A stretch of DNA of 64,000 bases, from contig JAPOIJ010000001.1 of NCBI GenBank assembly GCA_029979005.1, forward strand, positions 39,034 through 103,033. The letters are read 5' to 3'. The position numbers and the translations under genes were made by a program. The notes under the pieces are model-generated. The model made no database searches and was not told the origin of the DNA. It was given only the letters and a program-made list of their open reading frames with translations. Every line of letters begins with the position of its first letter. Position 1 is the first letter of the stretch. Shown here one piece after another: positions 1-64,000 of this stretch. Source of the stretch: Planctomycetota bacterium. GTDB taxonomy: Bacteria > Planctomycetota > Planctomycetia > Pirellulales > Pirellulaceae.

Positions 1-213
1 GCATTGGACCCATGGGTGGCAACGGATGATTTCGCTCACGTCGTCACGGGTGTATTGTTTGGTTTCCAATAGCGAATTGGAATTATAAAATCCTTTTCCG
101 AAGTTTCGATTCATCAACTGTCTTAATGTCGATCCTCCAGCTTTGGGTACATGGACATGAAGCCAGCACTGCCGAAGTCGTTCAGTAGCGGTTGAGGAAA
201 TGGCATCGGTCAT
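1..213 (-). CDS. Sulfotransferase-family protein, N-terminal part only (runs off window start)
   Basis: Manual translation of the minus strand: MTDAISSTATERLRQCWLHVHVPKAGGSTLRQLMNRNFGKGFYNSNSLLETKQYTRDDVSEIIRCHPWVQC; the VPKAGGSTL P-loop is PAPS-binding-like. Not in the supplied ORF track. In-frame stop just upstream of the ATG. Confidence 0.65.
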   Translation of the reverse strand, partial: MTDAISSTATERLRQCWLHVHVPKAGGSTLRQLMNRNFGKGFYNSNSLLETKQYTRDDVSEIIRCHPWVQC

Positions 214-377
214 TTCAGGATCCAGTGAGACAACAAGTGGGAGAGTGATTCAAAGGGTACGAATGAAGCTGATCTGAATCGTCTGCATTCGGTCGACGAC
301 AATTGTCTCACGACTCTTCTTCGCAGACAATATCAACCTGTTGAATAGTATGGCAGCGCTGTTGAGACGCGTCTTAT

Positions 378-1487
378 TTAGTTGTCTATCTGATTGCGGA
401 TCTTCAGTTTCGGCTTTTCCATGGTAACCGTTGTTGAGGGCGCGACGCTCTCGGTCAGCCAGACACTCGAACCGACGACCGAATCTCGACCGACGACTGT
501 CTTCCCCCCTAAAACCGTCGCATTCGCGTAAATAACGACGTTGTCTTCGATCGTGGGATGACGTTTCGAATCGCGTACCAGTTGCCCCATTTCGTCCTGC
601 GGGAAACTTAAGGCACCGAGCGTAACTCCCTGATAGATTTTGACGTGCTCGCCGATGATGCAGGTTTCACCAATCACAACTCCAGTTCCGTGATCAATGA
701 AGAAATGATTGCCGATGGTTGCTCCCGGGTGGATGTCGACTCCCGTTTCTCCATGAACCCACTCCGCCATCATCCTCGGGATGAAGGGAACGTTTAATTT
801 GTAAAGTTCATGGGCAAGTCGATGGACGGTAATCGCATTTAACCCGGGGTAGCAAAGAATTACTTCATCATGATTTTTGCAGGCAGGGTCACCAAGGTAG
901 GCCGCTTTCACGTCAGTTAATAATGAGGCGCGAATTTCCGGCATTTTGCGAATGTAATCTGTCGATATTTGTTGACTAAATTCCATGATATTCTCCGGCA
1001 TGGTGAGCTTGCCGGGTGAAATGCCCCCGTAATCATGCAGCGTCATGTCTTCGCATGCTTCAAAATGGCGAGCGATTGCAATGGCGACTTGCCGAGAAAT
1101 CAGTTGATGAGCTTCGTCAATTTGCGACCTTAATCCAGCGAGCACTTTTTCACTGGAGGATTCGTTTGACCGGAAGCCGGGGTAGACGATTGCTTTTAAT
1201 CGTAGAATCAGATCAACCAGAGAGTCGAATTCAGGAATGGGCGCAACGTGAGATGATTTCGGAAATACGAGCGAGCCGTGGATTTCCGCAGCAACCTTGT
1301 CAAGGGTTTGCTCAGAGTTCTGGTTGTCTGACGTCGATTGCGGTTTCATGTAATTCGAAATGAAAAAAGTTTCTGTGGAAGAACTTCGATAAGCTGCCGC
1401 GATCCTGGGAGAAGCGGCCGGCGAACTGTGTAATGTCTCTGTTACGATTCCGTGATTACTTGGGAAAGGACTTGGATTTGTATTCAT
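378..1487 (-). CDS. cysE: Serine O-acetyltransferase (left-handed beta-helix hexapeptide family)
   Basis: Motifs HPGATIGNHFFIDHGTGVVIGETCIIGEHVKIYQGVTLGAL typical of serine acetyltransferase; long N-terminal region. Confidence 0.88.
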   Translation of the reverse strand: MNTNPSPFPSNHGIVTETLHSSPAASPRIAAAYRSSSTETFFISNYMKPQSTSDNQNSEQTLDKVAAEIHGSLVFPKSSHVAPIPEFDSLVDLILRLKAIVYPGFRSNESSSEKVLAGLRSQIDEAHQLISRQVAIAIARHFEACEDMTLHDYGGISPGKLTMPENIMEFSQQISTDYIRKMPEIRASLLTDVKAAYLGDPACKNHDEVILCYPGLNAITVHRLAHELYKLNVPFIPRMMAEWVHGETGVDIHPGATIGNHFFIDHGTGVVIGETCIIGEHVKIYQGVTLGALSFPQDEMGQLVRDSKRHPTIEDNVVIYANATVLGGKTVVGRDSVVGSSVWLTESVAPSTTVTMEKPKLKIRNQIDN

Positions 1488-1786
1488 TGGAATCTAGGTT
1501 CGCAGGATTAGTTTAACGACTGAGGACTACTTTCAAACACAAGTCCTTAGTTAAAATTCCGTTTAATCGCCATTGGAAATCTATCGTCACTGTGGTCTCT
1601 GGGATTTGGCTCGATTCGTTAACAACTCCCTGAAACTCGATAAATCGGTGTGTTTTATTGTAATTTGCGACTAACGCTCGAAATTCTTCCCATTGCTTTG
1701 AGCCGAACTTTCGGCGGTCAACAAAGCGATAGCGGATTCTTGCTGGCTAATCTAGGTAGTGAAATATAATCCGCTAAGATGAAGAA

Positions 1787-3028
1787 ATGTTAGTAGATTG
1801 TTGGGCAATTTGGGCGAGACTGGCTCCTTGGCTTCTTTTGGGAATGTTAGTTTCTGGGCTCATGGGAGTTCTGCTTCCCAGTGATTGGATTCGTAAGCGT
1901 TTTCAAGGGTATTCGGGGGTCTTCCGAGCGGTCTTGCTTGGCGTTCCTCTGCCGCTTTGCTCATGTGGTGTTATTCCGGCTGGCATTGGTTTGCGGCAGC
2001 AAGGAGCTAGCAAAGGGGCTGCACTTGGTTTTCTTATCAGCACGCCTCAGACGGGAGTCGACTCGGTTTTAATAAGCGTTTCTTTTTTTGGTTGGCCATT
2101 TGCGATCGTGAAGATGCTGGCTGCTGCGGTGACTGGTTGGGCTGGTGGCTGTCTATTAGAGCTTGTGGAGCCTCGTGTTCCGGTCTCGCCTACAACGGCG
2201 GATAAAGCGGGGGATCTTCCCCGTGTTTCTGCCGATCGCAAACCTAAACCGCCGAGTTGGGTGGAGCGGTTCATCGAATCAAGTGTCGAAATTCTTCGGT
2301 CGATCTGGGGGTGGCTTGTGGTCGGCGTGTTGGTTTCTGCTTTGATCAACCAATACCTTCCTGTGGTTTGGTTGGAAAACCTTGAGTCTATGGGATGGCT
2401 TCCTTCGATTTTGGTCGTGTTGCTGGTATCGATTCCGTTGTACGTTTGTGCAACTGCGTCCGTTCCAATCGCTGCGGCATTGGTCTCGAGCGGTCTCTCT
2501 CCGGCGGCAGCGTTGGTATTCTTGATGGCGGGACCGGCGACCAATGTTTCAACGATTGGGGTGATTTATGGTCGATTTGGAGCGAGATCTCTCGCCGTTT
2601 ATTTGGTTACAATTCTCGTTGGCAGTATCGGGGTCGCGTGGCTGTTCGATGGATTCTTGTTATCCGATACTGATCAGGAAGTTATCGCGAAACATCACGT
2701 TTTATCGGTTTTGGAGTCAGCTAGCGGGGTTGTGCTCTTGTTGTTGGTCGTCAAATTTGTCGCGACTGACCTGCGTCGATTCTTCACCAAGAATCGACTT
2801 GTTGAAGGGGGAGGCGAGGCAATAATTTTAGCTGTCTCGGGAATGACGTGTGGCAATTGTATCAATCGGGTCGAGACCGCACTGCAGCAGGTAGATGGAG
2901 TGCAGAGCGTTTTAGTAGATTTAAAATCGGAAACGGCAACCATTTGGGGGGATCCGGAAGCGAGTGAGCTAATTGATTGTGTTCAGCGGATGGGGTTTCA
3001 AGCAACGAATCGACTTCAAGGGAAGTGA
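1787..3028 (+). CDS. SO_0444-type permease (predicted Cu/Zn efflux) with C-terminal HMA domain
   Basis: Permease motifs PLCSCGVIPAG and STPQTGVDS; C-terminal GMTCGNCINRVETALQQVDGV heavy-metal-binding domain. Confidence 0.82.
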   Translation: MLVDCWAIWARLAPWLLLGMLVSGLMGVLLPSDWIRKRFQGYSGVFRAVLLGVPLPLCSCGVIPAGIGLRQQGASKGAALGFLISTPQTGVDSVLISVSFFGWPFAIVKMLAAAVTGWAGGCLLELVEPRVPVSPTTADKAGDLPRVSADRKPKPPSWVERFIESSVEILRSIWGWLVVGVLVSALINQYLPVVWLENLESMGWLPSILVVLLVSIPLYVCATASVPIAAALVSSGLSPAAALVFLMAGPATNVSTIGVIYGRFGARSLAVYLVTILVGSIGVAWLFDGFLLSDTDQEVIAKHHVLSVLESASGVVLLLLVVKFVATDLRRFFTKNRLVEGGGEAIILAVSGMTCGNCINRVETALQQVDGVQSVLVDLKSETATIWGDPEASELIDCVQRMGFQATNRLQGK

Positions 3029-3034
3029 AATAGA

Positions 3035-3256
3035 ATGGACCAGAGTGAGAGGGATAGGAAACGCATTACGGAATTGGAGAGTTCCATGATGCACTTGCAA
3101 AATGATTACGAATCGCTGAATGAAGTTGTGCTGGAGAATGTTCATCGACTCGAAAAAATGAGGCTAATAATTGAGCGGCTGGAGAGTCGTCTGCAGGCTA
3201 ATTCAGAAGCCGAGCCGGAGCGGAAGGCGGAGGATGAAGTGCCCCCTCATTATTGA
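3035..3256 (+). CDS. slyX: SlyX family protein
   Basis: 73-aa coiled coil with RITELESSMMHLQNDYESLNEVV pattern and basic-proline tail ending PPHY. Confidence 0.75.
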   Translation: MDQSERDRKRITELESSMMHLQNDYESLNEVVLENVHRLEKMRLIIERLESRLQANSEAEPERKAEDEVPPHY

Positions 3257-3282
3257 TACCTTTGAGTGAGCGTTTATGTGAT

Positions 3283-3320
3283 TCCAATTATTTTTGATTG
3301 ATCCAATTATTATTGATTGA
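3283..3320. repeat. Two-copy 19-bp tandem repeat (TCCAATTATTTTTGATTGA / TCCAATTATTATTGATTGA)
   Basis: Direct reading; one mismatch between copies. Confidence 0.9.
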
Positions 3321-3486
3321 TAAAACGATTTGAGTTTTCCATTCAAGAATTGGCCTTTTGGCAGACGAACAGGTTATAGGAAATTAAGGACTTGATTGAT
3401 ATTTGGACAAAGCCAAAAGTTTTTAAGTTGCCTGATTTTCTAGCCTGTTTCTGTTGAAATTTCGAATTTTCTGGACGCTCCCTCGA

Positions 3487-4701
3487 ATGAAGCTCGCGAT
3501 AATCTCACGCCAGCCAGATTGTTACAGCACGCGACGGCTGGTTGAAGCAGCGAAGACAAGAACGCACGACGTTGAGGTTCTCGATACGCTTAAGTTTTCA
3601 ATTGATTTAGCTGAATGTAATCCTCAGTTGTTTTATCAATCGAAGTGCTTGAGCGAATTCGATGCGATCATTCCTAGGATTGCTGCTTCGATCACTCGAT
3701 TTGGAACGGCGGTGGTCAGGCAGTTCGAACAAATGGATGTTTTTTCTGCTAACAGTTCTCATGGAATTGCCAATTCGAGAGATAAATTAAGAGCGTTGCA
3801 GATTTTAAGCCGGCATCAAATTGGCATGCCGCAAACGACCTTTGTAAAGAATCGCACGGATGTGCTGCCTGCTATCGAGCGAATCGGCGGAGCGCCGGTA
3901 GTTATAAAGCTCCTGGAGGGCACACAAGGGGTGGGAGTAATTCTTGCGGAAACTGAAAAGGTTGCCGAGGCAATTATCGAAACGATGCAGAGCACTCGGC
4001 AAAACGTTCTGGTTCAAAAATTTGTCTCTGAAAGCCGGGGTCAAGATATCCGTGCGTTCGTGGTCGGAGATCGAGTGGTTGCCGCAATGCGTCGAATTGC
4101 GATGGGAAGTGAATTTCGCAGTAATGTTCATCGGGGAGGAAGAACTGAGGCTGTCGAGCTGACGCCCGATCAAGAAAGGACTGCGGTTCGAGCGGCTCAA
4201 ATCATGGGTTTGCGGGTGGCCGGTGTGGATATGCTGGAGTCATTCTGCGGTCCCCAAATCATGGAGGTAAATTCATCACCGGGTTTGGAAGGAATCGAGC
4301 GTTGTACGCAGCTCGACATCGCCGGGGCAATCATCGACTATTTGGCTGCTCATGTCGACTTTCCTGAAATCGATATCCGGCAACGGTTGACTGTCAGCCA
4401 GGGATATGGTGTTACGGAGATCCATGTTCCGGACGGCTCAGAGTTCGTTGGGAAAACCATTGATGAATCGGGTTTGTTGGAGCAGGACATAAACGTGTTG
4501 ACGCTTTACCGCGGCACAACCGTGATTCCGAATCCTCGGTTGAAGCGTCGACTAGAGGCGGGAGACCGGATGTTATGTTTTGGGAAACTGGAATCGATGC
4601 GATCGATGATTCCCGCCAAGACACAACATCAACGCCGGCCAACGATTCAGGAATTGGCCAGCGATGCGGAAAGGAATTATTCTCGCCGGTTCGCTGCCTG
4701 A
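3487..4701 (+). CDS. rimK: RimK-like ATP-grasp glutamate ligase fused to a C-terminal RCK_C/TrkA-C-like domain
   Basis: ATP-grasp motifs KLLEGTQGVGVILAE, VQKFVSESRGQDIRAFVVGDRVVAAMRR, VDMLES..IMEVNSSPGLEGIE; C-terminal VTEIHVPDGSEFVGKTIDESGLLEQDINVLTLYRGTTVIPNPRLKRRLEAGDRMLCFGKLE. Internal ATG at 3487 preferred over 3454. Confidence 0.82.
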   Translation: MKLAIISRQPDCYSTRRLVEAAKTRTHDVEVLDTLKFSIDLAECNPQLFYQSKCLSEFDAIIPRIAASITRFGTAVVRQFEQMDVFSANSSHGIANSRDKLRALQILSRHQIGMPQTTFVKNRTDVLPAIERIGGAPVVIKLLEGTQGVGVILAETEKVAEAIIETMQSTRQNVLVQKFVSESRGQDIRAFVVGDRVVAAMRRIAMGSEFRSNVHRGGRTEAVELTPDQERTAVRAAQIMGLRVAGVDMLESFCGPQIMEVNSSPGLEGIERCTQLDIAGAIIDYLAAHVDFPEIDIRQRLTVSQGYGVTEIHVPDGSEFVGKTIDESGLLEQDINVLTLYRGTTVIPNPRLKRRLEAGDRMLCFGKLESMRSMIPAKTQHQRRPTIQELASDAERNYSRRFAA

Positions 4702-4731
4702 TGAACGGCCGGTGGAAAAAGGAGGAGACGG

Positions 4732-5655
4732 TTACGATTCTACTGAGTCCAGCCAGTTCCATTGGTCCTGCGTGGTTCCATCAAATAAGCCGAAAAAGGC
4801 GTTCTGAATTGCTTCTGTGATTGGTCCACGAGAGCCGCAACCAATTTCCATGCGGTCGACGCTTCTTACTGGCGTGACTTCGGCGGCAGTTCCGGTGAGG
4901 AAAATTTCATCAGCAACGTAGAGGAGTTCCCGTGGAATTTCTTGCTCGATTACTTCAAAGCCGACATGTCGGGCCAGTGTAATAACGGCGTCGCGAGTGA
5001 TTCCATCGAGAATCGCTGCGGAAAGCGGGGGCGTGAAGATCTTACCCTCTCGTACGATGAAAATATTCTCAGCGGATCCTTCGCTAACCGTGCCTCGCGC
5101 GGTTACCGAGATTCCTTCCGCAAAACCATTTCTTCTCGCTTCACCGCCAATGAGTTGCGCGTTGAGATAATGTCCTCCTGCTTTTGATAGAACAGGCAGT
5201 GCCGCACTGGTGGTTCTAGCCCACGAAGAAACGCAAACATCGATTCCGTTCTTTAGTCCTTCTTCGCCAAGGTAGGTGCCAAATTCCATTGCCGCAATGA
5301 TGACGTCCGTCGGGACATCTTCGTTGGGAACCACACCAAGAGATCCTGCCCCGAGAAATGCAAGCGGACGAATGTAAGCCGCCTCAAGTTCGTTTTTAGT
5401 AATGGAATCCCGACATGCCTGTTCGATTTCAGAAATGGAGAATGAGACCGGGTAACGATAGAGCTTCGCTGAATTAAAAAACCGTTTGATGTGAGCGTCC
5501 AGCCGAAAAATAGATCTTCCCATCGGGGTCGCATAACAACGAATTCCCTCGAACACACTCGAGCCATAATGGAGTGCGTGTGACATGACATGAACGGTAG
5601 CGTTTTCCCATGGAATCATTTCGCCATTCATCCAAATGTACTTGCTGTGCTTCAT
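4732..5655 (-). CDS. ilvE: Branched-chain amino acid aminotransferase
   Basis: MKHSKYIWMNGEMIPWENATVHVMSHALHYGSSVFEGIRCY; class IV PLP aminotransferase. ATG at 5655 preferred over 5697. Confidence 0.9.
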   Translation of the reverse strand: MKHSKYIWMNGEMIPWENATVHVMSHALHYGSSVFEGIRCYATPMGRSIFRLDAHIKRFFNSAKLYRYPVSFSISEIEQACRDSITKNELEAAYIRPLAFLGAGSLGVVPNEDVPTDVIIAAMEFGTYLGEEGLKNGIDVCVSSWARTTSAALPVLSKAGGHYLNAQLIGGEARRNGFAEGISVTARGTVSEGSAENIFIVREGKIFTPPLSAAILDGITRDAVITLARHVGFEVIEQEIPRELLYVADEIFLTGTAAEVTPVRSVDRMEIGCGSRGPITEAIQNAFFGLFDGTTQDQWNWLDSVES

Positions 5656-5862
5656 CGTTTTTTCCAAGGTTGCATGAGTTTCTCCAAATTGTCGCAATTC
5701 CAGTCAAACGACACAAGTTTCACTTTCGAAAATTCTTGCCGGGAGTAGGTTGAACCACGATGTGGATTTGAGCGTGGGATGCAAGTTTCCAGTTTTGGAT
5801 CGATTATTTGGTGACGGTGTTGTTCGCCTTGCTGCTGTTGCTAAAGTCCGAATTTCTTTATC

Positions 5863-6441
5863 ATGGTGCTAAAGCAAACGTTTGCGTTGCGGTCTGTTAA
5901 TTACAACTTCTTTAAGATCATTAACCCATTGGTAGGAACTACTGTGAGCTTGGGAATGAAACAGTTGCTGGCGACAATGCCACAGGTGGGAAGAGTGGAG
6001 TGGATTGGTGTTCGGCCCGGGCGTCGCGAGTCTGTAAACGTGCTGCAATCAGTAACTGTAAGCATGGAGGGCCTCGTTGGAGACCGTTACCGCGGGAAGG
6101 CCGGGGGCCCAAGAATGGTGACGCTGATTCAGGACGAGCACATTGCGACTGTTGCGAGTATTTTGAAGCTGAAGGCGATTGATCCAGGGTTGTTAAGACG
6201 AAACTTCGTCGTTTCGGGTATCAATTTGCAAGCGTTGAAAAAGCGGCGAGTTCTGATCGGTGAAGTAATTCTTGAAGTGACGGGGAATTGTCCTCCTTGC
6301 AGTCGCATGGAAGAGAATCTTGGCTGTGGGGGGTACAATGCAATGCGCGGTCACGGTGGAATCACGGCAACCGTTATTCAGGGAGGCAGAATTTGTTGTG
6401 GTGACTCGGTCCAGTGCTTAGCTGAAGCGACCGAGGCATAG
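5863..6441 (+). CDS. MOSC domain-containing protein
   Basis: VEGLVGDRYRG, LIQDEHI, GNCPPCSRMEENLGCGGYNAMRGHGGI typical of MOSC domain; start may lie at ~5958. Confidence 0.8.
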   Translation: MVLKQTFALRSVNYNFFKIINPLVGTTVSLGMKQLLATMPQVGRVEWIGVRPGRRESVNVLQSVTVSMEGLVGDRYRGKAGGPRMVTLIQDEHIATVASILKLKAIDPGLLRRNFVVSGINLQALKKRRVLIGEVILEVTGNCPPCSRMEENLGCGGYNAMRGHGGITATVIQGGRICCGDSVQCLAEATEA

Positions 6442-6446
6442 GCAAC

Positions 6447-7040
6447 TTATTTTGCTTTTACAATCATCGCCGGCGGCTCGGTGCCCTCTGGGAAAAATTT
6501 CAAGGAGACGGAGTTAACGCAGTGCCGAATGTTCTTTTCAGTTTTCTGTTCCCCTTCGAACACGTGCCCAAGATGCCCATCGCAATTTTGACATAAAATC
6601 TCGACACGATAACCGTCGGCGTCTATTTCTCTTCGAACGGCTCCCGGTATCTCATCGTCGAAACTTGGCCAGCCACAGTGGGCCTCAAATTTGTCATCAG
6701 ACCGGTAGAGCTTGGCATTGCACTGGCGGCAGGTGTACACGCCTGACGCTGTTGTGCTGTTGTATTCTCCCGTGTTGGGGCGTTCCGTTCCTTTGTCAAG
6801 AATCACACTGGCTTCGAAAGCAGTTAGCTTGTTGTACTCAGCGGGCATTTCGTTTTTCTTCTCTTTCTCGACAGCCTCTGTTTCAGGAGTCGTTGTAGGA
6901 GGGTTCGAGGTAACCGGATTCGTATTCAAATTTGCGGTACCAATTTCTTCCTTTGGGGTCGGTTGATTTGTCAAATAAAAGACCAGTCCAACGAGAAGAA
7001 AAATGAGCAATCCGGCTCCGATGATTTTATTTTGGTTCAT
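6447..7040 (-). CDS. msrB: Peptide-methionine (R)-S-oxide reductase, membrane-anchored or exported
   Basis: [28 protein letters not shown] and [22 protein letters not shown]-terminal hydrophobic segment. Confidence 0.9.
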
Positions 7041-7552
7041 GGTTTTAAACTCTCGGCTAACTGGTTCATTCGCTTACGGTTTACTCCGAGATCTGAGTGA
7101 CCGACTCTTGAGGCTGAGCGAAATTGGATGACTGACGAATTATCATCAACGAAGAACTCCACGTCGTCAATAAACCGGAAGATTAGCGATTTGAATTCGT
7201 AATGCAAATAGTATTCCGTCTCACTGATTAGCTTCGCTCGTGGGTAATTTAGTTTTACAACTTCTTTAATCTTGGAAATTGCTTCGGACGGGGAACCACG
7301 AAATGCAACCGGTTTCATTTTTTTCGCAGGGTCATCAGCCTGAGTTGATACACAGTTTGGTGTATCTGGACACGCTGCGAGTTTTCCGGCGGTGACACCT
7401 AGGTTGTCGGGTTGTTTGGAAGTCATGCTAATGCCAAGTAGACCTATTGAAGACAAGACTAACACGGTGACTAGGTTCCGGCCAATTTTTGAAAGTGAAA
7501 AGCGGGCACGCTTGTTTATCTCGGTCGGAGGCTTGTCGTTAGTTGAGTTCAT
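7037..7552 (-). CDS. DUF1499 domain-containing protein
   Basis: [13 protein letters not shown] motif and [21 protein letters not shown] ending; 4-nt overlap with msrB. Confidence 0.75.
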
Positions 7553-7584
7553 CTCGAGGCTGTTCGGGGGTGATTAAGACCATT

Positions 7585-7616
7585 ATTTACGGTTCGCCAA
7601 ATTTACGGTTCGCCAA
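7585..7616. repeat. Perfect 16-bp tandem duplication (ATTTACGGTTCGCCAA x2)
   Basis: Direct reading. Confidence 0.95.
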
Positions 7617-7637
7617 AGCGTCACTTTATCGGACCGG

Positions 7638-8084
7638 CTATTGAAAGCAACTTAAAAGAAAGATTGCCAATGACAAGATGACAAGAAGGAAAAGTAAGGT
7701 CGGAACCAGATTGCCATTTTGCCCTTTTTCACAAATTAAGAAATCAGATGAAATTAAATTGAGTTTTTCTTGTTGCTCAGCGGGATTCTTAAAAAGCCAA
7801 ATCTGGGTTTTCATACTTTGCGTTCGGATTCGCTCGTCATCTAACGCAACGCCAAATACTTGTTGCCAATCGCGCTCATTCTCCGTGCATTGTTCTTGGT
7901 TGTTTTCGTCGAACGGACGGTATTTGACCCTTGCGCAAAATCTAAAAACCTGAACCCATCCTGGTCTCTGAATGGCGTGGAGTTCCAGTTCTTCAAATTT
8001 GGCGGTCTTTCCAACAAACCCGTTTTGATTCAACCAAGCTCGAACATCGGCTTCAGTGGATCGATTGGAAATAGTTAGTGGCAT
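7638..8084 (-). CDS. Hypothetical protein with C-terminal transmembrane segment
   Basis: 148-aa ORF; C-terminal LVPTLLFLLVILSLAIFLLSCFQ. Confidence 0.6.
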   Translation of the reverse strand: MPLTISNRSTEADVRAWLNQNGFVGKTAKFEELELHAIQRPGWVQVFRFCARVKYRPFDENNQEQCTENERDWQQVFGVALDDERIRTQSMKTQIWLFKNPAEQQEKLNLISSDFLICEKGQNGNLVPTLLFLLVILSLAIFLLSCFQ

Positions 8085-8335
8085 TTATTTTTAGCTTAGT
8101 TGTTTCTGAAAAGCGTTCTGGCGTGGCAAGTCAATCAGCAAGATTTATCGCGAGGTGCCACGCTTAATTTGACCTTAGGTCTGTTGGGCGTAAACGAGCG
8201 AACTCACCGCGTGTCCGTATTGACTAGACCGTTGTATCAATTGCGAATTCACCACCGTTTCGATGTGAAGTTGCCTTTACAAAAAACGGTTGAACGCTTC
8301 AAATTGCGAGTAGGAGATTAGACGCGCAGGGAGCA

Positions 8336-8812
8336 ATGGGTGGATTTATGATTGACGTCAGTTTATCAGTTGCGTTAATTCGCAAAACATACAACGAAAA
8401 GCTAAGGTGGCTTGCACGGTTAGATCCGACCACGAAGCAGCTGAATTTTATTATCGGTGAGAGACTCGAGGATGAGTCATTCCGTGAGACGACAATACGC
8501 GAAGTGGCGTGGGCTCTTTGGCTGGATCGAAAACGCGATTTCCTTGTTTCTAACATGGCTCAAATGAATCTGGAGTTTGTCGATCGGGTTCCAGGGCATT
8601 TCCAAAAGAGTCGAGTCGCCGTCTCGTTTTTTAACGTGGAAGTGTACCGTAAAGACGTTATTTCAAAAATCGAACGTCAGGGAGACAATTTTTGGGTGAC
8701 GTCTGATGAAATTTGCAATGGAATCAGCCAGTGCGGTCGTCGATTTGATCCTATCGTTCCCTATTTGATCAACCGTTCGAGTGTGATTCAGTATTGGGAA
8801 TCTTCCCAGTAA
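8336..8812 (+). CDS. Hypothetical protein
   Basis: 158-aa ORF with plausible amino-acid composition; no family recognised. Confidence 0.5.
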   Translation: MGGFMIDVSLSVALIRKTYNEKLRWLARLDPTTKQLNFIIGERLEDESFRETTIREVAWALWLDRKRDFLVSNMAQMNLEFVDRVPGHFQKSRVAVSFFNVEVYRKDVISKIERQGDNFWVTSDEICNGISQCGRRFDPIVPYLINRSSVIQYWESSQ

Positions 8813-8915
8813 CAACTCTCCTGACGGGGAGTTTGCAGGCTGATTTCTCAGCCCCTTTGAAGTATGGTTTTCAATCGGTTGTGATAAAGCGAATTTCTTA
8901 GACAACGACCACTGA

Positions 8916-10583
8916 TTAGATTTCTTCGGAATCAAGGGCGGCGTTTCCAATGGGTTTGGGCGGCAGTACCGGTGGACTCGAAGAAATTTGATCGAGGTGG
9001 GTCATCTCACGTTGGAGAATCTTGAGAAGAGTTTGCAGGAATGCAACAACCATAGGGCCAATGACAATCCCGATCGGGCCGAGTGTGGAAACGCCACCAA
9101 GAACACTCAACAGCGCGAAAAGTGGGTGAATGTTTGATTGGCCGTGCAAAATGTACGGCTTGATGACGTTATCAGCCATTGAAATGATGGCGATCCCATA
9201 AATTCCTAAACCGATCGCGGCCGTTATGTTGCTGTCAAAAAAGAGCAAGTAGAAGCAGCAAGGAATCCAGACAGAGGCGGCCCCCACAAAAGGAACCATT
9301 GCTAACATTGCAGAGATTACGGTCAGCAAAAACACGGACTCGAATCCAGCAAAATAAAAGCCGATTCCCGCCAGTAAGCCCTGGGCTAAAGCAGAGGCGA
9401 GTGTCGCCACCACGACAGCTCGGCTAACCGTGCCAAACTCCGTGACGAGTTCTTGTTCGTGTTCATCGTCGATTGGAGAAAGGCCTTTGAAAGCTTCGAT
9501 CAATCGCGGCCCGTCCAGTAAGAAAAAGTAGAGTCCAATAACCATGATCGCTGCACCGACGATTAAGTTGCCGGCGTAACTCACACCGGCTCCCGTTAAC
9601 TGGAGCAATTTATCTTGTAGGAATCCAACCACGGAGTTGGCGTAAGATTCTGATTCTTCATCGGATGGATTGACCAGTTTGATCAACCAGGCCTTGGCCT
9701 TACCTCCAAGTAATTCCGATTCAAACAAATTGAAATGAGTGGCTGTCTGGTTTATTTTTTCGTGGTAGTTCACGATTGCCTGATTGCGACTTTGCGCAGT
9801 TTCTGTCGATGCTACTGGAATCGCTTCGTGCAAAATTCGAGCTTCGGTAAGATCGGCCACGAACAAATCCCAGGTTGAGCGAGATTCGAGTGGAGTTTCA
9901 TCAAGTTTACCTTTTATTGGCCAGTCTTTCCCCGTCACGCGAGCCAGTTTCTTTCCAGCCTCTTCAATTTCAAACAGGCTGATTTGGAATCGGTCTTCGT
10001 CGGACGGAGAAAATGAGGTTGAAGATTTTAATGAAGCTAACTCAGTTGAAATTTTTCGCAATTCATTTTTGCAAGGCATGTCCAGTTTTAAATCAGAACG
10101 AATTTGGTAAAAGCCGTCGGTGATTTTTGTTGCGCTAAAGTCGTTGTAGACTTGCTTTCCTTCGATGGCTGCCATGAAGAAAATGACGCTGAGAGGTGCC
10201 AGTACGGTGAGTAATACGCTGAGCGTCGTCAATGCAGCAGACAGTTTTTCCCGACCGTTTGATTTTTTCATAAACCAGCGATGTAACGGGCGAAATACAA
10301 CTACAAGAATTGCTGAGAGGAACAACGGGATTAAGAAGTGAGCCATGACCTCATAAAAGAGGAGGCCAACGATCGCGATTACGCCGAGCAACAAGCCAAA
10401 AGAAATGTATCTTGATACATTGGATTCGGCTCGATCAACCGGTGTTGGATTGTTTCGTTTGTCAGTATTTGATTTCGGACTCGGAGGGGGCTTAGGTTTT
10501 CGTTTTTTCTTGCTCATTATTCGGTTTCGAATTGCGTGAGTTCTACAGCGAAAAAGCCATCGTGATGCCAAAGCACTTGTCAA
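8916..10583 (-). CDS. AI-2E family transporter (PerM-like permease)
   Basis: Multiple TM helices; FLSAILVVVFRPLHRWF and C-terminal LSVLGGVSTLGPIGIVIGPMVVAFLQTLLKIL; start may be at ~10517 (MSKKKRKPKPPP). Confidence 0.82.
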   Translation of the reverse strand: MTSALASRWLFRCRTHAIRNRIMSKKKRKPKPPPSPKSNTDKRNNPTPVDRAESNVSRYISFGLLLGVIAIVGLLFYEVMAHFLIPLFLSAILVVVFRPLHRWFMKKSNGREKLSAALTTLSVLLTVLAPLSVIFFMAAIEGKQVYNDFSATKITDGFYQIRSDLKLDMPCKNELRKISTELASLKSSTSFSPSDEDRFQISLFEIEEAGKKLARVTGKDWPIKGKLDETPLESRSTWDLFVADLTEARILHEAIPVASTETAQSRNQAIVNYHEKINQTATHFNLFESELLGGKAKAWLIKLVNPSDEESESYANSVVGFLQDKLLQLTGAGVSYAGNLIVGAAIMVIGLYFFLLDGPRLIEAFKGLSPIDDEHEQELVTEFGTVSRAVVVATLASALAQGLLAGIGFYFAGFESVFLLTVISAMLAMVPFVGAASVWIPCCFYLLFFDSNITAAIGLGIYGIAIISMADNVIKPYILHGQSNIHPLFALLSVLGGVSTLGPIGIVIGPMVVAFLQTLLKILQREMTHLDQISSSPPVLPPKPIGNAALDSEEI

Positions 10584-10685
10584 AACACCTCGACGAAAAG
10601 CTGTTTCAAACGACGATTTGAAAGTTGAGCGGCATCGCTTTTAGTTGTTGGTTGGCCGCTCGGGGAAAGCGAGCCCGGGGTTCCT

Positions 10686-13600
10686 TTACTGCCGTGAGCC
10701 GGGAGTGATTTTTAATTCGATCCGTTTGCCGTCCCGGAGGACGGTAATGGATGTTTCTTCTCCAATTTTTATGGCGTCGATAATCGCGGTGTAATCGTAA
10801 ATGTTTTCGATGCTTTTACCAGCAAGTTCGACAATGATATCGCCTCCTTTGATTCCTGCTTTGTCTGCAGGCGCCCCTTTGGTCACATCCGAAAGCTTGA
10901 CACCAACGACGTCTTCGCCATAGGCAGGAACGCTTCCGAGGTAAGCGCGAAGCCCGCCTTTGGGCGCGTCCTGGGGTGTCGAAGATTGTTCGATGTAGTC
11001 GGGAGCCTGATCGGTGGTCGCGAGTGATCTGGTGATGAGTCCCATCAATCGAGCAATCCTTGCAGCGTCGGGATAGTTAAGTTTTTCAGGGGTATCGCGA
11101 GGCGTATGGTAGTCGGTGTGCGATCCTGTAAAGGCGGACAAGATTGGAATACCACCTCGGTAAAACGAACTCGCATCGGTGGGGAGGTCGGTTTCGTTAC
11201 TGAGCGTAACGGGAAGGCCTACGACCGCGTTTTTAGATTCGATAACCGATGGCCAGAAACTACTACTGCTAACGCCTTGCAGGACAAGTTGATCGGTTAA
11301 TCGACCAACCATGTCCATGTTGAGGGCAGCGATAATTCCAGTGCTTGGTCGTGGAGCTCCCTCTCTAGGATCTTTATTGTTGAGCGTGACTTTTTTCACT
11401 CCGAGGCTTTTGACCATTTCAGTCAGCTCGTTGACGGCTTTTCGCTTTGCTTCTGGATGAGCCTCGACTTGAATTTCAAAATCAGGATAGTTTTTGGCGA
11501 TAAACTTTAAAGACTCACTTATTTCGTTAGTTTTTGCAGATTCACCGTTGAGCAAGATTTCCCCTTCAGCATCAACTCCAAGCACGAAGTCATGGGAGGC
11601 ATCCTGAGAGGCGGGAGATTCGGCAGGTTCAAGCGACTTGACATAATTAGCGGAGCCGTAAAGTCCGAGTTCTTCGCCGGACCAACCGGCAAAGATCACG
11701 TCTCGCTTAAGTTTTAGTTTTCCGGTGCGCTGTTGAGCGACCAGATACTCGGCAATTTCCAGCATTGCGGCAACACCTGACGCATTATCATCTGCACCGA
11801 AGTGAATGTTGTTTTGCTCGTCTTGTTTTGCGAGGCTGCTGCCAGATTTGCCGGCCCCGAGGTGGTCAATGTGTGCTCCAACGATTACCGCGTCCTCGCT
11901 TGGGGATTGCCCGGCGAGAAGGCGACCCACGACATTGCGTCCCTTGCCAGTAATTTTTTCAATATCGATTTCTGTTTTGAGCTTGCTCCCCTTAAGGATA
12001 AAACCCATGACCGGCGATCCGTCATCTAATCGATCTTGGAGTTTGTGGATGTCCTTGCCAGCCGCCTGAAGAATTTTTTGTCCGACCTCATCGGAGACAC
12101 TGATCGCGGCGATGCTTGATCCGCTCGGTGAAAAATCATTTCGCAAAGGAACCAGTTGCTCGCGAACCTGAGAATTAGGGCCGCTGACAACGATCACACC
12201 TTTCGCCCCTTGCTGTCTGGCATGGAAAATCTTTTTGTGAAGCTCCGCATGTGTTTTGAAAAAACGCCGTCGCTCAGGGGAGACATTTTCAGGTAGGAAG
12301 CGATACACAAAAACCCATTTATCCTTTACGTCGAGGTGGACGTAAGAGTCATATTCTTCCTCCGAGCCTTGTGGTGGAGCCACGATCCCGTAGCCCGCAA
12401 AGACGATTTCTGTCGGATCAATCTGGAGATTGCCAGAAAACGAAAGCGGTCTCCAGTCCTGGTTGACCTTAAGCGATTCGGATTTCTCCCCAATCGTAAG
12501 CTCCAGTTGGTTCTTCGGTCCCATTTTGACGCCATTAGGAAAGTCGAACGTTTGGAACCAAGTTCCATTGTCACCAGCAGGTTTCAGCCCTAAGTGATCA
12601 AGGTAAGCTGCGACATAAGCAGTTGCTTTGCGTTCGCCGGTTGAGCCCGTCATTCGGCCGCCCAATTCCTTGCGGCAGAGGTAGTCGACATGTCTCATGA
12701 TATCTCTTGGGTCAAAACCGGCACTTGCTTGTTGTGCAGCATTGAGTCCAGTGTCGAATGCTGATTTCTCTTCCGGAGACCATTGGTTGCCCGCCGACTG
12801 GTTTGCCGAAATTGCCTCGGATGCTATCTCGTGATTCCAGTCAGCCAGGTAAATTTGTGATTCCTTTTTGGGATTGCGAGTGGAGGTCCAAGTCAGTTTT
12901 TTTCCGTCGGGTGTAAAGCTTGCAAGTCCATCAAAACCGTCGGTGTCAGTAACGCGTACGGGCGGCGATTTGCCATCAGTGGCTACCAGGTAAAGCTCGA
13001 AGTTTCCAAATCCATGCCGGTTGGTTGTGAAGATCAGGTACTCTCCCGACGGGTGGTAAAACGGTGCCCAACTCATTGCCCCAATGTTAGTGAGTTGTTT
13101 CTGATCGCTCCCATCGATGTTCATGGTCATGATTTCCGCGGTCGCCCCGGATTCTGAAAATCGTCGCCAACAAATACGTTTTCCATCGGGAGAGAAGAAG
13201 GGCCCCCCGTCGTACCCCGGGACATCTGTAAGCTGGCGGACGTTCGTGCCATCGGAATTCATGATGAAAATATCCATCATGTAGGCGGGGTCTGTTTTAA
13301 AGTTCTTTTGTTGTTCGGCAGTTAGTTGCTTAGAATAGCCATTGCGATTGGACGCAAATGCGATCAGTTTTCCATCCGGAGAGTAAGATCCTTCGGCGTC
13401 ATAGCCAAGGTCGTTGGTTAGTTTTTTGTATTCTTTTGAATTGCGATCGTAGGAAAAAATTTCATAGGTTTCATCGTAGTCCCATGAGTAACGTCGGGCT
13501 TGTCCGGATTCCCGAAATTCTATTTCCTCTTTTTGTTTTGCTTTGGCGTTAGGGTCAGCTTGAGTTGAAGCGTAAAGAACAAGATTGTTGTTGGGGTGTA

Positions 13601-13955
13601 CCCACGCGCATGTTGTCTTTCCGTAGCCCGGAGAGATTGGTTCCACGTCACCCGATTCAAAATCAAGTAAGTAAATTTGGAAAAAGGGATTGTCGATTCG
13701 TCGCTCACTTTGAAACGCAAGTAACGTTCCGTCAGGACTGAAATAACCTTCGCCCGCCCGTTTGCCTTCAAAAGTCAGTTGCCGGGCATTGGAAATAAAC
13801 TTGATTTCCTGACCGCCATTTGTTTCAGAGGGATCAGCGTTCGGTTCTTGTGCTGCTACGGGACAGCAGGCGAAGAAACTGAGGCTGAGTAGTCCGGTCA
13901 GGGCGAAAGCGAAAATGGATTGTTGATTCGCAATGGGGCGAATTAAAGTGAACAT
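10686..13955 (-). CDS. Multidomain exported M28 peptidase: TolB/PD40 beta-propeller repeats, PA-like domain, M28 catalytic domain, C-terminal PDZ
   Basis: Signal peptide; repeated FSPDGK/ASFTPDGKKLTW blades; GAHIDHLG, FGADDNASGVAAMLEIAEYL, AGWSGEELGLYGSANYV; PDZ GAPADKAGIKGGDIIVELAGKSI. Confidence 0.88.
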   Translation of the reverse strand: MFTLIRPIANQQSIFAFALTGLLSLSFFACCPVAAQEPNADPSETNGGQEIKFISNARQLTFEGKRAGEGYFSPDGTLLAFQSERRIDNPFFQIYLLDFESGDVEPISPGYGKTTCAWVHPNNNLVLYASTQADPNAKAKQKEEIEFRESGQARRYSWDYDETYEIFSYDRNSKEYKKLTNDLGYDAEGSYSPDGKLIAFASNRNGYSKQLTAEQQKNFKTDPAYMMDIFIMNSDGTNVRQLTDVPGYDGGPFFSPDGKRICWRRFSESGATAEIMTMNIDGSDQKQLTNIGAMSWAPFYHPSGEYLIFTTNRHGFGNFELYLVATDGKSPPVRVTDTDGFDGLASFTPDGKKLTWTSTRNPKKESQIYLADWNHEIASEAISANQSAGNQWSPEEKSAFDTGLNAAQQASAGFDPRDIMRHVDYLCRKELGGRMTGSTGERKATAYVAAYLDHLGLKPAGDNGTWFQTFDFPNGVKMGPKNQLELTIGEKSESLKVNQDWRPLSFSGNLQIDPTEIVFAGYGIVAPPQGSEEEYDSYVHLDVKDKWVFVYRFLPENVSPERRRFFKTHAELHKKIFHARQQGAKGVIVVSGPNSQVREQLVPLRNDFSPSGSSIAAISVSDEVGQKILQAAGKDIHKLQDRLDDGSPVMGFILKGSKLKTEIDIEKITGKGRNVVGRLLAGQSPSEDAVIVGAHIDHLGAGKSGSSLAKQDEQNNIHFGADDNASGVAAMLEIAEYLVAQQRTGKLKLKRDVIFAGWSGEELGLYGSANYVKSLEPAESPASQDASHDFVLGVDAEGEILLNGESAKTNEISESLKFIAKNYPDFEIQVEAHPEAKRKAVNELTEMVKSLGVKKVTLNNKDPREGAPRPSTGIIAALNMDMVGRLTDQLVLQGVSSSSFWPSVIESKNAVVGLPVTLSNETDLPTDASSFYRGGIPILSAFTGSHTDYHTPRDTPEKLNYPDAARIARLMGLITRSLATTDQAPDYIEQSSTPQDAPKGGLRAYLGSVPAYGEDVVGVKLSDVTKGAPADKAGIKGGDIIVELAGKSIENIYDYTAIIDAIKIGEETSITVLRDGKRIELKITPGSRQ

Positions 13956-14462
13956 TTACAGTTTCCGGTAAAAAAATTAAAAGAACTGATCAGTGGAGGC
14001 TGTTGAAAAGCCAGTTGAAATATTCTGGGGCTCACTAAAACTAAAGCCCGCGACGCGGCCGATTGTATTTAAGTTTGTTTTATCCAATAAGGAGCAGGTT
14101 TAAGATTATTGGATTTGATTGAGCTTTTGTTGATTATCACACCTTATAAAACGTTCAGGTAGAAGGGTTGGGTCGGATTTGGTAGCGAATTTGGGGTGGA
14201 ATGGTTAAATAATTTGCTCGAATATCGGTTCGAGCCGAGGATAAAGGCTGAGTTAGTGCTCCCCCGAGCAAACCAACGCGGGCTGAGAACGATTTGTTCG
14301 CTCGATTTCGGCAAAACGTTAAATGTTGGTTGTTCAGTCTAGTCTCAGCGTTGCTGATGACGATAATTGGTGGTGTGCGTTAGGTCGGCGTCGACGGCGA
14401 TCCGTGCGAGTTTAAAGCGAATGGCTCATTTCGCTGAATTTGGTTGTGAATAGGGAATTACG

Positions 14463-15725
14463 ATGATTGCGAATCGAAGCTATGACTGTGTTGTTCTTGG
14501 CGCCGGGCCCGGAGGGTCGTCTGCGGCGGCAATCGTAGCGGAACAGGGATTGTCGGTTTTGCTCGTCGAGCGCGACAAGATGCCCCGATTCCATGTCGGC
14601 GAGTCATTGATGCCCGAGACTTACTGGGTGTTTGAGAGGCTGGGAATTGTTAACGAACTGGATCGAATTGGCTTCACGAGAAAGTACGGTGTTCAGTTCG
14701 TTAGTAGTAACGATCGTGAGACAAAGCCATTTGTGTTCGCTGAGCATGACCCAAGGCCATGCAACGAGACTTGGCACGTCGATCGAGCCAAGTTTGATCA
14801 CTTGCTTTTTGAGACAGCATTCAATCGGGGAGCGACCTGTGTTGATGGGACTCGTGTTTTAGATATTGACATTCGGAACAAATCGCCGCACCTGGTTACA
14901 CTTCAGGGGGAGGACGGCAAGCAGCAGGAGATTTCCGGCAAGGTAATCATCGACGCGTCGGGTCAGTCTTCTCTTCTCGCTAACCGTTTGCAGACGAAAG
15001 AGTATTACGAAGATTTACGTAAGGCGGCGATCTGGGGTTATTATGACGGTGCCGTGCGTGCGGGCGGTGGTAATGCAGAGGTTACCTGTATTCTTCATAC
15101 AAAAAGTAAGGACGCCTGGTTTTGGTATATCCCGCTAAGCGATGGCACGGTTAGCGTTGGACTGGTTGGCGACAATGATTTCTTGCTGAAGCGGGGAGGA
15201 TCGCCAGCCAAGACCTTTGAAACGGAGATCAACAACTGCCCGGGAGTTAAGCGTCGTCTAATGGATGCGAAACTTCGCGGTAAGTTTGCGGTTGCCAAGG
15301 AATTTTCTTACACCGTCAAAGAACAGGCTGGTGATGGATGGGTTCTTGTCGGCGATGCTGGTGGCTTTATCGATCCTTGTTATTCTTCGGGAGTTTTCCT
15401 TGCGTTGAAATCTGGGGTGATGGCAGGCGAGGCCGTAGCTGAGGGTCTACACGCAGGTGATACGTCCGCAAAACAACTGGGGAAGTGGACGCGAGAGTAC
15501 GAGTCGGGAGTAAAGTGGATACGAAAACTGGTTCGTGCTTTTTATACGAAAGAGTTCAGCTTTGGGTCTTTCATGAAGGCACACCCAGAGCATGCGAAAA
15601 ACGTTACCAATCTTCTAATTGGGCGTGTTTTCGAGGGGAATCCCGGTAAAGTCTTTGAAGATATGGATCCCTGGATTGAAAAGGCAAAACGCGGAGAAGA
15701 CATGGAGATGGCGGCGAGTAATTAG
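14463..15725 (+). CDS. FAD-dependent oxidoreductase of the flavin-dependent halogenase-like family
   Basis: GAGPGGSSAAAIVAEQGLSVLLVER Rossmann motif; FHVGESLMPETYWVFERLGI; WFWYIP (WxWxIP); VLVGDAGGFIDPCYSSGVFLAL. Confidence 0.78.
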   Translation: MIANRSYDCVVLGAGPGGSSAAAIVAEQGLSVLLVERDKMPRFHVGESLMPETYWVFERLGIVNELDRIGFTRKYGVQFVSSNDRETKPFVFAEHDPRPCNETWHVDRAKFDHLLFETAFNRGATCVDGTRVLDIDIRNKSPHLVTLQGEDGKQQEISGKVIIDASGQSSLLANRLQTKEYYEDLRKAAIWGYYDGAVRAGGGNAEVTCILHTKSKDAWFWYIPLSDGTVSVGLVGDNDFLLKRGGSPAKTFETEINNCPGVKRRLMDAKLRGKFAVAKEFSYTVKEQAGDGWVLVGDAGGFIDPCYSSGVFLALKSGVMAGEAVAEGLHAGDTSAKQLGKWTREYESGVKWIRKLVRAFYTKEFSFGSFMKAHPEHAKNVTNLLIGRVFEGNPGKVFEDMDPWIEKAKRGEDMEMAASN

Positions 15726-16158
15726 CTGGCCGTCGGTTCCCGCCAAAGAGTCCAATTCGTTTCGGGTTTTCGGCTTGACCCACCCCTTTTGAGTACACCG
15801 TCAGTCTAGCGTTTAGAGCGGCTCCACGGAGACTTCAGGTCTCGGTTTCACCGCTGATCTTGCCTGCTGCGTGGCTCTACTGGCGAATGGGGCAATTAAT
15901 GTCGTTTTAATAGTCATGAAGCCACCTAGTTTTTGTTAGTTTAGGGGTTTTAGGTTCGTTTTGCGGCTATCCTAAAACCGCATCTCAGAAAAAAAACTAC
16001 TGTTTCGAGTCATTTAATGGATGGGATTGTTTCGTTAGAGGCGGTTCATGTCGCTTATTCACGCTGTGAAATGAGTCTGTTGGCTCCATTAATGTTGATT
16101 CCTTGTTTTTTGGGGTTCAAAAAACTGGTTTGACCACTGATTTTACAGTGTTCGATGC

Positions 16159-16188
16159 TTGACAATCCGAGGCTGCCCACACTATCAT
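16159..16188 (+). promoter_or_regulatory. Candidate sigma70-like promoter upstream of the prepilin-like gene
   Basis: TTGACA (16159-16164), 18-bp spacer, TATCAT (16183-16188); leaves a ~120-nt leader. Confidence 0.35.
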
Positions 16189-16314
16189 GGCGACTAAGAA
16201 ATGAAGTTTTCTTTATTACGATGAACAATCGACGCCGTTAAATAACGTCATAATTAGCGACGGCATCGTTCAAAAAATTGGTAATTTTTCTTTTTTATGT
16301 TTTTGGAGTGATTT

Positions 16315-17298
16315 ATGAAAAATCGAAGAAACTCTGGTTTCACATTGGTGGAACTTCTTGTTGTGATTGCCATCATCGGCATTCTCATCGGGATGCTGCT
16401 TCCTGCTGTTCAGCAGGTTCGTGAAGCAGCTCGTCGTACAACTTGTATGAACAACTTGCGACAAATTGCTTTGGCAACACTCAACTACGAGTCGGCCTAC
16501 CAAAAGTTCCCTAAAGCTTGGAACGGTAGCGACGATTACAATGCGAATGTTGACGCCTTGTTCACTTCAACTACTGGTCACCAGTGGGGTGGAATGTTGG
16601 TTGCTATCCTTCCTTTCATGGAGCAAAACAACGTTTCTCGTTACTTTGAAGAGTACAAAGTTCCTGATGTTTACTGGAGCTCAGCGGACATCAACCAGTT
16701 TGCTGCTTCACAGAAGATTCCAACATTTGAGTGTCCTTCTGACCAAGCTGAAACTCGACGTAAAGTCGGTGGAAGCGGTGACTTCTCGACCTTCTTCTTG
16801 CTAAGTGGTCGTGGGAACGGTTGGTGGATGAACGATGCTGGTGGCGATCCAATCGCTAGCCATCACCAAATCACTAACTACACCGGTTGCTCAGGTCGCT
16901 TGGATTACGATCCAGTTGGTGGAACTGATCCTCGCTGGTCACCTTACTACGGTGTCTTCGGTGAGTGGAACCGTGGAGTTAAGATGGGTTCAATCACTGA
17001 CGGTACTTCAAACACAATTGCTTACGGTGAAGTAACTGGATTCGGTACTAACGCATGCTTCGCATGGACCACGACTCCTCAGTGCGTTCACTGGAACACT
17101 AAGAACTTGGCTGGAACACCATACCCAGACTACGATGGTCGTTGGTATGTATTCGGCTCACGTCACGCTGGTAACTTTATCAACTGGGCGTTTAGCGATG
17201 GTTCAGCTCACTCAATCTCTGAGTCGATCAACCCTGATCTTTTGATCCAGTTGGCCGGTCGCGCAGACGGTGAAGTTCTTATCAGCACTGATTTCTAA
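16315..17298 (+). CDS. DUF1559 domain-containing prepilin-like protein (type II pseudopilin N-terminus)
   Basis: MKNRRNSGFTLVELLVVIAIIGILIGMLLPAVQQVREAARRTTCMNNLRQIALA; C-terminal FGSRHAGNFINWAFSDGSAHSISESI. Confidence 0.93.
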   Translation: MKNRRNSGFTLVELLVVIAIIGILIGMLLPAVQQVREAARRTTCMNNLRQIALATLNYESAYQKFPKAWNGSDDYNANVDALFTSTTGHQWGGMLVAILPFMEQNNVSRYFEEYKVPDVYWSSADINQFAASQKIPTFECPSDQAETRRKVGGSGDFSTFFLLSGRGNGWWMNDAGGDPIASHHQITNYTGCSGRLDYDPVGGTDPRWSPYYGVFGEWNRGVKMGSITDGTSNTIAYGEVTGFGTNACFAWTTTPQCVHWNTKNLAGTPYPDYDGRWYVFGSRHAGNFINWAFSDGSAHSISESINPDLLIQLAGRADGEVLISTDF

Positions 17299-17326
17299 AA
17301 ACTTGAAAACCACGAAAGGTTTTACG

Positions 17327-17506
17327 ATGCAGAAGTGTTTTTTATTAATGACTTGTTTCTTCCTGGCAATCGCTTGTGGCTGTGAGAATGGCCCAAAAGA
17401 GGACCCAGAATTCAAGAAGACGAAGGCCACCGACGTTGAAGCCGAAAGTAAAGTTGGCAAAAAGGCCGGTGACAAGGGACAAGCGATGGAAGCTCCGGCA
17501 ATGTAA
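17327..17506 (+). CDS. Small putative lipoprotein
   Basis: MQKCFLLMTCFFLAIACGCENGPKEDPEFKK: signal and lipobox-like ACGC; directly after the DUF1559 gene. Confidence 0.65.
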   Translation: MQKCFLLMTCFFLAIACGCENGPKEDPEFKKTKATDVEAESKVGKKAGDKGQAMEAPAM

Positions 17507-17557
17507 AACTGGAGTGTAGAGAGTTTTAATTAGTAAGAACTAATTGATGATAAACAG

Positions 17558-17587
17558 AAGCCCCGCGGTTTTCCGCGGGGCTTTTTT
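17558..17587 (+). terminator. Rho-independent terminator
   Basis: AAGCCCCGCGG-TTTT-CCGCGGGGCTT followed by T-run. Confidence 0.92.
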
Positions 17588-17750
17588 CGTGCGTAATTTT
17601 ATTGGAACGGAGACGGTAGCCCGGTACGCGATATACCAATGTAAGTGAATCCCCAGAATTGATGATTCTGGCTTTGGGCTTGCTTTTGTCGCACTAGCGG
17701 GCATGTGGAGGGCAATTGGAGGTCACGTAATCCCCGATATTTCGGTTCGG

Positions 17751-19037
17751 TTAGTCAATTCGAAGATCGAGCCAAACCAAACGATGGTCCGTCGCATCAA
17801 TTAGATCGGATCCGGCTTCAGACGGCTTTGGCCAAAAGACTCCACTGGATTCAACCTTGAAGTTTGACGAGGGTAGACAGTAGTCGAGACGCAGGTTACC
17901 AACATTGCTGTCTCCAAAATCGCTTGTGTCCCATGCTGCATTTCCTTTTTGATCGACGTTAACGCCTCCCTGAATCTCAGCGTAAAATTTTCCTCCTGAA
18001 CTCACCGGAGGAGTGGAGTCATTGATTCGAGTATGTTTAGTCAACAGACTCGCGGCGTTGTTGGTACTGTCACCGTCATTTGCATCTGCATTCATATCTC
18101 CAGCGAGGACGAAGAGCTCATCTCGCGCAAGTCCTCCGTAGCGACCTTGGTCGTCGTAAATATAGTCTGACTTGCCTTCGGTAATGTAGTCGGCGAAGAA
18201 GCGGATCTCGTCGTGATTACGACAACCGTTACGGTCTTCGGGACCGTCGAATACTGGCGGAGTGGGGTGAGCTGCTAGGAAATGGATTGTTTTTCCTTGG
18301 GCTCGGATTGGAATATCCCAGTGGCTTTTTGATGAGAGTCTGAAGTGCTCCATGATTTTGGGAGCGTAAAAGGGTTGTTTATTTTGTTTATATGGGACCA
18401 GGCGTGTAGGCATGTCTTTCCAGAGGAAATTTCTAAAAGTCCTGATGTCAGGTTCGACAATTTCAAATTTGGAGAGTACGACCATGCCGTATTGGCCGGG
18501 GAATCTTCCAAAGCCAAACGCATCATTTGCAGTTCCCAGTACGCCATCACCGTCAAGGTCCAGCTTGGAATCGACTCCGGTGTTTACTGCGGCTGAAAAT
18601 GAAAACCCGTATTGGATAGGAGGGTTTCCGTTTTGTGAGACAGCTAGGTAGTTGTTCTGAAAGCCCTCTATTCCCTTTCCGGCGGAGTCGTAGTCAAACT
18701 CATTAAGAAGAATTACATCGGGGCGGATTCGTTGAATGATTTCAGCGATCTTCTTTGGGCTCTCTGAATTGCCATCTGATAGTTCCCGTTTAAGTTGTCC
18801 GGCCTCCGACCGATAGAACGAGATATTGAACGATGCGAATCGAATTGTCTCTACGTTTGATTTCTGAGAGGTTCCAGCAGTCTGAGCGGCGGTTCGATGG
18901 ATTAGCGATTGAGAGGTCAATAAGGCAACGAAAAAAAGCAGGATGGGGACTGCATGATGCTTAGTGAATGGCATGAAGATTGACCAATAAGGAGTGACGC
19001 AAATTATAACTAATTTCGACGAATGGGCTTTAGGCAA
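17751..19037 (-). CDS. Endonuclease/exonuclease/phosphatase family protein, exported
   Basis: TIRFASFNISFYR, DVILLNEFDYD, LAGDMNADANDGDS, ATDHRLVWLDLRID; start probably ~18974 (MPFTKHHAVP signal peptide). Confidence 0.82.
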   Translation of the reverse strand: MPKAHSSKLVIICVTPYWSIFMPFTKHHAVPILLFFVALLTSQSLIHRTAAQTAGTSQKSNVETIRFASFNISFYRSEAGQLKRELSDGNSESPKKIAEIIQRIRPDVILLNEFDYDSAGKGIEGFQNNYLAVSQNGNPPIQYGFSFSAAVNTGVDSKLDLDGDGVLGTANDAFGFGRFPGQYGMVVLSKFEIVEPDIRTFRNFLWKDMPTRLVPYKQNKQPFYAPKIMEHFRLSSKSHWDIPIRAQGKTIHFLAAHPTPPVFDGPEDRNGCRNHDEIRFFADYITEGKSDYIYDDQGRYGGLARDELFVLAGDMNADANDGDSTNNAASLLTKHTRINDSTPPVSSGGKFYAEIQGGVNVDQKGNAAWDTSDFGDSNVGNLRLDYCLPSSNFKVESSGVFWPKPSEAGSDLIDATDHRLVWLDLRID

Positions 19038-19152
19038 TTCGGCACGTGTAAATTTATAACCATCGCGAGATTCTACGCAAAATTATGGAGGGGTTCCAAG
19101 ATGAAAACAGCCAGAAAGGGCGTCTGAGCACTTGAATGCGAAAATTTTAAAC

Positions 19153-20076
19153 TCACGAGAATCGCTTTAACGTAGTCATGCATGCCTCAAAATAGGAGGA
19201 GCCGAAGAGGTTGAGGTGGTTTAAGAGGTGGTAGAGTTGATAAATCTTTACTCGTTCTTGCCAGCCATCGTTAAGCGGCCAGAATTCGTTGTAGGCTTCG
19301 TAGAAATGGGAACCGAATTCACCGAAAAGTGTAGTCATCCCAAATTCAAATTCCCGATCTGAGTAGGAGACTGCGGGATCAATCAAAACTGGTGTTCCCT
19401 CCTTTGCAATGATTACATTGCCTGCCCAAAGGTCGCCATGAATAAGTACGGGCGAAAATGAATTGGTTAAGAGTTTTCCTAATTTAGAAAGCAAGTGGTC
19501 TGCGGATCGGTTGAATGTTGGTGTGGTGAGACCATGGTTTTGAGCCAATTTTATTTGGGGAGTTAATCGGTGTTCGATGAAAAATGATGTCCAATCGTCG
19601 GTCCAGTTATTCACTTGGGTCGTACTGCCGATGAAGTTGGATTGCGGGTAACCAAAACGCGTTACTTGTGTTTTGCGATGCATCTTGGCGAGGCAGCGGC
19701 CAAGTTCGATTTCCGAGGTTGCAGTAGCGTGCCCGGATTCCACCGCTTCAAGAACGAGAAATGAGCTGCCGCAATCGGTTTTCCCTAATCCAAGAACCTC
19801 CGGGACTCGCAGAGTTTGTGTTGCTCGGATAGCTTCCAGCCCGTTCCGTTCAGCTTTATATAAAGCTATATCGTGAATGCAGGATTTTACAAAAACCTGT
19901 TTTCCGTCTTTTAGCCTCAACAGAAAGGCGTTGCTGATACATCCACCGTTGAGAGGTTCCAATGATACAACAGTGCACGGGAGTTCGCGGAGCCGATCAA
20001 AGTGCGTATCCTTGCTTCCAGCAATGATATTTTTAATGACTTTGAGCAGGGTTGGCTGTGATTCAGAATTTCCCAT
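19153..20076 (-). CDS. Fructosamine/ketosamine kinase family protein
   Basis: NGGCISNAFLLRLKDGKQVFVKS, LVLEAVESG, HGDLWAGNVIIAKEGTPVLIDPAVSYSDREFEFGMTTLFGEF; start ATG at 20076 avoids overlap with upstream gene. Confidence 0.88.
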   Translation of the reverse strand: MGNSESQPTLLKVIKNIIAGSKDTHFDRLRELPCTVVSLEPLNGGCISNAFLLRLKDGKQVFVKSCIHDIALYKAERNGLEAIRATQTLRVPEVLGLGKTDCGSSFLVLEAVESGHATATSEIELGRCLAKMHRKTQVTRFGYPQSNFIGSTTQVNNWTDDWTSFFIEHRLTPQIKLAQNHGLTTPTFNRSADHLLSKLGKLLTNSFSPVLIHGDLWAGNVIIAKEGTPVLIDPAVSYSDREFEFGMTTLFGEFGSHFYEAYNEFWPLNDGWQERVKIYQLYHLLNHLNLFGSSYFEACMTTLKRFS

Positions 20077-20108
20077 GAGAGCCTGCCTGCCAACTTTCCC
20101 GAAGCGTC

Positions 20109-20576
20109 CTAGGTTGAGATGGAGTTGATGATTGAGGGGCACGCCGCTTCTATCATGTCTAGAACATACTCGAAACCTTCGTCTCCACCGTAGTAGGGGT
20201 CTGGAACGTCCGTCGGCCACTCGTCTCCCAGGAAATCGCTTAACAGTCTTAATTTTGCTGTCGGCTCAGGAGTCATTCTTTTTATGTCTGCGAGATTTTC
20301 TCGATCCATCGCAATCACGAGGTCGAATGAGTGCAGGTCTTGGGCAGTGATTTTTCTAGATTTACTAAGTAGTTGCACTCCGCGATTGAGTGCCGCACTG
20401 CGCATCCTTGGGTCAGCCGGTTTACCGGTGTGGTAGCCAATGGTGCCTGCCGAGTCAATTTCAATACTGCCCTTCTCTTCACGGGCGTCGATGGAGTGTT
20501 GTAATAGCCCCTCTGCCGCTGGGGAGCGGCAGATATTGCCGAGGCAAACGAACAGTATCGAAGTAGAATTTGGCAC
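20109..20576 (-). CDS. Low-molecular-weight protein tyrosine phosphatase family protein
   Basis: ILFVCLGNICRSPAAEGLLQ (CX5RS signature), DPYYGGDEGFEYVLDMIEAAC. Confidence 0.92.
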   Translation of the reverse strand: MPNSTSILFVCLGNICRSPAAEGLLQHSIDAREEKGSIEIDSAGTIGYHTGKPADPRMRSAALNRGVQLLSKSRKITAQDLHSFDLVIAMDRENLADIKRMTPEPTAKLRLLSDFLGDEWPTDVPDPYYGGDEGFEYVLDMIEAACPSIINSIST

Positions 20577-20742
20577 TTAAGTCATCCTCAAATCAATCAT
20601 GCGATTAATCGCCAGAGTGTCATCTCTCAATGATAGTATCAGACGGAGGAGGTCGTCTATTGGGAAGGGGGTATTGCGTTGCGCCAGTGGCAATTCTGAA
20701 GAGGTGATACGGATTTCAAGGATCGTCACTCAGTGTGGGTGA

Positions 20743-20928
20743 TTACTCTAGCACCTGCATCTCCACGGCAGCATCTTCCCACAGGATTTTTTGAACCTGG
20801 CCTGTTCCGAGAATGGCCCCGATACCGAACAGGATGATCAGGGCAAGAAGAACAGCATACTCGGTGGTTGCAGCGCCTTCTTCACCCTTTAGCGGGTGGG
20901 AACAGATCCGTTTGATTTTTTTTAACAT
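20743..20928 (-). CDS. Flp/TadE-like type IVb pilin
   Basis: MLKKIKRICSHPLKGEEGAATTEYAVLLALIILFGIGAIL; start ATG ~20928 within the 79-aa ORF. Confidence 0.75.
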   Translation of the reverse strand: MLKKIKRICSHPLKGEEGAATTEYAVLLALIILFGIGAILGTGQVQKILWEDAAVEMQVLE

Positions 20929-21095
20929 AGTTCGATCGGGGATTATGGTTCTTTCCTTGCTTCCCCAAGGATAGGTTTGCAAGCTGAATTGGCATGAAAA
21001 AAAATTGGCTGTGCCCCGGTTTCCAATTTGTTAAAAACTCAAAAAGCGAAATGTAGCGATTGTTCGGGTCGTAGTGACTGGGTTGATAAAGGATT

Positions 21096-22442
21096 TTATC
21101 GTTCAGAATGACCGATTTTTGAGTGCCGATTCGATTTTAGTTTCTGCCTGATCTCGTCTTTTAAATGGTTCATGACAGAGTTTTTGTCTGTCGTAGCCAG
21201 TATTTCTTTGACCACGCTTTTAGCTGAACCAGATCCCCAAGTCTCTCCGTGTTCAAAATAGTGTTTTGCAGATTTTCCAATAATATAAGAGCCAAATCCG
21301 ACGGCAGCTCCTTGGGGGATCAAGGTCAAAGCAGTTCCTAGTGTTCCGGTCACCAACTTGAAAAAACTTGCTCCGTAGTTAGCGAGTTCACCGAGAGCGT
21401 AGATTCCCCCGGCAGCGCTAATGGTCTTGGCTAGGCTGCGCGCTTGGCTCATGGTGAACGTCAGTCCATAGACTTTGGAGAGCGTCGCAATCATCACGGC
21501 ATCGACGGCAAGGCCTCCTAAGAGATCGACAACGGGTATCGGGTTGGCGGCAACCACCACTGCTTTGGTCGCAGCCATTGTCCAAATGACTTGATCCGCT
21601 TGTCGATTCCGCAATTCAACGCGAAGGCTGGAAATTCGATCACTTTTGTCTGCCGCATACATGGCGGCATTTAATGCGATTAATCCGAGTCCCTCATTTT
21701 CAAGTGTTTTGAGGATTAGCAGCTTCAATTCGCTAATCTCGGGTTCTGGTTTTTTCCAAACGGATTGCGACGTGCCATCAGGTTGCTCGGTTAAGTATTC
21801 AATTTCACGGGGATCTGCTGTGGTGAGGACGAGGTGATTGGGGGGAATCAAACCGTCGATGCGGCCTTTTAAAGTTTCAACTAGCGTGGCTTTGACATCA
21901 GGTAAGTAGAGGTCAGTTTTGTTAAACACGAAGAGAATTGGCTTTTGGATGGCAGCAAGTTCTACCAATGCGGCGTACTCAGTATCGTTTAGGTCGGAGT
22001 CGGTAACGAACAGGATAAGATCAGCCTGTCTCGCCGTTACCTCCGCCAATTGAGCTCGATCCGCGCCGCCAACTTCGTTGATTCCGGGCGTGTCGATGAT
22101 TACGATTTCAGATTTTTCCAGACTTGGCAATCGGTAACCGGCACCACTCCAAACGGTTCCCCAAACCTGTTGAGTCCATCCACCTTGCACATCGACCTCG
22201 GCTACTTGGCGTCCGATGAGCGCATTAATAAGAGCTGACTTGCCCGTGCTGATCTCACCAAATATTACAATTTCGATTCGACCTGAAGTTAACTTTTCAT
22301 GCATCTCATTGAGTTGAGCGATGTCAGCTTGTAGTTGTTCACGTTCTTTGGGTGGACAACCCCGAAGGTCAGCAAGCGTTTTTTCAACGGCCGTTACTGC
22401 ATCCTGATAATTCAGGTTTTGATTGGAGCGAGTGTCGTTCAA
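21096..22442 (-). CDS. Era/dynamin-like GTPase with C-terminal DUF697-like hydrophobic region
   Basis: G1 GEISTGKS, G3 DTPGINEVGG, G4 NKTD; hydrophobic AATKAVVVAANPIPVVDLLGGLAVDAVMIATLSKVYGL. Confidence 0.83.
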   Translation of the reverse strand: MNDTRSNQNLNYQDAVTAVEKTLADLRGCPPKEREQLQADIAQLNEMHEKLTSGRIEIVIFGEISTGKSALINALIGRQVAEVDVQGGWTQQVWGTVWSGAGYRLPSLEKSEIVIIDTPGINEVGGADRAQLAEVTARQADLILFVTDSDLNDTEYAALVELAAIQKPILFVFNKTDLYLPDVKATLVETLKGRIDGLIPPNHLVLTTADPREIEYLTEQPDGTSQSVWKKPEPEISELKLLILKTLENEGLGLIALNAAMYAADKSDRISSLRVELRNRQADQVIWTMAATKAVVVAANPIPVVDLLGGLAVDAVMIATLSKVYGLTFTMSQARSLAKTISAAGGIYALGELANYGASFFKLVTGTLGTALTLIPQGAAVGFGSYIIGKSAKHYFEHGETWGSGSAKSVVKEILATTDKNSVMNHLKDEIRQKLKSNRHSKIGHSER

Positions 22443-22479
22443 GGTTTCTTAGATCCTGTACGTTGTTGAGCCGAAGCGA

Positions 22480-24024
22480 TCAATCACTGAGTTTTTCTCG
22501 TGCGGTTTGAACGAGTTTTCGCAACTCATCGACCGTTGTCACTTGCTCCCATTTTCGCCGAGCGAGACCAGCGAGGCCTCCTTCGGGAGCTTTCATTTCA
22601 TTGCTGAAATATTCGATAAATACGGCACCAATCCATTTGGTAATCAAAGCCTGGGTGGCTCCCTGAAGCGCTCCCCCCGCAACGGTTCCCGCGAATGGCA
22701 CCGTCTTGATGAGCGAGGCAACAACGGCACTAACAGCAACCGTTGCTCCTTGGGCTCCAAGGACGCCAATTAGGTTTTTACCCATTTCACCAAGCCATTT
22801 CGAAGCTGTTTCGAGATCTACTTTTTGCTGGTAAACATCGGCAAGGTCGATAATCATCTTGGTGGAAATAGCGGAGCCGGCAATAAGATCAATTGCCGGA
22901 AACGGACTAATCGCGGCAACGCCTCCGGCGCCCCACATATATTTATCGACTACTTTCCAAGCCTTTTGTGCAATGGCGTCCTCGACGCTGTTCCTTGCTT
23001 TCTCAACGAGTCCACGTGATCTGAGGAGTAAGTTTGCGACCAAGAGGTCTTTGCCGTCTTCTTTGACGATTTGTAGCATTCGAGACGCAAGCGGTTCAAT
23101 ATTGGGTTCGATTGCGATCGTTTCGTCAACCTCGGTTCCATCGGCGAGAATTTTTCGGCGAGTGCGATGCCCCAGTTGAGCTTGGATGCAGACAATATCT
23201 TTCTGATTTACGAAATTCCCTGTTTGTTCGGAGATTTGGTTTACCAATTTTTCTTGGTCAGTGGGAGAATACCAATCTGACTTGTTCAGGCAGATAATCA
23301 CCCGTTTTTCCATTTGCCCTAATTTGGTGAGAAGTTCGTGTTCGCTTTGTCTGAGAGGACCATCCACCACTACGATTACGAGATCTGCATCCTTCGCGGA
23401 TTCGGCAGCAATGTTGACGTGCTCAGCACCATCAACTTCGCCAAGCCCGGGCGTGTCCACTAATGTGACTCGGTCGACACCCGGCCACGGGATTTCATTA
23501 CGGGAAATGGTCGTCCCCCCACGCGCATCGGTGGCAAAAACATCACGTCCGGCCAGAAGGTTCATGACGGATGATTTTCCACTCGAGATCGTGCCGAAGG
23601 ACACGATCTCCAAGGTCTGAGCGATTCTCTTTTGCTCAATTTCTTTAACGAGTGGTGCAAGTTGATTTTTCAGTTGAGCTTCCGTGTCGACTTCCTTGGA
23701 CAGTCGCTCAACTTGCTCGAGATTTTCATCGATCTCTGACTCTTGTTGTCCTTTTGTCAGTTGACTTGGGTTTTTATTTCTTCGCAGCTTACGTTTCTTT
23801 TTTGCGACCGATGCTCCCCAGAGTTTCCAGAACGTCCACCCTGCACTGCCAATGAGTAGACAAGCTCCGAGCAAGACAATGGTGAGGTATAGCCACCCAA
23901 GTCCGAGCGTGGCAGCTCTTTCGTAATTGAGAAGAACCCAACCGGGAAGATAGACCAACGCCAAGCCGAGGAACGCCGCGACGACGATGAGCAAAGCTCC
24001 TGAAATGGATTGGCTGAGTTTCAT
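22480..24024 (-). CDS. Era/dynamin-like GTPase with two N-terminal TM helices and DUF697-like region
   Basis: Two N-terminal TM segments; G1 GTISSGKS, G3 DTPGLGEVDG, G4 NKSD; WGAGGVAAISPFPAIDLIAGSAISTKMIIDLADVY. Confidence 0.85.
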   Translation of the reverse strand: MKLSQSISGALLIVVAAFLGLALVYLPGWVLLNYERAATLGLGWLYLTIVLLGACLLIGSAGWTFWKLWGASVAKKKRKLRRNKNPSQLTKGQQESEIDENLEQVERLSKEVDTEAQLKNQLAPLVKEIEQKRIAQTLEIVSFGTISSGKSSVMNLLAGRDVFATDARGGTTISRNEIPWPGVDRVTLVDTPGLGEVDGAEHVNIAAESAKDADLVIVVVDGPLRQSEHELLTKLGQMEKRVIICLNKSDWYSPTDQEKLVNQISEQTGNFVNQKDIVCIQAQLGHRTRRKILADGTEVDETIAIEPNIEPLASRMLQIVKEDGKDLLVANLLLRSRGLVEKARNSVEDAIAQKAWKVVDKYMWGAGGVAAISPFPAIDLIAGSAISTKMIIDLADVYQQKVDLETASKWLGEMGKNLIGVLGAQGATVAVSAVVASLIKTVPFAGTVAGGALQGATQALITKWIGAVFIEYFSNEMKAPEGGLAGLARRKWEQVTTVDELRKLVQTAREKLSD

Positions 24025-24306
24025 TGGATTGAACTGCGTTGCGGCGAATTGAGCGACTAAACCCTATTAGAATCGGCGATTATGTCTTTATTCAACGTAT
24101 TGAAGAAAATATTGACGATTTTAACTCCTTGACGTACCAAATTTCCGCTGCCAAGTAAATTTTTATGTCCAAATGTTGTCGTCAGCAGCGTAGTTACTTG
24201 AGAAGCTGTTGAATTAAAATGAGCGCCAATTGAATTGGAACCAGCGTTTTCACGTTTCCTTTGCCAGTTCTATTTGTTTTAATGAAAGCCAGTTGTAAAT
24301 TTCTGG

Positions 24307-25362
24307 TTGCAGAATTCCAAAATGAAAAGTCTCCTTAACGCACTCGCTGCCATTGTTATCTTTATTTTGCTCATTGTGGCAGTGGTGTTTTTGTATTCGT
24401 TAGCGTTTGCACCGGCTGACGAAGGCAGCGTCACCAATGCACAGGAAGCCGCCAAGGTAACGGCATCTGAAATCGGCATCCCGTTCGTTGCCGCATGGGT
24501 TGATCGCGATGTGCCGTCTTTGAAAAATCTTCTTCGTGGAGAATTTGAAGGGGCGATTCCAGATCTTGTCCCATGGGAACGAGAAGAATTACCTCCATTT
24601 AATGTGCAGCGACGAATTTCGACTGAGGAGGAGCATCGAGAGCAAACTGATGATTTTGATATCTTTTTTGGTGGCCTGCTTGACCAGTTAGCAGGAGTCG
24701 ATGTTGTCAGTACAGAGTTCAGTATCATTCGGTCAATGGAGTTTTCTAAGAAACGGAAAAGTTTTTGGTCGATACGATTATTGCTTGCCGCGACTGGATT
24801 TAATCAGGAAGGCGGTATTACTCAGTATCGTTCGGAGAATGAACTGGTTAGTTCTATTCCTCCCAAGTCTTCTAACGTGCCGCCTTCGATTAGGTTGTGG
24901 CACATCTACACTGAGTTGGAAAGGGAGAGTCAAGCACCGGTTAAGGAACAATTGCAAGAACTCCTTGCGGAAAATGGGATAGATATTGAGGATCGCTCGT
25001 TTTACTCCATGGATTTAGAGGATGTTGATCAAGATCAAGATTTAGACATTGCTTTGACTACCAAAGATGGGCGTCGATTCCTGTTTTTGTTTAATGACGG
25101 TTCTTACGAAAATGGGACGACGGCAATGGGCTTGGTCGATCAGAAGGTGCGAGATTCACAGGTGACGCGGCCGATCACCGCATTTTTCGATTATAACGGT
25201 GATGGTTTTATGGACTTGTTGTCCAATCGTCAGATTTTCGAAAACCAAGCTGGAGAGAAGTTTGTTGATGTGACCGAACAGTCGGGGGTCACTGAGTTGC
25301 TGGGAGACCCCTCAATTAATACGCTGGGGGAGTTGCGACGCCGTTTTCAAAGTGACCAATGA
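24307..25362 (+). CDS. Hypothetical exported/membrane protein with FG-GAP/VCBS-like segments
   Basis: N-terminal TM; DVDQDQDLDIALTTKDGRRFLFLFNDG and FDYNGDGFMDLLSNRQIFENQ acidic calcium-loop-like motifs. Confidence 0.68.
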   Translation: MQNSKMKSLLNALAAIVIFILLIVAVVFLYSLAFAPADEGSVTNAQEAAKVTASEIGIPFVAAWVDRDVPSLKNLLRGEFEGAIPDLVPWEREELPPFNVQRRISTEEEHREQTDDFDIFFGGLLDQLAGVDVVSTEFSIIRSMEFSKKRKSFWSIRLLLAATGFNQEGGITQYRSENELVSSIPPKSSNVPPSIRLWHIYTELERESQAPVKEQLQELLAENGIDIEDRSFYSMDLEDVDQDQDLDIALTTKDGRRFLFLFNDGSYENGTTAMGLVDQKVRDSQVTRPITAFFDYNGDGFMDLLSNRQIFENQAGEKFVDVTEQSGVTELLGDPSINTLGELRRRFQSDQ

Positions 25363-25382
25363 GCACGGAAGCTAAATAAAAA

Positions 25383-25417
25383 GCTCGGCCTTCAGAGATA
25401 GAGGCCGAGCCGAGTAT
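25383..25417. terminator. Hairpin terminator between convergent genes
   Basis: GCTCGGCCT ... AGGCCGAGC stem (9 bp), followed by T-rich sequence. Confidence 0.72.
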
Positions 25418-25449
25418 TTTCTTAAACTGAGCACGTTCAGTTTTCTGTG

Positions 25450-26760
25450 TTAGCCAACTAGGCCGGGAATAATATTCCCATCGCGTACAATTGAGATAGG
25501 TCGGCCAATCGATGTGTCGTACTCTTTGCGGTGGTTGATGCCTAGCGTTCTAAAGAAAGAAGCCGCCGCATCTTCAGGATTGATTCCTTCGTGTTTGGGC
25601 CCTGCAGCGGTAGCATCGCTTTCGCCGATCACTTGTCCACCATTGATTGGACCGCCACCCATTAACATGAACATGCAGCGAGGATAGTGGTCGCGACCGC
25701 CATCAGCTGAACGTGCATTTATTTTAGGAGTTCTTCCAAATTCACCCGAGACAAAAACAGTAGTTGAATCGAGAAGTCCCTTGGCGGCTAAACCGTTGAA
25801 CAGCCCGGAGAGACCGGCATCCAGCTTGGGAAGGAGGTTGTTTTGAAGCTTCGAAAAGTTGTCCGAGTGCGTGTCCCAGCCACCGAGAGAAACGGTTACG
25901 AATTTGACACCAGACTCAACGAGGCGGGACGCCAACATGCAGCTTTGGCTAAAATCGTCTTCCCCGAACAGTTTGGCGTAACTCGGAGCTTCTTTACTCA
26001 GATCGAAAGCATTACGCGCCCGGTTAGAGGTGATCATTGAAAATGCTTTTTGGCTAAATTTATCGAGACCACTCAGTAGGTCGTCACGGTCTTTAATGTT
26101 GTCAAAAGTACGATCTAGATCTTTCAGAAGATTCGATCGTCGCTGCATTTCGTTTATGGTAACACCGTTTCCGAGTGTGATTCCACGAACACTGAAGGGG
26201 GATCCAAATTTAGGAGTTGCGTTTGTCTGTAGCGACGCGTATTTAACACCGAGATGCCCGGGCCCCTGTTTCGCTTTAGGGATTGCGACGTACGCGGGTA
26301 AATCATCATCACTTTTGATTTCTTTTGCGACGACGCTACCGTAACCCGGATAATCGAGGGAAGGGTTAGGCCGATTGCCGGTGAAGACAAACTGTTGTCC
26401 AAGTGGGTGTGCCCCGAGTGAGTGAGAGACTCCGCGAAGGATTGCAAATTTGTCAGCACATTGTGCTAGTTTGGGTAGGTGCTCGCAGATTTCAACACCC
26501 GGAGCGTTTGTTTTAATTGGGTTGAACTTGCCGCGAAATTCGGATGGTGCGTTCGGTTTTAAATCAAAGGTATCCATGTGCGATGGCCCCCCTGGCAGTT
26601 CGATAAAAATCGCCGCCTTTGAGGTTGCCTTTTTGTTGATCTGCCCCGCATCGGCCATTCTCAGGAAATTGCCCATAGTCAGGCCAGTGGCAGAACCGAG
26701 AACGCCGACCTTGATTGCATCGCGACGTGTCAAGCCGTCACATTGTCGATGAAAACCCAT
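25450..26760 (-). CDS. DUF1501 domain-containing protein
   Basis: LTRRDAIKVGVLGSATGLTMGNFLRM; FIELPGGPSHMDTFDLKPNAPSEFRGKFNPI; SGEFGRTPKIN. Confidence 0.93.
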   Translation of the reverse strand: MGFHRQCDGLTRRDAIKVGVLGSATGLTMGNFLRMADAGQINKKATSKAAIFIELPGGPSHMDTFDLKPNAPSEFRGKFNPIKTNAPGVEICEHLPKLAQCADKFAILRGVSHSLGAHPLGQQFVFTGNRPNPSLDYPGYGSVVAKEIKSDDDLPAYVAIPKAKQGPGHLGVKYASLQTNATPKFGSPFSVRGITLGNGVTINEMQRRSNLLKDLDRTFDNIKDRDDLLSGLDKFSQKAFSMITSNRARNAFDLSKEAPSYAKLFGEDDFSQSCMLASRLVESGVKFVTVSLGGWDTHSDNFSKLQNNLLPKLDAGLSGLFNGLAAKGLLDSTTVFVSGEFGRTPKINARSADGGRDHYPRCMFMLMGGGPINGGQVIGESDATAAGPKHEGINPEDAAASFFRTLGINHRKEYDTSIGRPISIVRDGNIIPGLVG

Positions 26761-26803
26761 TTTTTAACCTGCTTTTATCGGTGGAAATCTGATTGGAATT
26801 GTT

Positions 26804-29623
26804 TTAGTGGTTTACGATAAACTCTTTAGTGTTCACCAGAGCCCAGAGCACACCGGTTACACCTTTGACAAGATCTTCTTCTTCCTGGATATGCTGCATG
26901 CAACGATCCAGTTCTTCCGGGGTTGGAAACCGGCTGAGTGTTCTTAAGTATGCTTCTTCTACAACTTGTTGAACATTCAGTTCGCCTTCCGGTTTCTGAA
27001 TGCTGGCAAGTTTCGCTTCCAAGCTCCGTTTGGTTTTTTCCAAACTCTTAATTTTTTTGCTCAGGCTCTGAAGCTGTTTTTTATTGTCCGCTTGCTTCAG
27101 GTCAGTTTTCGTCAGCTCCATTTTGGCAATTCGCTCGTTCAGTGTATCAAGTGATTTCTGAGTGCTCGCTGCTTGGATTTGAGCGGTGTTTTGCTGTGCC
27201 ATGCGATTTAACCAACTGTCTTTCTGCGTAAGCATGAGGTGGATATCGCGGTCGTTTTGCATGTAAACCGTTTGAATTAGGCTGGTTTCCTCCGACCGGT
27301 CGCAGTCGCAACTGCTGGCTCGCTCAGACCGTCCAAAGACCTTCAGCGCAAACGATGCGTCGGTCGAGTACTTGGTGCGTTTCACATTGGTGACGGTTCC
27401 GGGAATTGAGATCGCACGGCCATTAACGGAGTTTCTAAAGGTGGAATTTGTTTCCGAGTCAGAGGCTGCAAATGTAATCGAGTCGAAGATCACTTCGGCG
27501 GGCAGTCGTCGTGGAATTGCGCGACTAAAGTTTCGTCGATCACTTTCGTTCGTTTGATTTGGAACCCAGCTCAACTGATAGGTTCGGCTGTTGGTAATTT
27601 CCCGATGTAACCATTTCAGATCAAAGTCATGTTTGATGAATTCTTGCGTAAGATGGTCGAGCAAAGCTGCATTGCTGGGGGGATTGGCAAGGTTGAGATC
27701 GTCTACAGGGTCAACAATGCCGACTCCGAAATACTTAGCCCAGACGCGGTTGACGAGAGCTTTCGCAAAGAATGGGTTGTCGCGCTGTTTCATCCAATCC
27801 ATTAAAGGGGTTCGGACATCTTCGTGATCAGTGAGGTCGATGATATCGCCTCCGAGCAAGGTGGCCTCGGTAATGGCAGGCTTTTTAATGGTTTTCTTTT
27901 TCTTGGACTTCTTGTTCGCCTGTAATTGTTTCTGAAGTTCGCGTAGTTCTTCGCGTGTCAGTTTGGGAGAGTCGATGGCGAGGAATCCATACGGCGTTGT
28001 CTCACCCTTTCGATAAGCTTCTCGAAGTTGACGCTGGAGGTTGGGGTTCTTTTTGCGGTCTGGATCGATATCCAGGTTCTTCAGGATAGCGACATAATCT
28101 TTCTTATCGTCTGGAGTGGTTCCGCCGGAGTATTGCCGTACGTTGATTCCACTGAAGAATTTAGAGAAATCTTTGAAGTCTTTCTGGCTCCATCGATCGA
28201 ACGGGTGCTTGTGGCATTGTGCACATTGAATTCTCAAGCCCAGGAAGGCATGAGCAAAACTAATGGCCATGGTTTCTCGGTCTCTGAATTCTCGACGCAT
28301 CCAGTAGTAGGGCATCGTTTCATTTTCATAGAACGAGTCGTTGGCGGAAGTCTCTTTCATGCGTTCGCAGAAATCGATGTAGCTTTCACCAGTTTGCCGG
28401 CTAACACCAAGCACGATTCCTTCGATCATCTCGTCGTAAGGGGTGTTGTCTTTGACACGTTTGTGAATCCAGTCATACCATTGCTCACTTGGCAGATTGT
28501 TGTCAAAAGCAATGTTCCGCAATTGATTGGTATTGTTTTCGGTCATGTCACAGAAAAAAGTAGTCCACCATGATGCGTAAGCTGGTGACTCTAAGAGTTC
28601 GTCGATCTTCTTTTTTCGTTTTTGCGGATCTGTATCGGCAACAAATTTTCGGATTTCATCAGACGTTGGCAAAGTTCCTGTAATATCAATACTGACTCGT
28701 CTCAGGAACATTGTGTCGTCGGACAATTCCGAAGGTTGGAGGTTGAGTTTTTTCCACTTCTTTTCGGCAAGGACGTCTATTTTCGACACACTGGCGAAAG
28801 CGGTTCTGGAATTCAGAGGTTTACCAGCAAACGGATGAATGGCAGGAACGGGTACGACGGCGTTGTCGTAGGAAACAACAACGTGAGTATCACCCGAGAT
28901 TGAGTTGGTTGAGACCTCGCCCGATTCCGTGATTTTCGCGATTGAATCGTTGTTGGAGTGGAAGCGACACAAGGGAGTCACATCTTCGACCGTGCCGTCT
29001 TTCCAGTGTGCAATTGCCTTGAGTTCGAATTTTGTAGAAGGTGATTTGAAGATTAGTTCACTTGGTTCGATCACTAAGCGGTCGAGTTTGTGAATTGAAT
29101 CAGCGTTAGTTCCCCCTCCGGCAATCCAGGACTGCAAGAGATTGTATTGCCAACTGTCTTTATCGTATCGAAGCCCGCCCTCATGTTCGTCTTCATCAGT
29201 TGGTTTGGTCAGGATCAAACTATCCGTTGGATTTTTTAAATTGACCCGGTCGGTGCCGTCTTCTAGCAGCGCTTTATGATCCGATTGGAAGTCGTAGCCA
29301 AACAGTGAAAGTTGAAATCCACCTTGTCCCTGAAACGATCCGTGGCAGGCTCGACCATTACAGCCTAAGCGGCCAAGGAGTGGTGCAACGTGTTTTTGAA
29401 AGTCCGGTAATTCGTCATGTCCGGAGTTTTTAAATCGAACGTCTACGCTCTCGATCGGTTTTGAAGCGTTGTCAGCCGGAGTTGCAGCCGTGACGGGCTG
29501 GTCGGGATTCGCCGCGGCACCATTCGCTCGGTCAATGGTGACGATCACTACTGCGGAACAGCAGAAAATGAATGTGGCGGGAAGGATCGATTCAAGCAAA
29601 TGTCTTTTGCGTTTTTTTAGCAC
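26804..29623 (-). CDS. DUF1549/DUF1553 protein with Big_2-like segment and cytochrome-like motifs
   Basis: CNGRACHGSFQGQGGFQLSLFGYD; LRRVSIDITGTLPTSDEIRKFVAD; RIQCAQCHKHPFDRWSQKDF; NRVWAKYFGVGIVDPVDDLN. Confidence 0.93.
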   Translation of the reverse strand: MLKKRKRHLLESILPATFIFCCSAVVIVTIDRANGAAANPDQPVTAATPADNASKPIESVDVRFKNSGHDELPDFQKHVAPLLGRLGCNGRACHGSFQGQGGFQLSLFGYDFQSDHKALLEDGTDRVNLKNPTDSLILTKPTDEDEHEGGLRYDKDSWQYNLLQSWIAGGGTNADSIHKLDRLVIEPSELIFKSPSTKFELKAIAHWKDGTVEDVTPLCRFHSNNDSIAKITESGEVSTNSISGDTHVVVSYDNAVVPVPAIHPFAGKPLNSRTAFASVSKIDVLAEKKWKKLNLQPSELSDDTMFLRRVSIDITGTLPTSDEIRKFVADTDPQKRKKKIDELLESPAYASWWTTFFCDMTENNTNQLRNIAFDNNLPSEQWYDWIHKRVKDNTPYDEMIEGIVLGVSRQTGESYIDFCERMKETSANDSFYENETMPYYWMRREFRDRETMAISFAHAFLGLRIQCAQCHKHPFDRWSQKDFKDFSKFFSGINVRQYSGGTTPDDKKDYVAILKNLDIDPDRKKNPNLQRQLREAYRKGETTPYGFLAIDSPKLTREELRELQKQLQANKKSKKKKTIKKPAITEATLLGGDIIDLTDHEDVRTPLMDWMKQRDNPFFAKALVNRVWAKYFGVGIVDPVDDLNLANPPSNAALLDHLTQEFIKHDFDLKWLHREITNSRTYQLSWVPNQTNESDRRNFSRAIPRRLPAEVIFDSITFAASDSETNSTFRNSVNGRAISIPGTVTNVKRTKYSTDASFALKVFGRSERASSCDCDRSEETSLIQTVYMQNDRDIHLMLTQKDSWLNRMAQQNTAQIQAASTQKSLDTLNERIAKMELTKTDLKQADNKKQLQSLSKKIKSLEKTKRSLEAKLASIQKPEGELNVQQVVEEAYLRTLSRFPTPEELDRCMQHIQEEEDLVKGVTGVLWALVNTKEFIVNH

Positions 29624-29668
29624 AGCGCGTCTCCCGAGGGCGTTACACCAGACCGGCGAAATCGAATT

Positions 29669-30508
29669 TTACTTTTTGTTCTTTTCGACTTGTTCTGCCT
29701 GGTTCTTCTTAGCTTGGTTTTTTTTGGCCGGTTCTTTTTCTGCCGTTGCTGGTTTGCCGGAATTCTTTGATTTGTTTTTACCAGCGGCTTTTGCCTTTTG
29801 TGCGGCTTGTATTCTTTCGGCGTTCTTAGTGAACGATTCTATTTGTTTCTTGATTTCAGCATCGCGAGTTGAACGGAGTTGGTCAATTTGCGAGCTTATT
29901 TTCGCGAGCCGAGCTTTCGTGGTTTCTCGCTCTTCGTTCAGATGCTTGATTTTTAGATCCTGTAGTTGGCCGATCAGTTTGCTAAGGCTACTGGTCGTCT
30001 TGGCTCGCTGTTCCTTGGAGGTCCTAACCGCCAATCTCGCCGAGAGGAGTTTGATCTTTGAACGAAGAACCCATTGGGCAAGTAGTTTTTCGTAACGTTC
30101 CTTTGATTTTACCATTTGAAGCTGCTTGATTTCGCGGTCGAGTGTCCGCAGCGCTTTCTCGAATTCTGCGGGGCGTTTTTTCTGCAGAGATTCAAGCAAG
30201 GGGATCAATTCCTCGTGGTGCTGTTTGCAGAAATTCAGCAGCTCTGTGCGTCTTTTTTCTGTGATGGCAGTGACAGGCTTTTTCTTGTCGGGGGCCGTTG
30301 CCTGCCCCGAAGCAGGAACCTTTGAGTTCTTGGAGGTTTGTTGAGTTTGGTTTTTCGAGGCGACGGACGTTCGGCTTTTATTTGTTTTTGCTTGATTTGG
30401 TTTTGGGGAGGGAGCATTCGCGGAGGTCTGCGCAAACCCCGGGCTAGCTGTAAACAGGAGCAACAGTAAAGCCGGAGCGATGATAGTTGAAACGTTTTTA
30501 ATGGGTTT
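29669..30508 (-). CDS. Exported Lys-rich coiled-coil hypothetical protein
   Basis: Signal peptide VKPIKNVSTIIAPALLLLLFTASPGFAQ; Lys/Ala-rich C-terminus. GTG at 30508 suggested (11-nt overlap with upstream gene) instead of ATG at 30544. Confidence 0.62.
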   Translation of the reverse strand, partial: KPIKNVSTIIAPALLLLLFTASPGFAQTSANAPSPKPNQAKTNKSRTSVASKNQTQQTSKNSKVPASGQATAPDKKKPVTAITEKRRTELLNFCKQHHEELIPLLESLQKKRPAEFEKALRTLDREIKQLQMVKSKERYEKLLAQWVLRSKIKLLSARLAVRTSKEQRAKTTSSLSKLIGQLQDLKIKHLNEERETTKARLAKISSQIDQLRSTRDAEIKKQIESFTKNAERIQAAQKAKAAGKNKSKNSGKPATAEKEPAKKNQAKKNQAEQVEKNKK

Positions 30509-31055
30509 CACCCTCGATGTTCTCTGAGGAATCGGCTTCTGCAAGGGCTACGAACATCCAGTCGTCCAGTCCATCCGTCACCACTTCATTTTGTGGGACT
30601 TCTTCGTTAATAAATTCATTGAGTTCTTCGTCGCTCATGGTGATGAGGGTTTCAACCCAAGCAGCAGCGAGTCCATCCGATTCCGTTACAACGACTGGAG
30701 TGTCGGAGGGGAAAAAGAGCGACCAACTGTTGACCGCAAGCAGCAAGGCTGCCGCAGATGCAGCAAAAGTCGCGATCCAGCGAAACGATGAGTTCGTCTT
30801 TCTAGAGACCAATTCGGAATCTGCGGCCATCGGTTGCGGATCTTGCTGGAGTGTCCTGTAGAGTATTTGCGAGTCTCTCACGGCACCAATCACTGCGTCG
30901 CGGGCAGATTCGCACTCCACCAAACGGGCTTCAAATTCTTCTCGTTCAGTCTGGTTGAGTTCATTCGCGATATAGCAGAAAGCGAGCCAATTCAAATCTT
31001 TAGGATCCAAATCGGATGATACTGTCTCGGTGTTTTTATTATTTGAGTGCGTCAT
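30498..31055 (-). CDS. Anti-sigma factor-like single-TM protein
   Basis: N-terminal LDPKDLNWLAFCYIANELNQTEREEFEARLVECESARDAVIGAV zf-HC2-like helical region, central TM; immediately downstream of ECF sigma gene. Confidence 0.68.
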   Translation of the reverse strand: MTHSNNKNTETVSSDLDPKDLNWLAFCYIANELNQTEREEFEARLVECESARDAVIGAVRDSQILYRTLQQDPQPMAADSELVSRKTNSSFRWIATFAASAAALLLAVNSWSLFFPSDTPVVVTESDGLAAAWVETLITMSDEELNEFINEEVPQNEVVTDGLDDWMFVALAEADSSENIEGETH

Positions 31056-31098
31056 TTCAATAAATTACCAATGATCGTAGATAAGATCGTTTACGGTT

Positions 31099-31692
31099 TT
31101 ACGTGTGGTCGTCGGTTGATTTTAAAAGTGGTTTAAGTTTTTTTAGGCCTGCCTGCATCCTTGCCAGAACCGTGCCTAGTGGGACGTTCAAGTCGTCCGC
31201 AATTTCCCGAAATTTAAGTCCTTCGTAAATTCGTTTTTTAACAACTTCTCTTTGTGGCAGCGGGAGTTGATCCAGGGCTGCTCTAACTTGTTTTATGTCT
31301 TCTTGTTGGATTGCATGATGAACTGATTGGCTGAGTCGATGGTCGGCTCCTCGATCAGCCCCTAATTGCCCATGGAATTTCCAGGCAACGTTCTCTGCAT
31401 GTTTCTTACTGGTTGTCTCCTTGCGACGAATCAACATCGCTTCGTTAAAGGCAACTCGAAACAACCAGGATTTCATCGAATCCTGTTGTTGAACCAAATG
31501 GCCTTTCTCAATCAATCGTGTAAAAGTGGTTTGCAATGCATCAGCGGCGGCCGCTTCGTCCCGGAGAACTCCGATCAGGAAACGTTCAAGTGCGAGGCAG
31601 TGCTCTGAGTAGATCGCCTGAACTCTTTCAGTGTCCAATCGTGGAGGTTCGGGTTTTGAGGAATCTAGATTCAAAAAGTCACCAAAACCCAA
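31099..31692 (-). CDS. ECF-type RNA polymerase sigma factor
   Basis: Region 2 ALQTTFTRLIEKGHLVQQQDSMKSWLFRVAFNEAMLIRRK; region 4 LDQLPLPQREVVKKRIYEGLKFREIADDLNVPLGTVLARMQAGLKKL. Confidence 0.92.
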   Translation of the reverse strand: MGFGDFLNLDSSKPEPPRLDTERVQAIYSEHCLALERFLIGVLRDEAAAADALQTTFTRLIEKGHLVQQQDSMKSWLFRVAFNEAMLIRRKETTSKKHAENVAWKFHGQLGADRGADHRLSQSVHHAIQQEDIKQVRAALDQLPLPQREVVKKRIYEGLKFREIADDLNVPLGTVLARMQAGLKKLKPLLKSTDDHT

Positions 31693-32127
31693 GCCACTCT
31701 GCTCAGCAATAAGATGTGCGAAATTTCGAGATTATTGAATTTTCGTACGCTAAACGCGAATAAAAGCCATTTTTAATCAACTCTCTCAATGCTGTCTATG
31801 TTTTGGACATTGTGACAGGCCTCGAGACATTGAAAAAGGGCTGTTGTGGTGGCCAATTACATGATTTACGGGGAAAGCTGGCGGTTGCGAGGTGTTTCTA
31901 GCGGCGTTTAGGTGGCGGGCTGGAAATCGGTGCATCGGCTGGATCGGTTTGGTTGAAAGGGAGAATCTGAAGATTCCGACCCATGGAAACGTGCTCTTGT
32001 TGGAAAACCGTCAGAATTGTGCTGTATTTTCGGGCTCGTCTACGTACGGTGGATGCTTCGCGTTATACTTGATTGAAGTTTTAATCCTTGCTGAACTCAA
32101 TTTTTCGAACGTCATTGAAAGTCCATT

Positions 32128-34011
32128 TTGTTAGTCGGTCCCGTATTTACCCGCGAAGCTGTTGTCGCCCCCCGTCGTCCTCGACATCATGTAATGCGAA
32201 CGGTCTACGCGGTCGCGTTGCTACTGTTGATTTGCACTGCCTGGATGATCTTGAAGGGGACTCAGATCATTCAAAACGTCGGAGACATGGCGAGATTTGG
32301 CGCCATTTTATTTCAGATCCTAGCGCCGCTCCAACTGGCATTGGTGATGTTTCTCTCTGCAATTCAAGCGGCAAGTAACATTGCGATTGAAAAAGACAGG
32401 CAGACTCTGATCTTGTTGTTGATGAGTCGGTTAACCAACAGCGAACTCGTGCTTGGGAAGCTGTTCGCGAGTCTCTTAAGCATTGGGGTAATGCTAATTA
32501 CCAGTCTGCCGATTTTTATGTTGATTGTCCTTTTCGGTGGCACCTCATTTGAGCAAGTGGGCTGGACGTTTGCGGTGACGTTAATGACCTCCGTCGCGGC
32601 AGGGTCTTTGGGGGCGATCGTCGCTTTGTGGCGGGAGAAAACATTCCAAACGCTTGCGCTGGTCGCGATGTGCATCGTTTTTTGGTTGGGGCTTTGCGAG
32701 GGGATTGGGCTGGCCGGTCCGGTTGTTGCAGGGTTCACTGGAACCGAGATCGCGGGTGCGATGAGTCCTGTTCGAACAATTATGGCGGCAAGCCATCCAA
32801 CGGTTTCGTCGACTTGGAGTTTTTCCGTATTACCGTTTTTGGTCCTGTCCTCATTTATCTCGGTGCTGCTTTGCAGTGTGGCGATTTGGAGAGTCAGGCA
32901 GTGGAACCCGAGCCGTGACGTCCGTAGCGGCCAGGCTTCCGCCGAAGAGTCAGAGGCAACGGTCAATCATGGATTGAATGTGGTCGGTGAGCTACCAGGG
33001 TCTGGTGCTTCCGGTGTCGAAGAATCGTTAACTGGTCAGCAGGTTGTCGAACAATCGGAAGGTTTGCGTACCGGCCACGTCGATGATCGTGCTCGAACGG
33101 CAAACCAAAACAGTCGCCGAGTTTGGGATAATCCTGTTCTTTGGCGGGAGATGAAAACGTGGGCCTATGGGCGGAAGATATTATTCATTCGGGGTGCCTA
33201 TTGGTTGCTTGCGGCTTTCGTGTTTTTTGCTGTTTTCTCTCTGGTGGATTCGGGGGTGGCGACTCGCGTTACCGCGGATGCGGGAGTAACGATTCCGCCT
33301 GCCGCACGTCCATTAGCTCCGTTTATTTTGGTGAGTATCGTAATGGTTAACGCGTTGGCGGTCACTTCAATTACCACTGAGCGGGACGGTCGTGCGCTTG
33401 ATTTGTTAATGGTGACCGATATTTCACCACGGGAGTTTCTGTTCGGAAAAATAGGAGGTGTCCTGTATGTCGTCTCCGATATGATTTTGTTACCAATTTT
33501 GATCAGCGGATATCTCTGGTTCAACGGTGCCTTGTCTGGTGAAAATTTGATTTATTTATCGATCGGTCTCTGTGTTTTGTTCTTTTTTGTGACGATGCTG
33601 GGTGTGCATTGCGGAATGTCCTATGGAGGTAGCCGCCAAGCGATTGGCGTGAGTTTGGGAACTGTTTTCTTTCTCTTCCTCGGCGTCGTGACCGTGATGG
33701 TGATGATGGTGTCCTTTACCGGAAATGTTGAAGCCCAGTTGAGTCCGTTTCTGGCTTGCATTGTTGGAGGGGCGATCGGTTTGTATGTAGCTCTGGGGTG
33801 GCATACGCCCTCCCCTGCTCTGGTGCTTGCCTGCGGTGTTCTTCCAATTGCGATGTTTTATTCAATTACCAGTTTGTTGCTAGGTAACTTTTTGTCAGTC
33901 TTGTTGGTGGTCAGTTTTACCTATGGATTTGCAACAACCGCGATGATGATCCCGCGATTGAGCGAATTCCTCGTTTCTACAGGACGTTCGAAAACGGCGG
34001 AGAATGGATAG
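32128..34011 (+). CDS. ABC-2 type transporter permease (duplicated membrane unit)
   Basis: TTG start; GPVFTREAVVAPRRPRHHVMRTVYA; EKDRQTLILLLMSRLTNSELVLGKL and TERDGRALDLLMVTDISPREFLFGKI repeated in two halves. Confidence 0.82.
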   Translation: MLVGPVFTREAVVAPRRPRHHVMRTVYAVALLLLICTAWMILKGTQIIQNVGDMARFGAILFQILAPLQLALVMFLSAIQAASNIAIEKDRQTLILLLMSRLTNSELVLGKLFASLLSIGVMLITSLPIFMLIVLFGGTSFEQVGWTFAVTLMTSVAAGSLGAIVALWREKTFQTLALVAMCIVFWLGLCEGIGLAGPVVAGFTGTEIAGAMSPVRTIMAASHPTVSSTWSFSVLPFLVLSSFISVLLCSVAIWRVRQWNPSRDVRSGQASAEESEATVNHGLNVVGELPGSGASGVEESLTGQQVVEQSEGLRTGHVDDRARTANQNSRRVWDNPVLWREMKTWAYGRKILFIRGAYWLLAAFVFFAVFSLVDSGVATRVTADAGVTIPPAARPLAPFILVSIVMVNALAVTSITTERDGRALDLLMVTDISPREFLFGKIGGVLYVVSDMILLPILISGYLWFNGALSGENLIYLSIGLCVLFFFVTMLGVHCGMSYGGSRQAIGVSLGTVFFLFLGVVTVMVMMVSFTGNVEAQLSPFLACIVGGAIGLYVALGWHTPSPALVLACGVLPIAMFYSITSLLLGNFLSVLLVVSFTYGFATTAMMIPRLSEFLVSTGRSKTAENG

Positions 34012-35275
34012 CATTTTTCAATTGTTGCCCTGGTTAATTACCATGGTGGTGTTGATGGCTTGCTCTGGTTTTTTTTCAGCCAGTGAAGCAGCGTTGTTTT
34101 ATATTCAAGCACGTGACCGGCGGCATTTGAGAAATGGTACACTTGCCGAGCAGGCGGTTGCGGCACTGCTGTTAAAGCCGGATCGATTGCTGTCCGCGGT
34201 CTTATTCTGGAATTTGGTAATCAACATTGCCTATTTCTCAATAGCATCGATTTGTGCGATTAAAATCGAAGAAAGTCCTGATGGCGGGCAGGCGCCGGCC
34301 TTTTCTTTTGCGGCGGTTTCGCTGCTCTCGATTATTTTCTTCAGCGAAATGTTGCCTAAGAGCGTCGCTGTTTTGAAGCCGAGAGAATTGGCGACACTCG
34401 TGAGTGTTCCGTTGACGTTTGCTGTTCGGTTAGTGGATCCGTTGATGCCGCTTTTGCGTTCGGTCAATTTAATTTCACGTCGTCTCGTTTGGCCTGGTTT
34501 CAAAACGGAACCGTTTATGGAGGTGAGCGATCTTGAGCGGGCGATTGAGCATTCTGGAAAAGATGCAGCGGTCATTAAGCAAGAGCAGGCTGTATTAAAA
34601 AATATCGTTCAATTGTCGACGATTCGCGTGGAAGAGTGGATGCGGCCTCGCACTCAATTTGTTTCTTTTTCGCCGCCGGTGAAATTGTCTGATCTACGGG
34701 GTGAAATCCCAGCGAGTGGTTATTTACTGATTACAGAACCTGATAGCCGGGAAATAGAAAAGGCGATTCGGCTTGATAATCAGTATCACTTAGACCAAGA
34801 CAATCTTGAGCGTTTTTCTGAACCGGTTTTGTACCTTCCGTGGTGTGCAACGGTTGCGGATGCGTTGGAAAAAATGTCGCACCGCGATCGCGAGGTTACC
34901 GTGGTCGTAAATGAATTCGGGGATACGATTGGTGTACTGACAATTGAAGATATTCTTGAAACGGTATTTGTGTATTCCCCGAGTCGGAGTGAGCGGTTGC
35001 TAGATATGCCGCCCCTTGAAGAAATCTCCGAGGGTACGTGGAGAGTCGCGGGGATTATGAGTTTAAGGCAGTTGGCAAGACGATTGGAGGTGGCAATTCC
35101 AGAGACAGTCAGTGTGACGGTCGGCGGTGTCATTCAAGAATCGATGCAACGTTTAGCAGAAACCGGGGATCAATGTGAATGGGGGCCGTTTGAGTTCCTG
35201 GTGGTTGAGGCGAAGGAGCGGGGAGTCCTGCAAGTTGAGGTGCGTGTCCTCGGTGAAGAGGAGGACGTCCTGTGA
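34004..35275 (+). CDS. CNNM (DUF21)/CBS-domain protein with CorC_HlyC-like C-terminus
   Basis: CSGFFSASEAALFYIQARDRRHLR; CBS VTVVVNEFGDTIGVLTIEDILETVF; C-terminal acidic domain. Confidence 0.88.
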   Translation: MDSIFQLLPWLITMVVLMACSGFFSASEAALFYIQARDRRHLRNGTLAEQAVAALLLKPDRLLSAVLFWNLVINIAYFSIASICAIKIEESPDGGQAPAFSFAAVSLLSIIFFSEMLPKSVAVLKPRELATLVSVPLTFAVRLVDPLMPLLRSVNLISRRLVWPGFKTEPFMEVSDLERAIEHSGKDAAVIKQEQAVLKNIVQLSTIRVEEWMRPRTQFVSFSPPVKLSDLRGEIPASGYLLITEPDSREIEKAIRLDNQYHLDQDNLERFSEPVLYLPWCATVADALEKMSHRDREVTVVVNEFGDTIGVLTIEDILETVFVYSPSRSERLLDMPPLEEISEGTWRVAGIMSLRQLARRLEVAIPETVSVTVGGVIQESMQRLAETGDQCEWGPFEFLVVEAKERGVLQVEVRVLGEEEDVL

Positions 35276-36258
35276 TTTTATTAATGACCGTACTGTTGTT
35301 TTTAATGGGAATTTTTCTCAGTGCATTCTTCAGTGGATGCGAGACCGGTTTTTATCGAGCCAGTCGCGTTCGATTTGTGATCGCCGGCTTGGACGGAGAT
35401 CTCATATCTCAGTACCTGATTAAGTTGTTTAACAATCCGACACTGTTTGTGGCGACGACACTGATCGGCAATAATGTTGCAAATTATCTAACGAGCCTTG
35501 CGATTGTCTTGCTTGCCCAGCAGACAACTGGTTCCAATGCCGCCGAAATGTTGGCGCCGATTCTGCTGTCGCCGTTGTTGTTTGTTTACGGCGAATTGCT
35601 TCCGAAAAACCTCTTTTACCGTGCCCCTAATTTTCTATTGCGATTTTCCGCGCCGCTGGTTTTGCTATTCACAGTATTGTTTTCGCCGGTCGCGGCTTTG
35701 TTGTGGGGAATGGGTAGATTGCTGGAAGGGCTGCTGGGGCAATCGCCGAATAAAGTGCGGTTAACTTTAGCGAGGAAAGAGCTGCAGCAGGTGTTTGAAG
35801 ACGGGCTTGAGGCAGGGATTTTACATCCAACCCAGCGGCATCTCGGGCAAAGTTTTTTTCTGGTAGCCTCCAAGACGATCGGCGAAATTTGTACCCCCGT
35901 TAGTCGGATTCAAGCAATTTCGATTAAGACCAGTCGGGATCGTGCGTTAAAGTTTGCAAGGCAGCGGCGAATGGCCGATATTCCAGTTTTTAAATCCCAA
36001 AAGAATGAGCCCGTGGGATACCTGCGAACGGTTGAGCTAATGGTGTCTGATGAAGACGTGCGAATTGAGGACATGGTGCATCCATTTTCAGATGTAAACG
36101 CGACGGATCTATTTGGGGAGATCATTTTACAAATGGAATCGACTCGGCAAACCTTGGCTCGGGTGGTCAGCGATGAAGGGAAAATCGTGGGCTTGCTGTT
36201 TGAAGATCAGCTGACCGACCCGCTACTGAATGGCCCGCTGGGATCTCTGAAGCGGTAG
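35272..36258 (+). CDS. CNNM (DUF21)/CBS-domain protein
   Basis: SAFFSGCETGFYRASRVRF; NNVANYLTSLAIVLL; ELLPKNLFYRAP; CBS-like regions; 4-nt overlap with upstream paralogue. Confidence 0.85.
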   Translation: MILLMTVLLFLMGIFLSAFFSGCETGFYRASRVRFVIAGLDGDLISQYLIKLFNNPTLFVATTLIGNNVANYLTSLAIVLLAQQTTGSNAAEMLAPILLSPLLFVYGELLPKNLFYRAPNFLLRFSAPLVLLFTVLFSPVAALLWGMGRLLEGLLGQSPNKVRLTLARKELQQVFEDGLEAGILHPTQRHLGQSFFLVASKTIGEICTPVSRIQAISIKTSRDRALKFARQRRMADIPVFKSQKNEPVGYLRTVELMVSDEDVRIEDMVHPFSDVNATDLFGEIILQMESTRQTLARVVSDEGKIVGLLFEDQLTDPLLNGPLGSLKR

Positions 36259-36279
36259 CCGATAGAGTCAATAATAAAA

Positions 36280-36307
36280 AAAAGAACGAGCAGGAGCTCG
36301 TTCTTTT
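36280..36307. terminator. Perfect inverted-repeat terminator, potentially bidirectional
   Basis: AAAAGAACGAGC-AGGA-GCTCGTTCTTTT. Confidence 0.88.
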
Positions 36308-36427
36308 ATGTTGCAAATAATTCTGTTCTCAAGATTTCCTCGAATTGTTTCGACGAGCTTGAGCGTTGCTATTGGTAATCTTTTTAGACCGGAAACCAAC
36401 GGATAAACGGTGTCGTTCGTATCTGAA

Positions 36428-36682
36428 TTAGGATTTGACGTAGCCGATTGATTTGATGACTTGAATCATCTCTTCGTGGGTAATGTAACGGCGACTGTTG
36501 GTTAATTTGTATTGATCGATTGCGATGCCCAATTCGGCTGCTTCGGGAGAAAGTCCCTGATGTCCGTCCGAAAATTGGCGACGCTCAAAGCCACCTGCAT
36601 TGTCTTGTTTTCTCGCCGATCGGCGATCCACAAATTTTGTGTTATTCGTTTCGTTGGTAACAGTGGTTTTTTCAAAAGACAT
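36428..36682 (-). CDS. Small conserved-looking hypothetical protein
   Basis: MSFEKTTVTNETNNTKFVDRRSARKQ...FERRQFSDGHQGLSPEAAELGIAIDQYKLTNSRRYITHEEMIQVIKSIGYVKS. Confidence 0.65.
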   Translation of the reverse strand: MSFEKTTVTNETNNTKFVDRRSARKQDNAGGFERRQFSDGHQGLSPEAAELGIAIDQYKLTNSRRYITHEEMIQVIKSIGYVKS

Positions 36683-36915
36683 AACGTGCTCCGCGGGCAA
36701 TTGGGTTGGAATTCAGTGAGGTGGTAGGTGGAACTAATGAAACATAAGTCGCAAACTTGTGTTTTTGCGGTTCCTGCAAGAATTCCTCGCCTAGAAACGG
36801 CGGAGCGACCCCAATCGGGTATCAAGTTATCAATTAAACCGATTGTGGGGGCAGTGTGCGGTTCTTTTGGGGGAAGAAATTGAGCACTGCGATGCAATTC
36901 TGATTGGCAGAATCG

Positions 36916-37905
36916 CTATTTTCGTTGCGCAACTCGCTCGTTGACCGCGGGAATTTCGATTTGACTGCGAATTTCCAAAAATTGAGCCCGGTAATTCGGA
37001 AACGCTTTTGCGCCAGAAGCAAGCGTGTTTCGAGCGTCGCTATAGGACTGCATCCTCTTCTGGGCAGCTGCTAAAAGATAGACCATGGTTGGTGTGAAAT
37101 TTTCACTCGCTTGTCGCTCGAGAAGAAAGTTTTCAGCAGCAGAAGGTTGGTTCATTTCGATCAAACCTTCAGCTTTAGCGATCACTAGATTTTCCGGATA
37201 GTTCTCCACCGGATAATCCAGCAAAATACTATCAATCGTATTGTTGGCCAGCCGCCATTTTTTATCGAGCTGGTAAGCTTCTGCAATTTTTAGCCGAATT
37301 CCAGGAGGTGGTGGAGAGCACGCGGCAGCTCGCTGAAATAAATGCAGCGCGTCGGTGTAGTCTTGTTCTGCAATTGCGATTCGGCCTAAAAGTAAGAGTG
37401 CGGGTCCGCAGCGGTGTTCTGCTTCCAGTGCCATTTGAGCTTTGTTTTTAGCCGTGTGGATATCTCCGTTGTCGAGGTATAGGTTGCCCAACTCGACAAC
37501 TAGACGCGGATCGCCGTCAGATATTTTAACTGCCTCACTCATCTCCCTGATCGCTTCTTCTGTCTGGCCACTCTTTTTAAGTGTCTGAGCCAGGCGTTCA
37601 CGGGGCCAAGGGTCGAACGGGTTTTTTTTAATGGCCTCGCGTTGGTTGAGCTCGGCATTGCGAAGCTCGCCTGTTTGGCAAGCTAGATTGCCATTTCGAG
37701 TCAGCTGTCTCGCTTCCAGAGCGTTATCGTTGAGCGAAAGCTGTGTCGAGTGATTGGTTAATCCGGTCAGGGTAGAGCAGCCTGTCTGAAAAGAAAGGAT
37801 TCCGATCCCGAGACCAAGCGCGAGGATGCGCCAGCGTTTTGATATTCGTTGATCTGGAATCGTGTGCCGCAATGGAGGCTCTTTCAAGTACTTTTGTTTT
37901 CGCAA
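36916..37905 (-). CDS. TPR-repeat lipoprotein/exported protein
   Basis: Lipobox-like LSFQTGCSTL; successive TPR helices. Confidence 0.8.
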   Translation of the reverse strand: MRKQKYLKEPPLRHTIPDQRISKRWRILALGLGIGILSFQTGCSTLTGLTNHSTQLSLNDNALEARQLTRNGNLACQTGELRNAELNQREAIKKNPFDPWPRERLAQTLKKSGQTEEAIREMSEAVKISDGDPRLVVELGNLYLDNGDIHTAKNKAQMALEAEHRCGPALLLLGRIAIAEQDYTDALHLFQRAAACSPPPPGIRLKIAEAYQLDKKWRLANNTIDSILLDYPVENYPENLVIAKAEGLIEMNQPSAAENFLLERQASENFTPTMVYLLAAAQKRMQSYSDARNTLASGAKAFPNYRAQFLEIRSQIEIPAVNERVAQRK

Positions 37906-38158
37906 TTAATTAGTGTTGCCCGAGCGAGTGCGGACTCTACAAAAATTGCGGATTGTTTACCATATCGGAACATTCGGGCGGTTGTGATTATTCGATTCGA
38001 CGCGTAAAGTCAAACATGTGAAGGATTAGCCACGCCCTGCTATCACAGGGCTGCTAGCGGGGACAGGGGCTGGCTGTGTGTTGGGTTTCTATTGGGAAGC
38101 AATACAGGGTTTTCCGGCGTCAAATTTGTTTGCGATGGATTGGGAGAGTTTTAGATAG

Positions 38159-38596
38159 ATGACAGCAAAGTACGACAAACTGGGGCTTGAGTTTTTGTAC
38201 CCAGAGAATTGGAAGCTAATTGATGACGTTTCCGGATCACCGCAAGTAATAACCTTGGAGACGCCGGACGGTAGTACAACGTGGTCGGTTCATCTTTATC
38301 CTCGCGAAACCGACATAGATTCGGTGCTCAAGGAGGCGATCGACTCTTTGCAACAAACTTATGAAGACATTGAGATTTCACCTTGTGAGATCGCTGATGA
38401 CGACGCATCTGAGAGTGGTGTTGAAACTTTGTTTTACTGTCTCGACTTTTTAATTCGTGCTGAATTGAAAATTGTAAAAACAGAGGAGAGGTGTCTGATG
38501 TTTTGGACTCAAGCAGAGGATCGAGATTACGACAAACAGAAGTTGGTTTTTAAAGCGATCACCGTTAGTTTGTTGCAATCGCTCGAAGCTGCTTAG
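38159..38596 (+). CDS. Hypothetical protein (DUF1795/PsbP-like fold guess)
   Basis: KLGLEFLYPENWKLIDD...SPQVITLETPDGSTTWSVHLYP. Confidence 0.6.
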   Translation: MTAKYDKLGLEFLYPENWKLIDDVSGSPQVITLETPDGSTTWSVHLYPRETDIDSVLKEAIDSLQQTYEDIEISPCEIADDDASESGVETLFYCLDFLIRAELKIVKTEERCLMFWTQAEDRDYDKQKLVFKAITVSLLQSLEAA

Positions 38597-39111
38597 CCCT
38601 AACGCCAGTCGGTTGCGTCGAGGAGCTGTTTCCTGACAGATGACATTGGTTTGGGATTGTGTAAGAGTTACATGCGCAGTGAAATTTTTTTAACGCGAAG
38701 TCGCGTTGTGATTGGGATTTGCTTGGGCGGTTTTCGGATTTAGCGATTGTTTCTGATTGGCATGGCAATTGCGAATTAAGATTATGGGTTCCGTTGCTGC
38801 CTGCGATTAACATCGGATTGGCCAGTCAGTTGGCAACCAATCCCGAACTTTCAATTCAGATAAGGCGAACTCACTCGAAATCGATGGCGTAGATGAAAAG
38901 GTCTCAATGACCTGACGCTTTGGATCTAAGGCAACCCCATTTAGAACGATGGACTTTTGGGCTGACTCAATACGCAGCAACCGCCAATTTTTCCTAGCGT
39001 AATTGCGTTCCATTTGAAAAAATGGGAAGGCATTTTTTGTTGATCCAGAATGGTTGATCCGACGGTTAGCCAATTGGGTATGCGGTATTTGAGACCATTC
39101 GTTTATTGAAT

Positions 39112-40683
39112 CTAATCTACCTGGGCGACAAGTACCGAATCGTGTACGCCGGGTAGGAGATCTGTATCCGTGACAACGACGAAATGATCTCCCGATTTTA
39201 AGTCTTCATTGGACGCTGCCCATTGATTGACAAAACTGAGGAGTTCGTCTTGTTGAAGTGGCGATGAGCTGAGTACCGGCGTAACGCCCCAAAAAAGAGA
39301 CATCCTCCGGTAGCAATTGGGGTGGTCGGTGATGCAAATCGTGGGAATTAGATCGCGCTGTTTAGATTTTAGGAGTGCGATTTCTGAGTTGCGGCTCGCA
39401 ATCACAACGATTTTCGCATGAATTCTTTTGGCAACGTGAGCCGCGCCGAAAATGACCGCATCGGAAACGTCCCAGGCCGACGCATAGTCCTCGCTCCTCA
39501 TACGGGCCCGTTGCTGAGATAGCGATTTTTCAGTTTCGGTCATGATCTTATTCATCATTTGAACCGATTCTACCGGGTATTCTCCAATGGCTGTTTCGCC
39601 GGAAAGCATGCAGGCATCTGCGCCGTCGTGAATGGCATTGGCGACATCGGTTACTTCGGCCCGCGTTGGCTGTTTCGAGGCGTGCATACTTTCGAGCATT
39701 TGGGTGGCGACAATCACCGGTTTGCGAAAGCGGAGGCAAGTTTTGATGATTCGTTTTTGCGCAGCTGGAGTTTTTTCAATATCAATTTCAACCCCCAGAT
39801 CACCTCTTGCGACCATGACACCGTCGGTCGCTTCGACAATCGCATCGAGCGCGTCGAGTGCTTCTCTTTTTTCTATTTTTGCGATCACCATCGCCTCGCT
39901 ATTCTCTGACGCTAAGAGGCTTTGGAGTTCCTTGATTTCTTCGGCGTTGCGGACAAAGCTGAGGCTCACAAATTCAACGCCCTGCCCTGCCGCCCATTTT
40001 GCGTTGTCTCGATCAACGGGACCAAGCGCGGGTACGCTTAAATTAGTGCCGGGAAGGTTCACCCCTTGCCTCGAGCGAATCGCCCCGCCATCGTTGACCC
40101 GGCACACCAAATGGTCTTTTTCTTTGGTAATCACTGACAATCGAGCTAGGCCATCTGCCAACACGATGGCGTCGCCAATTTCGACCTCGTCAATAAGCGG
40201 TTCGTAGATACAGGTAAGCTCGTCATCCGATTTGGATTCTGTCCCGCGGACGAACTTGATCTCATCCCCGTTGTTGAGCACCAATGGATTTTGAGTTAAT
40301 TGCCCCAGACGAATTTTCGGGCCAGCCAGATCAACGAGGATTCCTGCGGGAAGTCCTGTCGTTTCCGAGGCGGATCTAATGTTCGTAACGGCCAGTTCAT
40401 GGGATTCTCGAGAGCCGTGAGCCATGTTAATTCGAAAGACGTCGACGCCTGCACGGAGGAGTTTGTTTAAAATATCCGGTGAAATAGATGCTGGACCTAC
40501 CGTTGCGACCGTTTTTGTCCGTGCGTTACTCAGAGATTGGACGCTCAATTTGCATTCCTTAAATGGCTTCAGCTGACAATTCTTAGGGCCAAATCCAAAT
40601 GTGGCCATCCTCGATTGTTCTCTTAATACTTCAATTCGCTCGAATTGTAAGACAACTTTGAGATTGGCTCTATCCTCGAACAA
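39112..40683 (-). CDS. pyk: Pyruvate kinase
   Basis: RTKTVATVGPASISPDILNKLLRAGVDVFRINMAHGSRESH; MVARGDLGVEI; KPVIVATQMLESM; true start may be an internal codon near 40549. Confidence 0.93.
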   Translation of the reverse strand: MFEDRANLKVVLQFERIEVLREQSRMATFGFGPKNCQLKPFKECKLSVQSLSNARTKTVATVGPASISPDILNKLLRAGVDVFRINMAHGSRESHELAVTNIRSASETTGLPAGILVDLAGPKIRLGQLTQNPLVLNNGDEIKFVRGTESKSDDELTCIYEPLIDEVEIGDAIVLADGLARLSVITKEKDHLVCRVNDGGAIRSRQGVNLPGTNLSVPALGPVDRDNAKWAAGQGVEFVSLSFVRNAEEIKELQSLLASENSEAMVIAKIEKREALDALDAIVEATDGVMVARGDLGVEIDIEKTPAAQKRIIKTCLRFRKPVIVATQMLESMHASKQPTRAEVTDVANAIHDGADACMLSGETAIGEYPVESVQMMNKIMTETEKSLSQQRARMRSEDYASAWDVSDAVIFGAAHVAKRIHAKIVVIASRNSEIALLKSKQRDLIPTICITDHPNCYRRMSLFWGVTPVLSSSPLQQDELLSFVNQWAASNEDLKSGDHFVVVTDTDLLPGVHDSVLVAQVD

Positions 40684-40906
40684 TCGAGATTATAAAACCT
40701 GTTTTCGTGGCAAAACGTTAGTTCGCTTTAAGGGGAGTATTCTTCCCTTTGGTCATTTTTTAGGTGGAGATTTACTGGTTGTTCCCTTTTGTTAAAATTT
40801 AGAGATTAGGAGGTTTAGTCCTTGAAAACTAAATCTGACGGGATTAAACTGAGCCCCAACAACTGTGAATTTATGCAATTTTAAGATTTTTTATCCGGAT
40901 TTTTCG

Positions 40907-41659
40907 ATGAACAACAGATTATTTGTGGCTGCCGCCGTGATTGCATTTGGTGCCCTGTCTGGCTTGGTTAAGGCGGACGTTTACTTTTCGGAGGGCTTTG
41001 ATTATTCGGATGGTTCTTTGACCACGGTATCCTCGGACTGGACGAGACACAGTGGAACTGAAGGACAGATTCAGGTATCGGGTGGAAAGGTACTTCTGAC
41101 CGATTCACAGAGTGAAGATGTAAATCGTCTGCTTGGAACCACGATCACTACAGGAACCGTGTTTGCTGGATTCGACTTTTCGGTCTCAGCCAATAACCCC
41201 GGAGGTACCGACTTTGAGTATTTCGCGCACTTCGGAAATGGAACTTCGGACTTTACGGCGAGAATGGACGTTAACACCGCAGACGCGAATGGATTTTTAG
41301 TTGGGATCAGTCACACAAGTACCGCCCAGGCAAGTTGGGGGTCAACGCTAAGCTACGACACGGTATATCGTGCGATTATTGGTTACGATAGAGATTCAGG
41401 GCTTGCTAATTTGTGGATTGATGCGTCCCAAGATACAGACACTTCGATCGTTACAACGACTAACGATACGAACAATGTTGAGGGCTTTTACCTCCGAGAA
41501 TCAAACTCCTCGGTAAACGAGACCATTGTGGTCGATGATTTGGTAGTTGGGTCGACATTCGCCGATGTAGTTACTTTTAATGCAGTTCCTGAGCCTAGCG
41601 GTTTGTTGGTTCTAGGGCTTTTCGGCTTTGCAGGCTTGGCTCGACGACGAAGGAGCTAG
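40907..41659 (+). CDS. PEP-CTERM sorting-signal protein
   Basis: Signal peptide and C-terminal VPEPSGLLVLGLFGFAGLARRRRS. Confidence 0.85.
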   Translation: MNNRLFVAAAVIAFGALSGLVKADVYFSEGFDYSDGSLTTVSSDWTRHSGTEGQIQVSGGKVLLTDSQSEDVNRLLGTTITTGTVFAGFDFSVSANNPGGTDFEYFAHFGNGTSDFTARMDVNTADANGFLVGISHTSTAQASWGSTLSYDTVYRAIIGYDRDSGLANLWIDASQDTDTSIVTTTNDTNNVEGFYLRESNSSVNETIVVDDLVVGSTFADVVTFNAVPEPSGLLVLGLFGFAGLARRRRS

Positions 41660-41686
41660 ATCAGTTCATAAGAATAAGTACACAAG

Positions 41687-41717
41687 GCGGCTAATCTTTG
41701 GATGGCCGCTTTTTTTA
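41687..41717 (+). terminator. Probable rho-independent terminator
   Basis: GCGGC ... GCCGC stem followed by TTTTTTTT. Confidence 0.65.
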
Positions 41718-41740
41718 TGCGCATACACTTTGACTGGTAA

Positions 41741-42379
41741 ATGGGATTTAGATTGGTAAACGACTATCTGATTCTAATCGACGGGTACAATCTGATTTTT
41801 CAGTGCGGCCTGGAAGGCAAGTCACGCACACCCGCATCGTTGCAGCGTGGAAGGAATCGATTGGTGGGGGAATTGGAGGTCGGTTTGCCCGAATCGATCA
41901 AGCAACGGACTGCCCTCGTTTTTGATGCAACACGTTTACCCTCTGGGGAGTCGCGGTCGACAACCCAAACCGAGAGCGGATTGACCGTCATCTATGCGCT
42001 CGGCTACGAAGATGCCGACACGCTGATTGAAATATTGATTCAAAAGAATTCCACCCCCAAGAAGTTGACAGTTGTTTCCAGTGACCATCGGCTTCATAAG
42101 GCAGCTCTTCGACGAAAATCAACTCCAGTTGATAGCGACCAATGGTTCGATCAAATAACCGGTGAGTCGACGAAGCAAGTGGCGAACGAACCAAGTGAAG
42201 AAAAGAAGCAGCAGATTGAGCAGCTAGATGAAATTGACTGGCTGGCAGAGTTTGGATTGGCGCAAGGCGTTTCAGATGAAATTGAGAATTCTGATGAAGG
42301 GTTGAGGTCGGATGAGGGGGCTAATTATGATCCTTTTCCCCCCGGTTACGCGGATGATTTACTGGATGGGCATGATTGA
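41741..42379 (+). CDS. NYN-domain (YacP/Rae1-like) predicted ribonuclease
   Basis: YLILIDGYNLIFQCG; ALVFDATRLPSG; VIYALGYEDADTLIEILIQKNSTPKKLTVVSSDHRLHKAA. Confidence 0.82.
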   Translation: MGFRLVNDYLILIDGYNLIFQCGLEGKSRTPASLQRGRNRLVGELEVGLPESIKQRTALVFDATRLPSGESRSTTQTESGLTVIYALGYEDADTLIEILIQKNSTPKKLTVVSSDHRLHKAALRRKSTPVDSDQWFDQITGESTKQVANEPSEEKKQQIEQLDEIDWLAEFGLAQGVSDEIENSDEGLRSDEGANYDPFPPGYADDLLDGHD

Positions 42380-43047
42380 TTTGTAGCAGTCGGCTTCGTT
42401 GTGATAGTTTCGGTGGTTTGGGTCTGCCAGATGCCTGCTTTAAAAGTTTGGGGGAATTAATGGCTGATTTTGATATTGCGTACGGCGAAACTGAGTTGCG
42501 CGAGGGTGGATACGTTAACGACCCGGTTGACCGCGGTGGTGAAACCCATCGTGGTGTATCGCGAAAGTTCAATCCCGATTGGGACGGATGGGCGTTGGTT
42601 GACCGACTTAAACGTGAGAATCCTCGAGATTTCAAGGCGGTGATCAATGAAAATGTAGAGCTCAGTTCGTTGGCAAAGGAACTGTTTCGCGTAAGGTATT
42701 GGATGCCCATTCGTGGGGATGAGATTCCTGATCAGCACATCGCAAACAAGGTGTTTGATACGGGGGTGAATCAGGGAGTTGGTCGATCCGTACGCTATCT
42801 TCAGGTTGGGTTAAATCGTCTCAATCGGAATGAGAAAGACTATGCTGATATTCAAGTCGACGGGAAATTTGGCGATCGAACCTTAGCGACTCTTGGGGCG
42901 TTTCTTGAATTGGAGAAAGGACGCCCCGACTACTTGTTGAAAATTCTCAATTTAATGCAGGCTGCTCATTATCTTGATGTGATGAATCGAGATTCGACCC
43001 AGGAGCGGTTTGCCCGGGGGTGGCTAAATCGCGTCGACTTATGTTGA
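42376..43047 (+). CDS. Glycoside hydrolase family 108-like muramidase (phage endolysin-like)
   Basis: ETELREGGYVNDPVDRGGETHRGVSRKFNPD; C-terminal peptidoglycan-binding-like VDGKFGDRTLATLGAFLE; likely start 42460 (MADFDIAYG). Confidence 0.82.
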   Translation: MICSSRLRCDSFGGLGLPDACFKSLGELMADFDIAYGETELREGGYVNDPVDRGGETHRGVSRKFNPDWDGWALVDRLKRENPRDFKAVINENVELSSLAKELFRVRYWMPIRGDEIPDQHIANKVFDTGVNQGVGRSVRYLQVGLNRLNRNEKDYADIQVDGKFGDRTLATLGAFLELEKGRPDYLLKILNLMQAAHYLDVMNRDSTQERFARGWLNRVDLC

Positions 43048-43157
43048 TCGCGAGGAACTAAATTATAGCAACGATCGAAAACGCCCGTTGAGGTTGGTTC
43101 TCATTGCCAGTCGGCGAAACGTTGGTCATGGTTCCGCCGACCGTCGAGAGTGACCGC

Positions 43158-44459
43158 CTAACGACTGAGGGTGATCGCTTTGTCTGAGATATCTTTTCGA
43201 CACCAGGCTCCATCCCAACGAATGCACTTGATTGCCTTGTAAGCTTGGAGTTTTGCGGTGGCGACGGAGTCTCCAAGGGCGGTGACGCCGAGGACTCTTC
43301 CACCGTTGGTGACTACGTTTTGTTCGTCGTCCAAGCGGGTGCCGGCATGGAAGACTTTGACATCTTCGATTGCAGCGGCTTCTTCGAGTCCCCGGATGAT
43401 TTTCCCTTTTTCATATTTTCCGGGATAGCCATCGGAAGCCATGACCACGCAGACGCTGGGGCGTTCATCCCATTGGAGCGGCCCAATTTCACTAAGTCTG
43501 CGATCGACGGTTGCCTCGAGTAGGTCCAGGAAGTCAGTTTTAAGTCGCATTAAGAGTGGCTGGCACTCGGGGTCACCAAATCGGACGTTGTATTCGAGAA
43601 CTTTCGGCCCTTGGGGCGTCATCATCATGCCGGCATACAAAATGCCTCGGAATGGGTTTCGTTTTCGTTTCATGACGTGTACGGTTTGAACCAATACGTT
43701 CGACTCGACCCAGCGAAGCGTTTTGTCGTCAATCGAGGGAGTCGGGCAGTAGGCGCCCATACCTCCTGTGTTGGGGCCGGTGTCTCCGTCGTGAGCACGT
43801 TTGTGGTCTTCGGCGGGCGGGAGTGTGAGGATCGTTTGTCCGTCAGTAATGGCGAGGATACTGGCTTCTATTCCTTGAAGCCGGTCTTCGATAATCATTT
43901 TATTACCGGCGTCCCCAAATTGTTTTTGCCGTGCGATGATGTCGATCGCTTCGAGTGCTTCTTCCCGAGTGCTGCAAACGATGGCACCTTTACCAGCGGC
44001 CAATCCGTCGGCCTTGATGACGACGGGGCAGTCATCAGGTGTTTCGCTGTAGCGTTCATTGATGAATCGTTCGGCCGGTTCGGCACTGTGAAATTCCTGA
44101 AAATCGGCGGTTGGTACGTCAGCCGCTCGGAGAACGTTTTTGCAGAATACTTTACTGCCTTCGAGTTGGGCGGCGGCACGCGAGGGGCCAAAGACTTTTA
44201 GACCGGCATCCTCAAACGCGTCGACGATTCCATTGCAGAGAGGAATTTCGGGTCCGACGACGGTCAGTCCAATTTCGTTTTGTTTGGCAAAAGCGACCAG
44301 CTCGGTGATGTTGTCGGCCGCAATTTCGATGTTTTCCACATCTTTTGCAGTACCGGCATTACCAGGGGCAACGAAAACACGATCTGCCCGAGGGCTTTGT
44401 GATATTTTCCACGCGATGGCGTGTTCACGCCCTCCGTTACCAACAACGAGAACTTTCAT
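43158..44459 (-). CDS. purD: Phosphoribosylamine--glycine ligase
   Basis: MKVLVVGNGGREHAIAWKISQSP; VIKADGLAAGKGAIVC; GPNTGGMGAYCPTP; LEYNVRFGDPECQPLLMRL. Confidence 0.96.
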   Translation of the reverse strand: MKVLVVGNGGREHAIAWKISQSPRADRVFVAPGNAGTAKDVENIEIAADNITELVAFAKQNEIGLTVVGPEIPLCNGIVDAFEDAGLKVFGPSRAAAQLEGSKVFCKNVLRAADVPTADFQEFHSAEPAERFINERYSETPDDCPVVIKADGLAAGKGAIVCSTREEALEAIDIIARQKQFGDAGNKMIIEDRLQGIEASILAITDGQTILTLPPAEDHKRAHDGDTGPNTGGMGAYCPTPSIDDKTLRWVESNVLVQTVHVMKRKRNPFRGILYAGMMMTPQGPKVLEYNVRFGDPECQPLLMRLKTDFLDLLEATVDRRLSEIGPLQWDERPSVCVVMASDGYPGKYEKGKIIRGLEEAAAIEDVKVFHAGTRLDDEQNVVTNGGRVLGVTALGDSVATAKLQAYKAIKCIRWDGAWCRKDISDKAITLSR

Positions 44460-44668
44460 GATGTAGCGATTTTCTTGAAATGGTGGACTTCAAACAGGCG
44501 TCATTTAACTGGAGAACGATTTTAAGGGATTGAAAGCTGAATGACAGGGGCAACAATGGACTTCCGGCCGAGTTCATGAAATCAATGGGCAAATTTGTTA
44601 CAATAGGGCCGGTACTCAAAGCGTCTTAATGTTATATGAAAGTCCTAATCCACATTCAGGAATCGATA

Positions 44669-45472
44669 ATGAAGCGAGTTTTCTGCTGCACACTGTTTTT
44701 TGTTTTTTGCGTTTCGATGAGTTCTGTGGCATTGGCACAGGACGGTTGGGGGAATCTAACCGGTCAGATTGTAATTTCAGGGGAAGTGCCCGAAAACCAG
44801 CCGGAAGATGTCAAGGATAATCCTGATAAAGCGGTTTGCCTGGTAGACGGAAAGATTCCGCTAGATGATGGGGTTGTGGTCAACGACAAAAATCAACTGC
44901 GTGACGTCTATGTGATGATGTACACAGGTCGGGGAGCAGATACTCCTGACACTTATCACCCGTCTTATGACGCACAAAAAGAAGTCAAATTGACTTTGGA
45001 TAACGTCAAGTGCCGGTTTGTTCCTAAGGCTAGTTTCGCTAGACCAGGGCAAACTTTAATTCTCAAGAACAGTGATAACGTTGGGCATAACTGTCGTATT
45101 GCTACGATGGAGCATGAGCATAATGTCAACATTGTAAAGAACGCGGCGTCTGAAATTGTTCTCGGCGAAGAGAGCGATAAAATCCCCGGTGAAGTTAAAT
45201 GTGACATCCATCAGTGGATGGATGCGATCATTCTCATTCGTGACAACCCGTACGTCTCTATTTCTGACAAAGACGGAAAGTTTAAGATTGAGAACATTCC
45301 TGCAGGCGACTGGAAGTTTCAGTTTTGGCATAAAAAGGGAGGCTACCTGAAGACCATTGAGGTAAAAGGTTACGAACCGGATCGGCGCGGTACAATCGAA
45401 GCGACGATTAAAGCGGGTGAAACCCTTGATCTCGGTACACTTTCGTTGCCAGGCGAAGCGTTGACGAAGTAG
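44669..45472 (+). CDS. Exported cupredoxin-like protein with carboxypeptidase-regulatory-like domain
   Basis: Signal peptide; LILKNSDNVGHNCRIA, VKCDIHQWMDAIILI (C..H..M copper-ligand-like), VSISDKDGKFKIENIPAGDWKFQFWH. Confidence 0.7.
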   Translation: MKRVFCCTLFFVFCVSMSSVALAQDGWGNLTGQIVISGEVPENQPEDVKDNPDKAVCLVDGKIPLDDGVVVNDKNQLRDVYVMMYTGRGADTPDTYHPSYDAQKEVKLTLDNVKCRFVPKASFARPGQTLILKNSDNVGHNCRIATMEHEHNVNIVKNAASEIVLGEESDKIPGEVKCDIHQWMDAIILIRDNPYVSISDKDGKFKIENIPAGDWKFQFWHKKGGYLKTIEVKGYEPDRRGTIEATIKAGETLDLGTLSLPGEALTK

Positions 45473-45586
45473 TCACAATGGTCAAATCAGCCGGTTTACT
45501 AGAAACCTTTTGAGTGACGGCTTTGGGGTCGTTGAATTCATGGGGCAGTTGCCGGATCGGATTTGAGTTTGAATCGAGTTGAACCC

Positions 45587-45624
45587 ACACCCTTTTGTCT
45601 CAATTCGGCAAAGGGGTGTTTTTT
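45587..45624 (+). terminator. Rho-independent terminator
   Basis: ACACCCTTTTG / CAAAGGGGTGT stem (one G-T) then T-run. Confidence 0.82.
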
Positions 45625-45711
45625 GTTTTTTGTTACGGTGTCAATCTATCACGCCCTCCAGTTCAGGCTGGTTTTGCGAAACGGTCAATTTTTTAAGGGA
45701 ATGGACATTTG

Positions 45712-45867
45712 ATGATGCTCCGCAATTCATGGTATCTGATCGTGCTGATCGTTTTAATGAGTAGTTTTGTTGGTTGTTATCAGCGTACGGTGGCACCTGC
45801 GTTGACTTTTGATCAAAAAAACGCCGAAACTCTCGATAGCGAAATTAAAAGAATGGAGTGGGACTAG
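45712..45867 (+). CDS. Small putative lipoprotein (51 aa), not in the ORF track
   Basis: Manual translation MMLRNSWYLIVLIVLMSSFVGCYQRTVAPALTFDQKNAETLDSEIKRMEWD; lipobox-like FVGC. Confidence 0.5.
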   Translation: MMLRNSWYLIVLIVLMSSFVGCYQRTVAPALTFDQKNAETLDSEIKRMEWD

Positions 45868-46067
45868 GCGCTCGATCCCTGTTTTGAGCGAATCGAGCGG
45901 CTAAGGTTAAAGAAATAGGCTGAGAACGGGTTTTATAGTGGTTCTGTGACAATTTGTCCGGTCGACAAATTTCTAAAATCAGACAAAATACAGTAGTGTT
46001 CGACCGTTAATTTCGCGGAACCTTTCTCTTAAAACTACCAGGCCAATCTCAAAGGATTGGGGATTTT

Positions 46068-47351
46068 GTGTTTCGACTGTTTTTCCATCTTGTAATCATA
46101 AGTACCGCATTGCTGGGAATGTCCGGGTGTGAGAAATCCGAACCACCGGTCTTTCGGTTTAATTCGGTGGAGTGGGTGAAACAGGAAAAAACTCATCTTG
46201 CCGAAGGCGAGCACTTCCCTGAGGAGTACAAAACCGAAATTGGCACCATCATGACGGCTTTGTTTGGAACGCCGGATGATCCGAAGTTTCCTTTCTTTCT
46301 TGGTGATGAAGATCCTGCACACGATATTATCTCAATTGAGAATCTCAAAATGGCGGCGGGGCCAACACGAGTCGATAAGCGAGAGTCGGCGTCGGGGCTG
46401 TATCGTGAGCACTGTGCTCACTGCCACGGGATTACAGGAAACGGCGCCGGTGACACTGCGGCTTCGCTTGAGCCTTATCCACGCGATTTTCGGTTGGGAA
46501 AATTTAAATTCAAGTCGACGCCTCTTCGCTCACCTCCTACCGATCACGACCTAACGGAGATTTTAGTAAACGGAATCCCCGGATCCGCTATGCCTTCCTT
46601 CAGGACTTTGCCGAAAGATCAAATTCAGGCGTTAGTTGAGTATGTCAAGTATCTGACTATGCGAGGGCAGTTTGAGCGTTTCCTTTTAGGCGAGTTGGCT
46701 GCCTTGGATGGGGAGCCGTTGATTGACCTCTCTTTGGTAGATAAGCCCGAAGGTGAGGAGCCTTCGGACGACGATATCGAAGAGTTTGAAGATCAAATGT
46801 ATACGGTGATCGGGGAAGGCCTGCAGGAGCGAATCATTGACCGCTGGCTGAGAACCGAGCGAAAGGTTACCAAGATTGATCCAGCGCCTCCTGAGTTTGA
46901 TATCAATCACGAAGGGCACAAAGATTTTGTCCAGCAAGGGAGAGAGCTCTTTTTTGCCAAAGGGAATTGTATGCAGTGCCATGGAGACACTGGGATTGGC
47001 GACGGCCAGTTGAACAATTTTGATGACTGGACGAACGATTGGATTAAATCGGCCGAGGTCGATCCGCAAAATCCGGAAAGTTATGCAGATTTTACAGAAG
47101 TCGGTGCGCTCCCGCCTCGTCCGGTGAAGCCAAGAAACTTGACGCGTCATTATTATCGCGGTGGCGATCACCCGAATGACTTGTATTTGCGATTGCGTAA
47201 CGGCATTGAAGGAACTCCGATGCCGGCATCGACGGCAATGACATCTGATGAGATTTGGGCGGTGGTCGCATATGTGCGTGCGATGCCCTATCAGGACGCC
47301 AACAAGAATGGTTCGTCAAAACCTGTCAATGAAAAGCAGGTGATGAGATAA
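46068..47351 (+). CDS. Di-heme cytochrome c lipoprotein/membrane protein of the oxidase cluster
   Basis: HCAHCHGITGNGAGD and NCMQCHGDTGIGDGQ CXXCH motifs; GTG start; lipobox-like GMSGC. Confidence 0.88.
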   Translation: MFRLFFHLVIISTALLGMSGCEKSEPPVFRFNSVEWVKQEKTHLAEGEHFPEEYKTEIGTIMTALFGTPDDPKFPFFLGDEDPAHDIISIENLKMAAGPTRVDKRESASGLYREHCAHCHGITGNGAGDTAASLEPYPRDFRLGKFKFKSTPLRSPPTDHDLTEILVNGIPGSAMPSFRTLPKDQIQALVEYVKYLTMRGQFERFLLGELAALDGEPLIDLSLVDKPEGEEPSDDDIEEFEDQMYTVIGEGLQERIIDRWLRTERKVTKIDPAPPEFDINHEGHKDFVQQGRELFFAKGNCMQCHGDTGIGDGQLNNFDDWTNDWIKSAEVDPQNPESYADFTEVGALPPRPVKPRNLTRHYYRGGDHPNDLYLRLRNGIEGTPMPASTAMTSDEIWAVVAYVRAMPYQDANKNGSSKPVNEKQVMR

Positions 47352-48244
47352 TGAATCGTTTCTGGAGCGTTTTGTTTCTGTTGGTTCCTGTGTTGGGAAT
47401 TGCGTCCATCTTGATGGCGATGTACGGAGTGGCGCCGCTGGAGTCGGCCTGGTTGCCTAAATCGCTGAGTCAAGCCGGAGACACGATTGATCAGTTATTT
47501 AACGGGATCCATCTGCTGGCGGCGTTCATACTTGCAGGCACCGTATTCACTATTGGTTGGGCACTTTGGCGATTCAGCGATCGTGGGGATTCTGATGCAA
47601 AAGCTCTTTACATCACTCACAACACGAAATTAGAAATTACGTGGACAGTGATTCCTGCCCTGATTCTCGTGTTCCTTGCCTTTTTCCAGATGAAGTCCTG
47701 GGCTGAGAATAAAATGGAGCGTCCTACCGTAACGGTCAACGGAGTCTCTTCATTCAAGCCACCGATGGTCATGGTAAAGGCCAAGCGGTTTGGATGGGAG
47801 TTCTACTACGCGGGTGATGACGGTGTCGTTGAAACTGAGGATGATATTTTTGTAGAAAACCTCCTTGTTCTTCCGGCGGGTGAAGAGATTGTTCTGCAAA
47901 TGGAGAGTCGGGATGTTATTCATAGCTTCTATGTTCCTGAGCTTAGGTTGAAACAGGACATCGTTCCGGGGATGACTCAGTTCGTTTGGTTCAATGCCCG
48001 TGAGGAAAAAGAGGTTGAGATTATGTGCACCGAGTTATGTGGCTGGGGGCATTACATGATGAAAGCAGATTTGAATTTTGTTTCGCGGGCTCAATTCGAC
48101 GCTTGGATTGCGGAGCAAAAATCGGCTTACTCGCCAGAATTTAAAAAAGCGGTGGAGCCCACTGCTTCGCTGAGAGGTTCAAGTAGTTTGTATTCGGCGG
48201 AGCGGTTAATTGCTGCTCAAGCCGATTTGGGATTTGAAAAGTAA
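47351..48244 (+). CDS. coxB: Cytochrome c oxidase subunit II
   Basis: CuA motif CTELCGWGHYMM, VIHSFYVPELRLKQDIVPG. Confidence 0.93.
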   Translation: MNRFWSVLFLLVPVLGIASILMAMYGVAPLESAWLPKSLSQAGDTIDQLFNGIHLLAAFILAGTVFTIGWALWRFSDRGDSDAKALYITHNTKLEITWTVIPALILVFLAFFQMKSWAENKMERPTVTVNGVSSFKPPMVMVKAKRFGWEFYYAGDDGVVETEDDIFVENLLVLPAGEEIVLQMESRDVIHSFYVPELRLKQDIVPGMTQFVWFNAREEKEVEIMCTELCGWGHYMMKADLNFVSRAQFDAWIAEQKSAYSPEFKKAVEPTASLRGSSSLYSAERLIAAQADLGFEK

Positions 48245-48273
48245 AGTAGATTATGTTTGGGTTGGATCTGTAA

Positions 48274-50013
48274 ATGGCAGAAACTTCTGTTGAAAATTCG
48301 ATTACACCAGATCACAAGGGGAATGTTGTTTCCCGATTTGTCTGGACTTACGTTTTTGCAACGGATCATAAGGTCATCGGTCTGCAGTTCCTTTTCTCGT
48401 CATTGATCTGGTTTTTTGTCGGCGGTTTCTTAGCGTTAGCCGTTCGCTGGCAACTGGCTTGGCCCTGGTCGGACATGCCAATTTTTGGACACATGCTGTT
48501 TGCTGAGTCGGGCGGGCAGATGTCGCCCGGTTTCTACAACATGTTGTTTACCATGCATGCGACGATCATGATCTTTTTTGTGATCATCCCTATTCTCGCT
48601 GGCGCGTTTGGAAACTACCTGATCCCATTGATGGTCGGTGCGGAGGATATGGCATTTCCTCGGTTGAACATGCTGAGTTATTGGTTTATGTGGCCCGCGT
48701 TTGCGTGCATTATTCTTAGCTTCTTTATGCCCGAGTATGGAGCTTCTGCCGGTTGGACCTCCTATCCTCCACTGAGTGTTTTTCAGGGGGATGCGCAGTC
48801 GTTGTGGCTGTTGGCAATGGTTTTTGTCGGGGTTTCATCGATGATGGGATCGATCAATTATCTGACGACGATCATACAAATGCGGGCACCTGGGATGACA
48901 ATGTTCCGAATGCCAATGACGGTTTGGGGCATGTTCATTACGGCAATTATGCAAGCCTTCGCATTGCCGGTTTTGACAGCTGCACTTCTCATGCAATTGT
49001 CCGACCGATTATTAATGACTGGCTTTTTTCTTCCTGAGAACATCGCTGTGAATAACGGCGTGGCGACCAGCGGTGGTGGGCAAGTTTTGCTGTGGCAACA
49101 CCTGTTTTGGTTCTACTCGCATCCAGCGGTTTACATCATGATTTTGCCAGCGATGGGTATGGTTTCAGACATAATTTCCTGCTTTTCGAGAAAGCCGCTA
49201 TTTGGTTACCGCCCGATGGTTTACTCGATCACCGCCATTGCCGGACTTGGTTTTATTGTCTGGGGCCATCATATGTTTATCTCTGGCATGAATCATACTT
49301 TGGCAATGAGTTTTATGGTTTCGACCATGCTGATTGCGTTGCCGAGTGGGATCAAGGTTTTTAACTGGATTGGAACCTTATGGGGCGGAAAACTGCAACT
49401 GACGACACCGATGTTATTCTGTGTCGGGTTTGTTGCTATGTTTGTGATCGGTGGACTGTCCGGGATTGTCATGTCGGCGCCCCCGGTGGATATCGTTATT
49501 CACGACACCTATTACATCGTGGCTCACCTACACTATGTTTTGTTTGCCAGTAGTGTTCTGGGCGTCTTGGGTGCAATCTATTTTTGGTTCCCAAAAATGT
49601 TTGGCCGGATGATGAATGAAAGGTTAGGCAAGATTCATTTCTTCCTTACCTTTGTTTTCTTGAATGGCACATTTTTTCCAATGCATTTTTTAAGTCGGAT
49701 GCCGAGGCGTGTGGCTGATCCCTACATTTACGAGGGATTGAAGGACTTGTTGCCGCTCAATCAGTTTATGACAATCTGTGCGATCGGGATGGGGCTGACT
49801 CAGCTGATTTTCGTGGCGAACTTTTTTGGCAGTATGTTTTTCGGGGCAAAAGCTGGTCGAAATCCCTGGAATGCAAATACGCTGGAATGGACAACCGTTA
49901 GTCCGCCGCCGCACGGAAACTTTGACGTCCAACCTGTGGTTCGCCGGGGTCCTTACGAATACAGTCACCCGGAGACAGACTCCGATTTTTTCCCACAAAC
50001 AAAAACGAGTTGA
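48274..50013 (+). CDS. coxA: Cytochrome c oxidase subunit I
   Basis: FWFYSHPAVYIMILPAMGMVSDI; WGHHMFISGMNHTL; IHDTYYIVAHLHYVLF. Confidence 0.97.
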   Translation: MAETSVENSITPDHKGNVVSRFVWTYVFATDHKVIGLQFLFSSLIWFFVGGFLALAVRWQLAWPWSDMPIFGHMLFAESGGQMSPGFYNMLFTMHATIMIFFVIIPILAGAFGNYLIPLMVGAEDMAFPRLNMLSYWFMWPAFACIILSFFMPEYGASAGWTSYPPLSVFQGDAQSLWLLAMVFVGVSSMMGSINYLTTIIQMRAPGMTMFRMPMTVWGMFITAIMQAFALPVLTAALLMQLSDRLLMTGFFLPENIAVNNGVATSGGGQVLLWQHLFWFYSHPAVYIMILPAMGMVSDIISCFSRKPLFGYRPMVYSITAIAGLGFIVWGHHMFISGMNHTLAMSFMVSTMLIALPSGIKVFNWIGTLWGGKLQLTTPMLFCVGFVAMFVIGGLSGIVMSAPPVDIVIHDTYYIVAHLHYVLFASSVLGVLGAIYFWFPKMFGRMMNERLGKIHFFLTFVFLNGTFFPMHFLSRMPRRVADPYIYEGLKDLLPLNQFMTICAIGMGLTQLIFVANFFGSMFFGAKAGRNPWNANTLEWTTVSPPPHGNFDVQPVVRRGPYEYSHPETDSDFFPQTKTS

Positions 50014-50069
50014 GTGAACTTGGTTTGCCCTCCATCCCTACAAAACTCTGAAAAGACGAGTTAGCTCGC

Positions 50070-50990
50070 ATGTCAGCAATGTCAACGAATCCAGAAATTA
50101 CGACAGCCAAGGAGACCACGAGGTTGCAAACCTATGTGGCGCTGACGAAATTGCGAATTTCGGTAATGGTATTAATTACTTTTGCCGTCGCCGCCGTATT
50201 AGCAGCGCATGCCGCGGGTGAGGCAATGGGCATCGGAACAATGTTCGGTGCGCTCGTCGGGATGTTGATGATTGCTTCGAGTGGTAACGCGATGAATATG
50301 TACCTCGAACGCTACACCGATTTTTTGATGCCCAGAACTGCATCGCGTCCACTTCCCTCGCAGCGATTGTCTTCGACGGAAGTGGCAATGTTCGTCGCGG
50401 TGACTTTCGGGGTGGGAGTCGCATTCCTCTACGGGATGGTGAATTGGCAGACGGCGGTTTGTGGTATTGCCAATTGGGTGCTCTACGTAGCCATTTACAC
50501 TCCTCTTAAATTAAGGACACCGCTTAACACGGAGATCGGTGCCATTGCCGGGGCGATGCCGATCATCATGGGATCGTTGGCAGCTACCGAAACAGTTGGA
50601 TTAGTGTGTTGGGCATTCTTTGGAGTCTTAGTTCTCTGGCAATTCCCTCACTTTATGGCAATTGCCTGGATGTATCGTGATCAATACCGCCAGGGTGGTT
50701 TGAAGATGATTACGGTTACCGAGCCAACCGGTCGAGTTGCCGGTCTAAAATCCGTGGTCACAGCGGTGATGTTGATTCTTGTTAGTTTGCTTCCAATCTT
50801 GAGTTTGAGGACGCCAATTCATGCGTGGGTTTTCGCACTCGCCTCCTTGTTTTTAGGAGTTTATTATTTAAGAGCGGCTTGGGCATTTCGTCTCGATCGT
50901 AATGACCAAGTAGCGAGGAAGTTGTTGCGTGCTTCGTTACTTTATTTGCCGGCTTACATGCTGGTTCTGATTCTCGCGTGTTTGACTTAG
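50070..50990 (+). CDS. ctaB: Protoheme IX farnesyltransferase (heme O synthase)
   Basis: SSGNAMNMYLERYTDFLMPRTASRPLP; WQFPHFMAIAWMYRDQYRQGGLKMI. Confidence 0.94.
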   Translation: MSAMSTNPEITTAKETTRLQTYVALTKLRISVMVLITFAVAAVLAAHAAGEAMGIGTMFGALVGMLMIASSGNAMNMYLERYTDFLMPRTASRPLPSQRLSSTEVAMFVAVTFGVGVAFLYGMVNWQTAVCGIANWVLYVAIYTPLKLRTPLNTEIGAIAGAMPIIMGSLAATETVGLVCWAFFGVLVLWQFPHFMAIAWMYRDQYRQGGLKMITVTEPTGRVAGLKSVVTAVMLILVSLLPILSLRTPIHAWVFALASLFLGVYYLRAAWAFRLDRNDQVARKLLRASLLYLPAYMLVLILACLT

Positions 50991-51057
50991 GCGTTTCGAA
51001 TGTTTTCTTAACACACATCGAGTTTGTGTTTACTAGCTCCAAGATCTTTAAAGAAAA

Positions 51058-52332
51058 ATGAATTCAAAAGCGAACCCGTCCAATGAAACAGACGCTACCA
51101 ACGGTGGATTGGATGGGGGTTCGCACGGACATATTGAACTGAAGTATCAGCCAGCAGTGCCAGTTCCCAAAGGCAAGCTTGCGGTTTGGCTGTTTTTGTC
51201 CACAGAAATTATGTTTTTCACGGCCTTGATTGGCACTTACATTGTTCTTCGTTTTGGGGCCCCTGAAGGCTCGTGGCCGACGCCTGGGGATGTACGCGTT
51301 CTTGAATGGCTAGGCGCCGTCAACACGTTTGTTTTGATTTGTTCCAGTGTGACGATTGTCTTTGGGATGGAGGCTGCCAAGCAAAACAAGGCAGGGAAAG
51401 CAAAGTCCTGGTTGTTCGGTACTTTTGTTCTCGGGTGTGTTTTTCTCGGGATCAAGGCGTATGAATATAATTCCAAGTTTGAGCACGGAATCCACCCCGG
51501 TACTCCCCGAAGTTTGCTTTATGATCGCGCCGACTTAAATTATCTTTCTGCTGTGAAGTCGAATTTGGATGCTGAAATTTTGAGTCTTGAAAAGGAAAAA
51601 ACGGCTCTGGTGTCTGAATCGGTTGTGCCTCACGATCATGATGTATTGGATACGCTTGTCCTGATTCGAGCTGGCCTGGTTCAGTGGACTCAACGGACGG
51701 TTGGAGAAGCTGAGAATCCAATGATGAGAGAGCTGGCTCTTGAAAGCCTGGCTCATCAGATTAATCCCCGCACTTCCAACCCACGGGTCGAAGCTTATCT
51801 GGCGAGCGAAAATGCTGATGTGAAAAATCAAATTGCCGAATTGATGGGTCAGCAGGAGACTGTGGAACAGGATGTCCGCGAGATGCAGGAGCGAATCGAT
51901 GTATTGTCGGAGCAGCTCAAAGCTGAACAGGACGATGCGAGGAAGCCGGATATTGAGAGTGAGTTGTCTGCAGCTACCGAAGCATCGAAGACGGCAGCGA
52001 CCAAGGCAACCGAGTTGGTTGATTTACTAACTCCGTTAGAAAATCGGGTTAGTGCTTATGAGCAGTTCAATGGACTTCATGAGGGGCTGAACGAGCATTT
52101 TCACCTGAAGCTTCCGATGGTCATTCCGAGTGGTAATACTTGGGCGAACACCTATTTCCTGATGACTGGTTTCCATGCTTTGCATGTATTGGGAGGGCTG
52201 GTCGCTTTTATGGTTTTGTTGATGTTGCGATTGGATCGTTCAAGGGCTGGTTTAATGGAGAATGTCGGTTTGTACTGGCATTTCGTCGACATCGTTTGGA
52301 TCTTTTTGTTTCCTTTGCTTTACTTATTTTGA
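51058..52332 (+). CDS. coxC: Cytochrome c oxidase subunit III with large central insert
   Basis: N-half [27 protein letters not shown]-half [25 protein letters not shown]...[19 protein letters not shown]; ~195-aa hydrophilic coiled-coil-like insert between. Confidence 0.92.
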
Positions 52333-52336
52333 TTTC

Positions 52337-52741
52337 ATGAATGAAACAGACGCCATCAATCGAGACGCAACCGGGAATTCAAACACGAAAGTCTTTTTGT
52401 TTGTATTCCTAATGCTGTGTGCGTTAACCGGGATTTCATTTTGGGTCGCTAACTCCTACTTAATGGAGAACAGGGTTGTGGGTTGGTCGGCAATGATGCT
52501 GGTTTCAGTTGCTAAAGCATTGTTGGTGATTTTATTTTTTATGCATCTGTGGTGGGAGCGGGCGTGGAAGTATGTGCTCACGATACCAGCGCTGTTCATG
52601 GGTGTTTTGCTGGTTTTGTTGTTGGTTCCGGATGTTGGCTATCGATATTTAACCTACTCAAAAGATCGCCGTGAGAATGCTCCCAAGCCCGTTGTCAGTG
52701 ACACGATTGACGTCAATCCTGCGAACTACGAGATTAGATAA
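52337..52741 (+). CDS. Cytochrome c oxidase subunit IV-like (COX4_pro type) membrane protein
   Basis: Three TM helices with FVFLMLCALTGISFWVA and AKALLVILFFMHLWWE; cluster position. Confidence 0.8.
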   Translation: MNETDAINRDATGNSNTKVFLFVFLMLCALTGISFWVANSYLMENRVVGWSAMMLVSVAKALLVILFFMHLWWERAWKYVLTIPALFMGVLLVLLLVPDVGYRYLTYSKDRRENAPKPVVSDTIDVNPANYEIR

Positions 52742-52753
52742 AGACGCACTTTA

Positions 52754-54031
52754 GTGGCGAAAAGAAATATGTTTGCACGAGTTCGAGTATTTTTGTGGAT
52801 ATTAGTAGTAGTGTCTGCAGCGGTAGTGATCTACTTGCGGTCGGTCGACCGCCGGCCCGTTGAACGACCTCAGGCGGCGTCTATCGACAAAAATGAAAAC
52901 GACGGTACCAATCTTCAGCTAGACAGTAACGGTAGAGCGTTTGCGACGGTTCCATGGGAACACTTGCCAAGTGTTGATCGTTTCGAGCTGATCGATCAGG
53001 AGGGAAATAAATTTGACTCAGCTGACCTAGCGGGTCAGGCCTACGTGGTCAGTTTCTTTTTTGCGAGTTGTCCAACGTTTTGCATGGATTTAAATAAAGA
53101 AATAGACCGAGTGAATTCGGCTCTAAAAGGTACTGATATTCGCTTTTTGACACTGACCGTCGATCCTAAAAATGATACGCCTGAAGTTTTGAACAAATAT
53201 GCAGAAGGGTTTGGTGCATCGCCAGATCGTTGGGCGTTTCTTACCGGACAAAACTATCAATTAGTAGAGATCGGTGAGAACATGTTTAATGTTCCGGTGA
53301 ATCCAGAAACGCATACGGACAACATACTGCTGGTTGATAAATGGGGACGTTATCGCGATCGGTTCAAGTGGGATCAACCTTACGATATGAAGCGGTTCGT
53401 CAAGGTTGCGAAGGAAGTTGCAGCCGAAACGAAACCTCCGGTAGGAAAGAAAATTGATACGAGAAACGTTTTGGCAGGTGTCGAGCGGGAAGAGCTGAAT
53501 GATATCCGCTGGGTTCGTGACTTTTTTCTTACCGAACGGTCCGGCGAAAAGTTTTTCTCTCGGGATTTGACCGGCGAGGTTTGGATTGCGAACTTCTTCT
53601 TTAGCAACTGTCCCGGAGTGTGTAAGGCTCAGAATCAGTACCTGCGTAATTTACAAAAACGGCTTGGAGATGATTGCCCACGGATCGTCAGCATTACGAC
53701 TGATCCGGCTCGCGACACGGTGGAGCATCTTAGGGAATTTGCCGATACGCTAGAAGCGGACCCGGAAAATTGGTTGTTTTTGACCGGAAGTCCTGTGTTA
53801 ATCAAGAGAATTGGAAGTGAGTTTTTCAAGGCGGATTCGGGGGGCGAGCATCACTCATCACTTTTGTATGTCGTCGACCGGTGGGGGCAAGTTCGTGGGA
53901 AGTTTGATTGGGGAAATGCGGCTGACGAGGCGGAGATGATAAAGCTGGTCAAATTGCTGGAAAGTGAAGATCAGCCCAATCCGCGAGGTGGTGAAACGAA
54001 AGAAACAACGAAATCCGAGGGACAAGAATGA
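52754..54031 (+). CDS. Tandem SCO1/SenC copper-chaperone-like protein (two thioredoxin-fold domains)
   Basis: Domain 1 FFFASCPTFCMDLNKE...HTDNILLVDKWG; domain 2 FFFSNCPGVCKAQNQ...HHSSLLYVVDRWG; GTG start. Confidence 0.9.
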   Translation: MAKRNMFARVRVFLWILVVVSAAVVIYLRSVDRRPVERPQAASIDKNENDGTNLQLDSNGRAFATVPWEHLPSVDRFELIDQEGNKFDSADLAGQAYVVSFFFASCPTFCMDLNKEIDRVNSALKGTDIRFLTLTVDPKNDTPEVLNKYAEGFGASPDRWAFLTGQNYQLVEIGENMFNVPVNPETHTDNILLVDKWGRYRDRFKWDQPYDMKRFVKVAKEVAAETKPPVGKKIDTRNVLAGVEREELNDIRWVRDFFLTERSGEKFFSRDLTGEVWIANFFFSNCPGVCKAQNQYLRNLQKRLGDDCPRIVSITTDPARDTVEHLREFADTLEADPENWLFLTGSPVLIKRIGSEFFKADSGGEHHSSLLYVVDRWGQVRGKFDWGNAADEAEMIKLVKLLESEDQPNPRGGETKETTKSEGQE

Positions 54032-54594
54032 GCGGAGAAGAGTTTTTTAAGCTTGAACCCAACCCTGTACTGGGTAAAAAGTTAACGATTGTCAGTTGGA
54101 TTGTGACAGTCGCGGTTTGGGGTTTGGTTGGCCTCATGAGAGGACCGACTAAAATTCCGTTACCCGAGGGAGTGACTTTAGATTTTCTGCCGATGGTGCA
54201 TGCCGGCTTAAATTGCCTCGTTGCGCTGTTTTTAATACTGGCGTTAGTCTTTGTTAAACAGCGGAAAATCGAGTTGCATCGATTGTCGATTTCAGCGGCG
54301 ATGGTCTGTTCAGCATTGTTTTTGCTTTGTTATGTCGCCTACCATTTTACTAATGAAGAAACTAAGTTTGGCGGTGAAGGGTTTGCGAGGACTTTGTATT
54401 TCATTTTATTGATCAGTCACATCGTTCTGGCGGCATTGAGCCTTCCGTTTATACTGCAAACATGGATTTTTGGATTCACCAATCAGTTTGACAAACACCG
54501 TAAAATGGCAAAACTCGTGTTTCCAGTTTGGCTGTATGTCGCGTTGACTGGGCCAATTTGCTATCTCATGCTGCAACCTTATTACGGACAGTAG
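54028..54594 (+). CDS. DUF420 domain membrane protein
   Basis: Five TM pattern; MVHAGLNCLVALFLILALVFVKQRKIELHRLSISAAMVCSALFLLCYVAYHF. Confidence 0.85.
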   Translation: MSGEEFFKLEPNPVLGKKLTIVSWIVTVAVWGLVGLMRGPTKIPLPEGVTLDFLPMVHAGLNCLVALFLILALVFVKQRKIELHRLSISAAMVCSALFLLCYVAYHFTNEETKFGGEGFARTLYFILLISHIVLAALSLPFILQTWIFGFTNQFDKHRKMAKLVFPVWLYVALTGPICYLMLQPYYGQ

Positions 54595-54601
54595 CGGAAT
54601 A

Positions 54602-54892
54602 ATGATCGAAGTTAACCTTAAACAATTCTCTAAGCTTGTCGCCTGTAGTTTTCAGGTCGTGCTCCTGCAGTTGGTGTTCTCGAGTAGTTTACTTGCTTGT
54701 CCCACCTGTAAAGACGGCCTTCACGCCGATGGTTCTGCAGCAGCCTACGCAATGAGCATCCTGTTTATGATGGGGATGCCTTTTGTAATTTTGTCTTGCT
54801 GGGTAACCACCATTGTGCGATTGAGGCAAAACGTTCCCGATGTGGATGAATTTTCGGGTGATGATTTAGCCGATAAAGAGGCATCTCGCTAA
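54602..54892 (+). CDS. Small exported/membrane protein of oxidase cluster
   Basis: LLACPTCKDGLHADGSAAAYAMSILFMMGMPFVILSCWVTTIVRL. Confidence 0.65.
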   Translation: MIEVNLKQFSKLVACSFQVVLLQLVFSSSLLACPTCKDGLHADGSAAAYAMSILFMMGMPFVILSCWVTTIVRLRQNVPDVDEFSGDDLADKEASR

Positions 54893-54955
54893 AGCCGGTC
54901 AGCATGGTAAGCGTCCTGTGCCCTGCCCTTTTGGGGAATCAGTTGTCGTCGTTGC

Positions 54956-55906
54956 TTAAGCCAACCAGCGGAGGATATTTTCTCCTACCTCATTAAATCT
55001 AGAGGTATAGAAGTGGTCGGCCTCCTCGATTTCTTGGATGGTTAAAGAATTCCAACCAGCAGTTAACAGAGCGAGGTCGTCGCGGAGACCTTCGAAAGCA
55101 ACGTTTTCGTTAAGCTCTCTCTCGCCGAACAGCATCAGCGTTGGTATCTCGATTCGATCGATAAAATTAAGCCAGTTGAAAGACTCCGCCGGCCCATATT
55201 TATCCAGGTAACCCTGAGGGCTCATCCACGTAGGGAACGGGAAAGGTACTTGAATTGGGTTGTGGCCTTGATTTTGTTCAACCAGTGATTCGCATTTTTT
55301 AATTGTATCTCGAAACAGTTCGCCACGCGGGGAATCGCTTAGTTTGGCATAGCTGAGCCTTGTCGCCGATAACGCGATAATGTTTTTAATATTGGGATGC
55401 GGTGCGAATGCCTGAGAGTAAATTGACTTAATGGCACCGAGTGAGTGCCCGACTGCAGCGATGTTGGCATGGCCCCGTTTTGCCAAAAAGTCTGCCCATG
55501 CACTGATGTCCATTTTTGAGTCGGCAACGTCTTCGAAAGCGGCGCCAACTGATCTTGTTTTCCCGGCCCATGTAGAGGAGTTGATCATGTCATGACCTCG
55601 CGTGTTGGCGATTACAACATGGATGCCAATCGACTCAAGCACTTGAGCCAGATGGAATAGCAGCCTCGAAGAATAAAAGTTACCTCCGAGGCCATGTGTC
55701 AAAATAGCAGCGCTAATCGCACCTGTCTCGGAATTGGTGACAAGCGTTTCCTTGGATTCGCGGTAAAACCCATGGAGCCTAACAAAATCCGAAGTGATGG
55801 TATGAACTATTTCGCCGTGCATCAAAACTCTCGGCTTAAAAAAATGTAAAAGCTGATTTATTACCTGTTCTCTTCGATCTACAGCAAACGGGGCATCCTC
55901 AAACAA
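54956..55906 (-). CDS. Alpha/beta hydrolase family protein
   Basis: AAILTHGLGGNFYSSRLLFHLA; IAAVGHSLGAIKS nucleophile elbow; PTLMLFGERELNENV; EADHFYTSR. Confidence 0.8.
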   Translation of the reverse strand: MFEDAPFAVDRREQVINQLLHFFKPRVLMHGEIVHTITSDFVRLHGFYRESKETLVTNSETGAISAAILTHGLGGNFYSSRLLFHLAQVLESIGIHVVIANTRGHDMINSSTWAGKTRSVGAAFEDVADSKMDISAWADFLAKRGHANIAAVGHSLGAIKSIYSQAFAPHPNIKNIIALSATRLSYAKLSDSPRGELFRDTIKKCESLVEQNQGHNPIQVPFPFPTWMSPQGYLDKYGPAESFNWLNFIDRIEIPTLMLFGERELNENVAFEGLRDDLALLTAGWNSLTIQEIEEADHFYTSRFNEVGENILRWLA

Positions 55907-55954
55907 TACTATAGCTAAGTCTTTAAAATATTGAGGTTGCCAGTTTTCTCACTT

Positions 55955-55986
55955 ATAAAAAAAGCCTCAACCAGTCTGGTAGAGGC
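55955..55986 (-). terminator. Rho-independent terminator for the minus-strand gene at 56029-56490
   Basis: Minus strand GCCTCTACCAGACTGGTTGAGGCTTTTTTTATAAG. Confidence 0.75.
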
Positions 55987-56028
55987 ATGTTTTGCTGTGA
56001 AGTGTGACTACCCGAAGGTAGTTGTTTT

Positions 56029-56490
56029 TTAGTGGTTATCGCCGGGATGAAGGCTCAACTGGGAGAGCAGTTGTAAGACACCGTTGAGATGGGCTAGGCG
56101 TGGCCCGTAGCGATCCACAAATTCGTTTAATACGAATTCGCTGTCCATCATTTCTTCGTGGTTGTCGTTGACGTCGATGGTCAGAGTTTGCAGAAATTCT
56201 GTTTGCACTTGGGATAATGCCTCGGCTGCAGCTCGGCAGCGTCGAGCAAGCAACGGATTTGCTTCTTTCCATTGGGACAACTCATTTGAGCGTTGTCGTT
56301 GGCTCGCGTGCATTTGGTCGATCATTTCTTCCATCAGTTCATTTTGACGGTCCTGGCCTGCCACAAGCTGTTGCAGGATCGCGGCAATATCACTCTGCCC
56401 GGCTCCCGAATGAGGGGCCGCAGAATCGCTAGCACTTTGAGCAACGTCAATCCGGAAAACTGGGGAAATATCTTGTGAATCGTGAGGCAT
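56029..56490 (-). CDS. Hypothetical protein
   Basis: 153-aa ORF followed by a good terminator; helical/amphipathic; no family recognised. Confidence 0.6.
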   Translation of the reverse strand: MPHDSQDISPVFRIDVAQSASDSAAPHSGAGQSDIAAILQQLVAGQDRQNELMEEMIDQMHASQRQRSNELSQWKEANPLLARRCRAAAEALSQVQTEFLQTLTIDVNDNHEEMMDSEFVLNEFVDRYGPRLAHLNGVLQLLSQLSLHPGDNH

Positions 56491-56893
56491 ATGATCAACA
56501 CTCCGGGAAGTTTTTTATGAATACCTAAACAGTATAAACCGCGCCATGGAAAGTGTCGAGCTTTTGCTTGAGGATTCATCCTTTTGAAAAGCCACTTGAG
56601 GGAAAAAATAGACTGACCCGAAAAGTTTTTCATTTGATTGTTAAGAGAATCTATGTGTGCCTTTAATTCGGTTTGGAGTAAGCCCTCGGTAAGACGTTGG
56701 TAATCTAAAGTGAAAAACCCGTTTCCGCCGATGTCACTTGAGCGTTCGCGCGCCGACCAAAGGTATGAGAGCAGCTATTTTGCGAAAAAAAATATTTTGG
56801 TTGTTGACAAAAAAACAAATTCTGTATGCCTCAAATTTCAACTGAAATTTACTGTTGCATCATGAATTTTGATAATTCATAAGGACAGAGCTT

Positions 56894-57427
56894 TTGACCC
56901 AAGCGACTAACCATCCACTTCAATCATTCGGTTTTATGACCGTTGTTGAATTGCCCTCACTCGGGCATTGCGGCGGACTATTGGTTGTTTCAAGAATTGG
57001 AAGACCGATTGAGTTTCATTGTACCGCGCCGGTGGCTACCAATCGTGCTCAGCAAATCATGTACGGTGAAACCTACAGTGGTTTTCTGTTTTCTGATCAG
57101 ATAGGAATGGCTTTAATTGATAAGGCTAAAAATCGGCCATCCGTCTTTATTACCGACTGTTCGGAAATGCTGCCGCTAACGGAGTTGATCGATAATCCTT
57201 TGGTGTTTGCCGAACCAGTGGATTCTGAAACGGAATTTGATGGGTCAGGATTGGAACATTTTGATCTCTCGGGGCAGTCAGTTTACTGCGTCAATCATCG
57301 CGGCACCGAAGCGGCTGCGATCTCTCAAGGCGTGCACGAATTTGCAAGCCGGTTACCACTGGATGAGCCATTCGAAAGAATTCGGCAGGCAATTGAGGAG
57401 GCTCACTCCGTGCTTCGCGCGGCGTGA
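56894..57427 (+). CDS. Hypothetical protein upstream of SNF2 helicase
   Basis: TTG-start 177-aa ORF, 34-bp gap to helicase gene on same strand. Confidence 0.6.
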   Translation: MTQATNHPLQSFGFMTVVELPSLGHCGGLLVVSRIGRPIEFHCTAPVATNRAQQIMYGETYSGFLFSDQIGMALIDKAKNRPSVFITDCSEMLPLTELIDNPLVFAEPVDSETEFDGSGLEHFDLSGQSVYCVNHRGTEAAAISQGVHEFASRLPLDEPFERIRQAIEEAHSVLRAA

Positions 57428-57461
57428 AAAGGTCTCTTTCAAATCTTAAGAAGCGGTCTCG

Positions 57462-59345
57462 ATGGATCAGTATTTTAAATTAACCGAATCGCTAAACCAT
57501 CGGGGTTCTTCTACGGACAAACCGCCGAATCAATTGATTCGACAGGATGCGGCTGTGCCAAAAATTGAGCCAGTTGTTTTGGATACCAATTCTTGGAATC
57601 GAGCCATCGAAGCTCAGTTGCCTGATCTTTTAAGCAGTTGGAAAGCCGAGTCGCCGGCTAAGCCGCCTGTCGTTTCTGCTCGATTCAAAGGGCGGCGGAT
57701 TAAAACAACCAGTTATTACTTTTCGGAGACGGGACCAGCGAAACGGGGGAATCGATCTGCCATCGCTGCTAATCTGTTCGACCCCTACGCGCCGGAGCCA
57801 TCGGCGGAACCCGTAGGCGAGAAGAGCAAAGCTGATTCGAAGGCGAAAAGAGTAACCACGCGAACCCGTATGAAAGCTCCTGCGGATGTAATCAAGTTGG
57901 AAGACCGCTTGTTTTATCTTTTGCAACCTCCGTTAGAAAATCTCCTCGACGGCAAGACGATGGAGTTTCCGTTTGAGCCCTTTCCATTTCAATATGCGGG
58001 TATTGCATTCTTGTTTCCCCGCAACAGCGCAATTTTAGCCGACGAAATGGGACTCGGTAAGACAATGCAGACGATCGCCACGGTTCGGATGTTGCTTCGT
58101 GCCGGATTCATTAAAAGCGTCTTGATCATTTGCCCCAAGCCACTGGTGACCAATTGGCAGCGAGAATTTAAATCGTGGGCGCCTGAAATCACCGTCGCAG
58201 CAATAAAAGGCAATCAGCATCAACGTGCCTGGCATTGGAAAACTGAGTCGGCAATGGTCAAGCTCGCCAATTATGAACTTTTGACACGTGACGAGGCTTT
58301 GGTTACGGCTCCGGAGAATGAGTATGATTTGGTGATTCTTGATGAAGCTCAGCGCATCAAGAACAAGGCGAATGCGACAAGTGAGGTTGTGCATCGAATT
58401 AATCGAAAAAGAAGTTGGGCATTAACGGGAACCCCGATCGAAAACGGTGTCGAGGATCTCGTCGGAATTTGCGAATTTGCAGCGAAGGGAGCTGTGTCAA
58501 GTGGAATGACGGCGCGAGAGATGCGCGTGCGTGTGAAGGATTTGATACTTCGCCGGACAAAAGATTTGGTCATGAAAGATATGCCCCCGCGATTGATGCG
58601 CGACGCGGAACTGGATCTTTCGCCGGAGCAGCAGATAAGCTACGACGGCGCAGAAAAGGACGGGGTCCTGCGGCTCAATGACATGGGGGATGAGTTAACG
58701 ATTAAGCACGTCTTCGAGTTGGTTCTTCGGTTAAAGCAAATCTGTAATTTTGATCCTGCCACGGGGATGAGTAGTAAAATTGAACGTCTCAAAGCGGACA
58801 TGGAAGAGGTGGCGGCGAGCGGTCAGAAGGCAATTGTATTTAGTCAGTGGGTGGATTCCCTTGAGGTTATTGGAAAACAACTGACGGTGCACAGACCACT
58901 GGAATATCATGGACGTATTCCATCGAAACAACGTGATCCGATTTTAAAGGAATTTAAGGAGAATCCAGACCGCAAAGTTCTCCTGATGAGCTACGGCGCA
59001 GGAGCGGTCGGTTTAAATCTGCAATTTTGCCGTTACGTATTTTTATTCGATCGCTGGTGGAATCCGGCAATCGAAGATCAGGCGATCAATCGAGCACATC
59101 GAATTGGAGCCGCGGGCAGTGTGACGATTACCAGAATGATTATGGCGGGTACCATCGAGCAGCGAATTCATCAGATATTGGAAGAGAAGCGAGAGCTGTT
59201 TCGGGAAATATTGTCAGACGGTGATGCCCCTGCCAAGCGAGGTTTGTCCCGCAATGAAATTTTCGGGCTGTTTGATCTAACGACTCCCAAGGGTAAAATC
59301 ACGCCAGTTAACGAGGTCGAAGACGAGTTGGGTAAAGCGGCTTGA
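57462..59345 (+). CDS. SNF2-family DEAD/DEAH-box helicase-like ATPase
   Basis: LADEMGLGKTMQTIATVRML; VILDEAQRIKNKAN; ALTGTPIENGVEDL; YVFLFDRWWNPAIEDQAINRAHRIGA. Confidence 0.95.
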   Translation: MDQYFKLTESLNHRGSSTDKPPNQLIRQDAAVPKIEPVVLDTNSWNRAIEAQLPDLLSSWKAESPAKPPVVSARFKGRRIKTTSYYFSETGPAKRGNRSAIAANLFDPYAPEPSAEPVGEKSKADSKAKRVTTRTRMKAPADVIKLEDRLFYLLQPPLENLLDGKTMEFPFEPFPFQYAGIAFLFPRNSAILADEMGLGKTMQTIATVRMLLRAGFIKSVLIICPKPLVTNWQREFKSWAPEITVAAIKGNQHQRAWHWKTESAMVKLANYELLTRDEALVTAPENEYDLVILDEAQRIKNKANATSEVVHRINRKRSWALTGTPIENGVEDLVGICEFAAKGAVSSGMTAREMRVRVKDLILRRTKDLVMKDMPPRLMRDAELDLSPEQQISYDGAEKDGVLRLNDMGDELTIKHVFELVLRLKQICNFDPATGMSSKIERLKADMEEVAASGQKAIVFSQWVDSLEVIGKQLTVHRPLEYHGRIPSKQRDPILKEFKENPDRKVLLMSYGAGAVGLNLQFCRYVFLFDRWWNPAIEDQAINRAHRIGAAGSVTITRMIMAGTIEQRIHQILEEKRELFREILSDGDAPAKRGLSRNEIFGLFDLTTPKGKITPVNEVEDELGKAA

Positions 59346-59436
59346 CGAGGGTAATGTCTGTTAATGCGTTTTACTTTTCTGAGAGATCGAGTAGGCTGCG
59401 ACGAGAGTCTGGTGAAAGGGATAGCACGGCACCGCC

Positions 59437-60597
59437 ATGTCAAATACATCTACAAAATCAAAACCGAAACCTAATTGGTATCCGCCGTGGGCCCCCAGGT
59501 TTTGGAACGGGATGCGTTTGGGTGACTATCTGCGGTTGATGAGAGAGAACCGCTTTAAGATCCATCCTTTCAAGTATCCAATGTTTGCTCTTGGCGGTGG
59601 ATGCGCCGTGATGAATTCAATTCTCGCTCAGGTTCAAGATGTCACGCACGGAAGTGTGATTGAGTCTGCTCAACTCAAAGATCCTCCCGTTTTTATTATT
59701 GGGCATTGGCGTTCCGGTACGACGTTGATGCATGAATTGATGTCTTTGGATTCGCGATTGGCGTTTCCAACAAATTTTGATGCGTTTATTCCCAATCATT
59801 TTCTTGCCTCACGGTTCTTTTTTTATCCGTTTTTGAAATTATTGATGCCTCGGCAACGACCGATGGACAATATGTCGATGGGAGTCGGGTCTCCTCAAGA
59901 AGATGATTTTGCATTGTGTGCTTATGGAGCTCCAACGCCCTACCGTAGAATTGCGTTTCCGAATCAACCGAATCGAGAGCACCTAAATCTCAAACTTTCT
60001 GATGCGGATCACGAGGTGCAGGAACGATTGCACGGGGCCATGGATTATTTCCTAAAGGCACTCACGGTCAGGTACGACTCGCAGTTGGTCCTGAAGTCAC
60101 CGCCTCACACCGGACGTCTGTCGCAGTTGGCCGACTGGTTTCCCGGGGCGAAGTTTGTACACATGGCGCGTCACCCGCACAAACTTGTGCCTTCTACGAT
60201 GAGGCTATGGAAGCTGTTAGATTCGCTTCAAGGATTTCAGATTCCAAGATACGATGATACGTGGCTCAAAAACTACATTTTTGAGTGTAAAGACTTAATG
60301 TATTCGGCCTACTTTAATCAGCGTGATTCGATTCCAAAAAATCAATTAGTTGAGGTTAACTTTGAAAATCTCACATCTCAGCCGATCGTCGAAATGGAAC
60401 GAGTCTACGACCAACTTGAGATGGATGGGTTTGCGGAACTAGAGCCGTCGCTGATGGAGTATTTCGAGCGCAAAAAGCACCATAAGAAGAACCCGTTTAC
60501 GCTTGAGTCTTCGCTTGAACTTGAGATTGATAATAATTGGCATCGCTACATGGATGAGTTTGGTTATTCAGATCCATCTGAAAGCGCGACGGACTGA
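59437..60597 (+). CDS. Sulfotransferase family protein
   Basis: PPVFIIGHWRSGTTLMHELMSLD PAPS P-loop; LKSPPHTGRLSQLADWFPGAKFVHMARHPHKLVPST. Confidence 0.9.
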   Translation: MSNTSTKSKPKPNWYPPWAPRFWNGMRLGDYLRLMRENRFKIHPFKYPMFALGGGCAVMNSILAQVQDVTHGSVIESAQLKDPPVFIIGHWRSGTTLMHELMSLDSRLAFPTNFDAFIPNHFLASRFFFYPFLKLLMPRQRPMDNMSMGVGSPQEDDFALCAYGAPTPYRRIAFPNQPNREHLNLKLSDADHEVQERLHGAMDYFLKALTVRYDSQLVLKSPPHTGRLSQLADWFPGAKFVHMARHPHKLVPSTMRLWKLLDSLQGFQIPRYDDTWLKNYIFECKDLMYSAYFNQRDSIPKNQLVEVNFENLTSQPIVEMERVYDQLEMDGFAELEPSLMEYFERKKHHKKNPFTLESSLELEIDNNWHRYMDEFGYSDPSESATD

Positions 60598-60640
60598 GGG
60601 ACGGTCACCTCTGTCGCTAGAGCGAATCGCCAAAAAGCGG

Positions 60641-61393
60641 TTATCTTAATCGGCTCAATTCTTGACGCCGCCGGTGAATCTGAGGATCACCGTTTTGCAT
60701 TCTCATTTCGTCCCGTAGTTGTTGGTCCGTCATTTTGAGACGATTTTCATGACTGATAAATTTCATGAAGAAGTCTAACGTCGAGGCAAACAAAAGAGTA
60801 ATTGCAACGTGCAGTGAAACACCGAGTACGAGGCCCAGCAGTTTGGCGGCCATTAAGTCAATTGGTAAATTCGCCAACTGAAAAAAACTAGCTTGTTGAA
60901 TCCAGATACTTGTTCCCCCTGCGATTCCTGCGAGGATCGTTTTCGGGATCCCAGTGATAATGGTAAAGAATCCACTAAAAGAGAAAATATTTCTCCATGC
61001 ACCAGATGCCAGTCGCGTTGGGTCGGGGGAAACTCGTCCAGGTAATAAGAGTGGGCCAGATTGAATCCAGTGGGAAACCACTCCTACGACAACGAGTAAG
61101 CACAACAGAGGTGCGAGGTGAGTGACGGCACCGAGGATAGTGAGTTGAATCTGTTCGGTGAATTCCTGATTGGACATGTTTAAGTTGCCCGGAGCTGATG
61201 TCCAAACTTCAGCGGTCCAGTTGCGAATCCAGTTGCTGACACCTCCAAGCAGATAGTAGGTAATTGCAATGGCACCAAGCATTTGGACGGCGGCAGCCAT
61301 TTCATGACTCTTGACAATGTCGCCATTCTGTCGGGCTTGTTGCCGTCGGCTTGGAGTCGCCTGATGAATGCGGTCTTCCATGGAATCACTCAT
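60641..61393 (-). CDS. flhB: Flagellar export protein FlhB, lacking the C-terminal cytoplasmic autocleavage domain
   Basis: RIHQATPSRRQQARQNGDIVKSHEMAAAVQMLGAI; C-terminus ...DEMRMQNGDPQIHRRRQELSRLR stop. Confidence 0.87.
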   Translation of the reverse strand: MSDSMEDRIHQATPSRRQQARQNGDIVKSHEMAAAVQMLGAIAITYYLLGGVSNWIRNWTAEVWTSAPGNLNMSNQEFTEQIQLTILGAVTHLAPLLCLLVVVGVVSHWIQSGPLLLPGRVSPDPTRLASGAWRNIFSFSGFFTIITGIPKTILAGIAGGTSIWIQQASFFQLANLPIDLMAAKLLGLVLGVSLHVAITLLFASTLDFFMKFISHENRLKMTDQQLRDEMRMQNGDPQIHRRRQELSRLR

Positions 61394-62162
61394 TCTTTGC
61401 GACCTCTTTGATCGACGATTGCATGGAATCTGTGATCATTGAAACGAAGTGATCCAAATCGTCTACGAATAACCAAACGCTACCGCCTAGGGTCAAAAAA
61501 ACCGCGAGAAACATCACGATAAGATTGGAACTGAGTCCCATGCCAAGCAGGTTCATTTGCGGGTAAGTTCGGCTGACGAACCCAATTATGATGGTCGCAA
61601 TTAGCATTGCGGCAACTGCTGGAGCAACGCCGCGAAGTGTTAAGATGAAACTCTGTTGCAAGAGGTTGACTAAAATGTCGCTTATTCGATTAGGGGCTAA
61701 TTCGGTACCAAGTGGGAGATGGATAAATGTATCAAGAAGCGCAGAAATAACTAATTCGGGACCGCCGGCGAGAGCAAATGCAGCCAGTGAAAGAATGGCG
61801 AACAACTGGCTGATGGTGGATGAGTTTTCGCCAGTTTGCGGATCTAGTGTATTGGAAATTTGAATTCCTGCCATTTGCCCGATAACGGTTCCGGCAAATT
61901 GAGCGGCCGAAAACATTATCATCACACCCAATCCTAAAAGTGAGCCAATAACAACTTCGCTAAAGATTGCCGAAAAAAGGCTCTCTAGATTGGAGGGTTC
62001 GAATTCGGGAAGTGTAATTAATGGAAATGCAGCCAAGCTTAAAAGCACGGCAGTTCCCAGTCGAATTTTTAACGGCACAGATCGGCTGCCAAAAATTGGT
62101 GCCGTCATCACCAATGCCGTAACCCTTGAGAATGCAAGAAAAAAAATAAATGCCGAATCCAT
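61386..62162 (-). CDS. fliR: Flagellar biosynthetic protein FliR
   Basis: FSRVTALVMTAPIFGSRSVPLKIRLGTAVLLSLAAFP; GQMAGIQISNTLDPQTGENSSTISQLF. Confidence 0.93.
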   Translation of the reverse strand: MDSAFIFFLAFSRVTALVMTAPIFGSRSVPLKIRLGTAVLLSLAAFPLITLPEFEPSNLESLFSAIFSEVVIGSLLGLGVMIMFSAAQFAGTVIGQMAGIQISNTLDPQTGENSSTISQLFAILSLAAFALAGGPELVISALLDTFIHLPLGTELAPNRISDILVNLLQQSFILTLRGVAPAVAAMLIATIIIGFVSRTYPQMNLLGMGLSSNLIVMFLAVFLTLGGSVWLFVDDLDHFVSMITDSMQSSIKEVAKNE

Positions 62163-62164
62163 TG

Positions 62165-62710
62165 TTACCCGCCTTTTTCAGTCCGGGGTACTTTGGAGAC
62201 GCGATAATGAGGAAGTAGGAACGGATTGTTAGATGCTTTCGATTGACCGTCAGGTTGGCGTGGGGTCGGTTGCTCGATCGATTGCTCAATTTTTTGAAAC
62301 TGACCGATGAGAGAAAAGATAGAATTGTCAGGCTTTGTGTTAGAAGCCCGCGTTGTTGCGATGGGTTCCGAAATCGTCTCGGTTGAGTCTGATTCAGTTT
62401 CTACTGCGGAGGCACTGGCGAAGAGTGTCGGTGGAGGAGAATTTGCCCATTGAGTCATTGGCTTTTCAAATGACAGCCGAGCGAAATCGGTCATGCGTTC
62501 CGTCAGCCAGGGGAGGCAGAGTCCAATTACGGCAATCAAAATGAGGATTTTGGGAACAAACGAAACCGTTTGATCCTGAACCTGGGTCATGGTTTGAATA
62601 ACGCCGATGATCAAGCCAATGAGCAGGCTAGTCACGAGAATTGGGCCTCCAACTAACATGCACGTTTTCATGGCTTCGCGACTGAAATCGATTGCATCTT
62701 CGGGGTTCAT
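62165..62710 (-). CDS. fliQ: Flagellar biosynthetic protein FliQ with ~97-aa C-terminal extension
   Basis: MNPEDAIDFSREAMKTCMLVGGPILVTSLLIGLIIGVIQTMTQVQDQTVSFVPKILILIAV. Confidence 0.92.
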   Translation of the reverse strand: MNPEDAIDFSREAMKTCMLVGGPILVTSLLIGLIIGVIQTMTQVQDQTVSFVPKILILIAVIGLCLPWLTERMTDFARLSFEKPMTQWANSPPPTLFASASAVETESDSTETISEPIATTRASNTKPDNSIFSLIGQFQKIEQSIEQPTPRQPDGQSKASNNPFLLPHYRVSKVPRTEKGG

Positions 62711-62794
62711 CTTGTGATCCAGTAAGATCGCGTAATTTGAAAAGTGAGGCTCGAGGGAAAGTCTCGGGCAACGGTGTTGTTAAAGCGTTTTCAG

Positions 62795-63784
62795 TCAGGT
62801 GATGGGGATGAAGCTTTGAAGTAACATTCCCACTACAAGGTTCCATCCATCCACCAGCACAAACAGTATTAATTTTAAAGGAAAGCTAACCATGGTCGGC
62901 GGCAACATTAGCATTCCCGTCGAGACGGTGACGGATGAGACAACTAGATCAAGAACTAAAAATGGAAGAAATATTTGAAAACCAAGTAAGAACGCTACCT
63001 TAAGTTCACTCACCATAAACGCAGGTAACAGGACATTGATTGGAACATCCTGTGCGCTGGTTGGTGCCGCTTCGGAGTATTCAGGGACGTATTTGTAAAA
63101 TACCGCAATCGATTCTGCGTTTCCGGCGGCTTCAATCTGTTTGGCCATGAATGTTTTCACAGGAGCAATTCCGCGGGTCCATGCCTCTTCCCAACTGATT
63201 CCATTTTCAGTTTGTGTATAAGGATCAATCGCTTCATTTTTTACTTCGTTCCAAACGGGTGTCATGATTAGCAAAGTCACGAACAGTGAGAGGGCCGTCA
63301 AAACTTGTGTCGGAGGTAGTTGTTGAGCCCCAAATGCTTGCTTGAGCAAGGTTAAAACCACAATGACTCTCACGTAGCAGGTGGTCATCAAGACAATCGC
63401 CGGGGCAAGACTCAAGGTTGCCAAGATTAAGGCAACTTTAATGGAGGAGGTTAAACCCTGAGGAGACGTTAGCTGGTCGGTCGGTGAAGACAGAAAAGAT
63501 GTGAGCGATGGTTGCGGGGAAGAAGGTGCGTGGTCAGGGGATGCGCTCTGTGACGGTGCCGTGGAGCCGGGCGGAATTGCTAATCCAAGTTGACTTCTAA
63601 CTTCACTGGGTAGCTGATCTGAAGGATTAGCGGTTTTCGATTCTTGTTCATCGAGCGAATCTGGGCTCGACAACTGCGCCGCGGCTGGTTGGTTGCCGAC
63701 CGATAGGCCAATGCAAAATAGAGCCAACGCGCAGTACCGAAGTAACGCATGCGCTGATGTTAATTTAGAACGTAAAGTGTGCAA
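62795..63784 (-). CDS. fliP: Flagellar biosynthetic protein FliP with extended N-terminal region
   Basis: TCYVRVIVVLTLLKQAFGAQQLPPTQVLTALSLFVTLLIMTPVWNEV; GFQIFLPFLVLDLVVSSVTVSTGMLMLPPTMVSFPLKLILFVLVDGWNLVVGML. Confidence 0.94.
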   Translation of the reverse strand: MHTLRSKLTSAHALLRYCALALFCIGLSVGNQPAAAQLSSPDSLDEQESKTANPSDQLPSEVRSQLGLAIPPGSTAPSQSASPDHAPSSPQPSLTSFLSSPTDQLTSPQGLTSSIKVALILATLSLAPAIVLMTTCYVRVIVVLTLLKQAFGAQQLPPTQVLTALSLFVTLLIMTPVWNEVKNEAIDPYTQTENGISWEEAWTRGIAPVKTFMAKQIEAAGNAESIAVFYKYVPEYSEAAPTSAQDVPINVLLPAFMVSELKVAFLLGFQIFLPFLVLDLVVSSVTVSTGMLMLPPTMVSFPLKLILFVLVDGWNLVVGMLLQSFIPIT

Positions 63785-63811
63785 TTTAAAAAACTAAAAA
63801 AAGACTGCAGG

Positions 63812-63997
63812 TTAGGCTTCGAAAACTGAGTTGTTGGAATGGGCAGATAAGTCAAGAGTTCGCAGAATGCTGGCGAGATTGTTCTGTTGCTGAGCTTGTG
63901 ACTGAGATGGTTGAGGGGGAGCAGTGGCGGGGACCGGCGAGGGGGCGGGGGGGGGGCTCATTTTTGGTTGGGAAGGGGGGCGGCGCCCGCCGCCCAA
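63812..63997 (-). CDS. Possible C-terminus of FliO (Pro-rich linker), open at window end
   Basis: Position upstream of fliP; ...NLASILRTLDLSAHSNNSVFEA; frame still open at the window edge. Confidence 0.35.
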   Translation of the reverse strand: MGGGRRPPSQPKMSPPPAPSPVPATAPPQPSQSQAQQQNNLASILRTLDLSAHSNNSVFEA

Positions 63998-64000
63998 GGG

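Follow-up and report, generated by a model that had tools for sequence, protein, structure and literature searches.

The window, by which we mean the whole 64,000-nucleotide stretch of DNA analysed here, carries at one end part of an operon for a flagellar-type protein export gate whose FlhB stops before its cytoplasmic domain (FlhB_C). On the strength of comparative genomics we consider it probable that this is the original Pirellulales flagellar MS-ring and export gate, kept after the flagellum was lost and repurposed as a switchless, proton-driven gate. FlhB_C is held to be necessary for the docking of early substrates and for the hook-length switch. Its repeated removal, almost only where the structures that it serves are gone, is comparative evidence suggesting that its essential role lies in building axial structures and not in opening the gate.

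The shortened FlhB and its operon

Contig C300, from a draft genome of 5.06 Mb, ends with the window. The flhB of the window (60641..61393, minus strand) runs from an ATG start to a TAA stop and encodes 250 amino acids ending in ...DEMRMQNGDPQIHRRRQELSRLR, which comprise the transmembrane domain and linker helices but not FlhB_C with its NPT[H/E] self-cleavage site. The match to PF01312 covers profile positions 2-237 of 335 (E 7e-42; 144 bits, cut-off 24.4), the score against the TIGR00328 equivalog model is 123.7 bits, below the cut-off of 349, and the aligned span corresponds to residues 4-249 of Salmonella FlhB. The AlphaFold model of the protein (pLDDT 79) had a sole significant Foldseek match in the PDB, to FlhB (6s3l_K, probability 1.00), and the four-helix FlhB membrane domain is recognised by both Pfam and Foldseek. 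An earlier note on this DNA had described a membrane domain and linker followed by a stop, with nothing resembling NPTH beyond it and a sulfotransferase gene ending 43 bp away. All of this was confirmed: inspection of the sequence past the stop revealed neither FlhB_C nor NPTH, and the convergent sulfotransferase ORF lies at 59437-60597 on the plus strand. The note gave the ORF as 60601-61393, but 60601 is 40 bp past the stop, the true end being 60641.

The conserved linker helices occupy residues 221-250 (60644..60733, minus strand; MTDQQLRDEMRMQNGDPQIHRRRQELSRLR) and are the counterpart of the linker segment that passes through the pore of FlhA in a 2026 preprint, in which FlhB1-249 was built and charged linker clusters matter for motility (PMC13308203). 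In an alignment of 20 short FlhBs, 20 columns are invariant or nearly so, and 8 of these fall within residues 221-237. The window protein nearly coincides in span with FlhB1-249, that is, the clasp and linker of the preprint, and short FlhBs may therefore provide natural test cases for channel opening by the proton motor.

Also on the minus strand are fliR (61386..62162; 258 aa; PF01311, E 7e-50), fliQ (62165..62710; 181 aa, with residues 6-77 matching PF01313, E 1e-25, and about 100 aa added at the C terminus), fliP (62795..63784; 329 aa; PF00813, E 2e-66) and the 3' end of fliO (63812..64000). The last gene is broken by both contig ends, and its 5' part follows fliF at the end of contig C202, so that C202 carries the first half of the operon; the FliO of genome G017, which has a FliO Pfam match, matches both window 63812-64000 and L248:9607-10494. 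The window contig stops within a G-rich, proline-coding stretch of fliO, where its last letters disagree with the end of C202 that overlaps them and may be of low quality. In congeners the operon reads esterase, HATPase-like, FliF-like (YscJ_FliF domain), FliO, FliP, FliQ, FliR and short FlhB, colinear and with FlhB last. All the flagellar type III secretion partners, FliP, FliQ, FliR, FlhA, FliO and a FliF-type protein, are present; the flagellar fliP, fliQ, fliR and flhB models outscore SctR, SctS, SctT and SctU on the window gate proteins, and a Pfam scan of neighbouring proteins showed no secretin or needle protein. A defence role was rejected, as FlhB and three of its operon neighbours have no PADLOC match.

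The tail of about 100 aa on FliQ recurs in several genomes of the genus and is unusual, FliQ being ordinarily about 89 aa long. The C-terminal tail of FliF (LIEKDPDAAARVIESWIRDAA), at the position of the FliG-docking tail, is well conserved in the genus, and FliG follows FliF in six other genomes without rod and hook genes (hereafter rodless), outside the Mariniblastus genomes that have the short gate alone (short-only). In rodless G031 (L061:14070-14771) FliG keeps its N-terminal and middle domains with merely a trace of FliG_C; it adjoins FliF and a FliN-type protein, and an FlhF-like SRP54-type GTPase adjoins FlhA.

As judged by comparison of relatives, the truncation of FlhB is an old and maintained state, because the position of the stop, at codon 251, is common to seven species (that of the window and six Mariniblastus-like relatives), because pairwise dN/dS of FlhB among these close relatives is low, at 0.05-0.12, and because the sequence after the stop has no conservation beyond the closest pair of the seven species. 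For FliR the values are 0.04-0.08, and those of FliP and FliQ are less uniform, two comparisons there having paired the wrong partner. The public relatives are Mariniblastus and Pirellulaceae MAGs, and a short copy is present in 27 of 27 other genomes of the genus, with that of G009 cut by a contig end; the comparison of flhB length in close relatives, which the earlier note had proposed, thus found the short form genus-wide. An error of sequencing or assembly, or a recent nonsense mutation, might be suspected in a draft MAG whose contig ends 2.6 kb from flhB, but the chance of this is negligible when the same stop position is reached in seven species by different codons (TAA, TAG or TGA), with nothing homologous downstream and with the short form throughout the genus, and the shared stop together with purifying selection led us to rule it out.

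Two export gates in one genome

A second FlhB, full-length and carrying NPTH, is encoded on contig C303 of the window genome within an ordinary flagellar operon of motA/motB-like genes, flgB, flgC, fliE, fliF, fliG, fliH, fliI, fliJ, fliQ (94 aa), fliR and flhB, near which lie flgE, flgD and fliK; these gene names were read from sequence, and several were confirmed as homologues. The genome has two FliP, two FlhA (one intact on C109, the other split over C84 and C258) and a single FliI, which sits in the flagellar operon. Gene content indicates that the window operon is a second export gate beside a complete flagellar one, because the full NPTH FlhB, with its own FliP, FlhA and FliI, belongs to a separate and complete flagellar operon, and with a full NPTH gate in the genome the short gate is ruled out as the sole gate of this flagellum. 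The earlier note had set a second full-length flhB elsewhere in the genome against its own reading; one does exist, but since it is part of a separate, complete flagellar gate, the window gate need not build a flagellum and the truncation is not explained away.

The FlhA tree places the C84 copy with other NPTH-flagellum copies (support 100/100) and the C109 copy with the gates of congeners that have a short FlhB (100/100), the latter within the clade of native Pirellulales NPTE flagella. From this tree and the single-gate congeners we infer that the C109 FlhA is the partner of the window gate, the two loci being unlinked. A second flagellum from a different clade is confined to genomes in which the native gate is short or is too fragmented for its state to be told; this distribution is consistent with re-acquisition, the alternative being ancient duplication. 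In most flagellated Pirellulales (L008-L037 and others) the FlhB cleavage site is NPTE, not NPTH, and the NPTH copies of the order mostly form a separate flagellum clade.

The short FlhB might be supposed to serve the flagellum of this species, as an additional subunit of its gate or as a regulator, since both occur in one cell and a flagellum is found in only some genomes of the genus. We regard this as very unlikely, given that the flagellum has a full gate of its own, that 19 congeners have the short gate without rod or hook, and that the FlhA assigned to the short gate falls in a different clade from the flagellar FlhA.

A profile of FlhB_C alone matched, in the window genome, solely inside the second, full-length FlhB, and gave 0 matches in the 19 short-only congeners, which rules out relocation of the switch domain to an FlhX-like protein. 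Such stand-alone FlhB_C proteins are alike in that the two halves of FlhB are separated, but none is encoded in the window genome or its short-only relatives. Of the alternatives that the earlier note had offered, namely that the domain was lost or was encoded elsewhere, the first holds for these genomes, and its further suggestion, an export gate working without the usual switch, is very probably right. FlhB_C-only frames of 106-113 aa do occur in two distantly related planctomycetes that have few rod/hook matches (L237 in G221 and L238 in G270), and could be FlhX-like or fragments at contig edges.

Loss of FlhB_C in rodless planctomycetes

PF01312 was found in 118 of 118 Pirellulales genomes sampled and PF00460 (rod/hook) in 72 of them, absence of rod/hook genes here and of FliI below being judged by profile searches of draft MAGs. 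Within the genus, the nine genomes with a full-length FlhB are the same nine that have rod/hook genes, and the other 19 are short-only. Across the order, the motif was read in 67 rod-positive genomes and is NPT[H/E/Q] in 66 and NSTH in one; in the remaining five, four full-length copies were unread and one lay at a contig edge. Among the 46 rodless genomes, 45 were readable and 44 of these have lost the motif, 33 by truncation and 11 by decay (e.g., SPTE, NQAE, TPGG, DGKG), the exception being G034, a fragmented draft with NPTE. The association of motif and rod/hook genes has a Fisher p of 2e-31, with the four unread full-length copies counted as intact and relatedness ignored.

The loss of FlhB_C appears to be recurrent, and how often it arose independently is uncertain. 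The best tree of the FlhB membrane part has seven changes of motif state, two of them on strongly supported branches, and the FlhA tree gives at least three losses for the short label. In a test of correlated evolution, both of the two well-supported independent pairs agree (p 0.5, there being few such pairs). One pair lies within a single genus, G104 with rod/hook genes and NPTE versus rodless G088 with NQAE. Outside Pirellulales, 12 more genomes from six families have a short FlhB, all without rod/hook genes. Candidates beyond the planctomycetes were rejected: matches in Acidocella and other alphaproteobacteria are full-length with NPTH or NPSH intact, bar one contig fragment.

The gate might instead be a dying remnant of a lost flagellum, a view with which the decay of FlhB_C by steps, like that of the FlhA chaperone dimple, would agree, as would the lack of any FlhB match in 80 of 294 genomes of the phylum. 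We consider this improbable when dN/dS is 0.04-0.12 for FlhB and FliR, the gate is present in every sampled Pirellulales genome, and the stop position is kept between species. Rather, that all the sampled Pirellulales have the gate, flagellated or not, points to an unrecognised function, and because the same loss of FlhB_C recurs in rodless planctomycete genomes, the gate is probably reused for another job.

A possible function for the retained gate

The FliI-type ATPase (PF18269) is found in 0 of 19 short-only congeners, and FliI is retained in other rodless lineages. FlhA is full-length, with R85, R94, R147, R154, D158, D199, D208, D249 and Q254 conserved and N137 replaced by Q, these positions having been assigned to the proton path or the inner ring of charges (PMC13308203). 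The DPx[FY] motif of the FlhA chaperone dimple is unbroken, or almost so, in all the flagellar FlhA proteins that were examined and altered in nearly all short gates, with F459 being S in the window gate. The facts fit a gate from which the parts that order substrates may have been stripped (docking and switching by FlhB, chaperone docking by FlhA and, in Mariniblastus, the ATPase), with the parts that form and power the pore being kept.

We propose that rod, hook and filament were lost and the native flagellar gate retained. In the absence of a rod, hook or needle that must be measured, there would be one class of substrate or none, so that early-substrate docking and NPTH switching would become dispensable and FlhB_C would decay and then be deleted. 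The FlhA proton motor and the FlhB(1-249) linker would still open FliPQR inside the MS-ring using the proton motive force alone, and proton-driven flagellar export without the ATPase is documented (PMC7277350). The putative role would be export of some substrate or that of a membrane platform, and the actual flagellum of this species would be made by the second, NPTH-type system.

The main competing idea is that the FliF ring and FliPQR-FlhB-FlhA do not export at all and form a static platform in the inner membrane, such as one for envelope nanotubes (the CORE idea) or for a hat-like structure. Joint action of the export apparatus and nanotubes has been proposed (PMC7064499), and short-only relatives likewise have FliPQR, FlhB and FlhA without a flagellum. 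Hat-like structures need FlhA_C and are indifferent to deletion of FlhB_C; however, they persist without FliF and were imaged in flagellated species (PMC9380563). The combined absence of the ATPase, an intact chaperone-dimple motif and the switch would also suit a platform, as would the G031 FliG with little of its C-terminal domain left and, possibly, the conservation of the membrane proteins. Against this, few parts are better conserved than the residues of the proton path and the linker that transmits force, neither of which a passive platform would need, and we therefore think a static role unlikely.

The repurposed gate resembles the flagellar export gate (FliPQR-FlhB-FlhA) in its five gate families, FliO, FliF-like ring, FlhB fold and FlhA proton-path residues, and it appears to derive from the native Pirellulales flagellar gate. 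It differs in having no FlhB_C/NPTH and in having lost the chaperone-dimple phenylalanine, and the short-only relatives further lack rod, hook and FliI. In Lysobacter enzymogenes OH11 a gate without a flagellum has similarly taken on a new role, in twitching, and still exports a test flagellin, but FliI is required, a single species is concerned, and the available text describes no loss of the FlhB C-domain, which here is repeated across a phylum (PMC7277350). The secretin-less Myxococcales NF-T3SS is likewise derived from a flagellum, and its secretion is presumed to cross the inner membrane alone, but that lineage belongs to the NF-T3SS, whereas the gate described here is of flagellar type and, in Mariniblastus, without an ATPase (PMC9380563). 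Repurposed flagellar gates in non-flagellated bacteria are thus already known, from Lysobacter, and inner-membrane structures related to the flagellar gate and insensitive to FlhB_C have already been imaged (PMC9380563). Our literature search found no paper on truncated or non-flagellar FlhB in planctomycetes and no report of a repeated, maintained loss of FlhB_C tied to loss of axial structures. More tentatively, and with somewhat greater doubt than belief, we raise the idea that planctomycetes possess a third type III-family machine besides flagella and injectisomes, a ring and gate with no rod, needle, ATPase or switch, which would be driven solely by the proton motor of FlhA, would have evolved several times from flagella and would have a conserved job in non-flagellated cells.

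Several further observations were made. Frames of about 490-580 aa that match only the C-terminal half of FlhA (roughly profile positions 310-656) occur beside a normal FlhA (G045:C10:357603-358631, G070:C38:36083-37069, G047:C111:189-1187 and G076:C1:2744771-2745808) and are possible stand-alone FlhA_C paralogues. Elsewhere in the window, by eye, a single ORF at 52754-54031 apparently encodes two tandem SCO1-like domains (two CxxxC motifs), and 51058-52332 encodes a protein resembling cytochrome oxidase subunit III, into which a long coiled-coil-like segment is inserted.
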